From Thermoplasmata archaeon (GTDB lineage: Archaea; Thermoplasmatota; Thermoplasmata; Lutacidiplasmatales; UBA184), in assembly GCA_022749895.1 (NCBI GenBank), contig JAKIWS010000006.1, positions 1 through 64,000 of the forward strand: a stretch of 64,000 nucleotides of DNA, written 5' to 3'. Under the pieces are notes generated by a model. The model was given only the letters and a program-made list of their open reading frames with translations. It searched no databases and was not told where the DNA came from. The first letter of the stretch is position 1, and the number at the start of each line of letters is the position of its first letter. Below, piece by piece: positions 1 through 64,000 of this stretch. Made by a program: the position numbers and the translations under genes.

Positions 1-1
1 G

Positions 2-445
2 GACGAGGCGTACGAGCTCGCGGCGCTCGACCGGAGGCAGATGGACGCGATCCGGGAGGAGATCCTTCGGATCGATGCCGCGATGGAACGGGAGATCGCG
101 CCACGGGGGCTCCTCCACGTCGACGGCAAGAAGGAGTTCGCCGTCGACGCCGCGGGGGCGACGATGGTCGTCGACACGTTCGGCACCGCCGACGAGGACC
201 GGTTCTGGGACAAGGACGCGTACTCCCGGGGGCGCCAGGTGGAGTTCTCGAAGGAGTTCGTCCGCCAGCACTACCGGAGCACGGGCTACTTCGACCAACT
301 CATGAAGGCCCGGGAAACGAACGCCGACGAGCCGCCGATCCCCCCCCTCCCGCCGCTCCTGGTCGATGAAGTGAGCCGTCTCTACACGACCGTCTACCAG
401 CGGCTCACCGGCGAGCCGTTCGTCCCCGCGGCGATGCCCACCTAG
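2..445 (+). CDS. purC: Phosphoribosylaminoimidazole-succinocarboxamide synthase, C-terminal part (runs off the window start)
   Basis: Open frame from the window edge; motifs [36 protein letters not shown] typical of the SAICAR synthetase C-terminus. Confidence 0.9.
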
Positions 446-525
446 GGGTCCGACCCCCCCTTCATCGTTCGCCGTTTCCGCACCTCCCCCCTACCCTTAT
501 CCGCCCAGAACGGCTCGAACGGTTC

Positions 526-1518
526 GTGGCACAGAAAGCGGCCGGTCGCTCAGGGGCATCCGAGCCGGAGGAGGAACCCCACGAGGTCGCTCTCGAGGAG
601 CTGAGCGGCGTCGGAAGCACCACCGCCGACAAGCTCCGCGAGGCCGGGTTCACCGACCTGATGGAGCTTGCAACAGCCTCGCCCGGCGCTGTCGCGGAGG
701 CTGCGGAGATCGGCACGGCGCTCGCGCAGAAGATCATCGGGGAAGCGCGACGTCTCGCTGACGTCGGCAGCTTCGAGATCGGCACGGTGCTCCTGGAGCG
801 ACGCAAGAAGCTCGGGCGGATCTCCACGAACGCGAAGTCGCTCGACGAACTGCTGGGCGGCGGGATCGAGACGATGGCGATCTCGGAGTTCGCGGGAGAG
901 TTCGGGACCGGCAAGACCCAGATCGCCCATCAGGCGGCGTTGAACGTCCAGCTCCCGGCGAGCGAGGGGGGCCTCGAGGGCGAGGCCGTCTACATCGACA
1001 CTGAGAGCACGTTCCGCCCCGAGCGGATCGTCGACATGGCGAAGGCCGCGGGGATCGATCCCGAGAAGGCGCTGACCCGCATCCACATCGCGCGCGCGTT
1101 CAACTCCAACCACCAGATGCTCCTCGTGGCGAAGGCGCAGGAGCTCGCCCGAGAGAAGCCGATCCGCCTCATCGTGGTCGACTCCTTGACCGCGCACTTC
1201 CGCTCCGAGTACATGGGCCGGGCCGAGCTCGCCCCGCGGCAGCAGCAGCTCAATCGCCATCTCCACGAGCTCCTCAAGTTCGGCGACACCTACAACGCGG
1301 CGATCGTCGTCACGAACCAGGTTTCCTCACGGCCGGACGTCCTGTTCGGCGACCCGACCCGCCCGATCGGCGGGAACATCGTTGCCCACGCGGCGACCTA
1401 CCGGGTCTACCTCCGGAAGTCAAAACCGCCGAAGCGGATCGCCCGGTTGATCGATTCCCCGAACCTCCCCGAAGGCGAGGCGGTCTTCTCGCTCACCGGC
1501 GAGGGCGTTCGCGACTGA
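526..1518 (+). CDS. radA: DNA repair and recombination protein RadA (archaeal RecA/Rad51)
   Basis: N-terminal HhH ([16 protein letters not shown]), Walker [52 protein letters not shown] start preceded by 'cccttatccg'. Confidence 0.95.
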
Positions 1519-2173
1519 CGGGTCGGGGGAGACGTCGGACGGCGGTCGCCTTGACGTACAGCACGACGCGGCGCCCGGGCGCGAGTCCCAGCTCCCGCGC
1601 GCTGCGCTCGGTGACGGCCGCCCGGAATCGGTGGGCGCCGACGTTCACCGCCACGTCGCGCGTCGTCGGCGAACGGCGCGCGAGATGGTCGACCCGGCCG
1701 ACGAACCGGTTCCTCGCGCTCGAGGCGAACGTTCCCCGTGCGAGCAGGACCGATTCCGGGTCGACGGCGACGTAGACCGTCTCCCCTTCCTCCGCCTGGA
1801 ACGTCACGTGCAAGGACACGCCCCGCCCCAGGTCGACGGTCGGTTCGGGGCGGCGGCGGTAGGTCCCTTGCAGCACGGACGTCGCGGCTGAGCGCCGGCC
1901 GGCCGGTGCGGCGGTGAGAGCTACCGCATCCGTCCCCCGACGCAGAACGGCATGCCCCAGCGCCGTCAGCCGGCTCCCACCTCCAAAGCGCCCTCCGTGC
2001 TCGGCGCGGACGACGGGCCCCCCGGCGATCCGGGACCACCGGTCCAGCCGGTAGACCCCCCGGTCGCGCGAGATGCCAAGGCGGCGACACGCCGCCACCA
2101 GCGTCGGGGCGGTCGTCAGCGCCTCTAGTAGGTCGAGGTCGAGCCGCGTTACCGGGAGCGTGGGATGCGTCAT
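1493..2173 (-). CDS. ModE-like winged-helix regulator with TOBE/Mop-type C-terminal domain
   Basis: LysR/ModE-like HTH ([32 protein letters not shown]) plus TOBE-like segment; adjacent to molybdate/tungstate ABC genes. Confidence 0.75.
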
Positions 2174-3204
2174 GCGGCACCGACCGAAGGTGCCAGACGT
2201 CGGATACGTTTCTCATCGACCTGCAGGCGGACCGGGCTCCCGGACCGGGGGTACGTGACCGCCCCGGCGAGGGGTCGGTATCGCGCCACGACGGTCCGCC
2301 CCTCGACCTCGACGCGGAGGTCGACGCCGTCGGGCCGAGGGCTCAGCTGACGGACCCGCCCGACGAAGCCGGGGGACGCATCGTCGACGAGGCCGACCGC
2401 TTCGGCCGAGATGGCGAGCCCCCCGGGGCCGGCTCGTTCGAGGAGCCACGCGTCCAGCGCGGTCGCGGCGTGCGGCCTGAGCTCGTCGCGCCCGATCACG
2501 TTCTCGTACCCGATGAATCGGGCGAGGAAGGCGGTCAGTTCCCCGTCGACGAGTTGCGTGGTCGGGCCGACGAACGCCATCCGCCCCGCGTCGAGCACGA
2601 GCAATCGGTCGGCAAGGGCGAACGCGACCTCCGGGTCGTGGGTGACAACGACCAGCGGGATCCCCTCGTCCCGCTGGACGCCCCCGAGGAGCTCGGCGAG
2701 GCTCGACCGTGCGGTGGGATCGAGCGCGGAGAGCGGCTCGTCCCAAAGGAGGAGCGACGGTGCGGCGGCGAGCGCACGGGCGATCGCGACCCGCTGCCGC
2801 TCCCCGCCGCTCAGCCGGGAGGTCGGGCGACCGGCGAGGTGGGCCAGGCTGAACCGGTCGAGCAGGGCCCGCAACTCGGCCGGATCCGGTGCGGTCGTGC
2901 GCCGTTCGAGCGGGTAGCCGACGTTGCCGGCGACGCTGCGGTGAGGGAACAGTGCGAGGCTCTGAGGGATGTAGCCGAGCCGCCGCCGTTCGGGGGGAAC
3001 CCGCGTCAGGTCTTCCCCGTCCCGCTCGATCCGGCCGGCGGTCGGAGGGAGGAGGCCGGCGATCGTCCGAAGGAGCGTTGTCTTCCCCACGCCCGAACGT
3101 CCGATCACGGCGACCGCGCCCCCGGTGTCGAGCCGGAGATCGATCGGACCAAGAGTGAACCCGTCGACGCGACTGGAAAGACCGGAGAGGCTCCACGACG
3201 TCAC
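2170..3204 (-). CDS. wtpC: Molybdate/tungstate ABC transporter ATP-binding protein (GTG start overlapping the permease stop)
   Basis: Walker A GRSGVGKTT, LSGGERQRVAIARALA signature, Walker B LLLWDEPLSALD, C-terminal TOBE-like region. Confidence 0.88.
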   Translation of the reverse strand: MTSWSLSGLSSRVDGFTLGPIDLRLDTGGAVAVIGRSGVGKTTLLRTIAGLLPPTAGRIERDGEDLTRVPPERRRLGYIPQSLALFPHRSVAGNVGYPLERRTTAPDPAELRALLDRFSLAHLAGRPTSRLSGGERQRVAIARALAAAPSLLLWDEPLSALDPTARSSLAELLGGVQRDEGIPLVVVTHDPEVAFALADRLLVLDAGRMAFVGPTTQLVDGELTAFLARFIGYENVIGRDELRPHAATALDAWLLERAGPGGLAISAEAVGLVDDASPGFVGRVRQLSPRPDGVDLRVEVEGRTVVARYRPLAGAVTYPRSGSPVRLQVDEKRIRRLAPSVGAA

Positions 3205-4064
3205 GGGAGGAACTCCTGCCGTCGCCACACGACTCGTCCCAATCGTTCCAGAAGCCGCACGGTGACGAAGATGGCGAATCCCAGCAGAATGAAGATCGTC
3301 GCCGCCGGAGCAGCCCCCGGAAGTCCTCCGATGGTGTAGAGGTTGTACAGGTACACCGACGCCGGGCTCGTGATGGGCCCGGCCCAGGGCCCGACGGGGT
3401 AGACGGTGTACGCGACGATGAGAAGGCCCCCTACCTCGCTGACCGACCGCCCCCACGCCAGCACCCCTCCCGTCACGATCCCCCGCACCGCGATTGGTAG
3501 CGTGATCGTCCGGAACGCGGTCGCCGGGGAGGCACCGAGGGTCCGCGACGCTTCGAGGAGGTCGGGGTCGACGGTCTGGAACGCGAGCTGGCTCGCCGTG
3601 ACCGCGTACGAGACGCTCACGTACGTCATCACGGCGACGACCGCGTAGATCGTGTTGAGGAACGGGATCCCGAGGCGGACCACCACGCTGCCGAAGAGCG
3701 TCTCCCGGTCGAACAGCACGACGAGCGCGACGCCGACTAGCAGGTGGGGGATCAGGATCGGCAGCGTGACCAGCGCCTCCACGATCGATTTTCCCCGGAA
3801 GTTCCGTCGCGCGAGCAGGTAGCCGCTCGGCACACCGAGGAGGAGCGCGGCCGCGACGGCGAGGCCGGAGGCTTCGAGAGTGAACACGACCGCGTCGCGA
3901 AACCCACGGTCCTGGACGGCGCCGGCCAGGGATCCGAACGGGGAGTAGGTGACCAGGGCCAGGACCGGCACGACGATCAACGCCCCCAGCGAGATGGCGG
4001 CGACGACCGCCGCGGCCCGCCCGATCCGGCTACCGAGCGCCGACGCCGGCCGCGCGGGGGCCAC
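3201..4064 (-). CDS. wtpB: Molybdate/tungstate ABC transporter permease
   Basis: Multi-TM; EASRTLGASPATAFRTITLPIAVRGIVTGGVLAWGRSVSEVG EAA loop. Confidence 0.88.
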   Translation of the reverse strand: MAPARPASALGSRIGRAAAVVAAISLGALIVVPVLALVTYSPFGSLAGAVQDRGFRDAVVFTLEASGLAVAAALLLGVPSGYLLARRNFRGKSIVEALVTLPILIPHLLVGVALVVLFDRETLFGSVVVRLGIPFLNTIYAVVAVMTYVSVSYAVTASQLAFQTVDPDLLEASRTLGASPATAFRTITLPIAVRGIVTGGVLAWGRSVSEVGGLLIVAYTVYPVGPWAGPITSPASVYLYNLYTIGGLPGAAPAATIFILLGFAIFVTVRLLERLGRVVWRRQEFLP

Positions 4065-4068
4065 GAGC

Positions 4069-5175
4069 CTAGCTCGAGAGGAGCGACGCCAGCGAGGCCG
4101 GGAGGGTGACCGTTTCGGGCGCGATCCACGCCGATTGCCCCGAGGGTCTGTCGACCCACGCCGGGGTCACGGCGACGAAGCCGCTCTGGGTGAGGAGGCG
4201 GCTCCCTTCCGCGGAGAGGAGGAGGTGGACGAACATCGTGCCGATCGCGTTGCTCGGGGCGTTCGATGGGACGGTGACCGCGAAGGCAACGGGGGCTCCG
4301 TGGAGGAGCTTCGTGCCGTTGGCGGTCAAGATCGTCGTCATCGCACCGCCGTACGCTCCGTTCGCCCCCAACGTGATGTTCCCGAGCCCGACGCGCGGGT
4401 CAAAATCGACGAAGGCGAGGTGATGCGACGCCGCGTACGATCGATAGATGATGAACGCCGCGACCTGGTGGGTCGAGATCAACGTCGCGGCCTGGGTCTC
4501 GGGCTCGACGACGGTCGTGGTCGGATTCGGCTCGGCGAGAGCGCCCACCGCGGTCGTGAAGAAGTGGCCGTAGAGCGCCCCGAGCGACCCCAGGGTGAGG
4601 GCTCCCTGCAGCTGGAGCACGAATATCTCGTTGTAGCCGTTCGGGTCGGTCGACGCGTTCGCGATCGCCAGACGGAATCCGCTGGCCGAGATCAGGGTCG
4701 GCCAATTCGTCGAGTTCACCCCGCTCAAGGCCGGATTCGTCGCATCGTACGCGAGGACCTCCGGGGTCGTCGCGAACACGTACTCCCGCGAGGCGTACGT
4801 CGGCTCGAGCTGCGACGGGATCAGTCGGAAGTCGGCGGCCGCGGCGACGTCGAACGTGCCGTGGAGCTGCGTGATCGCCGCGAGCGCGGCGAGACTTCCT
4901 TGGTACTGCTGGGCCGCGAGCGTGACGGTGATGCCCGGGGATTCGTTGGCGAGCTGGTTCGCCACGGCCGGGAACAACGTCCCCAAGGTTCCCGCCGCCG
5001 TGATCGAGATCGTCCCCGAAGGGTTCGAGGTCGATCCCGGCGTGGACGACGCTGCGGGCTTGAGGAGATAGCCGGCCGCGAAACCGCCCCCGGCGGCGAG
5101 GAGTACGACGACGACCGCGACCACGCCCATCGTTCGCGTCGGCATCGATGTGGGATTTCCCCACATCGCTTTCAA
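4069..5175 (-). CDS. wtpA: Tungstate/molybdate-binding periplasmic-type protein (WtpA-like)
   Basis: N-terminal TM/signal; AAGTLGTLFPAVANQLA, FDVAAAADFRLIPSQLEP, STDPNGYNEIFVLQLQ. Confidence 0.82.
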   Translation of the reverse strand: MKAMWGNPTSMPTRTMGVVAVVVVLLAAGGGFAAGYLLKPAASSTPGSTSNPSGTISITAAGTLGTLFPAVANQLANESPGITVTLAAQQYQGSLAALAAITQLHGTFDVAAAADFRLIPSQLEPTYASREYVFATTPEVLAYDATNPALSGVNSTNWPTLISASGFRLAIANASTDPNGYNEIFVLQLQGALTLGSLGALYGHFFTTAVGALAEPNPTTTVVEPETQAATLISTHQVAAFIIYRSYAASHHLAFVDFDPRVGLGNITLGANGAYGGAMTTILTANGTKLLHGAPVAFAVTVPSNAPSNAIGTMFVHLLLSAEGSRLLTQSGFVAVTPAWVDRPSGQSAWIAPETVTLPASLASLLSS

Positions 5176-5229
5176 GATAAGCGTTCCGCGGAGGCGACCG
5201 GGCGCGGATGACGCGGGGTCGCCGAGCGA

Positions 5230-6150
5230 CTAGGCGTCGACGAGCACCAGGTCTTCGTGCGTACCGGGGAGGAAGACGTGGACCTGACCTGTCCGAGGGT
5301 CCACCGTCAGGGTGTGCGCCCCCGCGCCGACCGTCATCGTTTGCAGGAGGCTCCACGGGTCGGTCTGGAAGAGCTGGACCACGCCAGGGTCCCCGATGGC
5401 GACATACAGGTGCTCGAACCGCGGGTTCAGCCAGATGACATCCGGGGTGCCGGCGAGTTCGCCCACCACGCGGGCCGTCCCTCCGGGGAGGTCGACGATG
5501 ACCATCCGACCGTCGTCGCACGCGCAGTAGAGGTTCCGCTCGTTCGGGTCCTGTTCCAGTCCGTGGGGGCCTCCGGCCGGGATCGGGATGGACCGCCGGA
5601 CGCCCGAGGTGATCGCCCCTTCGATCTGGGCGATCATAGGGGGTTTCGCGATGTTCACGTAGAAGGCGTCGGTCGGTTCGTGGAACAGCGCCCAGCGGGT
5701 GGGACCGGGCAGCGGGAACTGGTGGAGCCGCTCGCCCGTCGAAGTGTGGAATAGCGTCGCCGTCGGGGGTGCTCCCGTCTCCGGATTCCCCACGCCGGCG
5801 ACGAGCAGGGTCTGCCGCCGGGCGTCGAGAGCGAGTCCGTTCGGTCGCGCCCCCGTCGGGAGACGATGAACCTCCGTCTCGTCCGGCAGCCGAACAAGGC
5901 TGACGGAATCTTCACCCCGGTTGGACGTGAAGAGCCACCCTGGTTCACTCCCCACTCCCACGCCCGCCACGCCCTTCCGGGAGCCGAGCGAGCGTAGGTA
6001 ACGACCCGTGGCGAGGTCGATGACGTCGACGCCATCGTTCGCCGGATGGGCGACGTAGAGGCGGGACGTCGGAGCGTGGATCGCGGCATGGTCGAAGCCG
6101 CCCCCGAGCGGGTGCGGCGGGAGAGCGATGCGGTCGAGGATCTCGAGCAC
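5230..6150 (-). CDS. YncE-like beta-propeller repeat protein
   Basis: Repeats such as LYVAHPANDGVDVIDLATGRYLRSLGS, NLYCACDDGRMVIVDLPGG, HLYVAIGDPGVVQLFQ. Confidence 0.7.
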   Translation of the reverse strand: MLEILDRIALPPHPLGGGFDHAAIHAPTSRLYVAHPANDGVDVIDLATGRYLRSLGSRKGVAGVGVGSEPGWLFTSNRGEDSVSLVRLPDETEVHRLPTGARPNGLALDARRQTLLVAGVGNPETGAPPTATLFHTSTGERLHQFPLPGPTRWALFHEPTDAFYVNIAKPPMIAQIEGAITSGVRRSIPIPAGGPHGLEQDPNERNLYCACDDGRMVIVDLPGGTARVVGELAGTPDVIWLNPRFEHLYVAIGDPGVVQLFQTDPWSLLQTMTVGAGAHTLTVDPRTGQVHVFLPGTHEDLVLVDA

Positions 6151-6192
6151 GATCGCGAGCGAACTTTCCGGGACGGGCGTCGAACGACCGTA

Positions 6193-6696
6193 TCAGGTAT
6201 GTTCCCGCTTTCCGCCCTGCCCGACCTTCCACGCGCAGTACGCGTAGAGGGCATCGTAGAGCGGGAACTGCAGGCGTTGGTTCTCAAAATCGTCCTTCGC
6301 CATCAGGCGGAACCCGGTCGCGGCCGCTTCGAGTCCGGCCGCCTCCGCTTCCCGGCCGGAGCCGCCGTCGGCCACCCGGACGATCTTGGCGAGCTCGAGC
6401 AACGCCGGGTCGCTCAGATGGTACTTCTTGATGATCGCGTCGAAACTGACGAACTCGCGACCGTCGTCCTCGTAGTGGTGGAGCTCCGCGCCGGGCGTGT
6501 CGAACGGGATCGCTCCCTCCTTCTGCGCGACCTCCATCACCTTCTCCTTCGGGACGTACAGGAACTCCGCCGTCGGGTCGACGAACTTTCGGATCATCCA
6601 CGGACAGGCGATCCGGTCGACCCTCGCCTTTTCGCGGGTCACCCACTTCACGAACGTCCCGCGCGGCGGAAGCATGGGTCGGCCCATAAGGCCCAC
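6193..6696 (-). CDS. Chromate-resistance ChrB C-terminal-domain protein
   Basis: VKWVTREKARVDRIACPWMIRKFVDPTAEFLYVPKEKV ... GAELHHYEDDGREFVSFDAIIKKY. Confidence 0.75.
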   Translation of the reverse strand: MGLMGRPMLPPRGTFVKWVTREKARVDRIACPWMIRKFVDPTAEFLYVPKEKVMEVAQKEGAIPFDTPGAELHHYEDDGREFVSFDAIIKKYHLSDPALLELAKIVRVADGGSGREAEAAGLEAAATGFRLMAKDDFENQRLQFPLYDALYAYCAWKVGQGGKREHT

Positions 6697-6724
6697 GGCG
6701 GTCCGCCCCTCCTGAACGGGAAGC

Positions 6725-7240
6725 TCAGCGACGCACGGGATCCGATCCTCCGGAGCGAGGCGGGCGGCGCGACCGCGTCGTTCGCGCGGCCGGCGACCGG
6801 TCGCGTACGTGACCGAGGATCGAATCGAGGGGGACCGGCCCGAACTGGCGACTATCTCGACCTCGGTCGCGACGGTCGCTCAGGACGAAGAGGTGGCCGG
6901 GGGGAACGGTCAATTCCTCCAGGAACCGTTCGGGCCCCTTGGGAGGACGGAGGAGGAACGTAGCTCGGGAGGATCGACGTCGAACCGCTCGGGGACCGAC
7001 GAGAACGCGCTCGCCGGCGAACGCGAACAACCGTTTGACGAGCCAGCGATCGGAACGTTCGGGATCCCGCAGCACCACCAGGGATTCGCGCCGGGGCAGG
7101 GGCGAGTCCGGCAACCGTGGCCGGACCCAGAGCTGGTCCCCGTCGTGCAGGGTTGGTTCCATGCTGCCGTCGACGACCACGACCGGAAATTCGCGCGGAC
7201 CGGAGTTCCGCCCTCGGCGGGCGGCTCGCCGTGCCGGCAC
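6725..7240 (-). CDS. sodX: S26-type signal peptidase, likely nickel superoxide dismutase maturation protease (GTG start)
   Basis: VVVDGSMEPTLHDGDQLWVRP (Ser active site), WLVKRLFAFAGERV (Lys region), LFVLSDRRDRGRDSRQFGPVP; divergent from sodN. Confidence 0.82.
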   Translation of the reverse strand: MPARRAARRGRNSGPREFPVVVVDGSMEPTLHDGDQLWVRPRLPDSPLPRRESLVVLRDPERSDRWLVKRLFAFAGERVLVGPRAVRRRSSRATFLLRPPKGPERFLEELTVPPGHLFVLSDRRDRGRDSRQFGPVPLDSILGHVRDRSPAARTTRSRRPPRSGGSDPVRR

Positions 7241-7270
7241 CTTTATCCGAGACCCGAGGCTGGACGCGGC

Positions 7271-7804
7271 ATGTCGCCCCGCCGATCGATGTTGAGCTCC
7301 CATCTCGCCTCTGCCGATCGTTCGTACCCGCCGCGCCGGGTCCACGCTCATTGCGACATCCCGTGCGGCATTTATGACCCTCACGAGGCGCAGATCGCGG
7401 CCTTGACCGTCGTCCGCATGATGCAACTCATCGCCGAACTCCCGAAACCGGCGGCCGGAGCGAAGCCGGAGGACGTCGAGGCGTTCCAGTTCAAACTCGC
7501 GCGGTACACCGCGGTCAAGGAGCAGCACGCCGAGCGCGTCAAATCCGAGCTCCGCGTGATCTGGGGCGACTACTTCACCCCCGACCACGCGAAGACGATC
7601 CCCACGCTCCACGAGACGTTCTGGAAGACGATGAAGACGGCGTCGAAGGCGCGGCAAACGACGAGCCTCGCGGACGCGCAGGAGCTCTCCGCGCTCGTCC
7701 AGCAGATCGCGGAGATGTTCTGGAAGTCGAAGGGCGTCAAGACCGCGAAGCAGCCGTCGAACCAGAAGGTCGGCGGCGAGATGGTCTACCCGGTCGGCGC
7801 GTAA
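7271..7804 (+). CDS. sodN: Nickel-containing superoxide dismutase precursor
   Basis: Ni-hook HCDIPCGIYDP preceded by a ~26-aa propeptide (VHA|HCD); RVIWGDYFTPDH, helical C-terminus. The ORF-track start at 6809 is an over-extension through antisense of sodX. Confidence 0.9.
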   Translation: MSPRRSMLSSHLASADRSYPPRRVHAHCDIPCGIYDPHEAQIAALTVVRMMQLIAELPKPAAGAKPEDVEAFQFKLARYTAVKEQHAERVKSELRVIWGDYFTPDHAKTIPTLHETFWKTMKTASKARQTTSLADAQELSALVQQIAEMFWKSKGVKTAKQPSNQKVGGEMVYPVGA

Positions 7805-7867
7805 CCTTTCGGCGACCGACGTTCCGACCCGCCGTTCGAACCGACGCGACGGAGCGGCGCGGTCCCG

Positions 7868-9394
7868 ATGACGGAGAGTCTTCCGCTCGACGGCCGCTCG
7901 CTCACCCTGGCGCCGTTCCTCGCCGTGGTGCGGGGTCGCTGCCCCGTATCGCTGGACCCGGACGCCCGTCACAGGGTCGGGGAAGCCCGCCGCGCCGTCG
8001 AGCGGGCCGTCCGGGCCGGTCGGCCGATCTACGGGGTCACGACCGGCTTCGGCAGCCTCTCGGACCGGACCATCGCTCCGGCCGAAGCCCGCACGCTCCA
8101 GCTGTCGCTCGTCCGGAGCCACGCGAGCGGGACCGGACCGGCGTTACCAACCGATGTCGTCCGGGGAATGATACTCCTCCGCGCGAACTCCCTCGCCCGA
8201 GGGTATTCGGGGGTACGACCGGAGATCGTCGAGCGGTTGCTCGAGCTCCTGAACCAGCAGCTCGTGCCGTACGTTCCGCAGCAGGGATCCGTCGGGGCCT
8301 CCGGCGACCTCGCCCCGCTGGCCCACCTCGCGCTCGCTCTGGTCGGTGAAGGCGAGTTCGTCGATCCCTCCGGGCGCCGGGAACCCGCGGCCGCGGTGCT
8401 CGAGCGCCAGGGGCTCGCCCCGGTCGAGCTCCACGAGAAGGAAGGCGTCGCGCTCGTGAACGGGACCGCCTTGATGGCGACGTACCTCGCCCTCGGGGTC
8501 GCCGACCTCCGGGACGCGCTCGCGGCGGCCGAGGTCGCGGCCGCGATGTCGTTCGACGCGCTGCACGGCGACCCGGCCTCGCTCGACGACCGGTTGGGGG
8601 AACTGCGGAACCTCCCCGAACAACGGGCCGTCGCCGCCGCGCTCCGGGCGCTGCTCGCCGGGAGCGGTCTCGCGACGCCGCCCACGGCGTACGTCGGTCA
8701 GGACCCGTACACGCTCCGCTGCCTTCCCCAGGTCTTCGCCGCGGTCGTCCTCGCGGCCGACTTCGCGGAGAAGGTGGCGGCGTCCGAGCTCAACGCCGTC
8801 TCCGACAACCCGGTCGTGATGGGCGGCGACGAGTTCGTGAACGGCGGGAACTTCCACGGGCAGACCTTGGCGCTCGCGCTCGACACGCTCGGCCTCGCCA
8901 CGACGTACCTCGCCGGGTTCGCCGAACGTCGCGTCGCCCGATTGGTCAACCCCGCCCTCAACCGCGGCCTGCCCGCGTTCCTCACGCCGAGACCCGGGCT
9001 CACGTCCGGGTTCATGATCCCCCAATACCTCGCCGCGGCCCTGGTCAACGAGAACGTCTCCTACGCCCATCCGGCGAGCGCGATCAGTCTCTCCACCTCA
9101 GCGGATCAGGAGGATTTCGTGAGCATGGGGGCGTGGTCCGGGGCGAAGCTCGGTCATCTGCTCGCGAACACGCGTCGCGTCCTCGCCGTCGAGTGGATCG
9201 TCGCGGCGCAGGCGTTGGAGCTGAGGCGCCCCGGGGCGGGCGGACGCGGCAGCGAAGCGGCCCTCCGGGCGGTGCGCGAGCTCGTGGCCCCGTGGTCCGA
9301 CGACCGGTCGCCCGCGCCGGATATCGCTCGAGTCACCGACGCGATCGCCGACGGGTCGCTCGTCCGACGCGTGCGGGCGGACGCCCCTTTCTAG
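7868..9394 (+). CDS. hutH: Histidine ammonia-lyase
   Basis: YGVTTGFG, SVGASGDLAPLAHLAL (MIO prosthetic group ASG), SDNPVV, EDFVSMG. Confidence 0.95.
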   Translation: MTESLPLDGRSLTLAPFLAVVRGRCPVSLDPDARHRVGEARRAVERAVRAGRPIYGVTTGFGSLSDRTIAPAEARTLQLSLVRSHASGTGPALPTDVVRGMILLRANSLARGYSGVRPEIVERLLELLNQQLVPYVPQQGSVGASGDLAPLAHLALALVGEGEFVDPSGRREPAAAVLERQGLAPVELHEKEGVALVNGTALMATYLALGVADLRDALAAAEVAAAMSFDALHGDPASLDDRLGELRNLPEQRAVAAALRALLAGSGLATPPTAYVGQDPYTLRCLPQVFAAVVLAADFAEKVAASELNAVSDNPVVMGGDEFVNGGNFHGQTLALALDTLGLATTYLAGFAERRVARLVNPALNRGLPAFLTPRPGLTSGFMIPQYLAAALVNENVSYAHPASAISLSTSADQEDFVSMGAWSGAKLGHLLANTRRVLAVEWIVAAQALELRRPGAGGRGSEAALRAVRELVAPWSDDRSPAPDIARVTDAIADGSLVRRVRADAPF

Positions 9395-10146
9395 GTCGAG
9401 GGTGCCGCCGGCGGGGGTGCCCCGGCCGGCGGACGGATCGGAGCGGTCGGTAGCTGGGGCCGCGGGAAGCTGACTTTCTCCCCGCACGACGGGCAGCTGT
9501 ACTCCGCGAGTCCGTGGTGGCCCATCGGGGTCCGGCATCGGGGGCACGGGACGGGGCGCGAGGAAACCCAGGCCGCGAACATTTCCTGGGATTTCCGATC
9601 CCCGGTCCCGGTCGTTGACGATACGGGACCGGCCGCTCCGCTCGATGCCGAAGTCGCGGACGGGAGGGTGCCGGCCGTCGTCGACTTCGCGAGGGGGACC
9701 AGTCGTCCGCACTTCGTACAGTATCCATGCTCCCCGCTTCCCGTCGGGGTGAGTCCCGAGCGGCAGATCGGGCATCGGGTGGCCAGGGAGGTAAGGGTCA
9801 ACGACGCGGTGGCCACCGAGGGGTGCGGGGGAGGAGGGGTCGGAGCCCGAGCGGCAGCGGTCGGCAACCGGGGAGGCGACGCGGTCGGTGGAGGTGGCGG
9901 GGCGGAACGCGTCACGTTCGCCGCGGCCGCGCTGCTCCGCGTGACCCACTCGACGGTCCGTTGCGCCGCATCGTACCGGAGCGGGGCGGCGCCGGAGGTG
10001 ACCACGTCCTTGAGCGTTCGTTCGGTCTTGCGCTCCGACCACGAGAGGGCGGCGGAGAGTCCGGCGAGCGACGTCGAACCCAACGACTCGAGAGCACTCA
10101 ACAGATGGACCTCGTCCCGACGGGACGGTCCCCAAAGTGGACGCAT
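9391..10146 (-). CDS. HTH plus zinc-ribbon domain protein
   Basis: Helical N-terminus, then CPICRSGLTPTGSGEHGYCTKCGR and CPRCRTPMGHHGLAEYSCPSCGEK; ATG at 10146 preceded by 'gcgataagttc' TATA-like element. Confidence 0.6.
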   Translation of the reverse strand: MRPLWGPSRRDEVHLLSALESLGSTSLAGLSAALSWSERKTERTLKDVVTSGAAPLRYDAAQRTVEWVTRSSAAAANVTRSAPPPPPTASPPRLPTAAARAPTPPPPHPSVATASLTLTSLATRCPICRSGLTPTGSGEHGYCTKCGRLVPLAKSTTAGTLPSATSASSGAAGPVSSTTGTGDRKSQEMFAAWVSSRPVPCPRCRTPMGHHGLAEYSCPSCGEKVSFPRPQLPTAPIRPPAGAPPPAAPST

Positions 10147-10380
10147 CGCCGACCGTTCGTCGAAATTGACGGAAGAACTTATCGCCGCAACGGAATCGAG
10201 GTACCGCGTCGCTGGGGTACCGACCGCTCCCCGAAACGAAGGAAGGTCGATCACGCCGCGGAAACTTTCCGGAGTGGACAAACGGGGAAGGCACCGGTCG
10301 ACGGGCTCCGAGCCTAGCGGACGGGGCCACCCTGAGCTCGTTCGACCGGTACCCGAGGCCAATCTCCGTAATGCGCCGAC

Positions 10381-10395
10381 ACTCTATATAGGTTC
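10381..10395 (+). promoter_or_regulatory. Strong archaeal TATA-like element
   Basis: 'actctatataggttcc' about 285 bp upstream of the next credible + strand start codon (10674). Confidence 0.45.
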
Positions 10396-10673
10396 CGGGT
10401 GGGGCGGAGGGTGAACGAAGCACCCCCGCGCCACCGCGAACGGAGGGGTCGGGCCATCCGCTCGGGGCGCCGCACGACGGACCCCGGAAGGGGGCGACCT
10501 ACGTTGATTCCGGCGTGTCGGCGGTTTGGGAAGGTTCAAGAAGCAGGCCGTTCCACAGAAAAGGCAGAGGCCCGGCGATGCGCCGAGGCCCGAACGGAGC
10601 CGGACACACCGGTTCCGCGCTCCTACCGGGTAGGCGCGACGGGCCGGTGGACCGCCTTCGGCCAACGGTCGGC

Positions 10674-11069
10674 ATGACGGACGTCCTTGTCGCGGGCGGT
10701 AGCGAGGAGACCCGGCTCTTGCTCCGGGGGTTGCTCCGCCTCCACCACCACCGGGTCGTTGGGGATCTCGGTTCGGGGACCGCCACCCTGACCATCCCCC
10801 CAGACTCCAAAGAACTCGTCGTCGTCGTCGACGCCGATCTCCAGGACCCGGAGTGGGAGAAGGCGATCGGGGATGCCCGCCGGCAGCACGGGAATCTCAA
10901 GGTGGTCCTGCTCACCGCCACGCGCTCGACGGAGGTGCTGGCGAAGGCGAAGAACCTCGGTGTGGCGGCCATCGTTCGGCGACCGTTTGCCGTTCGGGAG
11001 CTGATCGACGCGGTCGGACCCTCCCCGCCTCCCGCGCCCTCGGACGCGAGCCGCCCGGGTCCGGGCTAG
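10674..11069 (+). CDS. Stand-alone receiver-like (CheY/response regulator) protein
   Basis: MTDVLVAGGSEETRLLLRGLL ... VVVVDADLQDPEWEKAI ... VVLLTATRSTEVLAKAKNLGVAAIVRRPFAVRELIDAV. Confidence 0.65.
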   Translation: MTDVLVAGGSEETRLLLRGLLRLHHHRVVGDLGSGTATLTIPPDSKELVVVVDADLQDPEWEKAIGDARRQHGNLKVVLLTATRSTEVLAKAKNLGVAAIVRRPFAVRELIDAVGPSPPPAPSDASRPGPG

Positions 11070-12286
11070 CCGTCCCCGTCGCCGGCCCCTTCCCGCTTTC
11101 CCGGGCGGCCCAGACGCTGCACGGCCTTGATCGTCGCCCCCGGGCGAGGCAGCGACCGGAACTCCGCCGGGGTCACCCAACGAAGGGGGGCGTCCGGGCG
11201 TTCGGCGGCGGGGCGACCCCTCGCAGGCCCGCGGAAAAGATAGAGCTCGACCGAGAAATGACTGTAGGAGTGTCGGATCACCCCCGCCGGGGCGAGTTTC
11301 TCGGCCTTCAGGCCGGTCTCCTCCCGTAGTTCCCGGCGGGCCGCCGCCTCGAGCGACTCGCCCCGGTGCGGCTTTCCCCCTGGGAACTCCCATAGGCCGC
11401 CCAGAAGACCCCCCACCGGTCGGCGACGGACGAGCCACCGACCCCGGCGTTCGACGACCACAACGGCCGCGACGAGACGGGGGCGCCGCACCGCCCGCCG
11501 GGGTCGCGGGATCGCGGAGGGATCTTCGAGCGTCCGGAATGCCCGACAGTTCGACCGGAGGGGGCAGAGCGGGCACAACGGGTGGCGGGGGAGGCAGACC
11601 GTCTCCCCCAGCTCCATGATCGCCTCGTTGAAGGCGCCCGCGCGGGCCGGAGGTAGGTAACGGGCGAGCTCCCGTTCGAGGCGCCGTCGCGTGACCGGGC
11701 TCCGCAGGTCGCCCGGATCCCGTCGGAGCCGCGCGGCGACCCTAAGCCCGTTCGCCTCGAGCGCGACGACCGGTTCGTCGAACGCCAGGCTCGCTACGGC
11801 GGCCGAGATGTACGGTCCAACGCCCGGCAGCTCCGCCCACTGCGCCCGGGTTGTGGGCAATCGGCCCTGGTGATGGTCGACGAGGTCCCGCGCGGCGCGG
11901 TGGAGCCGATGGGCGCGGGCGTAGTAGCCGGCACCCTCCCAGAGCTTGAGGACCTCCTGCATATCGGCGCGCGCCAAGGTGCGCAGGTCCGGGAACCGGC
12001 CGACGAATCGCTCGAAGTACGGCCGGGCCTGGGCGACCTGCGTCTGTTGCAGGAGGACCTCGGCGACCCAGATCCTGTAGGGGTCGCGGTCGCGCCGCCA
12101 CGGAAGAGGTCGCTTGTGGGCGTCGAACCAGGCCAGGAGGCGCTGAGCGGCGCGACGCGGAGGAATGGGGCGTGGGCGCGGGACGGAGCGGATCGACGGT
12201 ATCCCCTCTCTCGACAGGAACGTAGAGTTCAAATCCCCAACCGGGCTCGATTGCTTGGCGCAAGGCACCGATGGGGAACGAAACAC
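11066..12286 (-). CDS. mutY: A/G-specific adenine glycosylase with C-terminal NUDIX domain (start uncertain; overlaps divergent trx)
   Basis: PYRIWVAEVLLQQTQV, LPGVGPYISAAV, FeS cysteines CLPRHPLCPLCPLRSNC, NUDIX box GGKPHRGESLEAAARRELREETG. Confidence 0.92.
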   Translation of the reverse strand: MFRSPSVPCAKQSSPVGDLNSTFLSREGIPSIRSVPRPRPIPPRRAAQRLLAWFDAHKRPLPWRRDRDPYRIWVAEVLLQQTQVAQARPYFERFVGRFPDLRTLARADMQEVLKLWEGAGYYARAHRLHRAARDLVDHHQGRLPTTRAQWAELPGVGPYISAAVASLAFDEPVVALEANGLRVAARLRRDPGDLRSPVTRRRLERELARYLPPARAGAFNEAIMELGETVCLPRHPLCPLCPLRSNCRAFRTLEDPSAIPRPRRAVRRPRLVAAVVVVERRGRWLVRRRPVGGLLGGLWEFPGGKPHRGESLEAAARRELREETGLKAEKLAPAGVIRHSYSHFSVELYLFRGPARGRPAAERPDAPLRWVTPAEFRSLPRPGATIKAVQRLGRPGKREGAGDGDG

Positions 12287-12609
12287 TGATCCTGGTCAAC
12301 GACGACACGTTCGACGAGGAGGTCATCCGCTCGCCGCTTCCCGTGGTCGTGGATTTCTACGCTGAGTGGTGCGCGCCGTGCCGGAGCGCGGAACCGGCGC
12401 TCGTCGACCTCTCCGCCCGCCTGGTCGGCCGCGTCAAGTTCACGAAAGTCGACGTCGGGGAGGCCGACCGCGTGACGCGGTCGTACGGTATTCACTCGAT
12501 CCCGACGTACTTGTTCGTCGCCCAGGGGCGCGAGCGCGGTCGCGAGGTCGGACCCGTGAGCCCGACCGAGTTCCGTACGATCCTCCAGAAGTACTTCTCG
12601 TTCGCCTGA
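12271..12609 (+). CDS. trxA: Thioredoxin
   Basis: VVVDFYAEWCAPCRSAEPAL, KVDVGEADRVTRSYGIHSIPTYLFV. Confidence 0.9.
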   Translation: MGNETLILVNDDTFDEEVIRSPLPVVVDFYAEWCAPCRSAEPALVDLSARLVGRVKFTKVDVGEADRVTRSYGIHSIPTYLFVAQGRERGREVGPVSPTEFRTILQKYFSFA

Positions 12610-12637
12610 ACGACCGGCGCGCTTCCGCGCGCGGCGA

Positions 12638-14197
12638 CTAGTGGCGGAAGATCCGCCACCCGGTAAAGTACATCGCCATCTTCCACCGCTCCGCGGCGGC
12701 GATGATCTCCGCGTCGCGCATGCTGCCGCCCGGCTGGATGATCGCGGCGACGCCGGCCGCGCCGGCGACGTCGATCCCGTCGGCGAACGGGAAGAAGGCG
12801 TCCGACGCGAGGACCGATCCTTTCGCTCGGGGGCCGGCGACCTCGACCGCGAGTTCGACCGCCTTCACGCGCGTCGGTTGCCCGGAGCCGATGCCGACCG
12901 TCGACGAGCCCTGGGCGAGGACGATACAGTTCGACCGGGCGTGTCGGGCGACGCGCCACGCGAAATCGAGGGCGCACCCCTCCGGCGGCGACGCGGTGCG
13001 CGAGGTGACGGCACGGAACTCACCGGGGGCGAGCTCGCGTTGGTCCGTCTCCTGGAGGAGGAGATGCCCGAGGGTGCTGCGAAGCTCCCACCGGGGGATC
13101 GTGAGATCGGGCGGCACCACGACGACCAGCTTCAGCTTCGGTCGTCGCTCCAGGAGGGGCATCGCCGCGTCCTCGAACTCCGGGGCGGCCAGCGTGTCGA
13201 CGAACACTCCGTGGAGGATCGGTGGTAGGTCCGGGGGGACGGGCCGGTTGACGGCGATCGCACAGCCGTAGCGGGCCACGGGGTCGGTCGCGATCGCCTG
13301 CGTGACCGCTTCCGAGATCGTCGCGCCCGACGCGACCCCGCACGGCGTGGCGTGCTTGACGACCGCCGCCGTGGGCGTGGGGAACTCGGCGACGATGCGT
13401 ACGGCCGTATCGAGGTCGATCAAGTTGGTGTACGAGAGGGGCGCGCCCTTCCGGAGGGCGAGTCCGGTCGCCGAGATCGGTGCGGAGTCCGGGGCCAGTA
13501 GGTGAAAGTCGGCGGCAGCCTGGTGCGGGTTCTCGCCGTACCGCATCTCTTGGCGGGTTCGCCGCAGCAGGAGGAGTTCGGGGAACTTGGTGACCTCCGG
13601 CGCGAGACCGACCGCAATCTCGGTGTCGTAGGCGGCACATCGGATGAAGGCGGCCTCGGCCAGCCGCTGGCGGAGCGGACGGGCGGTCGATCCGCCGGTG
13701 CCCGCGAGTTCCTGGAGGACCCCGTCGTACTCACCCGGGTCGGAAACGACGGTCACCCAGGCGAAGTTCTTCGCCGCCGCTCGGGCGAGCGTGACGCCGC
13801 CGACATCGATAGCCTCGATGCGTTCCGCGATGTCACCGTGGCGCCGGTTGACCGCAACGAACGGGTAGAAGTTCACCGCGACGAGGTCGATCGGGAGCCA
13901 CCCCTCACGCTCCAGCTCCTCGAGGCCCGCGGGCGTGCGCGGCGCGAGGATCGGGCCTATGACGGCCGGGTGCAGAGTCTTGACGCGCCCGCCGAGGGAG
14001 GCCGTGACGCCGCCGATCTCCTCGACCGACTTCGCCGGGATCCCGTGGTCGTCGAGGTGGGTCCGGGTCCCTTTCGTCGCGACGAGCTCGACGCCGTGTT
14101 CGAGCAGGCCGCGGGCGAACTTGGCGAGGCCGTCGGTCGCGTGGACGGAGAGGAGCGCCCGCCGTACCCGGACCGGCTCGGTCGCGTCGGACGGCAC
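12638..14197 (-). CDS. purH: Bifunctional AICAR formyltransferase / IMP cyclohydrolase
   Basis: GLLEHGVELVATKGTRTHLDDHGI, GGRVKTLHPAVIG, LRYGENPHQ, VVKHATPCGVA, ASDAFFPFADGIDVAGAAGVAAIIQPGGSMRD, FTGWRIFRH. Confidence 0.95.
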   Translation of the reverse strand: MPSDATEPVRVRRALLSVHATDGLAKFARGLLEHGVELVATKGTRTHLDDHGIPAKSVEEIGGVTASLGGRVKTLHPAVIGPILAPRTPAGLEELEREGWLPIDLVAVNFYPFVAVNRRHGDIAERIEAIDVGGVTLARAAAKNFAWVTVVSDPGEYDGVLQELAGTGGSTARPLRQRLAEAAFIRCAAYDTEIAVGLAPEVTKFPELLLLRRTRQEMRYGENPHQAAADFHLLAPDSAPISATGLALRKGAPLSYTNLIDLDTAVRIVAEFPTPTAAVVKHATPCGVASGATISEAVTQAIATDPVARYGCAIAVNRPVPPDLPPILHGVFVDTLAAPEFEDAAMPLLERRPKLKLVVVVPPDLTIPRWELRSTLGHLLLQETDQRELAPGEFRAVTSRTASPPEGCALDFAWRVARHARSNCIVLAQGSSTVGIGSGQPTRVKAVELAVEVAGPRAKGSVLASDAFFPFADGIDVAGAAGVAAIIQPGGSMRDAEIIAAAERWKMAMYFTGWRIFRH

Positions 14198-14263
14198 AGC
14201 GCGTACCCGGACCTCGGAGCGAGGGAGCGAGATAAGTCTGTCGAGAAAAGCGGGCGGCTGCCG

Positions 14264-15799
14264 TCAGTCGATGGTGACGGCGAGCGTGAGCACGGTGATC
14301 GTGATCTCCTGGGCGACGATCGGTACGACGATCCGCTCGAAGGTCGCCGGGGGCGGCGCGAGGCAGGTGTACGGGCTCGGGATCGGGACGATCGGGACGC
14401 ACGTCGTCCCGGACGGGACCATCGCGTGCATCGCCCCGAAGAACATAGACCAGGCGCCCGGGTACAGGGTCGTCAGGTTGAGGAAGTACGGGGAGGTCAG
14501 CGCGGTGGTGGCGTTGAAGCCCCCAATCGTCACGGTGTGGGCGCTCAGGAGGGCGGTCGCGATCGCCGCCGTGGTCACGCCGGATTCCGACGAGTAATTG
14601 CCGATGAGACCCACCAAGGTCAGCGAGACGGCGACGCCGAGGAGCGCTTGCACGAAGTTGATCGGGGGCGGGTCGACCATCGTCGACGCCCCGCCGGCCT
14701 GTCCTTCGACGACCGCGCCGTTATCGTACGCGACGACGGCGCGCGGGATGTAGATATTGTCGATCGCCACCTGGATCCCACCGAGCTCTTGGGTGGTGTA
14801 GCTCGTCGCGTAGGTCTTCGTGAAGCCGCACTGGACGAAGCCGCTCTTGTTCGACCAGGTGATCGACTCGTTCTTGCCCCCGCCGCCGGGGTAGGTCTGC
14901 TTGTGGTTGGGGGTGGTCCACCCCACCAAGTTCCACCAGGTGACGGTCATGTTCAGATTCGTGCCCCCGGACGACAAGGTCCCGATCGTATCCGTCCCGG
15001 AGAGGTTCCCCGCGGGGCAGGTCTGCCCGTATTCACCGGAAAACAGGACCGAGAGCTTCGACCCACTGGCCGACGAGCTCGAGCCGGAGGGATTGAAATT
15101 GAACGTGTTGCCCTGACCGTAGAACCAGAACGCGGTCGTCGGGGCGGTGGTCGAGTCCGCGCCGTTCTTGTTGTACGTCACGGTGTTGTTCGACCCGTTG
15201 ACGACGAGCCGGAGGAATTTCGCGTTACCGCCGGTCCAAACGACGTTGATCGTGTCGTTGTTGCCGGTCAGGTTGTAGTTGAGGGCGTTCGAGCCTCCGG
15301 AGATGGTCACGGTGAACGTACTCGCGTTGACCCCGCTCTCGTTCCACCAGTCGACCTTGCTCGCGGTCGAACAGGTGCCGGCCCCCCCGCTGAGGCAGGC
15401 ACTCCCCGTGTTCCAGTTGGGGTTCACCGGGACGATTTCCCCGACGGCGTACTTGCTCTGCGCCCTCGCCGACCCGCCGGTGAGCGACAACGTCGAGGTC
15501 GCGCCGATGCCGAACGGGGGACTCGCCTGGGAACCCAACGTGACGGGGGAAGCGAGGGTGAGGTGAAGATTCGGGTTCTCCGCCTCCGCTTGGATCGTGG
15601 ATTGGAGCCGTCCGACCTGATTCTCCACCAGCAGGACGTGGCGAAGCTCGAGGTCGCTCATCACCCCGGGAAGCGGCGTGAGGACGAACTGGGTCACGAA
15701 CGTCACGACGAGCAGGAGTCCGAGCACGGTCGCGATGGCGCTCACCTGGCCGCGGCGGGCGCGGTTGCGACGCTGACGAATAGTACGGGGCCGGAGCAC
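14264..15799 (-). CDS. Surface/pilin-like secreted protein with N- and C-terminal hydrophobic segments
   Basis: RRNRARRGQVSAIATVLGLLLVVTFVTQFVL N-terminus; Ser/Thr/Asn/Gly-rich ectodomain; C-terminal hydrophobic helices. Confidence 0.6.
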   Translation of the reverse strand: MLRPRTIRQRRNRARRGQVSAIATVLGLLLVVTFVTQFVLTPLPGVMSDLELRHVLLVENQVGRLQSTIQAEAENPNLHLTLASPVTLGSQASPPFGIGATSTLSLTGGSARAQSKYAVGEIVPVNPNWNTGSACLSGGAGTCSTASKVDWWNESGVNASTFTVTISGGSNALNYNLTGNNDTINVVWTGGNAKFLRLVVNGSNNTVTYNKNGADSTTAPTTAFWFYGQGNTFNFNPSGSSSSASGSKLSVLFSGEYGQTCPAGNLSGTDTIGTLSSGGTNLNMTVTWWNLVGWTTPNHKQTYPGGGGKNESITWSNKSGFVQCGFTKTYATSYTTQELGGIQVAIDNIYIPRAVVAYDNGAVVEGQAGGASTMVDPPPINFVQALLGVAVSLTLVGLIGNYSSESGVTTAAIATALLSAHTVTIGGFNATTALTSPYFLNLTTLYPGAWSMFFGAMHAMVPSGTTCVPIVPIPSPYTCLAPPPATFERIVVPIVAQEITITVLTLAVTID

Positions 15800-15838
15800 G
15801 AACGCCCACCCTTCCGGGCGTAGTACAACGCTGCCCCG

Positions 15839-15851
15839 GGGTATTTATACC
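15839..15851 (-). promoter_or_regulatory. TATA box of the pilin-like gene
   Basis: 'ggtataaatacc' on the minus strand about 40 bp upstream of the start at 15799. Confidence 0.55.
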
Positions 15852-15989
15852 GTCGTCTGCGCGCTACCGAGACTCGACCACCGGCGGACTCCCGCCCCCC
15901 GGTGGCCGCGGCGGGGAGTACCTCCCGACCCCCGTGACGGCGGTCTTATAGTGGCGGTCCGCGGTCGCGTGGGTGTATCCCGGGCGACC

Positions 15990-16694
15990 ATGGTGGATTT
16001 CGCGCAGCCGGTCCTCGAGTCGATGGACCCGGTGTTCGTCTGGGGGGCGAACCGAACGGCCGTCGCGGTGGTGGCGTACGCTGTAGCGAACGATTTCGAC
16101 CGGCCGCTCATGTGGCTCGAGATCCGGGACCCGAACGGCGCGGCCGACGCGTACGCGTCGATGCTCGACCCGCTGGTCCCGGTGACCCGGCACTACCAAA
16201 CGAAGACGCCGGAAGAGCTCGCGCCCGAGACGGCGGCCGCCAATCTGGCGGCCTGGAGCCTGATCCGTTCGGACGAACCCACCGAGGAGGTGACGAAGCT
16301 CGTCAAGTTCCTCAGCCTCCCCCAGGCGGTACAGCAGCTCACCGCCGAGATGACCCCGGGTGGGGGCGAAGCCGTCCTGTTCGTCACGAACTCCGACCGC
16401 CTGGCGCCGATCTACCCCGAGGAGGTCGCGTCGACCCAGTCGTACGTTCAGGCGATCCGCCAGCAGTCGATCAAGCTCGTCGCCACGTTCGCCGGTGGCG
16501 AGCGGAAGGACCGGTTCGCTTACGAGCATGTCTTCCGGGTCGATGTTCCCGAACGTACCGACTGGCAGAGCGGGACGGTGACCTGCGAGCAGGGCGAAGC
16601 GCCGGTCGGAACGGCGGGGGCGACCCCCACCCGGCTCGCCGAGATCCACTGCGTTGCCCGCGTGCTCCGGCGCCTCGGGCACGCGACGACCTAG
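15990..16694 (+). CDS. Conserved hypothetical protein, RecA/ATPase-like fold possible
   Basis: Long ORF with good codon structure; 'cttatagtgg' TATA-like element at ~15945 favours ATG 15990 over the upstream GTG 15951. Confidence 0.55.
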   Translation: MVDFAQPVLESMDPVFVWGANRTAVAVVAYAVANDFDRPLMWLEIRDPNGAADAYASMLDPLVPVTRHYQTKTPEELAPETAAANLAAWSLIRSDEPTEEVTKLVKFLSLPQAVQQLTAEMTPGGGEAVLFVTNSDRLAPIYPEEVASTQSYVQAIRQQSIKLVATFAGGERKDRFAYEHVFRVDVPERTDWQSGTVTCEQGEAPVGTAGATPTRLAEIHCVARVLRRLGHATT

Positions 16695-17071
16695 GTCGAA
16701 TCGATCGCCGGGCCGTCCCCGGTCCCTGAGGTCGTTCGCCCGCGGATCCACGCCTTTCCCTTGAGCAGCGTCCCCCAGGTCTTGGCGGTCGAAATGGTGA
16801 CCGGGGTTCCGGTCGGTCCCGGCATCGGGGCGTTCCAGGCACTCCGAGCGAGGCGGGCGACGCGATGGTTGACCTCCACGAGCGCTCGGCGACCTTCGAG
16901 CCGGATGAGACGTACTCGACCGGGCGACGAGGTCGCGGCGGCGAGCCGCTCTCCGAGCGCCCGCTCGAGCCAGCGGGGCGAGACGAAAGGTGCCCCCGCC
17001 ACCTCGATGCCGAGGTAGCGGGAGCGGTGGGTCAGGTTACCGGACGAGGTCGATGACTTCCTCGGACTCAC
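16691..17071 (-). CDS. rnp2: Probable RNase P protein component 2 (Pop5/Rnp2)
   Basis: RYLGIEVAG ... RVRLIRLEGRRALVEVNHRVARLARSAW ... VTISTAKTWGTLLKGKAW resembles the Pop5 pattern; overlaps the ftsZ 3' end. Confidence 0.55.
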   Translation of the reverse strand: MSPRKSSTSSGNLTHRSRYLGIEVAGAPFVSPRWLERALGERLAAATSSPGRVRLIRLEGRRALVEVNHRVARLARSAWNAPMPGPTGTPVTISTAKTWGTLLKGKAWIRGRTTSGTGDGPAIDST

Positions 17072-18185
17072 CGGCGGCGTAGCCTCCCTTCTGTCCGAGA
17101 AGGCTCACGGCACGGACCCCGGTGATGATCAACAGCACCTTGATGGTGTTCTCGAGCTCCGGGGTGTTCTCGACGGAGCAGCCCCAGATGATCCGGGCCC
17201 GCTTCGAGATCTTGCCGCCGACGAGCGCCGCGGCCTTCTCGGCCTCGCTGACGGTCATGGTAGGGCCCCCGATCACGCGGACGAGCGCGCCGGTAGCGTC
17301 CTTGAGCTCCACGTTCCCGAGCAGCGGGGAGGTGAGCGCCTCGGTCACGGCCTCCGTGACCCGGTCGGTGGCACTCTCGCTCTCGCCGAGCCCGATCAGC
17401 GCGACCCCGCCGTCCTTCATGACGGTCATGATGTCGGCGTAGTCCAGGTTGACGAGCCCCGGCCGCGTCACGATCTCCGTGATCCCCTTGATCCCGGTCA
17501 TGAGCACGGCGTCGGCGAGCTTGAACGCCGCATCGAGCGGCATCCTCGGGACGAGCTCCAAGAGCTTGTCGTTTTGGATGACGATCGTGGTGTCGCAGAC
17601 GCGCCGGAGCCGCTCGAGTCCGTCGCGGGCCTGCTCCATACGGACCGCCCCTTCGGCGGAGAACGGCAACGTGACGACGCCCATCGTGAGTGCGCCGGCC
17701 TCTTTCGCGAGTCGGGCGACAAGGTGGGCGGAACCGGTACCGGTGCCGCCGCCCATCCCCGCGGTGATGAAGACGATGTGACCGCCCTGCAGGAAGGCGC
17801 GCAGCTCTTCCTCGTTCTCGCGGGCCGCCTCTTCACCGATCTCCGGGCGGGCGCCCGCGCCGAGCCCCTTCGTCGCGCGTCGACCGATCAGGATCTTGCG
17901 CGGCGCATGGATGGTCAGGAGGTGCTTCGCGTCGGTGTTGATGGCGCACATCTCGGCGCCCTGGATCCCTTCCTCGACGCAGCGGTTGATCGTATTGGAG
18001 CCGCCGCCCCCGCATCCGACGATCCGGATGTTGACTTTCAGGGTCTCCGCAAGCTTCGCCAACTCCGCGTCGTCGGCGTTCGCGTACGCCGGGACGACCG
18101 GCTTTTTCTCGTCGACCAGGGCTTGGCTTTCCTGGTGCTTGGCGATCGCTTCCTGGATGATTGATTTCATCGTTTCCTTCCTCAC
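17037..18185 (-). CDS. ftsZ: Cell division protein FtsZ
   Basis: IVGCGGGGSNTINR, GMGGGTGTGSAHLVARLAKEAGALTMGVVTLPF, DTTIVIQNDKLLEL, DYADIMTVMKDGGVALIG. Confidence 0.96.
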   Translation of the reverse strand: MRKETMKSIIQEAIAKHQESQALVDEKKPVVPAYANADDAELAKLAETLKVNIRIVGCGGGGSNTINRCVEEGIQGAEMCAINTDAKHLLTIHAPRKILIGRRATKGLGAGARPEIGEEAARENEEELRAFLQGGHIVFITAGMGGGTGTGSAHLVARLAKEAGALTMGVVTLPFSAEGAVRMEQARDGLERLRRVCDTTIVIQNDKLLELVPRMPLDAAFKLADAVLMTGIKGITEIVTRPGLVNLDYADIMTVMKDGGVALIGLGESESATDRVTEAVTEALTSPLLGNVELKDATGALVRVIGGPTMTVSEAEKAAALVGGKISKRARIIWGCSVENTPELENTIKVLLIITGVRAVSLLGQKGGYAAGESEEVIDLVR

Positions 18186-18229
18186 CCGTTTGTCAGACGA
18201 GCGTCATACGCTCTGCTCACAGACTTTGA

Positions 18230-18250
18230 AACTCAGTACTTATACGTGTT
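18230..18250 (-). promoter_or_regulatory. TATA-like element upstream of ftsZ
   Basis: minus-strand 'acgtataagtactg'. Confidence 0.45.
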
Positions 18251-18443
18251 GTTGGACGGGACCTTGAACCGGAACCATCGACCTGTCTCTGGACCAGACT
18301 GAACCGCATCCGCCTCGCTTTCTCCCAGTGAGTAACGACCCGCGGCCGAGTCTCCAACCTGAGTCTACGCGGTCGATTCGCGTCGGGTCGCGGCGGCATT
18401 TTTCACGGCCGGATCCCGCCCGATCGCGGCCGCGCCGACGGGG

Positions 18444-19886
18444 TCAGATGGCGGCCGAGAAAAGTCGCGAGATCGATTCCCGGAACTGGGTCAGACGGGA
18501 GCGATGCGCGTACGATTCCATCGTAATTTCGGTGCAGCGGGTCATGTCGTCCTCGAAGATGCGCCGATACGCCTCGCTCAACTTGGCGTCATAGATCACG
18601 GCGTTCGTCTCGAAATTCCACTTGAAGCTCCGCAGGTCCCAGTTCGCCGACCCGATCGAGGTCGCGAAGTCGTCCACGGTGGCCGTCTTGGCGTGGAGGA
18701 ATCCCGCGTCGTAGCTGAACCCTCGCACGCCGGCGCTGAGCAGCTCGCCGACGTAGGACAGCGAGGCCCAATGGACGAACGGGTGGTCCCCTCTGGTGGG
18801 GATCATGATCCGGACGTCGACGCCCGAGAGCGCGGCGAGACGCAGGGCGGTGAGGACGCTCGGGTCCGGAATGAAGTAGGGCGTCTGCAGGTAGAAGGTC
18901 CGCTTCGCGGAATTGACCATCTTCACGTACTGCTCGCGGGGCGGGTTGTTTGTCGTGTCCGGGCCCCCGCTCACGACCTGGATCGACGCGGTGCCGACGG
19001 GCGTCGACGGCCAGAAGTACGCCGGGCCCAATCCCAATCCCTCGCCGGTCGCGTAGTTCCAGTCGAGCACGAACCGGAGCTGCAAGGAGCGGACCGCCGC
19101 GCCCCGGATCCGGACGGCCGTATCGCGCCAGGCTCCGAGGGGACCCAGGCCGAGGTACTCGTTGCCGATATTGAAGCCCCCCACGAAGCCGACCGTCCCG
19201 TCGATCACGGCGATCTTCCGGTGATTGCGATAGTTCACGCGGAGGCCGATGGACGGAACCAAGGCCCGATAGAACCCGGAGACGCGGGCGCCGAGGGCGG
19301 TGAGGTGGCGGTAACGGAGGCGGGGGATGTTGTTCCCGAGGTCGTCGTAGAGCAGGCGAACCTCGACCCCTTCCCGGGCCTTCCGCTCGAGAGCCTGGAC
19401 CAGCCGCTCGCCGAGCGCGTCGTTCCGGAGGATGTAGTATTCGAGGTGGATGTGCTTCTTCGCGCCGTCGATCGCTTCGAACAGCGCGTCGAACTTGGCG
19501 GCGCCGCTCGTGAAGACGTCGACTTGGTTGCCGGCGGAGAGGAACGCCGCGCTGTTCGCCCACAGCATGCGGGCGAGGTCGGTGTCCGCGGCGAGGGTCC
19601 CGAGGGTCATCTCGGTCTCGTCCGGAACTCCGACCTCCTGACCCTTCCGCACGCGGTCCAGGACGGCCTGGTCACGGGTGGTCTTCAGCCGGAACTCTCG
19701 GGTCTTGAAGTACTTGAATCCGAACAGCAGGTAGATGACGAATCCTCCCACCGGGAAGATTAGGACCAGCAGCAACCAGGCGAGGACGCTCTGGGGTTCC
19801 CGGTTCTCGAAAAAGATCAACGCGAGGATCGTCGCGATGTCGATGAGCACGACCGACCAAGCGAACCAGAGGAGGAGCTCGATCAC
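18444..19886 (-). CDS. Cardiolipin synthase-like phospholipase D family protein (GTG start)
   Basis: Two N-terminal TMs, NREPQSVLAWLLLVLIFPVGGFVIYLLFG; two HKD motifs (NHRKIAVIDGTVGFVGGFNIGNEYLG; LHAKTATVDDFATSIGSANWDLRSF). Confidence 0.9.
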   Translation of the reverse strand: MIELLLWFAWSVVLIDIATILALIFFENREPQSVLAWLLLVLIFPVGGFVIYLLFGFKYFKTREFRLKTTRDQAVLDRVRKGQEVGVPDETEMTLGTLAADTDLARMLWANSAAFLSAGNQVDVFTSGAAKFDALFEAIDGAKKHIHLEYYILRNDALGERLVQALERKAREGVEVRLLYDDLGNNIPRLRYRHLTALGARVSGFYRALVPSIGLRVNYRNHRKIAVIDGTVGFVGGFNIGNEYLGLGPLGAWRDTAVRIRGAAVRSLQLRFVLDWNYATGEGLGLGPAYFWPSTPVGTASIQVVSGGPDTTNNPPREQYVKMVNSAKRTFYLQTPYFIPDPSVLTALRLAALSGVDVRIMIPTRGDHPFVHWASLSYVGELLSAGVRGFSYDAGFLHAKTATVDDFATSIGSANWDLRSFKWNFETNAVIYDAKLSEAYRRIFEDDMTRCTEITMESYAHRSRLTQFRESISRLFSAAI

Positions 19887-20839
19887 GCGACCTTCCAATC
19901 GCCGACGTGCCCGCCGCCCGGGACCGGCGCCACGGTCGGAGCTCGGTCGGGGGTGAACGGCGCGCGATCGACCGCGGCCCCGAGGCGGAGGCTCTGGCCC
20001 TCCTCGAGGAGCGTGACGGTGGCGGGGCTGGCGAGACGGGCCGCCGCGTCGACCAGCGTCCGTCGGGCGCGGCCCGCGGGCTCGAACGAAGCCGGGAAGG
20101 TGTCGAAGTGGATCGGCAGCATCTGGGCGGCCCCCAACAGTCGGAACGCCCGAAGGGCCTCCTCCGCGTTCATGTGATTGCGCCGGAACCAGGGGAAGAC
20201 GGCCCCCGCGATGGGAAGGACCGCGAGGTCGAGCGCAAAGCGCCGGCCGATCTCGCGGAACATCGCTTCGTCGAACCCCGTGTCGGCCGCGAAATAGATG
20301 CAGCTCGGGCCGTCCAAGACGTACCCTTGGTAGCCGGAGGTGAAGACGAATGGAAGGCGGCCGCCGAAATGGCGGGACGGTACCGCCACGACCCGCCACC
20401 GACCGAGCGAGAGCCCCTCCCACGGACGGAGCACGCGAACGTCGGTGAAACCTCGCCAGCGCAACGCGGTCGCGACCCCCCAGGGCACGACGAGCGGATG
20501 GGTCCGGCCGATGCGCCGGAGCGAGGCGTAGTCGAGGTGGTCGTGGTGGGCGTGGGAGAGCACCACCCCACGAAGGCCCCGAAGCTCCTCCGGACGGAAG
20601 CCGGAAGGACGGGTCCGCTTCGTGAAGATCCGGGCGATCCGCCCGGAGAACACCGGGTCGGTGAGCAGCGTCTCCCCGCTCGCTTCGACGAGGAGGCTTG
20701 CGTGGCCCAGGTACGTGACCGTGGTGGGACCAGGAGCCCCCGGCGAGGCCGGTTCCCCCACCGCCCCGGGGGGTGAGGGAGTCCCGTCGGGCGACCCGGG
20801 AACTATCTGGGCAGGGGGGACTCCCCCGCGGGTCCTCAT
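19883..20839 (-). CDS. Metallo-beta-lactamase fold hydrolase, NAPE-PLD/UlaG-like
   Basis: LGHASLLVEASGETLLTDPVFSGRIARI, SHAHHDHLDYASLRRIG, PSRHFGGRLPFVF, YFAADTGFDEAM, HMNAEEA. Confidence 0.85.
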   Translation of the reverse strand: MRTRGGVPPAQIVPGSPDGTPSPPGAVGEPASPGAPGPTTVTYLGHASLLVEASGETLLTDPVFSGRIARIFTKRTRPSGFRPEELRGLRGVVLSHAHHDHLDYASLRRIGRTHPLVVPWGVATALRWRGFTDVRVLRPWEGLSLGRWRVVAVPSRHFGGRLPFVFTSGYQGYVLDGPSCIYFAADTGFDEAMFREIGRRFALDLAVLPIAGAVFPWFRRNHMNAEEALRAFRLLGAAQMLPIHFDTFPASFEPAGRARRTLVDAAARLASPATVTLLEEGQSLRLGAAVDRAPFTPDRAPTVAPVPGGGHVGDWKVA

Positions 20840-21073
20840 CCTATCTCCTCGTCGACCGGCGGCGCCCCATGGGCGCGCCGCCGAGCGCCGTGCACGCGGG
20901 ATCCCGAGTTCCGACATCTTTCGGGATCCTCCTTCGAATGTCCGGATCGGAGGGAGCTTAAGCTTCGGGTGTACGGTTCGGGCGCGACCCGGAATGCGCT
21001 CCAGGGTCGAAGCTTCTGAACGGATCGGACCGACGTCAAGGCCGCGGCCCCTCCCTCCCCGTGAGGGGAGCAC

Positions 21074-21895
21074 TCATGGGGAAAGGCTCGAAGCATTCGA
21101 ACGCGGGTCGGCCAACTCCGGCGGTAGCGATGGCGATGGATGCGCCCCCCGGGCTTGGCCCCCCCCGTGGGCCACGAACGCGGGGGCGACCAGCCCAAGC
21201 GCGGCGGCCGCGAAGATGGCGTAGGCGAGGGCGCTATCGGAGAACACGAGACCCATGAAGGGGGCGATGAAGACCAGCAACAGGAGCCCATAGAACACCG
21301 TGCCGGCGTACAGCCACGGCTCCCGGAACCGTCGACCGGTCAGCACGAGTCCGACCACGATGCCCAGCTGGCCCAGCCAAACGAGCCAAAAAGCGAAGAT
21401 GGCGGTGTAGCCCGCGAGCGGAGCGACGGTACGGAGGCAGGACAGGGTATGCGTCGGCGCTCCTCGGATGCACTCGAGGAGAGCGTCCGAGGACGTGAGG
21501 GCGACCGCGGTCGGGACGACGAGCAGCGCGTACCCGACGGTCCCGATGAGGCAGAGGATGGCCGCGGACCAGTACCGCGGCTCGAGCGTTCGGAAGGAGG
21601 CGAAACCGGTACGGAAGGCGAGCAAGGAGACGGCGAACAGGATGGCCCCGATTATCCCGAGCGTGGCCGTCGCCCGTACGAGCGTCGGCCCGAATCGGAG
21701 GAGATTGGCGGGACTGTAGGTTCCGAGCAGGAGCAAGGCCACGGGGGCCGCCAGGCCCGTCACTCCGGCGAGCAGGGCGAGCCCGGCCCCGGTCGTGATC
21801 CAACGGAGTCCTTTCGGGTCGGCGGGGACACGTTCGACAGGTCTCGGAGGCACCTCGATCCCGGGGGGTTCGACTCCCTCGGCAGGCTCTAGCAT
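21074..21895 (-). CDS. Multi-TM membrane protein (DUF973/DUF996-like)
   Basis: Six or so hydrophobic segments; N-terminal cytosolic Pro-rich stretch. Confidence 0.5.
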   Translation of the reverse strand: MLEPAEGVEPPGIEVPPRPVERVPADPKGLRWITTGAGLALLAGVTGLAAPVALLLLGTYSPANLLRFGPTLVRATATLGIIGAILFAVSLLAFRTGFASFRTLEPRYWSAAILCLIGTVGYALLVVPTAVALTSSDALLECIRGAPTHTLSCLRTVAPLAGYTAIFAFWLVWLGQLGIVVGLVLTGRRFREPWLYAGTVFYGLLLLVFIAPFMGLVFSDSALAYAIFAAAALGLVAPAFVAHGGGQARGAHPSPSLPPELADPRSNASSLSP

Positions 21896-22093
21896 CGTGA
21901 CTCCGACCGCCTACGCCACTGGCCGAAGGGAACACCGTTCAACGCCCCGTCGAGGAGCCGTTGGGGGGGGACGAGACGCGAGGTGCCCGCCCACGCCTCG
22001 CACGCGCGGGCCGTGGTGCCGGTGCTCGCCCCGGCGGAGCGGGCTTGGGAGTACGCTTCCCGGGGTGCGGTCCGAGGTTGAGCGACGGATCGC

Positions 22094-22261
22094 TCAGCTC
22101 GTGACGAGGGAACGACGCGCCCCAGGACCAATCGCATACCACACCAGGATTCCCACGAGGATCAGGAGCAGGAGCACGAGAGGCCCGATGAAGAACAGGA
22201 GCACGATCGCGACAAGGAGGATCAGTACGGCCCCGGTCAACGAGATGGTATGTATTGCCAT
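22094..22261 (-). CDS. Small (55 aa) hydrophobic membrane protein
   Basis: MAIHTISLTGAVLILLVAIVLLFFIGPLVLLLLILVGILVWYAIGPGARRSLVTS. Confidence 0.45.
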   Translation of the reverse strand: MAIHTISLTGAVLILLVAIVLLFFIGPLVLLLLILVGILVWYAIGPGARRSLVTS

Positions 22262-22468
22262 GGCAGGGCCGCTCGCGGCGATCGGGATAATCGTTCCCTC
22301 AATTCGGTTAAAGGCGGGGATGGACCACCTGCACCGAAGGCAGACCCACCTAGCCCGGCCCGGGAACTCCGGTCGACAACGGTCCGGATAAAGAACTAAA
22401 AGGAATGGCGAATGCCGGGGGAGGTCGCGGCTGGCCGACCTAGGCGGGAGGGCCCGAGATCGAATTCT

Positions 22469-23527
22469 ATGCGGGTCTTGGTCGCGGACGACGATCCGGA
22501 GTTCCGGGAGGAGCTCGTAAGCCTGCTCGACGCTCACGGCCACGTCGCCCAGGGCGTCGCCTCGGCCGCCCTCGCCGTCCGTGCCTTGGAGAGCGAGGAG
22601 TTCGACGTCATGTTCGCGGACCTCAAGACCGGCCGCCAAGGCGGCCTCAAGCTCCTGACGGCCACCCGAGAGCGATGGCCCCGGCTTTTGGTGGTCATGC
22701 TCACCACGACCGCCACCGTGGAGACCGCCGTGCGGGCGCTCCAGCTGGGGGCCTTTGACTACCTCCGCAAGCCGGTCCGGCCTGAGCAGGTCGAGCGAGT
22801 CCTCGAGCTCATCCACCAGCAGCTCGCGCTGACCCGTGCCGGGGCGAAGCCCCTCGACCCAGTGCAGTACGCTCGAGCTCTCGCCGCCGAGGGAGGGTAC
22901 GAGGTGCTCCTCATCTCGCCGACGCCCGTGTTCCGGGCCATAGAGAAGGTCAGCCAACTCCCGTTGGACCCTGAGAATCCGTTCCTGATCCGCGCGGCGG
23001 TTGAGGACTTCGTGACGCCGAAAGATCGGGCGGCGGTCGTCCTGGCGGCGATCGAGCAGCTCCTTGCTCGTCATAGGGAAGAGGAGATCGCCGAGCTCCT
23101 CGAGGCGATTCGCGCGGTGTTGGTCGGAAAAGGGCCCCTCGCCGTGGGGTACGATCCGAACAAGATTACCGCGACCGGAGCGCTCGCGGTCCGGGCCTCG
23201 ATCGTGTCGGCCGATGCGCACACGACGCTAGAATCCCTATCAAATCCGATCCGCCGGCTTGTCCTCAACCGCTTGGCGGAGGGCTCCTGCACGTTCATGC
23301 AGGCGATGTCCGCCGCCCGGATCGACGACACATCGAAGATTGCGTTCCATCTCCGCAAGCTGACAGAGAGTGGCCTGGTCACCCATCTGGCCGGGGAGCG
23401 CTACCGCTTGACCCCGAGGGGACGCGGGGTGATCAAGATCCTGAGCTCGATCAACGATCTCGATTCGGGAAAGGGGAGCGGCAACCGAGTATTCCCGTCG
23501 AAAGTGCCGAAGGCCCCGGCGGCCTGA
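22469..23527 (+). CDS. Response-regulator receiver domain fused to a middle helical domain and C-terminal ArsR-like winged HTH
   Basis: MRVLVADDDPEFREELVSLLD ... FDYLRKPVRPEQVERVLELI; C-terminal LESLSNPIRRLVLNRLAEGSCTFMQAMSAARIDDTSKIAFHLRKLTESGLV. Confidence 0.8.
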   Translation: MRVLVADDDPEFREELVSLLDAHGHVAQGVASAALAVRALESEEFDVMFADLKTGRQGGLKLLTATRERWPRLLVVMLTTTATVETAVRALQLGAFDYLRKPVRPEQVERVLELIHQQLALTRAGAKPLDPVQYARALAAEGGYEVLLISPTPVFRAIEKVSQLPLDPENPFLIRAAVEDFVTPKDRAAVVLAAIEQLLARHREEEIAELLEAIRAVLVGKGPLAVGYDPNKITATGALAVRASIVSADAHTTLESLSNPIRRLVLNRLAEGSCTFMQAMSAARIDDTSKIAFHLRKLTESGLVTHLAGERYRLTPRGRGVIKILSSINDLDSGKGSGNRVFPSKVPKAPAA

Positions 23528-24009
23528 ACCTGCCATTCGACCGCGCCGCTCGGTCCCCCGGGCTGGGAAACGGTCGTAGCTTTCTTGTCCGGGGCGCAGC
23601 TCCGCCGAGGCAACCTCAGGACTCTCCGGAGGGCTCTAGGTCCCACTCCGAGGTCGATCGTCTCGGATTTCGACTGATCTCATCTCGAGCAAGGCAGATA
23701 TCCACGACGGGCCGACGCCCGCTGAGCAAGTGGTCCGGGGGACCGGCCGGCCGAGCGGGCGAGGGTCGGCGGCGAAGGGTGCGGCCGGAGCGGCTGAGCA
23801 GGCGCTACGAATCCTATCGGCCGAGAAACTCGTCTCCTCGGAGGGGGCGGCAGGGAAGCTCCTGGGCGAACGTCGGTTCTCCACGACGACGCGCGTCCCT
23901 TTCGAGCGTCACCGGAGGACTCGCGAAGCCCTTGATTCGATTCAAGGGAGGAACTACCCGCTCCCCCCGGTTCGCCGACTCGGGCCCAGCGCCCAAGGAA
24001 TCGAGAAAA

Positions 24010-25443
24010 ATGTCAACGGAACCTCGTCCAGCCAAGAGTGCTCTATTCGCCGTATTGATTACGATCGGCATGCTCGTCGGAGCCTTCGCCGTGATGGCGT
24101 CGGTGGCCCCAGGAACTTCGGTTCGCGCCGGAACCCACGTCACGGCCAGCAACCAGCGGGCATCCCAGGCTCCCGCAGCGACCTGCGGCCAGGCCGTGGT
24201 TCCGCTCGGTTCGGCCTCGACTTACGCCGCCCTCTCCGGAACCACCGTGACCAGCACGGGCGCGACGGCGCTCACCGGGGACATCGGCGTTAGCCCGGGA
24301 TCCGCAGTGACGGGGTTTCCGCCGGGCACGTACTCGGGCACGAAGAACGTGGCCAACGCGGCATCGGCGACGGCGGAGTCGGACCTGACCACCGCTTTCA
24401 ACACGGCGGCGGCGCGCTCCAACTGCGCAGTCTCAGTGGCCGGTAACATCGGCGGACAGACGCTGACCCCTGGACTCTACAAATCGACGTCGTCCCTGGC
24501 GGTTTCGTCCGGCGACCTGACGCTGAGCGGCGGCGGCAACCCCAACGGGGTGTTCGTCTTCCAGGTCGCGTCGGCCCTCACCACGACCTCAGGCCGGGCG
24601 GTCGTATTGAGCAACGGCGCCCAGGCCGGCAACGTCTACTGGGAGGTCGGGAGCTCGGTCACGATTGGAACGACCTCGATGGTGCAGGGGACGCTCATGT
24701 CCTACGCCTCCATCACGATGCTGGCGGGATCCCACCTCAACGGCCGCGCGCTCGCCCGGACGGGCGACGTCACTCTCTCGGCCAGCGCGATCATCGTGCC
24801 CACCGTCTCGACCGCGACGACCCACGACGTGACCTTCACCGAGTCCGGCTTGACCCTGGGAACGGGCTGGGCAGCGACCTTCGACGGCGTCCAGCAGAGC
24901 TCCACGACGAAGACCCTGGTGTTCACCGTCGTGGACGGATCGTACCACTTTGCGATGGAAGTTACTCCCGGGTTCACGACATCCCCTCTGACCGGCACCA
25001 TCCCGGTGAGCGGGGCAGCCGCGGCCCAGACGATCACCTACACGCCGAACGCGGCGGGCACGTTCACCGTCGCGTTCACCGAATTCGGGTTGGTCTCGGG
25101 GACCAGCTGGTCGGTGACGCTCCACGGAGTTCAGAAGACTTCCACGGCGTTGACGCTCGGGTTCACGGAGATCAACGGAACTACGTCGTACACCGTCGGC
25201 AGCTCGGATGGGTACACCGTGAGCCCTTCGTCCGGTAGCCTAACGGTCAACGGGATCACCGTGAACCAGGCGATCACGTTCACGACGATGGACAGTTCCG
25301 GGGGGAACCCGTCTCCCGGGAGCTCGTCCCCGCTGGGGATCTCCTCGTGGGGTTGGGCCCTCATCGCGATCGCGATCGTCGGCGGGATTGCGGCGGTGGG
25401 TGCCGGTGCCGTCATGATGCGGCGACGTAACCGAGCGACGTAG
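24010..25443 (+). CDS. Secreted ice-binding-like (DUF3494) protein with two beta repeats and C-terminal TM anchor
   Basis: Signal-like N-terminus; VPLGSASTYAALSGTTVTSTGATALTGDIGVSPGSAVTGFPPGT ... VAGNIGGQTLTPGLYKSTSSLAVSSGDLTLSGGGNPNGVFVFQVASALTT; WGWALIAIAIVGGIAAVGAGAVMMRRRNR. Confidence 0.85.
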   Translation: MSTEPRPAKSALFAVLITIGMLVGAFAVMASVAPGTSVRAGTHVTASNQRASQAPAATCGQAVVPLGSASTYAALSGTTVTSTGATALTGDIGVSPGSAVTGFPPGTYSGTKNVANAASATAESDLTTAFNTAAARSNCAVSVAGNIGGQTLTPGLYKSTSSLAVSSGDLTLSGGGNPNGVFVFQVASALTTTSGRAVVLSNGAQAGNVYWEVGSSVTIGTTSMVQGTLMSYASITMLAGSHLNGRALARTGDVTLSASAIIVPTVSTATTHDVTFTESGLTLGTGWAATFDGVQQSSTTKTLVFTVVDGSYHFAMEVTPGFTTSPLTGTIPVSGAAAAQTITYTPNAAGTFTVAFTEFGLVSGTSWSVTLHGVQKTSTALTLGFTEINGTTSYTVGSSDGYTVSPSSGSLTVNGITVNQAITFTTMDSSGGNPSPGSSSPLGISSWGWALIAIAIVGGIAAVGAGAVMMRRRNRAT

Positions 25444-26128
25444 GCCGACTGAACGCCCGGCGGCCGGCCAGCGCCCCCCGGCATTGGGCCGCCGGGTGGC
25501 CTCTGGGGTAGAGGGCGATACTCCTCCCTCTCAGGTTGGACGATCCGACCGCCGAGGCCCGCCCACTCGGTGGGCGCGGCCGAACAGCGTTCCGACGCAG
25601 CCGGAGGAACGGGCTCGTCCGGTGGGGAAGGGGGGACAGCGACCGGAGGCCTTCCCTCGAGCCGTCCTCCTGGGACCAGAACCGATGAGATAGGGGCCAT
25701 CGTAGCAGGGAGGTAGCGCCAAGACCCGAAACGTTGGGCCGCGCGTCGTCGCCCGCGTAGGTCCACCGATTCGGTCGCACGCTTCGACCGTCGGTGGGGC
25801 ACCGCGCGCGCCTCGACGGGCGCCCCGGATTGTCGCGTCTTGATTCGAATTGAGGAGCGGGCCATATACCGGTGGACCTGAGCGGCGGCTCGTTGAACGT
25901 TGCGCCTCCCCCCACCGGCAGTTTGACGTCCCTCAGCCCGGACCAACCCGCGCTCGGGGGGCCGGGAGTCGGGATGCTCCAGGAAGGTGCTCATCCATCA
26001 ACGGCCCGCCGACCCGGGGTACGGGGAATCGTCCCAAGCGTTCGGCAGGCGATTCTCCTGCGAACCCTGGGCGTCGCGCTTTTGCTCCCCCCCATCGCCC
26101 TTGAGCCTCACGAGTCACCGGTACAACC

Positions 26129-26974
26129 ATGAAACGAAACCTGATCGGACCGATCGCAGCCGTGGCCGCAATCGCCGTCCTCATGTTCTCCGTCGCCATC
26201 GGGGCGACGCAGGGCACGACGAGCGCCGCGAGCCGAACGAACCACGCGACGGCCGCAGGATCTTCGCCGGGTCCCTCCGCGGCCCTCTGCGGACAAGGCG
26301 CGGTCCCCCTGGGATCCGCCGCGAACTTTCGCATCCTCGCTGGAACGACCGTGACCAATACCGGCGCCACCACCGTGAAAGGTAGTCTGGGGGTTTCCCC
26401 TGGATCCGCGGTGACCGGCTTCCCGCCGGGAACCGTCACGGGGTCCATCCACAAGGCCGACAAGGCAGCGGCCAAGGCCCAGAAGGACTTGCTCAGCGCG
26501 CGCAACACCGCTCTGGCGCGAGGCGCGAGCTGCTACACCACCGTGGCCGGGAACATCGGAGGCAAGACTCTCGGCCCCGGGGTCTACAAATCGACCTCCT
26601 CACTCGCGATCTCCTCCGGGGATCTGACGCTCACCGCCCATGGACACTCCGGGGCGGTATTCATCTTCCAGATCGCGACCAAGCTGACCGTCACCTCCGG
26701 ACGGCAGGTCATCCTCGCAGGTGCCGCGCTAGCTATCCACGTTTACTGGGTGGTCGGCAGCTCCGCGGTCCTTGGAACCACCGCTGTCGTAAGCGGAGAC
26801 ATCCTTGCCCACAAATCGATCTCGATGGCGACGGGCGCGACGCTGCACGGCCGTGCGCTGGCGCAGATCGGCGCGGTGACCCTGTCCGGCAACACGGTGG
26901 CCAAGATCCCTGTCCGCGATCTTACCCTGCAGCACGCAACGGCTGCACCCAACATTGCGAGGCCCTTTCCTTAG
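26129..26974 (+). CDS. Second secreted ice-binding-like (DUF3494) protein, paralog of the preceding gene
   Basis: VPLGSAANFRILAGTTVTNTGATTVKGSLGVSPGSAVTGFPPGT ... VAGNIGGKTLGPGVYKSTSSLAISSGDLTLTAHGHSGAVFIFQIA. Confidence 0.85.
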   Translation: MKRNLIGPIAAVAAIAVLMFSVAIGATQGTTSAASRTNHATAAGSSPGPSAALCGQGAVPLGSAANFRILAGTTVTNTGATTVKGSLGVSPGSAVTGFPPGTVTGSIHKADKAAAKAQKDLLSARNTALARGASCYTTVAGNIGGKTLGPGVYKSTSSLAISSGDLTLTAHGHSGAVFIFQIATKLTVTSGRQVILAGAALAIHVYWVVGSSAVLGTTAVVSGDILAHKSISMATGATLHGRALAQIGAVTLSGNTVAKIPVRDLTLQHATAAPNIARPFP

Positions 26975-27401
26975 GCGGTAGGGGAAGACGACCGGGGCGC
27001 TGATCCCGGGTACCCACCGCTCTTTGGCGCGGCTACTTCCGCGTGGAAGAAAGGGTAGCCCGGCGGCGCCCCGCCGAGCCTCCGGGAGGCCTGCGACGAG
27101 ACTGGGTCCCGGGCGTCGCCCGCCATTCCGCCCGATCCCGTCGCAATCCAGCTTGGTTTCGTCGATATCGCTGGGCGGCGACCCGGTAACGGCCGTTGAA
27201 CTTGGACGGTGACGTTCGGAACGGACGACCCGTGGGACGCGCCTTGAACCGAACGCATTCGCCCGGACCAAGATAGTACCGTCCTGTGCGAGTCTCTCCT
27301 GGCTTGGCGGTGGGAGAATGTTCGTGGCTCCCGGTCCGAGTCCACGTCCTTGATTCCGCTTCGGCAACTGCTTGACCCCCACCGCCGAGTCGCGAACCTC
27401 G

Positions 27402-28220
27402 ATGGCGGCGAAACGCAGGGCCACGGTCTCCTTCCTGGAAGGGAAGAAGATGCCGCGGCGAGTCCGGGTGAAGTTCAGCGCGCCGAAATCGACCGGAGCC
27501 AAGCGAGTCTCGTTCTTGGAAGGGAAGAAGTCGCCGCGGCGAACGCGGGTCACCTTCATGGTGAAGAGGCCCGCGCGGGCGCGCGGTCGTTGGACCGGGC
27601 GAGCGAACCGTTTCCTCCTGGGGGGAGGGGCGCCCAGCTCCTTCCGGCGATCGATCGTTTCCACTGGACGGGAGGGTGCTCGCGGAAAAGGATCGAGCCG
27701 CGCCGAGGGCGGGGGGACCGTCGGGAGAGGGGCCTTTAAGCGACTCGCCAAAGTTACGCGCCCCATGCCGGAGAGGAAAACCGCAACGAAGGGAGCACCC
27801 AGGTCGGTCAACGGATTCACGGAAGAGGAGCGAGCCGCAGCGAGGGAGCGCGTCAAAGAGCTGAGGGCGCACCGGAGCGGCGGCAAGGTGGACGGGGAAC
27901 GCGACGTGCTCGCGAAAATCGCCGAGATGCCCGCACCGGATCGCATCATGGCCGAACGGCTGCATGCCCTCATCAAAGCCAACGCGCCTACCCTCTCACC
28001 GAAGACGTGGTACGGGATGCCGGCCTATGCCAAGGACGACCAGGTCGTCTGCTTTTTCCAGCCCGCCTCGAAGTTCAAAGTACGGTACGGGACGCTGGGC
28101 TTCAGCGACGAAGCGCACCTCGACGAAGGCCAGATGTGGCCGACCGCGTTCGCGCTCACGGAGCTGACGTCCACGGAAGAGACAAGGATTGCCGCGCTCC
28201 TGAAGAAAGCCGTGGGCTGA
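27402..28220 (+). CDS. DUF1801-domain protein; either 27765..28220 alone or preceded in frame by a basic repeat-containing small protein
   Basis: DUF1801-like [52 protein letters not shown]; upstream in-frame [17 protein letters not shown] / [17 protein letters not shown] repeats, no stop between. Confidence 0.6.
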
Positions 28221-28323
28221 AGACCAACCTCGTCAGTCGGTCGGTGCCGGCCGCCCCCTTCGCGTGAGCACGGTTCGCGCCGGAGGCACGTTGCGTTGCG
28301 GGGCCGCGGGCCGCGCACGCGGT

Positions 28324-28887
28324 CTAGGCGGGATCGGATTCGGCGAGAGGTTGGCCGACGACCTGCATCGCGCAGTCATGGGCGATCGCTCGGTAGGCCT
28401 CGGGATTCACACGACCCGGTGGGAGCTCGGCGAATTGTTCGAAGAATCGCTCCATGCCCGCCGGCGTGAACATAACCAGGATTCGGGAGGTGCTCTCCCC
28501 CAGGTTCTGGAAGCAGTGGCGCGTGCCGCGGGGGATGAACACGAAGGAGCCGGCGGGGGCGAGGAAGATCTCGGTATCCGCTCGGAATCGAAAGCGACCC
28601 TCGAGGATGTACCACATCTCGTTCTCCCGGCCGTGGACGTGGAGCGGCGGACCCTCCTTGGGTGCGACGAGGTTCTCGAAGAATGTGAACGTGCCCCCGG
28701 TGGACTCCCCGCGGGCCTTGAACGTCAGCGGTCCGCCGACCGGGCCCCGTATCGTCACGCCGGACCCGGGGGGAACGACGAAGGGGGCCGCTCTCGCAGC
28801 GGCGAGCGAGCCGCCGCAGTTACTGCAGAACGAGCCGCCGGGAGGATTCGAGATTCGACAATTCGGACAAACGGTAGGGGACGACAT
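28324..28887 (-). CDS. Zinc-ribbon plus cupin domain protein
   Basis: CPNCRISNPPGGSFCSNCGG; cupin PPLHVHGRENEMWYILEGRFRF ... APAGSFVFIPRGTRHCFQN. Confidence 0.8.
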   Translation of the reverse strand: MSSPTVCPNCRISNPPGGSFCSNCGGSLAAARAAPFVVPPGSGVTIRGPVGGPLTFKARGESTGGTFTFFENLVAPKEGPPLHVHGRENEMWYILEGRFRFRADTEIFLAPAGSFVFIPRGTRHCFQNLGESTSRILVMFTPAGMERFFEQFAELPPGRVNPEAYRAIAHDCAMQVVGQPLAESDPA

Positions 28888-29189
28888 CTCGCAGCCTCGC
28901 GGGTGGGGCACCGCCCCTAGTTGGTAACAGATTCGGAACCCATGGGCGCCGGGTCCATCGAGTCGCGCGAGGACCGAAGGTGGGGAAGGGCCCATTCCCG
29001 AAGTGGCACGGACGTCCGATCTCCCGCTCGATCACGCATATCGGGGCAGAACCGGTGGGACGGGAATTGCGCCGGGAGTGCGAATCCTATCGCGTTCGCG
29101 AATCCCGCCCGACTGCAGTCGTCCTCCGGCGCACGCCGGCCCGGACCGCTCCTGGGAAGACCAGGTCGGATTTTCCTTGGTCTACCGAA

Positions 29190-29594
29190 TCACATCGGAA
29201 TCATGTTCTGCCAAACCATCAGGACGTTCCCTTCGGAGTCCTTGAAGAACGCCGAGGCGCCGAACTCGTCGTGCGCGATCGGCCCGTCGATCTTGGTCTT
29301 CGGGCCCATCTTCTCCGCCCTCTGAAACTTGACGCCTTTCTTCATCAACCCGTGGACGAACGGCTTGATGCTCTTTACGAGGAAGGTGGTGTACGCGAGG
29401 TTCCGCTTCTCCCATTTCTCGGGAGTGATCAACCAGACATCGTGGTCGCCGAGCTTCAGGCCGGCCCAGAAGTTCTTCATCGCGCCCCGGGCGCGTTCCA
29501 ACTTCTTGCCGCCGAGCGTCTTCGTGTAGAACTTGACGGCGCGGTTCATGTTCTTGACCGGAATCAGGGTGACCATGCGTACGCTCGAAGCCAT
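29190..29594 (-). CDS. VOC (glyoxalase/bleomycin resistance) family protein
   Basis: VTLIPVKNMNRAVKFYTKTLGGKKLERA ... AHDEFGASAFFKDSEGNVLMVWQN. Confidence 0.8.
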   Translation of the reverse strand: MASSVRMVTLIPVKNMNRAVKFYTKTLGGKKLERARGAMKNFWAGLKLGDHDVWLITPEKWEKRNLAYTTFLVKSIKPFVHGLMKKGVKFQRAEKMGPKTKIDGPIAHDEFGASAFFKDSEGNVLMVWQNMIPM

Positions 29595-29739
29595 CTTCGT
29601 TACCTGCTAACTTCCCCCGTCGTTCGCGAAGGAAATCGAACGCCCCAGCGGCCTTCGGTCTAAAAGGTGTTCCGTCGCCCAGGAGGTCCCCCCCCGCCGG
29701 ACGAATCGGGTTCCCTCGACGGCGGTCGCGTTTCGGATC

Positions 29740-30438
29740 CTAGAAACCGACGCGTTCCCGCACGACGGCCCAACGGACGGGGTCGACGTGATCCGCCCCG
29801 AGGCCGGCCACCAGCTGAAAGACCGGGGGAGGGGCACCCTGCTTCAATCCACCGAGCATCCCGACGAGTTCGCTCAGCGACAGCGACGGCAGCATCCACC
29901 GCAGGTAGGCAGTGAACTGTTCCTTCGGCATCGATTGCATCACGGCGGCGCGCATCGCCCGCATCTGATCGTCGGTGAAGTGTTCTTTCATGAACGGGAC
30001 GATGGTCACCTCCTCTTTGTTCATGTGCGTGAGGTAGTACGCGAAGAATTCGTTCGTCACCTGGTTGAGCCGGATCCCCGCGTCGACGCGCTGCGGGGCC
30101 GAGCGAACGCCGGCGAGCTCGTCGGCCATCTTGGTGATCTCCACGAGGCGGCGGGTGATCGCGTGGTGCTCGTCGAGGAGCTCCCGAACCATACCCTCGT
30201 TGACGCCTTTGACCGCCGGGAAGACGTGATCCTCCTCCCCCGAGGCATGGTGGTGGAGGAGGCAGAGCACGCACCCGGACGAGACGGCGTTCGTGAACTC
30301 GTGCTTGAGGTCCTCCAGAACTTTCGTGGACGCCGCTGCATCGGCAAAGTCGACCGACTGGAGCCGGCCGCCGAGGCTGTAGATCATCGATCGGAGCGCC
30401 TTATGGATGGGCGTGAACAGGTCTTCGGTGGCGGCCAT
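29740..30438 (-). CDS. Hemerythrin HHE-domain protein
   Basis: FTPIHKALRSMIYSLG, LLHHHASGEEDHVFPAV, LLDEHHAITRRLVEI, YLTHMNKEEVTIVPFM. Confidence 0.8.
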   Translation of the reverse strand: MAATEDLFTPIHKALRSMIYSLGGRLQSVDFADAAASTKVLEDLKHEFTNAVSSGCVLCLLHHHASGEEDHVFPAVKGVNEGMVRELLDEHHAITRRLVEITKMADELAGVRSAPQRVDAGIRLNQVTNEFFAYYLTHMNKEEVTIVPFMKEHFTDDQMRAMRAAVMQSMPKEQFTAYLRWMLPSLSLSELVGMLGGLKQGAPPPVFQLVAGLGADHVDPVRWAVVRERVGF

Positions 30439-30638
30439 CTCCGGTTATCCTTCCGTCCCCGGGGGGGACTGGCGGGCCGTAGAACGGTTGGCGCTTGAAG
30501 GCTGCCCCCCTTTGGGGGGGCCATTCAAATCGGCCTCGGCGCCGAAGGGGTCAGCGCTCCGTCAAGGATGCCGTACGATTCGTCCCGGCCGGTACCGGGT
30601 TCGTATTAGCCCGTCATGGTCGTGGACTCTTCGGTCCG

Positions 30639-31274
30639 ATGAGCGAGAATCTTCGGCTCTACTACGCTCCCTGGAGCCACTACTGCGTCTCGGTCGAACG
30701 GATGTTGGCGTTCAAGCGGGTCGTCCCGGAGATCGTTCCGATTCCCTACCATGACCGCCGGGAGCTTCTCCGCGCTACCGGGCAGGACTACCTGCCGGCA
30801 ATCACGTGGGGCGATCGGACCGTAGCGTGGCAAGGGATTCCCGACTTCCTCGAGGAACGCTCACCCCTTCCGACGTTGTACCCCGCGGGGAAGGGAGGCC
30901 TTGCGAAGATGATGGAGAACTGGGGCCACCAAGTGCTCGAAGAGAGGGTGTGGAGGTACGTTCTCCCCCGGATCGGAGCGGCCTTTACGGACGATCACGA
31001 GCGGTGGGTCTTCGAAGAGCTGCAGACGCGGTCCCGAGGACCGTTGCACGTTCTCGAGGGCCGGCGCGGTGAGTTCCGTTCCGAGCTGCTGCAGTACTTG
31101 GGGCTCCTGGAGGAAGGCTTGCGGGGTCGCGCGTGGCTGCTCGACGAGCCCAGCCTCGCCGACTTCGGGGTGTTCGGGGCCCTGGCTCCGCTCCGACTGG
31201 TCGGGGAGGAGATCCCCTCCGATTTCCCGAGTCTGGCCGCGTGGTCGACGCGGATCGAGCAGCTCCACGCGTGA
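30639..31274 (+). CDS. Glutathione S-transferase-like protein
   Basis: LRLYYAPWSHYCVSVERMLAFKRV...YLPAITWGDRTVAWQGIPDFLEERSPLPTLYP; C-terminal LLDEPSLADFGVFGALAPL. Confidence 0.7.
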   Translation: MSENLRLYYAPWSHYCVSVERMLAFKRVVPEIVPIPYHDRRELLRATGQDYLPAITWGDRTVAWQGIPDFLEERSPLPTLYPAGKGGLAKMMENWGHQVLEERVWRYVLPRIGAAFTDDHERWVFEELQTRSRGPLHVLEGRRGEFRSELLQYLGLLEEGLRGRAWLLDEPSLADFGVFGALAPLRLVGEEIPSDFPSLAAWSTRIEQLHA

Positions 31275-31367
31275 TCCACCGCCGGCGGTCCCCACTCCGG
31301 GTTCAACGCCGTCGATCGGGACCATTGTTCGGATAGGTGTTATCGTCCGGAACCGTTCCGGGCCCCG

Positions 31368-34300
31368 TTGGACGCGTACTCCCGCTCGATCGACGTCGCC
31401 GTTCACGAAGCCTACGCGGTCGCGTCGGCCGCTCGCCGCGCCGGGTTCGACCCGACGACCAAGCCCGAGATCCCGCTCGCCGAGGACATGGCGATGCGCG
31501 TCGAGAAGCTGCTGGGGCATCTTCCGCTGGAGGGGATCGCGCTCGAGATCCGCGAGCTCGCGGCGACCCTGCCCCGGGAAGAGGTCGCCGTCGCGATGGC
31601 GCGCCGGATCGCGAAGGACCCCAAGCGGGGGCGCGACCTGGAGTCGCGTCTGGACGCCGCGCTGAGGGTCGGGCTCGCGATCTTGACCGAGGGGATCCTC
31701 GTCGCCCCCCTCGAGGGGTTGGCGGAGGTCCATCTCCGGGCGAACGGGGGAGCGGAACCGTACCTCGAATTGTACTACGCCGGGCCGATCCGGGCGGCCG
31801 GGGGAACAGCGCAGGCGCTCTCGGTCCTCCTCGCCGACGTCGTGCGGCGGGACGCCGGGCTCGGTGCTTTTCACGCGACGTCGGCCGAGGTCGAACGGTA
31901 CAAGGAAGAGATCCCGCTCTACAAGCATCTCCAGCATCTCCAGTACGTTCCCTCCGCCGCGGAGATCGCCACGATCGCCCGGAACGTCCCGGTCGCCATC
32001 TCCGGGGAGTCGACGGAGGGCGACGAGGAGGTCTCGGCGTTCCGGGACCTGCCCCGGGTCAGCACGAACGGAATTCGTGGCGGGGCGTGCCTCGTGATCG
32101 CGGAGGGGCTCTGCCAGAAGGCTCCCAAGCTTCGGAAGATCGTGGAGAAGCTCGGACTCTCGGGATGGGAGTTCCTCGATGAGCTCGGACGATCGACGGC
32201 GACCGACGATTCTCCGCACGATCCCAAGTACCTGGCCGAGGCCGTCGGCGGGCGGCCGGTCCTGGCCCACCCGAACCGTCCGGGGGGCTTCCGCCTCACC
32301 TACGGCCGGGCGCGCACGGCCGGTCTCGCCGCCTGCGCGGTGAACCCGGCGACGATGGTCGTCCTGCGGAAGTTCATCGCCATCGGGACGCAGGTGAAGG
32401 TCGAGTACCCGGGCAAGGCGACCGCGATGGGGGTCTGCGACACCATCGAGGGCCCGATCGTCGAGCTCGACGACGGGACGTTGCTCGGTGTGAACGACGC
32501 CGCGAGCGCCGAAGCGATCCTTCCGCGTCTCACCCGGATCGTCGACCTCGGGAGCCTCTTGGTCCCGTTCGGCGAGTTCCTCGAGAACAACCGGAACCTC
32601 GTCCCCGGGGCGTACTCGCCCGCGTGGCACGAAGAGGAGCTGCGCGCCGCGGGCGGCGACACGGACCGGGCTTCCCGGGTACCGACCGTCGCCGAAGCGG
32701 TCGCGATTGGTCGACGGCTCCACATCCCGCTCCATCCGGCCCACCTCCTGTTCTGGCACGACCTCGTCCCGGAGGAGCTCCGGTCGCTGGCGGACGGGGT
32801 GGAGCGACACGGCCGATTGATCGAAGGGCGCCTCCTCCTCGCCCCCGCGTCGGTCGACCACGAGTGCCTGGTCCGGCTCGGGTGGTTGCACCAACGGATG
32901 CCGGACGGGTGTCTACGGGGCGAACCGGAAGCTTCCGCCACGCTCCTCCTTGGGCTCGGCCTGCAAGAAGCCGACGGCCGCGCCGTGCGGAGAGTTCCGT
33001 GGCCGGAAGGGACCGTCGACGTTCTCGCCCTCGTCAGCCTCCTCGCGGGGGTGGAGGTCCGCGCCCGCGCCCCCTCCCGTGTCGGCGCCCGGGTCGGCCG
33101 CCCCGAGAAGGCGCGCCAACGGACGATGAGCCCGAACGTGCACGTCCTGTTCCCGCTCGGCGAAGCCGGCGGCTCCCACCGCTCGGTCCCGGAGGCGGCC
33201 CGACGCACGATCGGCGGCGGCGTCGCCGTGCAGCTGGGCGTGCGTCGATGCCCCGATTGCGAAGGATCCACCGTGTGGCCGAAATGCAGTTGCGGCGGGC
33301 ATTCCGAGCCGACGGGCGACATCGTCACCGAATCGCTCCCCGTCGCCCCGCTCTGGGCCCAGGTCGTCGAGCGGATGCACCTCCGGCGGGCCCCGGAGGT
33401 GAAAGGCGTCAAGGGCCTCACGTCGCCGGGGAAGGTTCCGGAGCTCCTCGACAAAGGGGCGCTCCGGGCGGTCCACGGCGTCTCGGTCTACCAGGATGGT
33501 ACCACGCGGTTCGACCTGACCGATCTACCGTTGACCCATTTCCGACCGCGCGAGATCGGCCTGCCGATCGAGCGCGCGCGCGCGCTCGGCTACACCACGG
33601 ACTGGCTCGGGGCCCCGCTGAACGAAGGAGAGCAACTGGTCGAGCTGTACCCGCAGGATCTCATCGTCGCCCGCGCGTGCGGGGAGTACCTCCTCCGCGT
33701 CGCCCAGTTCGTCGACGACGAGCTCGTCCGGATCTATCGGCTGGAGCCGTTCTATCGGGCCTCGAGGGTGGGGGAGCTCATCGGAGCGCTCGTCGTGGCC
33801 CTCGCGCCGCACACGTCGGGCGGGGTCACGGGGCGCATCATCGGGTTCACGGAGGCCGAGGCCTGCTTCGCCCACCCCGCGTTCCACGCGGCGAAGCGCC
33901 GGAACTGCGACGGGGACGAGGACTCGGTCACGCTCATCTTGGATGCGCTGATCAATTTCTCCCGAGCGTACCTCCCGTCGAGCCGGGGCGGTCTCATGGA
34001 TAAACCGCTCGTCCTCACCACCCGCCTCGATCTCGCCGAGGTCGACAAGGAGGCCCACAACGTCGACGTCGCCGTGCGCTACCCGCTCGCCTTCTACCGC
34101 GCCGCCGCCGAAGGACGGCACCCGAAGGAGGTCGAGTCGCTCATCGCGACCTTGGGACGTCGCCTCGGCCGTGACGAACCGATGCGGCATCTCGGGTTCA
34201 CCCACGACACGCAGGACATCGCGGGAGGCCCGGTGCTCTCGGCGTACCGGGAAGCCGGCTCGATGAATCGGATCGTCGAGCAGTCGATGACGCTCGCCGC

Positions 34301-34718
34301 CCAGATCCGTGCGGTGGACGTGGCCGACGCGGTGCGCCTCGTGCTCAACAGCCACTTCCTGCCCGACGTCATGGGCAATCTCAAGAGCTACGCGACGCAG
34401 AAGTTCCGCTGCAAACGGTGCAACACGTCGTACCGCCGGCCGCCGCTCGCGGGCCGTTGCACCGCGCCGGTCGCCGGCGGCTCCGCGTGCGACGGCGAGC
34501 TTTTGCCCACGGTCCACGAGGCGAACGTCCGCAAGTACATCGCGCTCTCCCAGCGGCTCGCGGCAATGGACGGCGTCCCACCATACCTGCGGCAGCGGAT
34601 CGGCATCCTCGAAGCGTCGCTCGCGACCTTGTTCCCGGGCACGGCATCGCAGACGACGCTCGACGGCTTCCCCCCCGCGGCGGGCCGGGACCCGGCGCGC
34701 GACGACGCACCGGCCTAA
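31368..34718 (+). CDS. polC/polD2: DNA polymerase II (PolD) large subunit DP2, no intein apparent
   Basis: YYAGPIRAAGGTAQALSVLLADVVRR, NGIRGGACLVIAEGLCQKAPKL, FAHPAFHAAKRRNCDGDEDSVTLILDALINFSRAYLPSSRGGLMDKPLVLT, C-terminal zinc finger. Confidence 0.97.
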   Translation: MDAYSRSIDVAVHEAYAVASAARRAGFDPTTKPEIPLAEDMAMRVEKLLGHLPLEGIALEIRELAATLPREEVAVAMARRIAKDPKRGRDLESRLDAALRVGLAILTEGILVAPLEGLAEVHLRANGGAEPYLELYYAGPIRAAGGTAQALSVLLADVVRRDAGLGAFHATSAEVERYKEEIPLYKHLQHLQYVPSAAEIATIARNVPVAISGESTEGDEEVSAFRDLPRVSTNGIRGGACLVIAEGLCQKAPKLRKIVEKLGLSGWEFLDELGRSTATDDSPHDPKYLAEAVGGRPVLAHPNRPGGFRLTYGRARTAGLAACAVNPATMVVLRKFIAIGTQVKVEYPGKATAMGVCDTIEGPIVELDDGTLLGVNDAASAEAILPRLTRIVDLGSLLVPFGEFLENNRNLVPGAYSPAWHEEELRAAGGDTDRASRVPTVAEAVAIGRRLHIPLHPAHLLFWHDLVPEELRSLADGVERHGRLIEGRLLLAPASVDHECLVRLGWLHQRMPDGCLRGEPEASATLLLGLGLQEADGRAVRRVPWPEGTVDVLALVSLLAGVEVRARAPSRVGARVGRPEKARQRTMSPNVHVLFPLGEAGGSHRSVPEAARRTIGGGVAVQLGVRRCPDCEGSTVWPKCSCGGHSEPTGDIVTESLPVAPLWAQVVERMHLRRAPEVKGVKGLTSPGKVPELLDKGALRAVHGVSVYQDGTTRFDLTDLPLTHFRPREIGLPIERARALGYTTDWLGAPLNEGEQLVELYPQDLIVARACGEYLLRVAQFVDDELVRIYRLEPFYRASRVGELIGALVVALAPHTSGGVTGRIIGFTEAEACFAHPAFHAAKRRNCDGDEDSVTLILDALINFSRAYLPSSRGGLMDKPLVLTTRLDLAEVDKEAHNVDVAVRYPLAFYRAAAEGRHPKEVESLIATLGRRLGRDEPMRHLGFTHDTQDIAGGPVLSAYREAGSMNRIVEQSMTLAAQIRAVDVADAVRLVLNSHFLPDVMGNLKSYATQKFRCKRCNTSYRRPPLAGRCTAPVAGGSACDGELLPTVHEANVRKYIALSQRLAAMDGVPPYLRQRIGILEASLATLFPGTASQTTLDGFPPAAGRDPARDDAPA

Positions 34719-34752
34719 AGCGGAAATACCGAGAGCGGGCTCCTTCCGGCGC

Positions 34753-34853
34753 GGGCTTGTAGGGTAGTCTGGACTATCCTTTTGGCCTTCGAAGCCAAAG
34801 ACGTGGGTTCGAATCCGCCGGGGCACCCGGCGGCGAAACTCCCACCAAGCCCG
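34753..34853 (+). tRNA. tRNA-Arg(TCG) with intron in the T-loop
   Basis: Acceptor GGGCTTG/CAAGCCC; D-arm GGGT..ATCC with GG; anticodon arm TTGGC-CTTCGAA-GCCAA; T-stem GTGGG/CCCAC completed only after removing ~26 nt. Confidence 0.87.
34814..34839 (+). other. tRNA intron (26 nt; equivalent boundaries 34815..34840)
   Basis: hBHBh': outer helix GTGGG/CCCAC, bulge AAT, 4-bp helix TTCG/CGAA, bulge ACT, inner 8-bp helix CCGCCGGG/CCCGGCGG with GCA loop. Confidence 0.82.
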
Positions 34854-34863
34854 TCCCCGCAGC

Positions 34864-35169
34864 CTAGCGGAAGTACCCGGGGGTCCCGGGGTCGACGCGC
34901 TTCTCTTCCTCGGGCTTCGCCGCTTCGAGGACGTCGAGCGCGAGGAGCGCGTTCAAGGGGATGAGCCGGATCTTCCCTTTCTCTTCCTTGACCGTGCCGT
35001 CGAGCTCGACGGCGAGCGAGTTGTCGCCCCCCACCGAGACCAGGCCGCGGAAAACGCCGGTCGAGACGAGCGCGTCGTCGCGCGTGCCGGCGGAGCGGAC
35101 CTTCACCTTCGAGCCCGCGGTGAGCACGATCGACGGTTTCTTCGTCACGCTGGTCGATTGCGCGTTCAT
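34864..35169 (-). CDS. Conserved archaeal hypothetical protein, small beta-rich
   Basis: VLTAGSKVKVRSAGTRDDALVSTGVFRGLVSVGGDNSLAVELDG; 4-bp overlap with upstream regulator. Confidence 0.55.
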   Translation of the reverse strand: MNAQSTSVTKKPSIVLTAGSKVKVRSAGTRDDALVSTGVFRGLVSVGGDNSLAVELDGTVKEEKGKIRLIPLNALLALDVLEAAKPEEEKRVDPGTPGYFR

Positions 35170-35687
35170 CGTATGGCTCCCCGCTCGCGGGCGGCCCCCT
35201 TCGACGTGGTCATCGGTTTCAATGTCGCCATCTCGTTCGCCTGGTGGATCAGTCCCTGCAGGTGGTCGACGGTCTCGCGGTACCGGCGGAGCGCGTTCTG
35301 CGCGTTCGCTTCCGTGAAGTCCCACGCCCGGGCGAGGCTGCCGTACCGGAGGCGGTACCCCTTCCGTCCCTTCCCATCCGCGCTGCTTCCGACCTCCTCC
35401 AGCAGGTCGAGGGACTTGAGTTTGTTGATGTGGCGGTAGACGGTCGGCTTCGAGGTTTTCAGCACGGCGACGAGCTCGTCGATGTACCACGGGCGCGCCG
35501 GGTCCCGCAGCAGGCACTCCCGCACCATCCGGTAGGCCAGGCTCCGTTCGACGGGGCCCTCCCCCTGTCGCAGGTCGTCGGTCGTCGGGAGGTAGCCGAT
35601 CAGCCGGAGGAACTCCTTGAGGACCTCGTCGAGGTCCTGGAGCGGGGTGAGCGGTGTACTGTAACGCACCGCGAGCTCGAACGGCAT
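35166..35687 (-). CDS. Winged-helix transcriptional regulator
   Basis: RPWYIDELVAVLKTSKPTVYRHINKLKSLDLLEEVG HTH. Confidence 0.7.
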   Translation of the reverse strand: MPFELAVRYSTPLTPLQDLDEVLKEFLRLIGYLPTTDDLRQGEGPVERSLAYRMVRECLLRDPARPWYIDELVAVLKTSKPTVYRHINKLKSLDLLEEVGSSADGKGRKGYRLRYGSLARAWDFTEANAQNALRRYRETVDHLQGLIHQANEMATLKPMTTSKGAARERGAIR

Positions 35688-35783
35688 CGCGAACGGACTC
35701 CCCAGACGGACCCGGGAAATAAAACGCGGTGGTCCGGGACCGGCCCGCGACTAGGATTTGAGCCACGGACGGTTGCGACGCCC

Positions 35784-36698
35784 GTGAGCTTCTCGCTCGC
35801 GACGCCGGCGACCCCCGACGAGGCCTTCGAGTTCTTGGCGCAGGACCCGGAGGCGACCGCGATCCTCGCGGGCGGCACCGACCTCCTCCTCGACCTCGAG
35901 GAGGGCCTCGTCCGGCCCCGCACCGTCGTCTCGCTCCGCCGGCTGCCGTGGCGCGAGATCCGTTGGAACGGCCCCCGCCTCACGATCGGCTCGCTCGCGC
36001 CGCTCGCCGACCTCGAGGCCGACGCCGGGCTCCGTCGTCGACTCCCCAGCCTCGCGAAGGCGATCCACGCGGTGGGGAGCCTCGCCCTTCGCCACCGAGC
36101 GACCCTCGGAGGGAATCTCGGACGAGCCTCCCCGGCGTCCGACCTGATTCCCCTCCTCCTCGTCCTGGACGCCCGGCTCTCGCTCGTCCGTCGTGGAGAC
36201 CGCCGCGAGCTCCGGCTCGATGAATTCATCGTGGGGTCGCGGCGCACCGCGTTGGCCGCGGGCGAGCTCATCGAGTCCGTCACCATCCCGGCCCCGCTCC
36301 CTTCCGAATACCTCTGGCAGCGGGTCCGGCTCGCGAACGACATCTCGCAGGTCGGGGTCGCCGTCGCGCGGGGAACGACCACCTCAGCGTGGCGGATCGC
36401 CCTCGGGGGCGTGACGCCCCGCTCGGTCCGACTCCCATCGGCGGAGAAGTTGCTGGGGCCCGGGCTTCCGGCCCCGCTCGCGATGGAGCTCGCCGCGCAG
36501 GAAGCGGCCCAGCGCGCTCCGTTCACCACCGACAAACGTGCGACCGAAGCGTACCGACGGCGGCTGGTTTACGTGCTCGTCAAGCGCGCGGTCGCCGCGG
36601 TCGCGGCCTCGGCCGACGCGTTGCCCGAAACGCCGTCGCCCTCCCGGACGGCGAAGAAGTCGGTCCCCGCGAAGGCGCGGAGCACGTCCGCACGATGA
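35784..36698 (+). CDS. Molybdenum hydroxylase FAD-binding (medium) subunit
   Basis: ATAILAGGTDLLLDLEEG, HRATLGGNLGRASPASDLIPLLLVLDARL; GTG start. Confidence 0.88.
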   Translation: MSFSLATPATPDEAFEFLAQDPEATAILAGGTDLLLDLEEGLVRPRTVVSLRRLPWREIRWNGPRLTIGSLAPLADLEADAGLRRRLPSLAKAIHAVGSLALRHRATLGGNLGRASPASDLIPLLLVLDARLSLVRRGDRRELRLDEFIVGSRRTALAAGELIESVTIPAPLPSEYLWQRVRLANDISQVGVAVARGTTTSAWRIALGGVTPRSVRLPSAEKLLGPGLPAPLAMELAAQEAAQRAPFTTDKRATEAYRRRLVYVLVKRAVAAVAASADALPETPSPSRTAKKSVPAKARSTSAR

Positions 36699-37171
36699 CC
36701 GACCGCGAGTTTGCGTGCACGGTCAACGGCACGAAGGTGGCGCGACGTGACGTTCCCGACGACGAGCGACTCTTGGACACGCTCCGCTGGCGGCTCGGCC
36801 GGAAAGGGACGAAGGAAGGGTGCCGCACCGGTGATTGCGGGGCGTGCACCGTGCTCGTCGGGGGGCGCCCGACCCTCGCGTGCCTCACCCTCTCGCACGA
36901 AGTCGCCGGCGAGAGCGTGGTGACCGTCGAAGGCCTCCACGACGACCCGGTCGGCCGAAGAGTCCAGGAGGCGTTCGAGCGGGAATCGGCGCTTCAGTGC
37001 GGGTACTGCACCCCGGGATTTCTCGTGGCGCTCACCGGCGCGATCAAGTCGCATCCCCACGGGGCGGGCGAACGAGCGCTCCTAGAGGCGATCGGGGGGA
37101 ATCTCTGCCGATGCACGGGTTACGTGGCGATCCGGCGGGCGGTCGCATCGCTCGGGACGTCGAGGCCGTGA
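36695..37171 (+). CDS. Molybdenum hydroxylase [2Fe-2S] (small) subunit
   Basis: GCRTGDCGACTVLVGGRPTLACLTL; LQCGYCTPGFLVAL; GNLCRCTGYVAIRRAV. Confidence 0.95.
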   Translation: MTDREFACTVNGTKVARRDVPDDERLLDTLRWRLGRKGTKEGCRTGDCGACTVLVGGRPTLACLTLSHEVAGESVVTVEGLHDDPVGRRVQEAFERESALQCGYCTPGFLVALTGAIKSHPHGAGERALLEAIGGNLCRCTGYVAIRRAVASLGTSRP

Positions 37172-39366
37172 CGCGGCGCGACGCCGCCGCGAAGTTGCGC
37201 GGTACGGCCGAGTTCGGCACCGACCTCGAGGCCCCCGGGATGGTGTGGGGCGCGCTCGTCGGTTCGACGGTCGCCCACGGGCGACTCCGGCGGCTCGACC
37301 TGGAGCCGGCCCGCCGCCTCCCGGGGGTCGTCGCGGTCGTCGGCCCGTCCGAGCTCGCCGGGCTCTTGCCGTCGGGCAAACGGGACGCCGAGCGACCGGT
37401 GTTCCCGGAATCGATCCTGCGCTACCGCCACGAACCGGTCGCCGCCGTCGCGGCGCGCACACTCGCCGAGGCGCGCGCGGCGGCGCGCGCGGTCCGCGTG
37501 GAGGTCGACCCGCTCCCCGTGGTCAGTGAGATCGAGGACGTCTTCCCGGAGTGGCCCGGCGAGGAAGGCCCGCGCTCCCCCCACGTGATCGCCCACGTTC
37601 GGGCGAACCACGGGGACGTCGACGGCGGATTCGCCCGGGCGGAGTTCGTGCACCGGGAGGTCTACCGGACGAACGGCGTCCACCAGGTTGCCCTGGAGCC
37701 CCACGCGTGCCTGGCCGAGGTCAACGACACGACGTGGAAGGTCACGACGTCCACGCAAACGCCGTTCGGGGTGCGGGAGGACACGGCGGAGATCCTCGGC
37801 CTCAAAGAGGACCAGCTCGTGGTCGACGGAAGCTGGGTCGGCGGTGGCTTCGGCGGGAAGGCGGCGGCGTTCCTCGAACCGTACGCCCTCGTCCTCGCCC
37901 GCGCATGCCGGAAACCGGTCCGGCTTGCGCTGACGTACCGCGAGGAGTTCGAGCTCGGTCGCACGACGCTCCCGTCGATCGTCTGGCTCGACACGGCCGT
38001 CCGGGGAGGGAAGATGACGGCCCGACGGGTCCGCCTGCTCCTCGACGCCGGCGCGTCGCTCCCCGGCCGCGATTTCGCGACCGGCTATGCGATCGCGTTC
38101 CTCCTAGGTCCCTACGAGGTCCCCGCGTTCGAGCTCGAGGGGTACGCCCTTCGGACGAACAAGCCCCCCTTCGGTCCCCATCGCGCGCCGTTGGCGCCGC
38201 AGACAGCGTTCATCGGCGAATCCCACATTGACAGCATCGCCCGGCGGCTCGGCCGCGACCCGATCGATTTCCGGCTCGCGCACGTCTGGAGCGAAGGGTC
38301 GACGACGCCCTTGGGCCAGAAGGTCGGTCCGTTCGGGGCCGCCGAGGCCCTGCGACGCGCGGGGCGGCTCGCCGCCCTTTGGCGGAAGGGACTCAAGCCC
38401 CACCAAGGGGTGGGCGTAGGCGTCGGATTCTGGGGGACCGGGGTGGGGGCCGGCGGGGAGGCCCTCCTCCGCCTGACCGCCGACGACCTTTCAGTCCTCC
38501 AGGTCGAGCATGACATCGGCAACGGCAGCGTGGTGGTCGGCCTCCCCGCCGTGGCGGAGAGGGTCCTCGGTCTCCCGTCCGGAACGGTCCGCGTTCTCAC
38601 GGCCGATACCGCCTCCGCGCCGTACGATTCCGGCGTCTTCGGCAGCCGCACCGTCGCGGCTCTCGGCCAGGCCGTCGAGAAGGCGGCGCAGCAGATTGGG
38701 ACGACACTTGCGAAACGGATGGGCGTCCGAGCGAAGGTACGCCTCGAGGTCGAGCGCGGGCAATTCTTCGCCGTCGCCGGCGCGAAGCGGGTCGCGGTCC
38801 GCGAGCTGCTGACACCCGACGAGCGGCGCGGAGGCGGTCTCGTGGTGCGGGACCGTCACTACGGTAAGCCCGGGACGATCGACGACGCCCGGGTGCGCGA
38901 GGGGACGTTCTACGCGTACCACGATTTCGCGGCCTCCGTCCACCTCGCGCAGGTCGAAGTCGACCGCGAAACGGGCGCGGTCCGGGTGATGCGGGCGACG
39001 GCGTTCCCGGATGTCGGGACGATCCTCGACCCCGAAATGGTCCGGAGCCAGGTGGAAGGAGCGGTGGTGATGGGGCTGGGCACCGCGCTCTCGGAAGAGA
39101 CGCTGTGGGGGCCCGACGGACGGATGCTGAACCCCGGCCTGCTCGACTACCGGATCCCGACGCTCGGCGACGTCCCGCCGATCGAGGTCGACCCGGTGGA
39201 AGGGTTCGCGGGCGCCGGCCCGTTCGGCCTCAAGGGATTGGGCGAACCTCCGATCATCCCCGTCCCCGCCGCGGTCGCGAACGCGGTGGCCGATGCGACC
39301 GGCGCGCGGGTGACCGAGCTGCCGTTGACCGCGGAGCGCGTCGCCCGAGCGCTTAAACTCCTCTGA
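37168..39366 (+). CDS. Molybdenum hydroxylase molybdopterin-binding (large) subunit, aldehyde/xanthine dehydrogenase family
   Basis: GTGA overlap with small subunit; GVHQVALEPHACLAEV, TQTPFGVREDTAEILGL, VGGGFGGKAAAFLEPYALVLAR, GLKGLGEPPIIPVPAAVANAVADATG. Confidence 0.9.
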   Translation: MTRRDAAAKLRGTAEFGTDLEAPGMVWGALVGSTVAHGRLRRLDLEPARRLPGVVAVVGPSELAGLLPSGKRDAERPVFPESILRYRHEPVAAVAARTLAEARAAARAVRVEVDPLPVVSEIEDVFPEWPGEEGPRSPHVIAHVRANHGDVDGGFARAEFVHREVYRTNGVHQVALEPHACLAEVNDTTWKVTTSTQTPFGVREDTAEILGLKEDQLVVDGSWVGGGFGGKAAAFLEPYALVLARACRKPVRLALTYREEFELGRTTLPSIVWLDTAVRGGKMTARRVRLLLDAGASLPGRDFATGYAIAFLLGPYEVPAFELEGYALRTNKPPFGPHRAPLAPQTAFIGESHIDSIARRLGRDPIDFRLAHVWSEGSTTPLGQKVGPFGAAEALRRAGRLAALWRKGLKPHQGVGVGVGFWGTGVGAGGEALLRLTADDLSVLQVEHDIGNGSVVVGLPAVAERVLGLPSGTVRVLTADTASAPYDSGVFGSRTVAALGQAVEKAAQQIGTTLAKRMGVRAKVRLEVERGQFFAVAGAKRVAVRELLTPDERRGGGLVVRDRHYGKPGTIDDARVREGTFYAYHDFAASVHLAQVEVDRETGAVRVMRATAFPDVGTILDPEMVRSQVEGAVVMGLGTALSEETLWGPDGRMLNPGLLDYRIPTLGDVPPIEVDPVEGFAGAGPFGLKGLGEPPIIPVPAAVANAVADATGARVTELPLTAERVARALKLL

Positions 39367-39383
39367 GGAAGCGGAACCGGACC

Positions 39384-40541
39384 GTGCCGCTGCCGCGTTC
39401 CGAGATGCAGGCCGTGGCCCGCGCGCTGCCGCCCAACCCGGTCGTCGCCGCGATCGGGTCCCATTCCGCGCTGGACATCGCGGACGGCGCTTCGCAGGAG
39501 GGATTCCGGACCCTGGTCCTCGCGCAACAAGGCCGCGAGCGGACCTACGCGAAATATTTCCGGACGCGGCGCGATGCCTCCGGCGCGATACGGCGCGGCT
39601 TCGTCGACGACGTCTGGACGTTCCCGGCGTTCGCGGATGTCGCGCGCCCCGACACCCAGGCCCGGTTGCGCGCCGCGAACGCGCTCATTGTGCCGAACCG
39701 GGCGTTGAGCTCGTACATCCCGCTCGAACGGCTGGAGGACGATTTTCGCGTCCCGATCGTCGGGTCGCGTTCGATGCTCCGGATCGAAGAACGGACGGAG
39801 CGGGACAACTACTACACGCTCCTCGAAGGGGCCGGCGTCCCGACCCCGAAACGGATCGCGTCGCCCGCGGCGATCCACGGGCTCGCGATCGTCAAACTGC
39901 CCCACGCGACGCGCCGGCTCGAGCGGGGGTTCTTCACCGTCGCGTCGGCGGAGGAGTTTCGCACCAAGAGTGAGGTCCTGATCCGCCAGGGGATCGTGAG
40001 GGCCGACGACCTCGCGTCGGCGCGGATCGAGGAGTACATCCTCGGCCCGGTGTTCAACTTCAATTTCTTCCTCTCGCCGCTCGCCGTTCCGGACGAACAG
40101 CTCGAGCTCCTCGGCGTCGACGAGCGGCGGGAGAGCTCGCTCGACGGCGTCGCACGGTTGCCCGCGGCGCAGCAGCTGGAGATCGGCGAAGCGGCGCGGC
40201 TCCCGCGGTACACGGTCGTCGGTCATGGGAGCCTCACCGTGCGAGAATCCGTGCTGGAATCCGTCTTCGACCTCGCCGAGCGGTTCGTCGCGGCGTCGGC
40301 ATCCCGCTATCCGCCCGGCATCCTAGGGCCCTTCACCTTGCAGAGCTGTCTCGACGCGGACGGGTCGCCCGTGATCTTCGACGTCGCCGCACGGATCGGC
40401 GGCGGGACGAACGTCCACCTCGCCTTGGGCCACCCGTACGGCAACGCCCTCTGGCGCGGCCCGATGAGCACGGGCCGCCGCATCGCGATCGAGATCCGGC
40501 GGGCGATCGCCGCCGGGCGGCTGGCGGAGATCGTCACGTGA
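39384..40541 (+). CDS. purP: 5-formaminoimidazole-4-carboxamide ribonucleotide synthetase (formate-dependent)
   Basis: IGSHSALDIADGASQEGFRTLVL, YILGPVFNFNFFLSPL, LESVFDLAERFVAASASRYPPGILGPFTLQ, AARIGGGTNVHLA. Confidence 0.92.
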   Translation: MPLPRSEMQAVARALPPNPVVAAIGSHSALDIADGASQEGFRTLVLAQQGRERTYAKYFRTRRDASGAIRRGFVDDVWTFPAFADVARPDTQARLRAANALIVPNRALSSYIPLERLEDDFRVPIVGSRSMLRIEERTERDNYYTLLEGAGVPTPKRIASPAAIHGLAIVKLPHATRRLERGFFTVASAEEFRTKSEVLIRQGIVRADDLASARIEEYILGPVFNFNFFLSPLAVPDEQLELLGVDERRESSLDGVARLPAAQQLEIGEAARLPRYTVVGHGSLTVRESVLESVFDLAERFVAASASRYPPGILGPFTLQSCLDADGSPVIFDVAARIGGGTNVHLALGHPYGNALWRGPMSTGRRIAIEIRRAIAAGRLAEIVT

Positions 40542-41737
40542 GCGTCACCACCCAGACCCTCGCCGAACCGCCGGTACTCCCGATCCAGCGCACGCGCCTC
40601 CACCCGTTCCACCTGAGGCACGGCGGCCACATGGTGCCCTTCGCCGGCTGGGAGATGCCGTTGTACTATCGGGGCATCCTGGCCGAGCACGCGGCGGTCC
40701 GGACGAACGTCGGTCTGTTCGATGTCTCCCACATGGGCATCGTCACGGTCGACGGGACGAGCGCGGCCGGGCTGCTCGCCCGGCGGACGACCGCGAACAT
40801 CGCCGCGCTCGCCCCCGGGCAGTGCCGGTACGCCTTCTGGCTCTCGGAGGACGGGAAGATCGTCGACGACCTCCTCGTGACGCGCGTCGACGACGGAGCG
40901 GTGCCGGAGCGTCGGCACATCGTCGTGCCGAACGCGAGCCGCTCGACGAGGTTCGTAGAACTGCTGCGGCAGCACCGGCGGCCCGATACGACGGTCACCT
41001 ACCGCAACGGGGCCGTCGCGATCCTGGCCGTGCAGGGGCCCGGGTCGCGGGCGCTTCTCGAAGCCGCCTTCGGTTGGTCGCTCGGCAGCCTCGACTTCTA
41101 CACCGCGCGCTGGTTCCCCCGGAAATCGGACAAGACTCCGCCCTCCACGGGGGTCTTGGGGCCGGCGATCCCGGCGGAGCTCGAACGGGCGGTCTGGGTG
41201 AGCCGGACGGGGTACACGGGCGAGCTCGGGTACGAGCTGTTCGTCGCGGGCGATAACGCGGTCGACCTCGCGGAGAACCTCGTCGGCGCCGGGGCGGTAC
41301 CCTGCGGACTCGGGGCCCGCGACACGTTGCGTCTCGAGAAAGGCTACCTGCTCTCCGGGCAGGATTTTCTCGCCGACCGCACGCCGCTCGAGGCCGGCCA
41401 GGACCGGTTCGTCGACTTCGACCATCCGTTCGTCGGTCGCGAAGCGCTCGAAAAGCAGCAGAAGGACGGTCTCCCCCAGAAGCTCGTCGGGCTCACCGTC
41501 CTCGAGGAGGGCGTCCTGCCGCGGCACGGCACGCCCCTCGTCCGCGACGGGCAACCGGTCGGCGTCGTCACGAGCGGCGGCCTCTCGCCGTCGTTGCACC
41601 ACGGCATCGCGCTCGCGTACCTCGCTCCGGCGCTCGCCACGCCGGGAACGCTCGTCGAGCTCGAGGTTCGGGGTCGGCGCGTCCCGGCGGAAGTGGTGAA
41701 GCTGCCGTTCCTCGCCCGCGCACCGGTCCGCCGGTAA
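40538..41737 (+). CDS. gcvT: Glycine cleavage system T protein (aminomethyltransferase)
   Basis: MVPFAGWEMPLYYRGILAEHAAVRTNVGLFDVSHMG, VSRTGYTGELGYELF, GLGARDTLRLEKGYLLSGQD. Confidence 0.95.
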   Translation: MSVTTQTLAEPPVLPIQRTRLHPFHLRHGGHMVPFAGWEMPLYYRGILAEHAAVRTNVGLFDVSHMGIVTVDGTSAAGLLARRTTANIAALAPGQCRYAFWLSEDGKIVDDLLVTRVDDGAVPERRHIVVPNASRSTRFVELLRQHRRPDTTVTYRNGAVAILAVQGPGSRALLEAAFGWSLGSLDFYTARWFPRKSDKTPPSTGVLGPAIPAELERAVWVSRTGYTGELGYELFVAGDNAVDLAENLVGAGAVPCGLGARDTLRLEKGYLLSGQDFLADRTPLEAGQDRFVDFDHPFVGREALEKQQKDGLPQKLVGLTVLEEGVLPRHGTPLVRDGQPVGVVTSGGLSPSLHHGIALAYLAPALATPGTLVELEVRGRRVPAEVVKLPFLARAPVRR

Positions 41738-41754
41738 TATACCCTGACCCACCC

Positions 41755-44154
41755 GTGGCGGGGGGGATGGACGGCGCGGCTCCGACGACGACGCCGTTCG
41801 TCGGCCGCTTGGACCTCCTCGACCAGCTCCGGCGTCGGATCGATGCCGTCCGCGACGGCCAAGGCGGGTTCACGCTTCTGGAGGGCGAGGTCGGCACCGG
41901 GAAGTCGACGCTGGCCCGGGTCCTCGCCGAGGAGTGCCGACAGCGAGGTCTCGACATCCTCGCCGCCCGAAGCTCGCCCACCGCGAACCCCCCGCCGTTC
42001 GACCTCGTCCGCCAGGCACTCGGGTCGGGCGTGGGGGAGATCCTGCAGGACGATGCCGAACTGACCTCCGCCGGCCTCGTCTTCGCGCCGCCGACCCCGG
42101 CCGACGCGATCATGATCGGCTTTGCGCCGCGGGCGGACGCCCCCCTCCTGAGCGGGGGCCACCCGGTGGGAGAGCGGCTGCTCGAGAACCTCGGTGGGCC
42201 GGAGATGACCTCGGAAGGGGGCCGGCGACGGCTGATCGGCAGCCTGACCGACGATCTCCTCGCCCGAGCCCGGCATCGGCCGACCGCGCTCATCCTGGAG
42301 GACATCCACCTGGCCGATGAATCGTCGATCGAATTCCTGGAACTCCTCGCCCCGCAGGTCGGGCCGGCCGCGCTGTGGGTCGTCGCGACGGTTCTCCCCC
42401 AGGCGAGCCTCCCCGGACCCCGTCAAGCGCTCCTCGAGCGGCTCGAACGCGAGGGGCGCGCCGAGCGGGTGATCGTCCGGCCGTTCACCCCGAACGAGGT
42501 CGCGGAGTTCGTGCGCCTCGTCCATCCCGGGCACCCGTTCGAGAACGACGAGATCACGCGCTGGCACTCGCAGACGGGGGGCAACCCGCTCTTCCTCGAT
42601 CAGCTGCTCCGGACGACCGACCACACGGGCCCCGTCGACCCCCACCGTACTCCCGAGAGCGCCGAGCGCCTCTTCCGGGAACTCTCGCACGATGAGCAGA
42701 GGGTCGTCGGCGTCGCGTCCGTGGTCGGCCGGGAGGTCGAGTTTCCCTTGCTGTTGAAGGCGAGCGGGGAAGAGGAGGAACGCCTGACCGAGATCACCGA
42801 CGCGCTCGTGCACCGCGGCGTCTTGCGGGAGCGACCGGGGGAACGCCTCGAGTTCGTCCGGGACGATGTCCGGACGGAGGTCTACCACTCGCTCACCGAT
42901 ACCCGCCGGCGGCTCCTGCATCGGAAGGTCGGGGAGGCGCTGGAGAGCGGGGCCCCGGCCGACGTCGCCACGATCTACGCCCTCGCCCGCCACTTCGCCC
43001 TGGGCCGCGTCGACGACAAGGCCGCGGGTTACAACCGGCTCGCCGCGGATTTCGCGATTCGGGCGTACTCCCCGTCGGTCGCCGTTGAGCACCTCGAACG
43101 CGCCTTCGACGCCCAGCGCCGGGCCGTCCCCCCGGACCCGAGCGCCGAGCTCGAGACCGTGCTCTTGTTCGCGGTCCAGCTCGACCGGGTTGGGGAGCTC
43201 CACCGGGCCGAGGAGCTGCTCACCTCCGCCCTCGAACCGGCGCGCGTCAGCGCCGCGGTCCCCGCCCCCCAGCAGGCGCTCGCCCGGATCTACCTCGCGC
43301 GCATCCTGGTCAACGAAGGACGGCTCGACGATGCGGAGAAGCAGCTCGTCGTCGTCGAGACGCGCGGGACGGACGAAACGCCGGCCGCCGCCCGCATTGC
43401 CGTCGCTCGGCTAAGGGGCGAGATCGAGTACTATCGCGGTCACTACCGGCCCTCGCTGGACTTCCACGACCAGGCGCTCGCGATCGCCCGGTCGATCAAC
43501 GACACCCGGGAGATCGCGCTGGAGGAGGTCCGTCGTGCGAACGTGCTCGGCATGATCCCGGACCGTGTGGACGAGGCGATCGCGACGTACCGTCGGGCGT
43601 CGGAGCTGTTGCTCGCCATCGGGGACCGGGCCGAAGCCGCCTACGCGGAGCTGTTCCTCGGCGTCGTCCTCAGCCAGCACGGGAACAACGACGAGGGTCT
43701 GCTCGCGCTCGCCCGGGCGGCGAAGCATGCGGAAGCGGCCCACGATCCCCGTCGGCTCGGCTGGGCGTTGTTCAACACGGCCGACCTGACCCGGGAGGCC
43801 GGGGACCTAGATGCGGCGGACGCTGCCAACCGGCGCGCGCGCACGATCCTCGAGGGGATTGGCGACCGGTTCGGCCTCTGCCAGACGTACATCATCGCGG
43901 GCAAGATCCTCCTCGCCCGGGGAGACCTCCCCCACGCCGAGATCGAGCTCTTGGAGGCGTACCGACTCGTCCGCGAGCTCAACGCCGGCGCCGACGAACT
44001 CGAGGTGCTGCTCCGCTTGGCCGAGGTCGCCCACGCGAGCGGGGAAACGCCCGCCGCCCGGCGACGCGTGGAGGAGCTCGGGCGGCGGGAGATCACCCGG
44101 CTCCGGCCGGACCTCGCCGACGAGTACGCCCAGCTCAAGGAACGGCTCGGGTGA
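41755..44154 (+). CDS. STAND-type AAA ATPase with TPR repeats (start may be ATG 41767)
   Basis: FVGRLDLLDQL, Walker A EGEVGTGKSTLARVLA, LILEDIHLADESSIEFLELL, C-terminal TPR-like helical repeats. Confidence 0.8.
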   Translation: MAGGMDGAAPTTTPFVGRLDLLDQLRRRIDAVRDGQGGFTLLEGEVGTGKSTLARVLAEECRQRGLDILAARSSPTANPPPFDLVRQALGSGVGEILQDDAELTSAGLVFAPPTPADAIMIGFAPRADAPLLSGGHPVGERLLENLGGPEMTSEGGRRRLIGSLTDDLLARARHRPTALILEDIHLADESSIEFLELLAPQVGPAALWVVATVLPQASLPGPRQALLERLEREGRAERVIVRPFTPNEVAEFVRLVHPGHPFENDEITRWHSQTGGNPLFLDQLLRTTDHTGPVDPHRTPESAERLFRELSHDEQRVVGVASVVGREVEFPLLLKASGEEEERLTEITDALVHRGVLRERPGERLEFVRDDVRTEVYHSLTDTRRRLLHRKVGEALESGAPADVATIYALARHFALGRVDDKAAGYNRLAADFAIRAYSPSVAVEHLERAFDAQRRAVPPDPSAELETVLLFAVQLDRVGELHRAEELLTSALEPARVSAAVPAPQQALARIYLARILVNEGRLDDAEKQLVVVETRGTDETPAAARIAVARLRGEIEYYRGHYRPSLDFHDQALAIARSINDTREIALEEVRRANVLGMIPDRVDEAIATYRRASELLLAIGDRAEAAYAELFLGVVLSQHGNNDEGLLALARAAKHAEAAHDPRRLGWALFNTADLTREAGDLDAADAANRRARTILEGIGDRFGLCQTYIIAGKILLARGDLPHAEIELLEAYRLVRELNAGADELEVLLRLAEVAHASGETPAARRRVEELGRREITRLRPDLADEYAQLKERLG

Positions 44155-45047
44155 GCGCGGCCCGACGCGAGGCCCGGGTGCCCGCGGGCATTCCCGGCGC
44201 GATCCGTCGAGCGCTGGCGGAGGACCGGGCCGACCGGGACCGGACCACGCTCGCCCTCTTCCCCCGCCCGCTCCGAGCCCGGGCCGTCGTCGCCGTCCAG
44301 GCCCCCGGGGTGGTCGCGGGGGTCGCGGTGGCGGTGGCCATCGCGCGGGCGCGAGGCCTCACGGTGCAGGCCCTTGCCCGCGACGGCCAGACCGTTTCCC
44401 GCGGCGAGAAAGTTCTCTCGATCGAGGGGGATCTGCGGCGCATCCTCGCCGTGGAGCGGACCTTGCTCAACTATCTCATGCATCTTTCGGGGGTCGCGAC
44501 CGCCACGGCCCGCGCCGTGCGGGCCGCGGGGACGGGGCGCGGAGGTCCGGCCGTCCTGGCGACGCGCAAGACGCTCCCCGGGCTGCGGGACCTCGAAAAG
44601 TGGGCCGTCGTCCTGGGCGGGGGTCGACCGCACCGCCGCGACCTCGCGAGCGGGATTCTCGTGAAGAACAACCACCTCACCGCCACCTCGCTGGAGGAGG
44701 CGATCCGTCGCCTCCGCGCTCGCGGGGGGGCCCGCGCCGACCTCGAGGTCGAGGTCCGATCCGCCGCCCAGGCGCTCCGCGCCGCCCGGGCCGGGGCCTC
44801 GACGTTGCTCCTCGACAACCGTTCGCCCCGCGCGGCGCGCCGCATCGTGGTGGAGCTTGCGCGCGCGGGCCTCCGGGATCGTGTGGCGATCGAACTCTCG
44901 GGAGGGATCACCCCGGCGAACGTGGGCGCGTACCGGCGGGTCGGCGCCGACGCGGTCAGCCTCGGGGCGATCACGCATTCCGCGCCCGCCCTCCCGTTTC
45001 ACGTGACCGTCGATTCTCTGCGGCGGAAGCGCTCCCGGCCGACTTAA
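44151..45047 (+). CDS. nadC: Nicotinate-nucleotide pyrophosphorylase (carboxylating)
   Basis: ERTLLNYLMHLSGVATATARAVRA, ATRKTLPGLRDLEKWAVVLGGGRPHRRDLASGILVKNNH, IELSGGITPANVGAYRRVGADAVSLGAITHS. Confidence 0.95.
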   Translation: MSAARREARVPAGIPGAIRRALAEDRADRDRTTLALFPRPLRARAVVAVQAPGVVAGVAVAVAIARARGLTVQALARDGQTVSRGEKVLSIEGDLRRILAVERTLLNYLMHLSGVATATARAVRAAGTGRGGPAVLATRKTLPGLRDLEKWAVVLGGGRPHRRDLASGILVKNNHLTATSLEEAIRRLRARGGARADLEVEVRSAAQALRAARAGASTLLLDNRSPRAARRIVVELARAGLRDRVAIELSGGITPANVGAYRRVGADAVSLGAITHSAPALPFHVTVDSLRRKRSRPT

Positions 45048-45989
45048 GTGCCGGTCCGACGTTCAAACGGTCGGGGGAACGGATTGTCGCTCGAGACGGA
45101 GGTGCAGCAGCTCAAGGAGGAGCGGAACGCGCTCCTCCTCGCGCACAACTACCAGCGACCGGAGGTCCAGGACGTCGCCGATTACGTCGGCGATTCGCTC
45201 TACCTTTCCCGCAAGGCCGTCGACGCCGAAGCGCCGGTGATCTGCTTCGCCGGGGTCCGGTTCATGGCCGAGACCGCGAAGATCCTCAACCCCGGCAAGA
45301 CCGTCCTCCTCCCGGACCTCGCGGCGGGCTGCGGGCTCGCGGACTCGATCACGGCGGAGCAGCTCCGGACGTGGAAGGCGGAGCACCCGGGCGCCGTCGT
45401 CGTGGCGTACATCAACACCTCCGCGGACGTGAAGGCCGAAGCGGACTACTGCTGCACGAGCTCGAACGCCGCCAAGATCGTGAGCTCGATCCCCGCGGAC
45501 CGGGAGATCCTCTTCCTCCCGGATATTTTCCTCGGCGAGCACATCCGCAAGGTCACGGGTCGGACGATGCACCTGTGGATGGGGGATTGCCCCGTCCACG
45601 CGAAGCTCCGTCCGGAGGATCTGGCGCGCGCCCGCGCTGACCACCCCGGGGCGGAGGTGGTGGCCCATCCCGAGTGCGGATGCTCGACCGCCGCGCTCCC
45701 CCACGTCGACCGGATCCTCTCGACCGATGGGATGGTCCGGTTCGCCGAGGAGACCCGGGCGCCGGAGGTCCTCGTCGCGACGGAGGTCGGGATCCTCCAC
45801 CGGATGCGGAGGCTCAACCCCACCACGAAGTTCCTGCCGCTGAGCGAAGGGGCGATCTGCCCGTACATGAAGCAGATCGACCTGACCGACGTGCGCGATT
45901 CCCTCGCCCAGAACCAGTTCCAGATCGAGGTCCCGCCGGCGATCGCGGTCCGGGCCCGGCTCGCCCTCGAGCGGATGATCGCCGCGTGA
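45048..45989 (+). CDS. nadA: Quinolinate synthase A (start may be TTG 45084)
   Basis: NALLLAHNYQRPEVQDVADYVGDSLYLSRKAVD, TSSNAAKIVSSIP, HPECGCST, CPYMKQIDL. Confidence 0.95.
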   Translation: MPVRRSNGRGNGLSLETEVQQLKEERNALLLAHNYQRPEVQDVADYVGDSLYLSRKAVDAEAPVICFAGVRFMAETAKILNPGKTVLLPDLAAGCGLADSITAEQLRTWKAEHPGAVVVAYINTSADVKAEADYCCTSSNAAKIVSSIPADREILFLPDIFLGEHIRKVTGRTMHLWMGDCPVHAKLRPEDLARARADHPGAEVVAHPECGCSTAALPHVDRILSTDGMVRFAEETRAPEVLVATEVGILHRMRRLNPTTKFLPLSEGAICPYMKQIDLTDVRDSLAQNQFQIEVPPAIAVRARLALERMIAA

Positions 45990-45999
45990 GGAGCCCGCC

Positions 46000-46470
46000 C
46001 TACGGGACCAACGGTCCGAAGCCCCGGATCAGGTACTCGTAGGCGACCGCCAGGAGGACCACCCCCGACAGGAAGACGGCGCCGATGGCGCTCCACGACG
46101 GCTTCGTCGGCAGGTAGAAGCTCGTCGAGAGCGGGTTGAGACGGCTCGACAGGAACGACGCTCCGCTCCCGAACAGGACCAGGCCCAAAAGGAACGGGAC
46201 GAGGATGGTGTAGTGGCCGAGGACGGCCCCCAGGAGGAGGAGGACGAACGCGATCGGCACCGCGGCGTGGGATCGGCGCCGCTCGCGCGCCGGACCCGGT
46301 GGGGGCCGGAACGACTGCTCCCGCCGCACGACGGTGGCGGGCCGTTCGGGGTACAAGAAGTCGGGGTTCCACGCGCAAGCGCGGGGGCCGGTTCCGCGCC
46401 CGAGGAAAGGTAGATAGGTCGCGGAGGGCTCTCCCGACCCCGGTCGCTCCTCGGAGAAGAATGTGGCCAC
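46000..46470 (-). CDS. Small membrane protein, hypothetical
   Basis: Three C-terminal hydrophobic segments (AAVPIAFVLLLLGAVLGHYTILVPFLLGLVLFG..., AIGAVFLSGVVLLAVAYEYLI). Confidence 0.5.
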   Translation of the reverse strand: MATFFSEERPGSGEPSATYLPFLGRGTGPRACAWNPDFLYPERPATVVRREQSFRPPPGPARERRRSHAAVPIAFVLLLLGAVLGHYTILVPFLLGLVLFGSGASFLSSRLNPLSTSFYLPTKPSWSAIGAVFLSGVVLLAVAYEYLIRGFGPLVP

Positions 46471-46498
46471 GACCGTGGGACGAGCGAGGCTGGGCTCT

Positions 46499-47545
46499 GT
46501 GACCGCCTCCCGCGCGGCCCAGGCGCGCGGGAGCGCGTGGGAACCGGGGTTCGCCCTGGGCGTCGGTTTCCTGCTCCTCGCGCTCGGCGTCGCGCTCTAC
46601 ATCGGCTTCGTTCCGGGGTTCGGCGCCGCGAGCACCCTCTTCGCCGCCGTCCTGGTCGTCTCGGGGGTACTCCTCATCGCGGGCGGGGCCTACGTTCGCT
46701 CCGCCTTGCGGGCGCCCCGGCCGGTCCCATCGGTCGCGGCGACCCCGAGACCCGCGAGCGCTTCGCGGAACCCGGACCCGACGCATCCCGTCGTGGAAGC
46801 GGACGACGACTACGCGGCCCCAAGCGGCTACATCGTTCCGGTCGACCTCGACGACGAGCCTCCGTTCCTCGCGCGCCCCGAGGACGCCACCCGACCGTTC
46901 GCCGCCCGGGCGCGCGGGACCGGAGCCGCCGCCGAGGCCGTGCGGCGGTCGGCGCGCGCCAACGACGAGTACCCGCCGCCGGTCCACCCGATGTCCGGGT
47001 CGATCGCCTTCGCGCCGGTGATCCAGTCGAGCTCACGGGCGCCGGCCCCGCTCCCCGAGGCCGTCGTCGGTCCGGGGATCGAGCCCGGGTCCCCGTTCTC
47101 GGGCGGCCCCGCCTCCCCCCGTCGTACGGAATCACCCCTCGACGACCCGCCCCTTTCGGTCCCACCGCCGCCCCCGACGCGCGCGATCCTCTCGAGCGCC
47201 CGATCGGGCGCGGTCGCGGCGACCCTCGCGCAAGTGCCCCAAGCCCCCGACCGAGCACGGTGGAACGCGGCCAGCAATCGACGGTGCACGAGCTGCGACA
47301 CCGCGATTGCGGCCGACCTGAACGTCCCGCTCTGCTGGGGGTGCGGACGCGTGCTGTGCACGTCGTGCTACTGGCGGAACGGTTCGGGAGTCGCCGCCCA
47401 CCGGTGCCCCGAGTGCGCCGCCCGCGCGGGGTCGGCGGGTGGGGCGACGGGCGGTCCGGTCCCGGGCATCAGCCAGGCCCGTCCCGGCCCGCGGGCGGCT
47501 TCGACCCGGGCCGCGCCGACCACGGACGCGCGTTCGTCACGGTAG
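46499..47545 (+). CDS. Two-TM membrane protein with Pro-rich linker and C-terminal zinc ribbon
   Basis: FALGVGFLLLALGVALYIGFVPGFGAASTLFAAVLVVSGVLLIAGG; RCTSCDTAIAADLNVPLCWGCGRVLCTSCYWRNGSGVAAHRCPECAA. Confidence 0.6.
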   Translation: MTASRAAQARGSAWEPGFALGVGFLLLALGVALYIGFVPGFGAASTLFAAVLVVSGVLLIAGGAYVRSALRAPRPVPSVAATPRPASASRNPDPTHPVVEADDDYAAPSGYIVPVDLDDEPPFLARPEDATRPFAARARGTGAAAEAVRRSARANDEYPPPVHPMSGSIAFAPVIQSSSRAPAPLPEAVVGPGIEPGSPFSGGPASPRRTESPLDDPPLSVPPPPPTRAILSSARSGAVAATLAQVPQAPDRARWNAASNRRCTSCDTAIAADLNVPLCWGCGRVLCTSCYWRNGSGVAAHRCPECAARAGSAGGATGGPVPGISQARPGPRAASTRAAPTTDARSSR

Positions 47546-49127
47546 CGGCCGTCGTCCACCCCCGGCGTGCGAGCCCGACGGCGAGGCGGAGTCGGTCGAG
47601 TTGCCCGCCGTCCGGGCTGTCGGCGGAGAGCGCAACCTCGACGCCGGACTCCGCGAGACCGCGTAGGGTGGCGGAGTCCCATCCCCGCGACGGAGCGTCC
47701 GGTCCCACGACGATCGATGCGATAAGTTGCGAACGGCCGGCGCTACCGGGCGTCCGGCCGGCCGACGCGGGCGCTCCCCCCGATCCGTGGGCGAAGAGTA
47801 TCGGAGGCCGGGATGATTTCTTCGCCGCCGAGCGAACCCGGGAACTCGACCCCGCCTCGATCGGGGACGTCACGATCGTGTAGTCGAACCCGTCCGGGGG
47901 GTCCGACGCACCCTCCCACGACGGCACTTCCGCCCCGAGCAGGATCCGAGGGCGTTCCGACGGGACGGTCCGGATCGTCCTCGCAAGCTCGGGAACCGCC
48001 CCCTCGCCGAGCGGGACAGCGAATCCCACGTACTCGAATCCGAGCGCCGAGGCCTCCGCGAGCGCGGATCGGATGACGGTGGTCGAGGCGTCCGGGGCGA
48101 GGTGGACGTGGAGGTCGCCCCGGAGGGACCCCAGTTCGACGAGGTGCGGGAGCCTGCCTTGGGCCGCCGCCTCGATCTCCCCGTGATCTTCCCGGATCTC
48201 CGGAGGGATCCACGGAAACCCGAGCGTGGCGTACACCTCCTCCTCGGTCCGTCCCGCGACCCGTTCCTCCCCGCGGAAGACACCGTACTCATTGATCCGG
48301 AGTCCCCGGTCGCGCGCGATCGATCGAAGGTGGACGTTGTGGTCCTTCCCCCCGGTGAAGTACTGGAGCGCCGCACCGAACTCTTCCGGGGCAACGACTC
48401 GGAGGTCCACCTGGAGCTCCCCCTCGAGAACGATCGTGGCCTTGGTCGGACCCCGCATCAGCTGGCGCGCCTTCCCCGGCAGCGAGTTGAACGCGTCGAG
48501 CACCTTCTCCGGTTCGTTCGAGGTCACGAGGACATCCAGGTCCCCCACGGTCTCGCGGCACCGGCGGAAGCTCCCGGCGATCTCGACCGCGTCGAGCGGT
48601 GCGCGCGACCGGAGCGACGCGACGATGCCCTGAGCGATCCGGTCGGCCTCGGCCAGGGGAAGGCGATGGCTGGGGGTCGACGCGGAAGCGAGCGCGTCGC
48701 GGATCAGCTCGATCTTGCGGGGGCCGAACCCCTTGACCCCGTTGAGGCGCCCGGCGGCGATCGCCTCGGTGAGCTCCGTCGGGCCGACGATCCCGAGCTC
48801 GAGCCAGAACCGGCGTGCGGTCTTGGGCCCGAGCCCCGGGAGACGGGTCAGGGTGACGAGTCCGGGCGGGAGCTCCGCCTGGAGCTTCGCGAGGTAGGGA
48901 ATCGCCCCGGTCGTGAGGTACTCGTCGATCTTCTGCCTCAGGGCCTCCCCGACTCCGGGGATCGCGTCGAGCTCCCCGCGCTGGGCGATCAGGCGCAGGT
49001 CTTCCGGAAGACCCTCGAGGGAACGGGCGGCGCGGCGGTACGCTTCGGGTTTGAACCGCTCCCCCAGGAGGTCCAAGAGGTCGGCGATCTCCCGAAAGAT
49101 CGCGGCGACGTCAGCGTTCGTTCCCAT
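47469..49127 (-). CDS. polX: Family X DNA polymerase (PolX) with C-terminal PHP-like domain
   Basis: HhH motifs, AGSFRRCRETVGDLDVLVTS, GELQVDLRVV, FTGGKDHNVHLRSIARDRGLRINEYGVF; PHP-like GDLHVHLAPDAS. Confidence 0.9.
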   Translation of the reverse strand: MGTNADVAAIFREIADLLDLLGERFKPEAYRRAARSLEGLPEDLRLIAQRGELDAIPGVGEALRQKIDEYLTTGAIPYLAKLQAELPPGLVTLTRLPGLGPKTARRFWLELGIVGPTELTEAIAAGRLNGVKGFGPRKIELIRDALASASTPSHRLPLAEADRIAQGIVASLRSRAPLDAVEIAGSFRRCRETVGDLDVLVTSNEPEKVLDAFNSLPGKARQLMRGPTKATIVLEGELQVDLRVVAPEEFGAALQYFTGGKDHNVHLRSIARDRGLRINEYGVFRGEERVAGRTEEEVYATLGFPWIPPEIREDHGEIEAAAQGRLPHLVELGSLRGDLHVHLAPDASTTVIRSALAEASALGFEYVGFAVPLGEGAVPELARTIRTVPSERPRILLGAEVPSWEGASDPPDGFDYTIVTSPIEAGSSSRVRSAAKKSSRPPILFAHGSGGAPASAGRTPGSAGRSQLIASIVVGPDAPSRGWDSATLRGLAESGVEVALSADSPDGGQLDRLRLAVGLARRGWTTAATVTNARPWSARPGSKPPAGRDGPG

Positions 49128-49181
49128 CTCGACGTCGGCACGCCGGCCCGGGAGATATCCCGTTGGGACGCGGAGGAGGAA

Positions 49182-51383
49182 CTAGGGATTCGCGGGAGGA
49201 GGTGGGACCGGGGGCGACGAACCCGCTCCGTCCATGGTGGGAGGAGGCCCGACGGTCGCCGACGCGCGGGTTCCAGGTTTGCGGCGCAGGACGATCGCGA
49301 CGACCCCGACTGCGACCGCGAGCAGGACGACTCCGACCACGACGTACCCGAGCCCGCCAGAGAGGCCCAGGAACCCGGGGGTCGAGGCGGGCGCGGAAGC
49401 GACCACGACGGTGGCGTTCCCGGACGACGTGGCGCCCGTTTGGTCGGTCGCCGTGGCCTTCACGAGATAGCTCCCGGCGCTGGCGTACGCGTGCACGAGG
49501 GACGAGCTCGACGACATCGCGCCATCGCCCAGGTCCCAATGGACCGTGATCGGGCCGGTGCCCCCGGAGGTCGTGGAGGTGCCGGAGATCGACTGGCCGG
49601 GTACGGCCGTCAACGGGGTGACCACGATGCTCAGGGAGAGTCGAGCGTTCACGAGGACGTGGACCGTCGCCGAGCTGTTGGCTCCCGCCGAATCGTTCAC
49701 GAGGAGCATCGCCGAGAAGTTCGCGGTGCTGGCGAACAGGTGCGAGCTGTTCGCGGTCGGGCTCGTGGCACCGTCCCCAAACGACCAGCGGTAGACGAAC
49801 GGCGGGGTTCCGCCGCTCGCCGATCCGACGAACGAGGCGGTCTGCCCCAGGTCCAGGGTCGAGGGCGTGGCAGTGGCCCGGGCCGCGACCGGGGGGTGGA
49901 CCGTAACGGTCAACGACGTCGTCGAGGTCTGGGCGAACGAATCGACGATCGTCAGGTTGACGACATACGTTCCGGCCGTGACGTACGCGTGCTGGGGGGT
50001 CGACGTGACGCCGCTCATGCCGTCCCCGAACGTCCAGCTGAACGTGTCGGGCACGACGCCTCCCGTCGCGTTGCCCACGAACCGGACCATCTGGTTCGCG
50101 TCGGCCGGCGAGGGCGACGCTCGCGCGAGGGCGGAGATCGGTGCCGCGTACGCCCAGGTATCGTTGTAGTACCGGCCGCCGTAGGTCTCGTTCGAGCCGC
50201 TGAAGAATAGGATGAATCCGTCCGCCGCATCCCAAACCTCCCCGAAGCCGCCGCGGCCGGACGGACCCACGCTCGGGTGGAGACGGTTCCAATTCCCCCC
50301 GGCGAACGCCCAGGTGTCGTGGAGGTTGTCGGTGTTGTTCGCTCCTCCGAAGAGGACGAGATAGCCGTCGGTAGGGTCCGCGGCGAGCCCCGCAAACGAG
50401 CGGGCCGGCGCGTTCTGCGCCGGGTACAGTTGGGTCCACTCGCCTCCCGCGAACCTCCACGTGTCCCCGAGAACGAAGGTGGTGGCGTTCTCACCGCCGA
50501 ACATGACCACGTAGCCATCGACCGCGTCGTACTCGATCTCGCCAAAGTACCGCGCCGCGGGCGTGGTGGACGGGGTCAATTGCGTCCACGTGCCGCCCAC
50601 GTACTTCCACGTGTCGGCGATGAGCTGGTGCGTTCGATTGTCCCCGCCAAAAACGACCACGTAGTGGTCGGCCGCGTCGTAGACGCCTTGGGCCCCGATG
50701 CGCGGGGGAGGGGGCGACGCCGGTGCGAGCTGGGACCATTCACCCGCCGAGAACTTCCACGTGTCCCCGAGCACCACGCCGGTGGCGTTGACACCCCCGA
50801 AGAGCAACAGGTACCCGTCCGCGAGGTCATCCACGAGGACTGGCCCGCTTCGCGGGGACGGGCTCGAGGCCGGGAACAGCTCGGTCCACCGCCCCCCGGA
50901 GAACTTCCACGTGTCGGAAAACGTCGTGGCCGTGCCGATGCGTACGAACCCTCCGAAGAGCACGACGTACCCATCGGCGGCGTCGTACGTCATTCCGAAG
51001 TTGGCGCGTTTGGCGGGGAACGTCGATAGCTTGCTCGTCAGGTTCCACCAGTCGGGCCCGGCGGCGGACGGTCCCCGAAGGTGCGACCCGACCGGATCCG
51101 GCGGGGTGGAAGGGAGGGCGGGGTTCCCTCCCCGGAGGAGGGAGTCGGCGGCCGCCGTCAATTGAGTCGTGGCCGGCGCCCCAAGGGAATCGGTCGGTCG
51201 GGGCGCGGAGAGGTGGGGGGTTCCCGCCACGGCAACGAGTGGTCCTGATCCGCTGATGATGGCGGACAAGCCAACGAGACTCACCACGAGCGCGAGGGTG
51301 AGTCGGCGGGTGCGATGCTTCGCGCTCACGAGGGGGAACCCCAGCGACCCGCCAACCCCCGGGCGCACTATGAAACCTTTCAT
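49182..51383 (-). CDS. Secreted/anchored kelch-repeat plus PKD-domain surface protein
   Basis: About six kelch-like repeats (DTWKFSGGRWTELFP...GYLLLFGG), PKD repeats (FSWTFGDGMSG, YRWSFGDGATS, VHWDLGDGAMS), C-terminal TM. Confidence 0.85.
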   Translation of the reverse strand: MKGFIVRPGVGGSLGFPLVSAKHRTRRLTLALVVSLVGLSAIISGSGPLVAVAGTPHLSAPRPTDSLGAPATTQLTAAADSLLRGGNPALPSTPPDPVGSHLRGPSAAGPDWWNLTSKLSTFPAKRANFGMTYDAADGYVVLFGGFVRIGTATTFSDTWKFSGGRWTELFPASSPSPRSGPVLVDDLADGYLLLFGGVNATGVVLGDTWKFSAGEWSQLAPASPPPPRIGAQGVYDAADHYVVVFGGDNRTHQLIADTWKYVGGTWTQLTPSTTPAARYFGEIEYDAVDGYVVMFGGENATTFVLGDTWRFAGGEWTQLYPAQNAPARSFAGLAADPTDGYLVLFGGANNTDNLHDTWAFAGGNWNRLHPSVGPSGRGGFGEVWDAADGFILFFSGSNETYGGRYYNDTWAYAAPISALARASPSPADANQMVRFVGNATGGVVPDTFSWTFGDGMSGVTSTPQHAYVTAGTYVVNLTIVDSFAQTSTTSLTVTVHPPVAARATATPSTLDLGQTASFVGSASGGTPPFVYRWSFGDGATSPTANSSHLFASTANFSAMLLVNDSAGANSSATVHVLVNARLSLSIVVTPLTAVPGQSISGTSTTSGGTGPITVHWDLGDGAMSSSSSLVHAYASAGSYLVKATATDQTGATSSGNATVVVASAPASTPGFLGLSGGLGYVVVGVVLLAVAVGVVAIVLRRKPGTRASATVGPPPTMDGAGSSPPVPPPPANP

Positions 51384-51559
51384 TGCAAGGGGAGGAAGTC
51401 TCGGCGTCTCCCCCCGGCAAGTTCACAGCCAAGGCACCATCGAAGGCCCGCCGTCAACCGGACCATCTCGGGCGGGCGGCGCCTCGCGGAGAACGGCGCC
51501 AGGGCGGCTGCCGCCCCACCGGGCCAAAATGGTAAGGCGGCGCGTTCCCGTAGTACGAC

Positions 51560-52435
51560 GTGCGCCCCCACCGTCCCTCCGCGAGCTTCCCGATGCATCT
51601 CGACGCGCTCTATCGGGCGTTCCCGGTCGAGCGATCGCTCGCGATGGACCCGTTATCGTGCGTGCGACCGTTCGCGAACGACCGCCGGGCCGCGGAAGTG
51701 GCGGGCATCATGGCCGCCACGCTCGCCGTCGGGAACACTCGGGCCATCCTTCGTTCGTTCGGGACGCTGGCCGAGCAGATCGCCGGAGACTTCTCCGGGT
51801 TCGTAGACGCGGCCCGGCCGCGGCGACCGCCCGGCCCGTTGGTCGACTTCCGACACCGCTGGCTACGGGGCGACCAGCTCGAGTACCTCGGGTACCAACT
51901 CCAGCAGCTGTACCGCAGTTACGATTCCCTCGAGGAGGTTTTCCTCGAAGGGATGGCCGGCTCCGACGGATTCGCCGGGGGGATCGCGGCGCTGTCGCAG
52001 GGGCTGCGCGGCCCGGAAGCCGCTTCGGCCCCGGAACGCTACCGGTACCTGTTCCCGTCCCCCCTCGGCCCGTCGCATAGCCCGTGCAAGCGACTCGCGC
52101 TGTTCGTGCGTTGGATGGTCCGAACCGAGTATCCCGATCTCGGATTGTGGACGCGGGTCCCCACAGCGGAGCTCCGGATCCCGCTCGACCACCACGTCTT
52201 CTGGATCGCCTACAATCTGGGGCTCACGGCGCGCCGCACGCCGAGCTGGGCCGCCGTCGAGGAGATCACCGCCGCGCTGAAACGGATCGACCCGAACGAC
52301 CCGATCAAGTACGATTTCGTTCTCTGCCACACCGGGATCTCGGGCGATTGCCCGAAGCACCGGGACCTCGCGATCTGCGGCCGCTGCGCCGTCCGCCCGG
52401 ACTGTCGACTCTGGCGGGGGCGGGTCGCGGCATGA
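51560..52435 (+). CDS. TIGR02757/DUF2400 family protein
   Basis: DPLSCVRPFANDRRAAEVAGIMAATLAVGNTRAI ... PCKRLALFVRWMVR ... DPIKYDFVLCHTGISGDCPKHRDLAICGRCAVRPDC. Confidence 0.75.
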   Translation: MRPHRPSASFPMHLDALYRAFPVERSLAMDPLSCVRPFANDRRAAEVAGIMAATLAVGNTRAILRSFGTLAEQIAGDFSGFVDAARPRRPPGPLVDFRHRWLRGDQLEYLGYQLQQLYRSYDSLEEVFLEGMAGSDGFAGGIAALSQGLRGPEAASAPERYRYLFPSPLGPSHSPCKRLALFVRWMVRTEYPDLGLWTRVPTAELRIPLDHHVFWIAYNLGLTARRTPSWAAVEEITAALKRIDPNDPIKYDFVLCHTGISGDCPKHRDLAICGRCAVRPDCRLWRGRVAA

Positions 52436-52854
52436 CGGAGGCTCCCGAGCTCGGGATCGACCCGGGGCTGCTCGAGCGGTTCCGGAGCGCCGGTACCCAC
52501 ATCGCCTGGATCGAGGCCAAGGCCGCGTCCCGGGGACGGCGTCGCACCTCGGAACCGGCGTCGGGTCCGAAGGTCCGCACGGCGCGCTTGAACGACGAGA
52601 CGGCCCGCGTGGAAACGGTCGAGCGACCCCGCGGCTACCAGATCGTAACGGAGTCGGGACCGGTCGGCGCCCTCGTGGTGCTCCTCGCCTGCGCCGAGCG
52701 CGGCGTGCCCACGCGTTTGAACCCCGTGCTCGCCGGCGAACGAGCCCAGTTCCCGATGGGGGCGATCGAAGCCGAGTGGGGCGGGTCGCCGGCGGTGGGC
52801 CACGCCCTCAGCCTCGCCGACCTGGTCGGCCTCGCGCGGTACGCCCTGCCGTAG
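52432..52854 (+). CDS. Hypothetical protein, start overlapping the DUF2400 gene
   Basis: ATGA overlap; ORF MTEAPELGIDPGLLERFRSAGTHIAWIEAKAAS... Confidence 0.5.
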   Translation: MTEAPELGIDPGLLERFRSAGTHIAWIEAKAASRGRRRTSEPASGPKVRTARLNDETARVETVERPRGYQIVTESGPVGALVVLLACAERGVPTRLNPVLAGERAQFPMGAIEAEWGGSPAVGHALSLADLVGLARYALP

Positions 52855-52870
52855 CCGGCGGCCGCTGGTT

Positions 52871-55648
52871 CTACGAGCAGCCGCTCGTCGTCCCGCAGAC
52901 CGTGCACGCGTAGCAGGTACCCGAGCGGACCATGATGCCGCCGCAGACGTGGCACGACGGAGCATCCTCGGAAGCGCGCCCGGCGCTCTCGCCGAACGTG
53001 TCGAGCGGGCGGGTCTCGAACTTGACCACCGTCGCGGCCGACTTCGCAGGGGCGGCGGCGCCGTGGCCGTTGCCGTTCCCCTCGGCCGCCGGCCCCTCGA
53101 GGCCGATCGACCGCCGCTGGTCCTCCGTCAGGAACTCGACCGCGAGCCACCGGGCGACGTAGTCCGGGATCGATTTCGCAAACCGGATCTTCGGATTGTT
53201 GGTGGCGCCGGCGGGCTCGAAGCGCATGTGCGCGAGCTTCCGCACGAGGTCTTTCAGCGGCACCCCGTGCTGCAGCGCCATCGACATCGAGATCCCGAGG
53301 GAATCCATGAGCCCGTTGACCGTCGAACCTTCCTTCGTGACCCGGAAGAACATCTCCCCGGGCCGTCCGTCCGGGTAGAGACCGACCGTCACGTAGCCGT
53401 CGTGGCCGCCGACCTGGAAGTGGTGGGTGATCGCCTTCCGTTCGTCGGGGAGCTTCTCGCGCTTCGGTGCGCGGACCCCGCTCGTCGTGGTCGTCTTCCC
53501 CGCGCCGGTCTCGTACGGCTGCGACGCTTTGCAGCCGTCGCGGTACAGCGCGACCGATTTCACGCCGAGCTTCCAGGCTTCGAAGTAGATCTTCTCGATG
53601 TCCTCGACGGTCGCCTCGTGCGGAAGGTTGATCGTCTTGGAGGCGCCGCCCGAGAGGAACGGCTGCGTCGCGCCGAGCATCTTCAAGTGGCCCATCGGGG
53701 GGATCGTCCGCGAGCTCCCGCTCGGCGCGAGGGCGCAGTCGAACACCGTCAGGTGCTCCGCCTTTAGGTCCGGGGCCCCTTCGATCGTCCCCTTCTGGAC
53801 GATGTGTTCCCGGATCCGCAGAACCGCGGCCGCGTCGTAGCCGAGGGAAGCGAGGGCGTCTTCCACCGTGTGGTTGACGAGGCGCATCGTTCCGCCGCCG
53901 ACCAAGTTCTTCGTCTTGACGAGCGAGAGCTCGGGCTCGAGCCCCAACGTGTCGCAGCCCATGAGGAGCCCGATCGTCCCCGTGGGGGCGATCACCGAGA
54001 TCTGGGCGTTGCGGTAGCCCCACAGCTCGCCGGCGTGGACCGTGTCATGCCAACGGTCGACCGCCGTGGTGACCACCGAGGTGAGCCGAGCATCGTTCTT
54101 GGGGATCGCCGCCGCGGCGTCGCGGTGCTTACCCATCACGCGGAGCATCGGCGCGCGGTTCTTGTCGAACCCGGCGAACGGACCCATCCGTCGCGCGATC
54201 TCGGCCGACATGTGGTACCCTTCGGCGGAGAGGATGGCGGAGATGCCGGCGGCGAACGTCCGGCCCGCGTCGCTGTCGTAGGCGAGACCGTAGTGCATGA
54301 GCAGCGAGCCCAGGTTCGCGTACCCGAGCCCCAGCGGCCGGTAGTCGTGGGAGTTCTGCGCGATCGGGGCCGTCGGGTAGCTCGAAGCGTCGACGACGAT
54401 CTCCATCGCGAAGATCATCGTGCGGACCGCCTCCTGGAACCGCTCGACCTCGAAGGCGCCCTTCTCGTCGAGGAACTTGAGCAGGTTGATCGAGGCGAGG
54501 TTGCACGCGGAATCGTCGAGGAACAGATACTCGCTGCAGGGGTTCGACGCGTTGATCCGCCCCGTCGTCGGGCAGGTGTGCCAGTCGTTCGTGACGTCGT
54601 CGAACTGGACGCCGGGGTCCCCGCAGCGCCAGGCGGCGTGGGCGAGCCGGCGCCACAGCTCGCGCGCCTGCATGGTCGCGGCGACGGAGTGGTCGGTCCG
54701 ATTGTACGTCGACCACGCGCCGTCCCGCTCGACCGCCTCCATGAAGGAGTTCGGGACGCGGACGGAGTGGTTCGCGTTCTGGTAGGCGATCGACGCGTAG
54801 GCGCTGTCGGGGTCGGTCCCGTCGAAGTTCGGCGAGTAGCCTTCCCGGATCAGCGCGTAGGCCTTGTCCTCCTCGCGGACCTTGCACTCGATGAAGTCGA
54901 CGATGTCGGGGTGGTCGAGGTTCAGGATGACCATCTTCGCCGCGCGGCGCGTGGTGCCGCCGGACTTGATGACGCCCGCGAGCGCGTCGAAGGCGCGCAT
55001 GAAGGAGACCGGCCCGCTCGCGATCCCGCCGCCCGAGAGCTTCTCGTGGCTGCCCCGGAGCTGCGAGAGGTTGGAACCCGTGCCGCTGCCGCCCTTGAAG
55101 AGACGTCCCTCGCTCACGGCGAGGTTCAGGATGGATTCCATGTCGTCGCCGACCGACTGGATGAAGCACGCCGAGCATTGCGGCGGCTCGCGGACGCCGA
55201 CGTTGAACCAGACGGGGCTGTTGAACGCCGCCATCTGGTGGACCATCAGGTAGGCGAGGCTCTCCTCGAGCTGGGTCGACTCCTCGATGGTGTCGAGGTA
55301 GCCCAGGTCGAGTCCGCGCTGCGCGATCCAGTGGGTGACCCGACGGATCATCCCCTCGATGGAGTTCTCCTTCCGTCCCTGGATGACGCGGAAATATTTC
55401 GACGCGGCGATGTTGATCGCGTTCTCCGACCACGTCGCCGGCGCGCGCACGCCCTTGAGCTCGAAGATCGTCGCGCCGTCGGCGTTCTTGATCACCGAGT
55501 CGTGATTCTTCCACGCGACGGTGTCGAACGCCGTCGTCCCTCGCGGGACGAGCCGCGGGACCGGGATCGGTTCGCGACCGGTCCGCTCCTCGCTCCGAAC
55601 GGGGCTCGGCCCCGAGGCCGAGATTGCGCGCTTGCGGGCTACTGCCAT
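52871..55648 (-). CDS. nrdJ: Adenosylcobalamin-dependent (class II) ribonucleotide reductase
   Basis: FNSPVWFNVGVREPPQCSACFIQSVGDDMESIL, NPCSEYLFLDDSACNLASINLLKF, APTGTIGLLMGCDTLGLEPELSLV, C-terminal CHVCGGIMVRSGTCYACTVCGTTSGCS. Confidence 0.96.
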   Translation of the reverse strand: MAVARKRAISASGPSPVRSEERTGREPIPVPRLVPRGTTAFDTVAWKNHDSVIKNADGATIFELKGVRAPATWSENAINIAASKYFRVIQGRKENSIEGMIRRVTHWIAQRGLDLGYLDTIEESTQLEESLAYLMVHQMAAFNSPVWFNVGVREPPQCSACFIQSVGDDMESILNLAVSEGRLFKGGSGTGSNLSQLRGSHEKLSGGGIASGPVSFMRAFDALAGVIKSGGTTRRAAKMVILNLDHPDIVDFIECKVREEDKAYALIREGYSPNFDGTDPDSAYASIAYQNANHSVRVPNSFMEAVERDGAWSTYNRTDHSVAATMQARELWRRLAHAAWRCGDPGVQFDDVTNDWHTCPTTGRINASNPCSEYLFLDDSACNLASINLLKFLDEKGAFEVERFQEAVRTMIFAMEIVVDASSYPTAPIAQNSHDYRPLGLGYANLGSLLMHYGLAYDSDAGRTFAAGISAILSAEGYHMSAEIARRMGPFAGFDKNRAPMLRVMGKHRDAAAAIPKNDARLTSVVTTAVDRWHDTVHAGELWGYRNAQISVIAPTGTIGLLMGCDTLGLEPELSLVKTKNLVGGGTMRLVNHTVEDALASLGYDAAAVLRIREHIVQKGTIEGAPDLKAEHLTVFDCALAPSGSSRTIPPMGHLKMLGATQPFLSGGASKTINLPHEATVEDIEKIYFEAWKLGVKSVALYRDGCKASQPYETGAGKTTTTSGVRAPKREKLPDERKAITHHFQVGGHDGYVTVGLYPDGRPGEMFFRVTKEGSTVNGLMDSLGISMSMALQHGVPLKDLVRKLAHMRFEPAGATNNPKIRFAKSIPDYVARWLAVEFLTEDQRRSIGLEGPAAEGNGNGHGAAAPAKSAATVVKFETRPLDTFGESAGRASEDAPSCHVCGGIMVRSGTCYACTVCGTTSGCS

Positions 55649-55976
55649 GTTGCTTTACTCCGGAAGGTGCACCGCGCCGGGGTCGATCGCGTCGCGCACC
55701 GTCTACCTCGTCCTGAGGAGCGAGCGGCGCCTTAAGGAGCCCTCAACGGGCCACGAAACAGCGGCGGGGGGCGACCGTTTCGCGCTCGGAGTTCGCGCCC
55801 GAAAGAACGTGCGACCTGCGCTCGAACACCGTGGATGAAACCTTCCGGGTGGCGCGTAAGCGGTCTCCTCTATAAGTTGGATGGGTCGCACAGGTCGCGT
55901 TTCGAGGTAAAATTCGCGTCACCGGGGTTGGATGACGTCGGAATCGTCCGTGCGTCGCCGAGGGGCCGGCGTTGCG

Positions 55977-56126
55977 TTACGGCGGTGCGCTTCGGGGGAG
56001 GAGCCGCATCGTGCACGGCATCGTCACCCCGCAATCGCCGCAGAAAAGGCCGTCCTCGCTGACCCAGAGGAACGCTCCGCACCGGTCGCACTTGCGCGGG
56101 TCGTCGTTCGGGAACCGACAGCCCAT
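55977..56126 (-). CDS. 49-aa zinc-ribbon protein (below the ORF-track length cut-off)
   Basis: MGCRFPNDDPRKCDRCGAFLWVSEDGLFCGDCGVTMPCTMRLLPRSAPP. Confidence 0.55.
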   Translation of the reverse strand: MGCRFPNDDPRKCDRCGAFLWVSEDGLFCGDCGVTMPCTMRLLPRSAPP

Positions 56127-56266
56127 CGAGGTGCCTCCGCTTGTCTACCCTGCGCGCCGGGGTCGATCGTTCGTCGGGCCGCCGCCGCGCGAAAGAAAAG
56201 GGAGAGAGGAAACGGTTGGAACGCCTCGAAAACGAGGGGTTTCGGACCGGCGATGAGAGGACGCCG

Positions 56267-56482
56267 TTAGGCGTTCTTCATCTTCGCGCGGGCAATGTAC
56301 CCCTTCTTGTCCAAGAAGTACATGAAGCCGTCCGCGCGGTTGACCTTCTCGGTCCCGACACGGGCCTTCCGGCCGCTCTTGTTCAGCTTCGTCGGGGTCT
56401 TCCACAGGTACCCGTCCTTCCCGAGGTAGTACAGGTAGCCCTTTTCCCGCGTGATCTGCTCTTTGCCGACTCGCTCCGCCAT
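56267..56482 (-). CDS. Small archaeal protein with internal duplication (GYLYYLGKDGYLW / GFMYFLDKKGYIA)
   Basis: MAERVGKEQITREKGYLYYLGKDGYLWKTPTKLNKSGRKARVGTEKVNRADGFMYFLDKKGYIARAKMKNA. Confidence 0.75.
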   Translation of the reverse strand: MAERVGKEQITREKGYLYYLGKDGYLWKTPTKLNKSGRKARVGTEKVNRADGFMYFLDKKGYIARAKMKNA

Positions 56483-56538
56483 TCTGGGGACCTCACCGGC
56501 GAGGAGGAAACCCCTCCTATATGAACGTGAGGCTTCAT

Positions 56539-57795
56539 TCACCTCGAAGGTACGGGTTTTCCCTGACGTGAAACGAGCACCGGAACCGGGTCGACGCGGT
56601 AGCCCAGGTGTTCGACCGACGGGACGTCAAAGAGCGCGAAATCCGCGGAACGGCCGAGGGCGATCATCCCAGCGTGACCCCCTTCGCCAACGGCGTGCGC
56701 GGCGTTGACCGTCGCCGCCGTCAGCGCTTCCGCCGGGGTGAGCCGCGCGGAATAGACCGCATGCGCAAGGACGACCGGCATCGATTCGACCCACGAGTTC
56801 GGGGAACAATCGCTCCCCAGCGCGACGGCGACGCCTTCGTCGACCATCGCGCGCCCGAGGCCGGGCTTCGTGACCATCGAGGCGAACGGGGTCACCGGAA
56901 GCAGGACCGCGGTCACGCCGGCGGCGGCCAGGGCCGCCCAGTCTCGCGAACGGGACTCGAGGAGATGGTCGGCCGACGCAGCGCCGACCTCGGCGGCGAG
57001 GCGGGTGCCGCCGGAGAAGACGAACTCATCGGCGTGGATCTTCGGGCGGAGCCCGAGCGCGCTCGCAGCCCGAAGGATCTTCGCGGACTGCTCGACCGTG
57101 AAGAAACCGGGTTCACAAAAGACGTCGCAGAACCGCGCGAGATTCGCCTTCGCGACGGCCGGTAGCATCGTACGCACCACGAGATCGACGTAGGCGTCGG
57201 CGCGATCGGCGTACTCGGGAGGGATCGCGTGGGCGCCCAGGAACGTCGGCACCAGGTTGAGGCCGGTCAAGCGTTGCAGTCGGGGGATCAATCGGAGGAG
57301 GCGAAGCTCGCCGTCCGGCGTGAGCTCGTAGCCGCTCTTCACCTCGACCGTTGTCGCGCCGTGCCGAGCGAGTCCGCGGAGACGACGCGTGGCCTCGTCG
57401 AGGAGGGATTTCTCCGTCGCCGCGCGGGTGGCGCGCACCGTCGAGAACAACCCGCCGCCGTGGCGTGCGATCTCCGCGTACGTGGCCCCGCGCACCTTGA
57501 GCGTCGCCTCCGTCGGGCGGCTCCCGGCGAACAGGACGTGCGTGTGGGCGTCGACGAACCCCGGCACGACCGACCCTCCGTCAGCGTCCACCCGACGGCC
57601 GCCCGGACGGAGGCGGACCTCCCGTTCGAGCACGCGCGTCGATCCGACGAAGACGAACCGCCCCTTGTCGGCGGCGAGCGCCGCTCCGGTGAGCTGGCCC
57701 AGCTCGGTCATCGCATCGCCGACGCGCGGGATCGCGCCGTCGGCCAGCGTCGCGAGGTCGCCGATCCCGTCGACGATGAGGTCGGCCCGGATCAT
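56539..57795 (-). CDS. hutI: Imidazolonepropionase
   Basis: VVPGFVDAHTHVLFAGSRPTE, RHGATTVEVKSGYELTPDGELRLLR, KIHADEFVFSGGTRLAAEVGAASADHL, ALGSDCSPNSW. Confidence 0.93.
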   Translation of the reverse strand: MIRADLIVDGIGDLATLADGAIPRVGDAMTELGQLTGAALAADKGRFVFVGSTRVLEREVRLRPGGRRVDADGGSVVPGFVDAHTHVLFAGSRPTEATLKVRGATYAEIARHGGGLFSTVRATRAATEKSLLDEATRRLRGLARHGATTVEVKSGYELTPDGELRLLRLIPRLQRLTGLNLVPTFLGAHAIPPEYADRADAYVDLVVRTMLPAVAKANLARFCDVFCEPGFFTVEQSAKILRAASALGLRPKIHADEFVFSGGTRLAAEVGAASADHLLESRSRDWAALAAAGVTAVLLPVTPFASMVTKPGLGRAMVDEGVAVALGSDCSPNSWVESMPVVLAHAVYSARLTPAEALTAATVNAAHAVGEGGHAGMIALGRSADFALFDVPSVEHLGYRVDPVPVLVSRQGKPVPSR

Positions 57796-58709
57796 GGTTG
57801 CTTGATGAGATGGTCGAGCAGGTCGCGCGCGGCGAGCGCACCGGGGAACCGGCCCCGCGCTTCAAGCTCGAGGGACGCCGATTCCTTGTACCGGGAGGAG
57901 AAGTGGGTGAGGAACAGCGTCCCGACCTCCGCGTCCCGGGCGAGCTCCGCGGCCTGTCGCGCGGAGGAGTGGCCCCACGCGTTCGCCTCTTTTTCGAGGT
58001 CCTCCGCGGTCGTCGCTTCGTGGATGAGCACCGTCGCCCGGTGGGCGAGCTTCCGCACCTCGTCTGTCGGCGATGTATCCCCCGAGTAGACGATCGAGCG
58101 CCCCGGTCGAGGGGCGCCGATCACGTCGTCCGGATGGACGACCGTCGCGCCGACCGTCACGGATTCGCCCGCCTCCAACCGTGCGAAATCCCGTCCGTGG
58201 ATCCCGAGGGCGTGGGCTTTCGTCCCGTCGAACCGGCCGCGTTTCGCGGGCTCGTCGATGCGGTAGGCGAGCGTCGGCACCGGGTGCTCGGCCCGGGCGG
58301 TCCGGACCGTGACGCCGTCGAGCTCGACCGACTGCCCGGCTTCGAGCGGGTGGACGTGGACCGGGAATCGGAGCGTGAAGTGGCCGAGATGGAGTATTCG
58401 GTCGACCATCTCCGGGGTCTCCGGCGGACCGTAGACATCGAGCGGGTCGGTCCGGTTGTTGAGCCCCATGCTCTGGATGAGGCCGGGGAGCCCGAGAAAA
58501 TGATCCCCGTGGAAGTGGCTCAGGAAGACCCGGCGCACACGCATGAACGACACTGAGGAGTGGAACAACTGCCGCTGCGTCCCCTCCCCGCAATCGAGGA
58601 GCACGACCTCCTTGTCGGTGTCGAGGGCGATCGCGCTGGCGGAGCGCTCCTTCGTCGGCCAGCTCCCGGCCGTGCCGAGGAACGTGAGGCGCATCGGGCG
58701 GGGGGACAC
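57792..58709 (-). CDS. rnz: Ribonuclease Z
   Basis: LTFLGTAGSWPTKERSASAIAL, LLDCGEGTQRQLF, FLSHFHGDHFLGLPGLIQSMGL, YSGDTSPTDEV, HSSARQAAELA. Confidence 0.95.
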   Translation of the reverse strand: MSPRPMRLTFLGTAGSWPTKERSASAIALDTDKEVVLLDCGEGTQRQLFHSSVSFMRVRRVFLSHFHGDHFLGLPGLIQSMGLNNRTDPLDVYGPPETPEMVDRILHLGHFTLRFPVHVHPLEAGQSVELDGVTVRTARAEHPVPTLAYRIDEPAKRGRFDGTKAHALGIHGRDFARLEAGESVTVGATVVHPDDVIGAPRPGRSIVYSGDTSPTDEVRKLAHRATVLIHEATTAEDLEKEANAWGHSSARQAAELARDAEVGTLFLTHFSSRYKESASLELEARGRFPGALAARDLLDHLIKQP

Positions 58710-58789
58710 CGGGATACGTATTATCCCGCCGCCGGGGCGCGACGAGGGCTAAAGATGATATTGGGAGCTTGGCCTCCTTCGACTCACGG

Positions 58790-59908
58790 ATGACCGACTG
58801 GGAGGCCGTCGAGCGCCTGCGTTCGAAGGGCTGGGATTGGGACCGGATCGCCAGCGATCCCAAGGTCGAGTTCCACGCCGAAGATCAGGCGGGGGATCCG
58901 GGTCGTGCTCTCCGCGCGTTATACTACCAGCGGAGGTCCCGACAGCAGCGCCGGCCCAGCCGCGGGAGCAAATCCGACCGCGCCGCGGACGAGAAGGACC
59001 CGCTCCGCCCGCGCTGGAGCCTCGCCCGCATCGGCCTCATTCTGGCCCCGATGTTCGCGGTCTGGACCCTCCTGGCGTACCTCTACCCCTCCCCCGTCGG
59101 GGTCTACCTCGGTTGGTTTCCGACCCTGGTGTTCCTTCTGGTCATCGCGGTCGGCGTGCTCTGCTTCGGCCTTCTGCGGGCCGTGGACAAATGGAGCAGT
59201 GTTCACCGCAACGCGGTGATCATCGGCGCCGTCCTCGGACTCCTGGTCGCAGGTGGATTCGGCCTGTTCGCCGTCGCGGCGGGATGCCCAAATCTGACGC
59301 CGAACCTGTCGGCGGAGCCGAGTAACTGGGAGAAGGCCGCGAATCCCGCATGGACGTCGGGAGGCAACCCGGTCTTCTTCTTCTACGGTTCCATCGCCTG
59401 TCCGTACTGCTCGGCCTCCAGCTGGTCGATGATGGTGGCGCTGCAGAAATTCGGTGCGCTCTCCGGGTTAACCTACGGCTATTCGTCCCCGACGGACCAG
59501 GCGGGTCCTAACACGCCGGAGGTGATCCTGGCGGGTTCGGCGCTCCAGAGCCAGTACATCACGCTCGACGTCGCGGAGGCTACGGACCCGACGACGATCA
59601 CGCTCCCGACGGTCTCCGGCTGCGTCGAACAGGCGTACGTCAGTGCCTACGGAAGCGGTGGCATCCCGTTCAACGTGATCGGAGGCGTGTACGTGCACTC
59701 GGGTACTCTTGTCCAGCCGAGCGTCCTCCACGGCATGACGTACCAGCAGGTCCAGGGCCAGGTCTCGAACCAGTCGGGCCCGGCGTGGGACGCCATCAAG
59801 GGTCCCGCGTACGCGATGGAAGCGTTCATGGTGAAGGCCGACGGGGGCAATCCGGCGAACGTCGCGAACGACCCGAACGTCGCCGGGATCTTGTCCCAGA
59901 TCCACTAG
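58790..59908 (+). CDS. Membrane-anchored DUF929 thioredoxin-like protein (SIACPYCSASSW)
   Basis: TM segments followed by FFFYGSIACPYCSASSWSMMVALQKFG and GIPFNVIGGVYV (cis-Pro region). Confidence 0.8.
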   Translation: MTDWEAVERLRSKGWDWDRIASDPKVEFHAEDQAGDPGRALRALYYQRRSRQQRRPSRGSKSDRAADEKDPLRPRWSLARIGLILAPMFAVWTLLAYLYPSPVGVYLGWFPTLVFLLVIAVGVLCFGLLRAVDKWSSVHRNAVIIGAVLGLLVAGGFGLFAVAAGCPNLTPNLSAEPSNWEKAANPAWTSGGNPVFFFYGSIACPYCSASSWSMMVALQKFGALSGLTYGYSSPTDQAGPNTPEVILAGSALQSQYITLDVAEATDPTTITLPTVSGCVEQAYVSAYGSGGIPFNVIGGVYVHSGTLVQPSVLHGMTYQQVQGQVSNQSGPAWDAIKGPAYAMEAFMVKADGGNPANVANDPNVAGILSQIH

Positions 59909-59918
59909 CCCCCCACGG

Positions 59919-60404
59919 ATGCGGGCCGAGACGCTCCACCAGATCATCCTCGCGGCGGTGCTCGCGGGGCTGGGCCTGTCGCTGTACGCAGGGTACGAGA
60001 CGGTTAACGCGGCCGCGGCGAACAGCTGCTCGTTCAGTCCGGTGTTCTCCTGCGGGACGGTGCTCAACAGCGGCAAGACGCACACCCTCGGGATCCCGGA
60101 CTGGGTCCTCGGGACGACCGGCTTCGTCGCCTTGCTCGCGGTCGACGTCCCGCTGTTCCGCACGTGGGACCGGCGGTGGCTCATCGTGCTGCTCGGACTC
60201 GCCGGCATCGGCCTCCTCTTCGCGGCCTACCTCGCGACCATTGAAGTGTTCCAGATCGGGGCGCTATGCCCCGTCTGCTTTGGCACCTACGTGGCCGATG
60301 CGATCGTGCTCGGCGCGGCTTGGTCGCTGTTCCGTCGTGGGCGCGGGGGCGAAAAAGGCCCGGTCACCCCGGACGGGGCGCTTACCGCGAATTCGACGCC
60401 GTAA
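59919..60404 (+). CDS. Vitamin K epoxide reductase (VKOR) family protein
   Basis: CSFSPVFSCGTVLNSGKTHTLGIPDWVLGTTGF ... FQIGALCPVCFGTYVADAIVL (CxxC). Confidence 0.85.
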   Translation: MRAETLHQIILAAVLAGLGLSLYAGYETVNAAAANSCSFSPVFSCGTVLNSGKTHTLGIPDWVLGTTGFVALLAVDVPLFRTWDRRWLIVLLGLAGIGLLFAAYLATIEVFQIGALCPVCFGTYVADAIVLGAAWSLFRRGRGGEKGPVTPDGALTANSTP

Positions 60405-61101
60405 ACGGCCGGGCGGAGGCGATCCTCCGCCGACGGTCCTCGGCCTCGACGACATCGTTCGCGTGCCGGATCTTCCGCACCGACGCGGCGAACGCCTCCA
60501 GGTGGTCGCCGCGGATGCCCACGACGAGCTCGCCGTCGCCCATCTGCGTGAACACCCGGCTTCCGATGCACCCCATCGACATCGCGACCGCGGCGCCCTG
60601 GTTCAGGATCGGGTTGATCGCGCACATCGGGCGACCGTTGATCGGCACCTGGCCGCCCGCCGCCTCGACGGCGAGCATCGCGGACTTCGCCTTCGCGAAC
60701 AGGAGGACAGTAGTCGGGGGAACGTCGAGCGTCCCGAGCGGGCCGTAGGCGACGAACTTGGGCGCCTCGACGTTGTGCGGGATCTCCCCCTCTTCCCCGG
60801 GTCGAAGGTACTGCTCCTTCTGCATCATGCCGATCGTACTCATGAGGCGTCCGCCGAGCTCGCCTTCCGGCTTCATCCCCAGGACGAAGGCCCCGACCTC
60901 GCAGGCGTCGTGGGCCTTGACGCCCGCGTAGAACGGGCGCGACGCGCCCTCGGCGAAGAACGTGCAGACCGACGGCACCCCGCCGGGATGCTCGGGAACC
61001 CCGTTGGGTGGGGCCTCGAGGTACGAGACCTGGACGGGGGGCACAATCAGATCGAGGTCGCGAGTGAGCTGGGCGGCGACTTCGCCGAGATGCTGCGCCA
61101 T
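60382..61101 (-). CDS. DUF169 family protein
   Basis: PPVQVSYLEAPP, FYAGVKAHDACEVGAFVLGM, NPILNQGAAVAMSMGCIGSRVFTQMGDGELVVGIRGDHLE. Confidence 0.7.
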   Translation of the reverse strand: MAQHLGEVAAQLTRDLDLIVPPVQVSYLEAPPNGVPEHPGGVPSVCTFFAEGASRPFYAGVKAHDACEVGAFVLGMKPEGELGGRLMSTIGMMQKEQYLRPGEEGEIPHNVEAPKFVAYGPLGTLDVPPTTVLLFAKAKSAMLAVEAAGGQVPINGRPMCAINPILNQGAAVAMSMGCIGSRVFTQMGDGELVVGIRGDHLEAFAASVRKIRHANDVVEAEDRRRRIASARPFTASNSR

Positions 61102-61208
61102 GAGTTGCCTGGCCGGCCGAGACTATCGAAGGCTAAATATGGTTTCGCCTTGGAAACCAAATCGGAACCGGTAGCCGTGTTCCTCGGTAGCAGTCCCCCC
61201 CGCTTACC

Positions 61209-61220
61209 CATTAAATAGGC
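61209..61220 (+). promoter_or_regulatory. TATA-like element upstream of the ATP synthase K-E-C cluster
   Basis: 'cccattaaatagg' about 40 bp upstream of ATG 61254. Confidence 0.5.
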
Positions 61221-61253
61221 CCCCCGGGTCCGCGGCCCCGAGGTTACACGGGC

Positions 61254-61472
61254 ATGACGGACCCGACACTGGCACTCGCAGCGGGGATCGCGATCGCGGG
61301 AGGGCTCATCGGCACCGGCATGGCGCAATCCGGTATCGGCGCCGCCGGCATGGGGATCATCGCGGAAAAGCCCGAGAAGTTCGGGCAGTTCCTGTTCGTG
61401 TTCGTGATTCCCGAGACGCTCTGGATCATCGGCTTCGTGCTCGGGATCATCTTGATCCTGAACGTCCTGTAG
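61254..61472 (+). CDS. atpK: A/V-type ATP synthase subunit K (proteolipid, 2 TM)
   Basis: ALAAGIAIAGGLIGTGMAQSGIGAAGMGIIAEKPEKFGQFLFVFVIPETLWIIGFVLGIILIL. Confidence 0.92.
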   Translation: MTDPTLALAAGIAIAGGLIGTGMAQSGIGAAGMGIIAEKPEKFGQFLFVFVIPETLWIIGFVLGIILILNVL

Positions 61473-61490
61473 GCCCGGATCCGCTCCGCC

Positions 61491-62045
61491 ATGGGCCTCG
61501 AGAAGCTCCTCGACGAAATTCGTCAGCGTGGGGAGAGCCAGCTCTCCGAAATCGGGACCACGACCGCGGCCGCCCGGGCCGCCCTCGTCGAGGACCGGGA
61601 CCGTCGCGTCGCGGCCATCGCCCAGGAGATCCAGCGGCTCGCGGACCGCGAAGCGGAGCGCGAACGAGCCCAGCGGCTCGCGGGGGCCAAGGTCGCCGCC
61701 CGCAAGCTCGTCTACGAGGCGAAGGAGCAGCGCGCCACCGCGGCGCTCGAACGCGCGCGCACCGAGCTTGCGGCGTTCACGAAGAGCCCGGAGTACGCCC
61801 CGCTCTTGCAGCGCATGTACGCCCACGCCGTCGAGCGCCTCGGCGCAAAGGTGAAGGTCCGCGGCCGGGCGGAGGATGCGTCCGTGTTGAAGGGGATCGC
61901 GGGGAAGGGCTTCAACGACGACCCCGCGCCGGTCCTCGGCGGGCTGATCGCGGAGAGCCCGGACGCGGCGAAGCGTCTCAACCTCACGCTCGACGAACTG
62001 CTGCGGCTCAACGAAGACAAGATCCGCCAGACCGTCGACGCGTAA
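61491..62045 (+). CDS. atpE: A/V-type ATP synthase subunit E
   Basis: Charged coiled-coil N-terminus, C-terminal GGLIAESPDAAKRLNLTLDELLRLNEDKIRQTV. Confidence 0.85.
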   Translation: MGLEKLLDEIRQRGESQLSEIGTTTAAARAALVEDRDRRVAAIAQEIQRLADREAERERAQRLAGAKVAARKLVYEAKEQRATAALERARTELAAFTKSPEYAPLLQRMYAHAVERLGAKVKVRGRAEDASVLKGIAGKGFNDDPAPVLGGLIAESPDAAKRLNLTLDELLRLNEDKIRQTVDA

Positions 62046-62060
62046 CGCGAGGGTCGGTCC

Positions 62061-63140
62061 GTGGCGGGCTCCCCGTACGCGAGCGCCCTCGGCCGGCTGA
62101 AAGCGTCGTTCGTGAACTTCCTCCCGAAGGAGGTCTACGGGAACTTGGTCGCGGCCCGCGACCTCGCTGAGGTCACCAAGAACCTGGAAGCGACCCCCTA
62201 CGGGCCCGAGATCGTGCAAACAGCGGCGAGCTACTCCGGCGCTACGCTCCTCGAGATCGCGATCAACCGAACGTTCGTCCGGCGCAACCGCCAGGCGCTC
62301 GAGGCGGCGCCGTTCGCGGGTCGCCCGATTCTGCAAGCGTACCTCCGCCGGTGGGACATCCAGAACGTCGGGCTCATCCTGGCGTCGAAGGTCCAGGGCC
62401 GTGCCATCGGCGAAACCGAGCAGTTCCTGGTGTCGAGCCGGGATATGCCGGCGGGCCTCTTCGCCGGCGCGATGAGCCTGGACGATGTCCGTCAGATCCT
62501 GGCGCAGCCGACGGTGGAAGCGGTCGCGAGCGCGCTCGTCCGATTCGGGTACGGCGCGACGATCCTGCCGCTCGTCGATCAGTTCTCCCGGACCAAGGAC
62601 GTCTTCCCGATCCTGCACGCGCTCGAGCGGGAGTACTACCAGAAGCTGCTCGAAGCGACGCGGTACTTCCAGGGCGACGAGTGGACCGTCCGCCAGTTCA
62701 TCCAGAGCGAGGTCGACCTCCGGAACGTCCTGCTGCTGCTCAAGGGGAAGGACGCCGAGCTCCCCATCGAGGACGTCGTGGAGCGGTTCGTCGACGGCGG
62801 GCTCCTCACCGCCGCGTCGGTCCCGGACCTGTACGGGGCCCTCACCGTCCCCGACCTTGCCCAGGCGCTTGAGCCGCGGTTTCCCGCGATCGCCGAGGGA
62901 ACGGCCGTGTACCGCGCCGACCAAACGCTCACCGGGTACGAGATCGCGCTCACGCGGGAGCGGGCCGTGCGGGAGCTCAAGCGACTCCGCTCGTACCCCC
63001 TCTCGATCGCGATCCTGTTCGGCTATCTCCTGCTGGCCGAGCTCGAGCGCGGCGACCTCCGTCGGGTCGTCTACGGCAAGGTCTACGACATCCCGCCGGC
63101 GAAGGTCGAAACGCTGTTGATCGTACCGCGGCTCGGCTGA
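62061..63140 (+). CDS. atpC: A/V-type ATP synthase subunit C (GTG start)
   Basis: YASALGRLKASFVNFLPKEVYGNLVAARDLAEVTKNLEATPYGPEI, EVDLRNVLLLLKGK, EIALTRERAVRELKRLRSYPLSIAILFGYLLLAELE. Confidence 0.9.
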   Translation: MAGSPYASALGRLKASFVNFLPKEVYGNLVAARDLAEVTKNLEATPYGPEIVQTAASYSGATLLEIAINRTFVRRNRQALEAAPFAGRPILQAYLRRWDIQNVGLILASKVQGRAIGETEQFLVSSRDMPAGLFAGAMSLDDVRQILAQPTVEAVASALVRFGYGATILPLVDQFSRTKDVFPILHALEREYYQKLLEATRYFQGDEWTVRQFIQSEVDLRNVLLLLKGKDAELPIEDVVERFVDGGLLTAASVPDLYGALTVPDLAQALEPRFPAIAEGTAVYRADQTLTGYEIALTRERAVRELKRLRSYPLSIAILFGYLLLAELERGDLRRVVYGKVYDIPPAKVETLLIVPRLG

Positions 63141-63156
63141 GGGCGCGGCGCCGGGC

Positions 63157-63999
63157 CTACGCGGCCGCGGGGGATTCCGCGCTCGGCGCGGGGAGCGTGT
63201 GCACGCGCCGGGAGGCGAGGGGCCGGAACGCCTTCCCGTTCCCCGTGTAGAACTTCGACAGGTGCTCGACGAAGATCAGACGAGCGCCTTGGATCCCGGG
63301 TTCGAAGACCCCCAGAATGACGTTGAACCCCTGACCCACGACCAGGATCAGCACCCCCAGGAAGATGCCGACCACCCCGAGACCCGGCACGTGACCGCCG
63401 GCAAGCGTCGTGAATCCGAAATTGATCAGGAGCGCCAGAACGACGCTGGCGAGGAGGATGCCCACGAGGCGGGTGTACGATAGGATGTGGCTCAGCACCT
63501 CGATCAGGGCCATCCCGCCCAGCTGGAACCCTTCGCCGAAGATCAGGAGCCCAAGCCCGCCCACGAGGCCCGCGAGACTCAACGCTACGAAGGGGTGCGC
63601 GCCGAAATTGAACACGGCCGTCCCGGCGTGGATGAACGTGAGACCGAAGGAGGCGATCGCGAACGCGAAGATGATCCCCCCGACCTTGCCGAGCGCCGCC
63701 CGCGGGTGGTGGTGGAAATACTCCTTGAGCGCGCCCAGGAGGAATCCGAGCACGACCATCCCGAGGCCCAGGTACCCCGCGAGGTACAGCAGCTTCGGGA
63801 CGGTCACGCGGAGGTTGCTCTTGTCGAGCGGGGTCGGAATTCCCGGCAGGATGGCGAATCCGAAGAACGCGTTCGTCGCGATCCCGATTGCGATCGCGAG
63901 CAGCGTGCCGGGGATGAGGGCGTAGGCGAGCGATTGCATCGCGCTCGGGCCCATGATCGTCTTCACGAGGTTCCGCCCGAACTTCGGGAGATACCGGGC
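63157..63999 (-). CDS. atpI: A/V-type ATP synthase subunit I, C-terminal part (runs off the window end)
   Basis: EGFQLGGMALIEVLSHILSYTRLVGILLASVVLALLINFG; FEPGIQGARLIFVEHLSKFYTGNGKAFRPL. Confidence 0.92.
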   Translation of the reverse strand, partial: ARYLPKFGRNLVKTIMGPSAMQSLAYALIPGTLLAIAIGIATNAFFGFAILPGIPTPLDKSNLRVTVPKLLYLAGYLGLGMVVLGFLLGALKEYFHHHPRAALGKVGGIIFAFAIASFGLTFIHAGTAVFNFGAHPFVALSLAGLVGGLGLLIFGEGFQLGGMALIEVLSHILSYTRLVGILLASVVLALLINFGFTTLAGGHVPGLGVVGIFLGVLILVVGQGFNVILGVFEPGIQGARLIFVEHLSKFYTGNGKAFRPLASRRVHTLPAPSAESPAAA

Positions 64000-64000
64000 G

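Follow-up and report, generated by a model that had tools for sequence, protein, structure and literature searches.

Introns outside the canonical position of archaeal tRNA genes, and multiple introns per gene, have been described in Crenarchaeota, Thaumarchaeota, Nanoarchaeum, Korarchaeum, ARMAN and three thermophilic methanogens (PMC4033280, PMC3218864). In Euryarchaeota with splicing endonucleases of the α4 or α'2 type, introns are confined to fewer than 10% of tRNA genes, each of which has a single intron at the canonical site (PMC4090602). Broad specificity towards relaxed or displaced introns has been attributed to two loops situated near the active site, the CSL (15–18 residues) and the ASL (11 residues) (PMC6379350, PMC12397907). 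No published T-loop introns from Thermoplasmatota were found in openly accessible papers; annotation in GtRNAdb is possible. The paper describing Candidatus Lutacidiplasmatales called tRNAs with tRNAscan-SE and does not mention introns in its main text (PMC9287336).

The locus analysed here lies in a window of 64,000 nucleotides (the whole stretch of DNA that was analysed) from a soil archaeon of Candidatus Lutacidiplasmatales (TMEG; Thermoplasmatota), whose MAG comprises 2.02 Mb in 106 contigs and is 83% complete. The host resembles Thermoproteales (Pyrobaculum, Thermofilum) and other Crenarchaeota, which carry bulge-helix-bulge (BHB) introns at sites other than the anticodon loop, the T loop among them, with many introns per genome and multiple introns per tRNA. 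However, the crenarchaeal enzyme is an (αβ)2 protein with a Crenarchaea-specific loop (PMC6379350, PMC12397907), whereas that of the host is α'2 and lacks the loop, and the T-loop introns found in the host phylum share a single site, 59/60. A BHB junction at exactly 59/60 is also known from the permuted tRNAs of Thermofilum pendens and Cyanidioschyzon merolae (PMC3218864), although in the host the exon order is normal and the gene carries an intron instead of being permuted. With canonical euryarchaeal introns (Archaeoglobus fulgidus) the host shares the strict BHB of its TTCG-type introns and the endonuclease architecture, but differs in the position of the intron (59/60 vs 37/38) and in the proportion of intron-bearing genes (about 44% of located tRNA genes vs <10%; PMC4090602). 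ARMAN-2 is likewise an acidophilic archaeon with noncanonical and relaxed introns; unlike ARMAN-2, which has an ε2 endonuclease, the host lacks a three-unit protein.

An insert in the T loop of the tRNA-Arg(UCG) gene

Direct reading of the sequence revealed a complete tRNA-Arg(UCG) gene on the + strand, corresponding to a 101-nt precursor (34753–34853). It presents a 7-bp acceptor stem (GGGCTTG/CAAGCCC), the discriminator G, the anticodon loop CTTCGAA and a T stem formed by GTGGG (34803–34807) and CCCAC (34841–34845). The T-loop exon parts, TTCGAA (34808–34813) and T (34840), are split by 26 nt, so that the intact tRNA with a T-loop insert described in the earlier note was borne out. When 34814–34839 are removed, a 75-nt tRNA with a canonical T loop (TTCGAAT/CCCAC) results, identical in layout to the intronless genes of two relatives (L129 and L131, see below). 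The TATA-like element AAATA located upstream of the gene (Table 1) has counterparts at a similar distance in most of 58 orthologues, where it forms part of a CCAAATA-type box.

RNAfold analysis of the T arm plus the insert predicted a 5-bp helix, a 4-bp helix (TTCG/CGAA) flanked by the 3-nt bulges AAT and ACT, and an 8-bp helix closed by GCA. The fold thus contains two 3-nt bulges on opposite strands with a 4-bp helix between them and helices flanking them, i.e., a strict BHB, which is both the MFE and the centroid structure (-25.7 kcal/mol, 72% of the ensemble, z = -3.2); only 2 of 200 shuffled sequences folded equally well. The MFE structure coincides exactly with the BHB drawn in the earlier note. 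For the whole 101-nt precursor, a cloverleaf plus the BHB was predicted (RNAfold, z = -4.8).

In archaea, each bulge of a BHB is cut after its second nucleotide, and the site of about 59/60 proposed earlier holds under this rule. Since the first nucleotide of the intron and nucleotide 60 of the exon are both T, cuts at 59/60 and at 60/61 would give identical mature RNA. We favour 59/60 on the basis of the BHB cut rule and of the other introns, whose first nucleotide can be any base.

ARAGORN returned zero tRNAs in the window and missed the tRNA-Arg(UCG) gene, whereas the Rfam tRNA model matched 34753–34826 with 29.1 bits, just 0.1 above its cut-off of 29, in a match that ends inside the intron. 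The warning that default tRNA finders may fail on this gene was therefore well founded, and tRNA inventories of Lutacidiplasmatales MAGs obtained with default tools may be incomplete.

Table 1. Features of the tRNA-Arg(UCG) locus (positions within the window).
Feature	Position	Strand	Evidence or remarks
DNA polymerase II large subunit (DP2), 1116-aa ORF	31368..34718	+	Upstream neighbour; relatives 44–87% identity
TATA-like promoter element AAATA	34724..34728	+	29–25 nt upstream of tRNA 5' end
5' exon of tRNA-Arg(UCG), nucleotides 1–59	34753..34813	+	Sequence; R1/R2 covariance hits 1–107; 5' part conserved in 58 orthologues
T stem 5' strand GTGGG, outer BHB helix	34803..34807	+	Sequence, RNAfold
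Central 4-bp helix, 5' strand TTCG, T-loop 54–57	34808..34811	+	RNAfold; pairing kept in 57/57 introns
5' bulge AA/T, predicted 5' splice site after 34813	34812..34814	+	RNAfold; cut by archaeal BHB rule
26-nt intron, T-loop position 59/60	34814..34839	+	Sequence, fold, covariation; absent at orthologous locus in L129, L131
Inner helix, 5' strand CCGCCGGG	34815..34822	+	RNAfold; first six pairs covary
Inner helix, 3' strand CCCGGCGG	34826..34833	+	RNAfold; covariation
Central helix, 3' strand CGAA	34834..34837	+	RNAfold; covariation
3' bulge AC/T, predicted 3' splice site after 34839	34838..34840	+	RNAfold
3' exon: nucleotide 60, T stem 3' strand, acceptor 3' strand, discriminator G	34840..34853	+	Sequence

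Conservation, covariation and loss of the intron at orthologous loci

Orthologous loci were anchored on DP2, which tRNA-Arg(UCG) follows in related loci. The closest named DP2 relatives are Thermoplasmata archaeon MAGs, including UBA184, UBA61 and Candidatus Lutacidiplasma silvani AcS3-62 (65–87% identity). An insert at the same site was read in same-genus loci and in named MAGs in which the gene follows DP2, and the comparison of orthologues, which had been put forward as a check, yielded 58 distinct gene sequences with 57 distinct introns of 23–38 nt in related MAGs. Furthermore, when an intronless Arg(UCG) was used as query, nearly all same-genus genomes matched only to position 61–65 of 74, the point at which the insert starts.

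In the central helix, the pairs 54 T-A/G, 55 T-G/A, 56 C-G and 57 G-C are each present in all 57 introns. In the inner helix, these introns form 5.42 of the first 6 pairs, vs 3.99 (sd 0.11, maximum 4.44 of 1000) with 3' arms exchanged among the introns, and the corresponding values for 66 other T-loop introns are 5.11 and 2.73 (sd 0.15). Judged from sequence comparison, the predicted BHB of Arg(UCG) is beyond chance, being a motif with covariation across 57 distinct orthologous introns.

The intron is absent from the Arg(UCG) gene at the same locus in two genomes (L129 and L131, in G061 and G062), which reads TTCGAATCCC uninterrupted; both genomes keep at least eight other T-loop introns. In the DP2 tree, L131 (full support) and L129 (support of 89) sit beside intron-bearing relatives, and therefore at least three changes, e.g., one gain and two losses, are required.

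A second intact tRNA-Arg(UCG) gene was not found in the 83%-complete genome of the host, and in G029, a genome rated 100% complete, the sole Arg(UCG) match carries the intron and no intact intronless copy was found. Another intact copy, which the earlier note had named as an alternative, was thus found in neither genome.

The splicing machinery and a proposed route of processing

The host genome contains an RtcB gene and a single splicing-endonuclease gene; the latter encodes a 353-aa protein in which two PF01974 domains are present. The EndA protein conserves the catalytic Tyr, His and Lys residues, aligns over its full length with the A. fulgidus α'2 enzyme, and gave an AlphaFold model (pLDDT 92.7, pTM 0.87) whose closest structures are 5x89 (M. 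kandleri) and 2gjw/1rlv (A. fulgidus), with TM values of 0.75–0.77, vs 0.54 for 4fz2 (ARMAN). With one gene, two repeats and a C-terminal catalytic repeat, the host EndA is assigned by sequence and model to the α'2 type, with a predicted homodimeric structure, in answer to the earlier question of which endonuclease architecture the genome encodes. The ε2 type is not matched (353 aa and two repeats vs three fused units and about 395 aa).

At the CSL site the host EndA reads YGSRVGARLELSL, which has the length of wild-type A. fulgidus and no insertion (the corresponding stretch of the A. fulgidus CSL chimera 3p1y comprises 23 residues), and a CSL-site insertion is also absent in the 23 class members aligned. 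No ASL-like insertion was seen in the host EndA by general alignment and model, a comparison coarser than a residue-by-residue one. The segment DGRTGRPV was considered as a CSL-like insertion and discarded, as it is class-wide and also present in the narrow-specificity enzyme of M. jannaschii (1A79).

The gene, the motif and its covariation, the orthology, the conserved site, the intronless relatives and the enzyme genes are all direct observations. We consider it very probable that this is a functional and apparently the only tRNA-Arg(UCG) gene, with its own promoter and a genuine 59/60 intron spliced by EndA and RtcB, in an arrangement that extends across the family. For the transcription, cutting, ligation and order of processing of the precursor, we infer the following route. 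The gene would be transcribed from its own conserved promoter, and the intron in the precursor would pair with T-loop nucleotides 54–57 and form its own hairpin, giving rise to the strict BHB. The homodimeric α'2 EndA would then cut each bulge after the second nucleotide, and RtcB would ligate the exons into a normal 75-nt tRNA. As T54–G57 are held in a helix by the intron, the T-loop/D-loop elbow would be blocked until splicing, and therefore its formation, as well as the modification of the T loop, should come only afterwards; end maturation would probably also follow splicing.

Other introns in the host genome

Covariance models of intron-bearing tRNAs, R1 and R2, were built from alignments A3 and A5. 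With R1 by itself, the search of the genome did not recover the Asn, Ala and Ser introns. R2 scores intronless Arg tRNAs at 71–75 bits, and its hits were therefore judged by span and sequence instead of by score alone. Together with low-scoring tRNA hits, the covariance models revealed at least 12 T-loop introns in the host, all at 59/60, in tRNA-Arg(UCG), Arg(UCU), Glu(CUC), Gln(CUG), Gly(UCC), Asn(GUU), Ala(GGC), His(GUG), Asp(GUC), Ser(GCU), Ser(CGA) and Ser(GGA). D-loop introns are present in Arg(GCG) (G000:C30:52464-52569:-, L209) and Pro(UGG) (G000:C30:78060-78167:-, L210), and four anticodon-loop introns, in Tyr, Met, Trp and Leu, were read from the sequences. In total, 18 of the 41 located tRNA genes (about 44%) bear introns. 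The D-loop inserts have counterparts at the corresponding place in G018 and G029, and that of Arg(GCG) also in G061 and G062.

The T-loop introns are of two types. In five of the 12 the loop is TTCG and a strict BHB is possible, whereas the other seven have a TTCA loop with GGA[A/G] opposite, in which A57 faces G, a relaxed motif. The A57-type introns do not form a strict BHB because their central helix is weaker, with A57 usually opposite G. In a wider set of A57-type introns, the opposing intron base is G, not U, in 34 of 41 cases, which places an A-G next to the bulge. Strict-BHB introns demand nothing special of an α'2 enzyme, their position alone being unusual; the true puzzle lies with the relaxed introns, whose processing by a loop-less α'2 enzyme is less certain.

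Distribution of 59/60 introns across Thermoplasmatota

Two well-assembled genomes of the same genus as the host (G018 and G029) carry an identical set of 14 T-loop-intron tRNAs each. The additions over the host set are Lys(UUU) and Leu(UAG), both of which also have a D-loop insert (L268, L300, L305, L303) and would need two splicing events, since D-loop and T-loop inserts are both present. In another family of the order (G038), T-loop introns are mostly 13–15 nt long and often accompanied by a second intron in the anticodon or D loop; its short introns (L279, L282, L289, L293, L327–L330, L332) leave no room for an inner helix and are of the bulge-helix-loop type. Three T-loop introns each were found in G037 and G039. 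Sequence comparison suggests that 59/60 introns were inherited across the family, with some losses.

In a survey of the phylum restricted to genomes at least 80% complete, R2 (threshold E <= 1e-14) produced a hit in 47 of 247 genomes. One of these 47 (G214) is intronless, because its hit spans only 75 nt. The controls gave the expected result: in two Methanothrix-type genomes, one Methanoperedens and two single-chromosome 'Thermoplasmatales' bins, the matches listed had lengths of 71–76 nt. Long hits retrieved from other families within the phylum carry the intron at 59/60 in 20 of 20 cases. The Methanomassiliicoccales MAGs OWC_0013 and DTU008, the DP2 of the latter grouping with that of OWC_0013, contain T-loop and anticodon-loop introns. 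In addition, a tRNA-Arg(UCU) with a T-loop intron of 20–27 nt was observed once each in L340, L341, L354 and L357, which belong to a large class family (f8), possibly Methanomassiliicoccales.

These data support the earlier description of a T-loop intron with a strict BHB in a Thermoplasmatota host. The view that it would be unusual for the phylum agrees with the literature but turned out to be too narrow, as at least 12 such introns occur in this genome and many families carry them; the surprise shifts from one gene to the whole lineage. The individual introns are of a known kind, and the interesting part is the lineage-wide set combined with a CSL-less α'2 enzyme. The chances appear evenly balanced that a phylum-wide, largely unrecognised set of 59/60 introns, including relaxed ones (A57-G; 13–15 nt), is processed by an α'2 EndA that lacks CSL and ASL. 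If so, the model in which a broad substrate range co-evolves with the CSL and ASL loops would be incomplete. A Thermoplasmatota order with T-loop introns in about one third of the tRNA genes and a CSL-less α'2 enzyme makes the enzyme–intron co-evolution model testable with one purified protein.

Alternative explanations of the insert and of its maintenance

Regarding why the intron is kept, it could be other than a neutral relic and shield the 3' half of the tRNA from integrases, following the published hypothesis of Randau and Soll (PMC3293823). Every T-loop intron found lies at 59/60, within the usual att region, a location that fits this hypothesis. Nevertheless, we regard it as unlikely: the analysis found no integrase/att pair able to distinguish genes with the intron from those without it, and the Arg(UCG) intron is missing in two lineages. 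The 3' end of a spliced tRNA (TTCGAATCCCACCAAGCCC) has an exact copy of 20 nt at G007:C74:10182-10201 (L214, about 4983). It adjoins a trypsin-like protease ORF, inspection of the neighbouring ORFs showed no integrase, and a link to integration via this copy was dropped.

A role of the intron in steering the folding of the RNA, by hiding a T loop that is complementary to the anticodon loop, is considerably less probable. In the mature tRNA-Arg(UCG), the anticodon loop UUCGAA is complementary to the T loop UUCGAA, and the best predicted fold of the spliced RNA pairs both loops (-34.3 vs -33.4 kcal/mol for the cloverleaf), while the precursor folds as a cloverleaf. However, this margin is below 1 kcal/mol in a prediction that ignores tertiary contacts and modifications, and the complementarity is missing in most other T-loop-intron tRNAs; moreover, an intronless tRNA of another class member (L075) has the loops CTTCGAA and TTCGAA. 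The folding-chaperone idea was set aside as weak.

As to the nature of the insert itself, its stable hairpin (-25.7 kcal/mol) could suggest that the mature tRNA keeps it in the form of a longer T arm. This is hardly credible, as the insert varies between 23 and 38 nt among orthologues around a fixed splice motif, the elbow bases 54–57 would remain paired, and the T loop of two close relatives is normal at the same locus. Least probable of all is a non-functional pseudogene or scar, with 26 nt left by a mobile element or an assembly error: although the intron sits in the tRNA 3' half, a common site of integration in archaea (PMC3293823), conservation across orthologues speaks strongly against an assembly error or pseudogene, since the site, motif and promoter box persist with covariation in 58 distinct orthologous gene sequences, the relative rated 100% complete has solely the intron-bearing Arg(UCG), and the same architecture recurs in 12 different tRNAs of the host.
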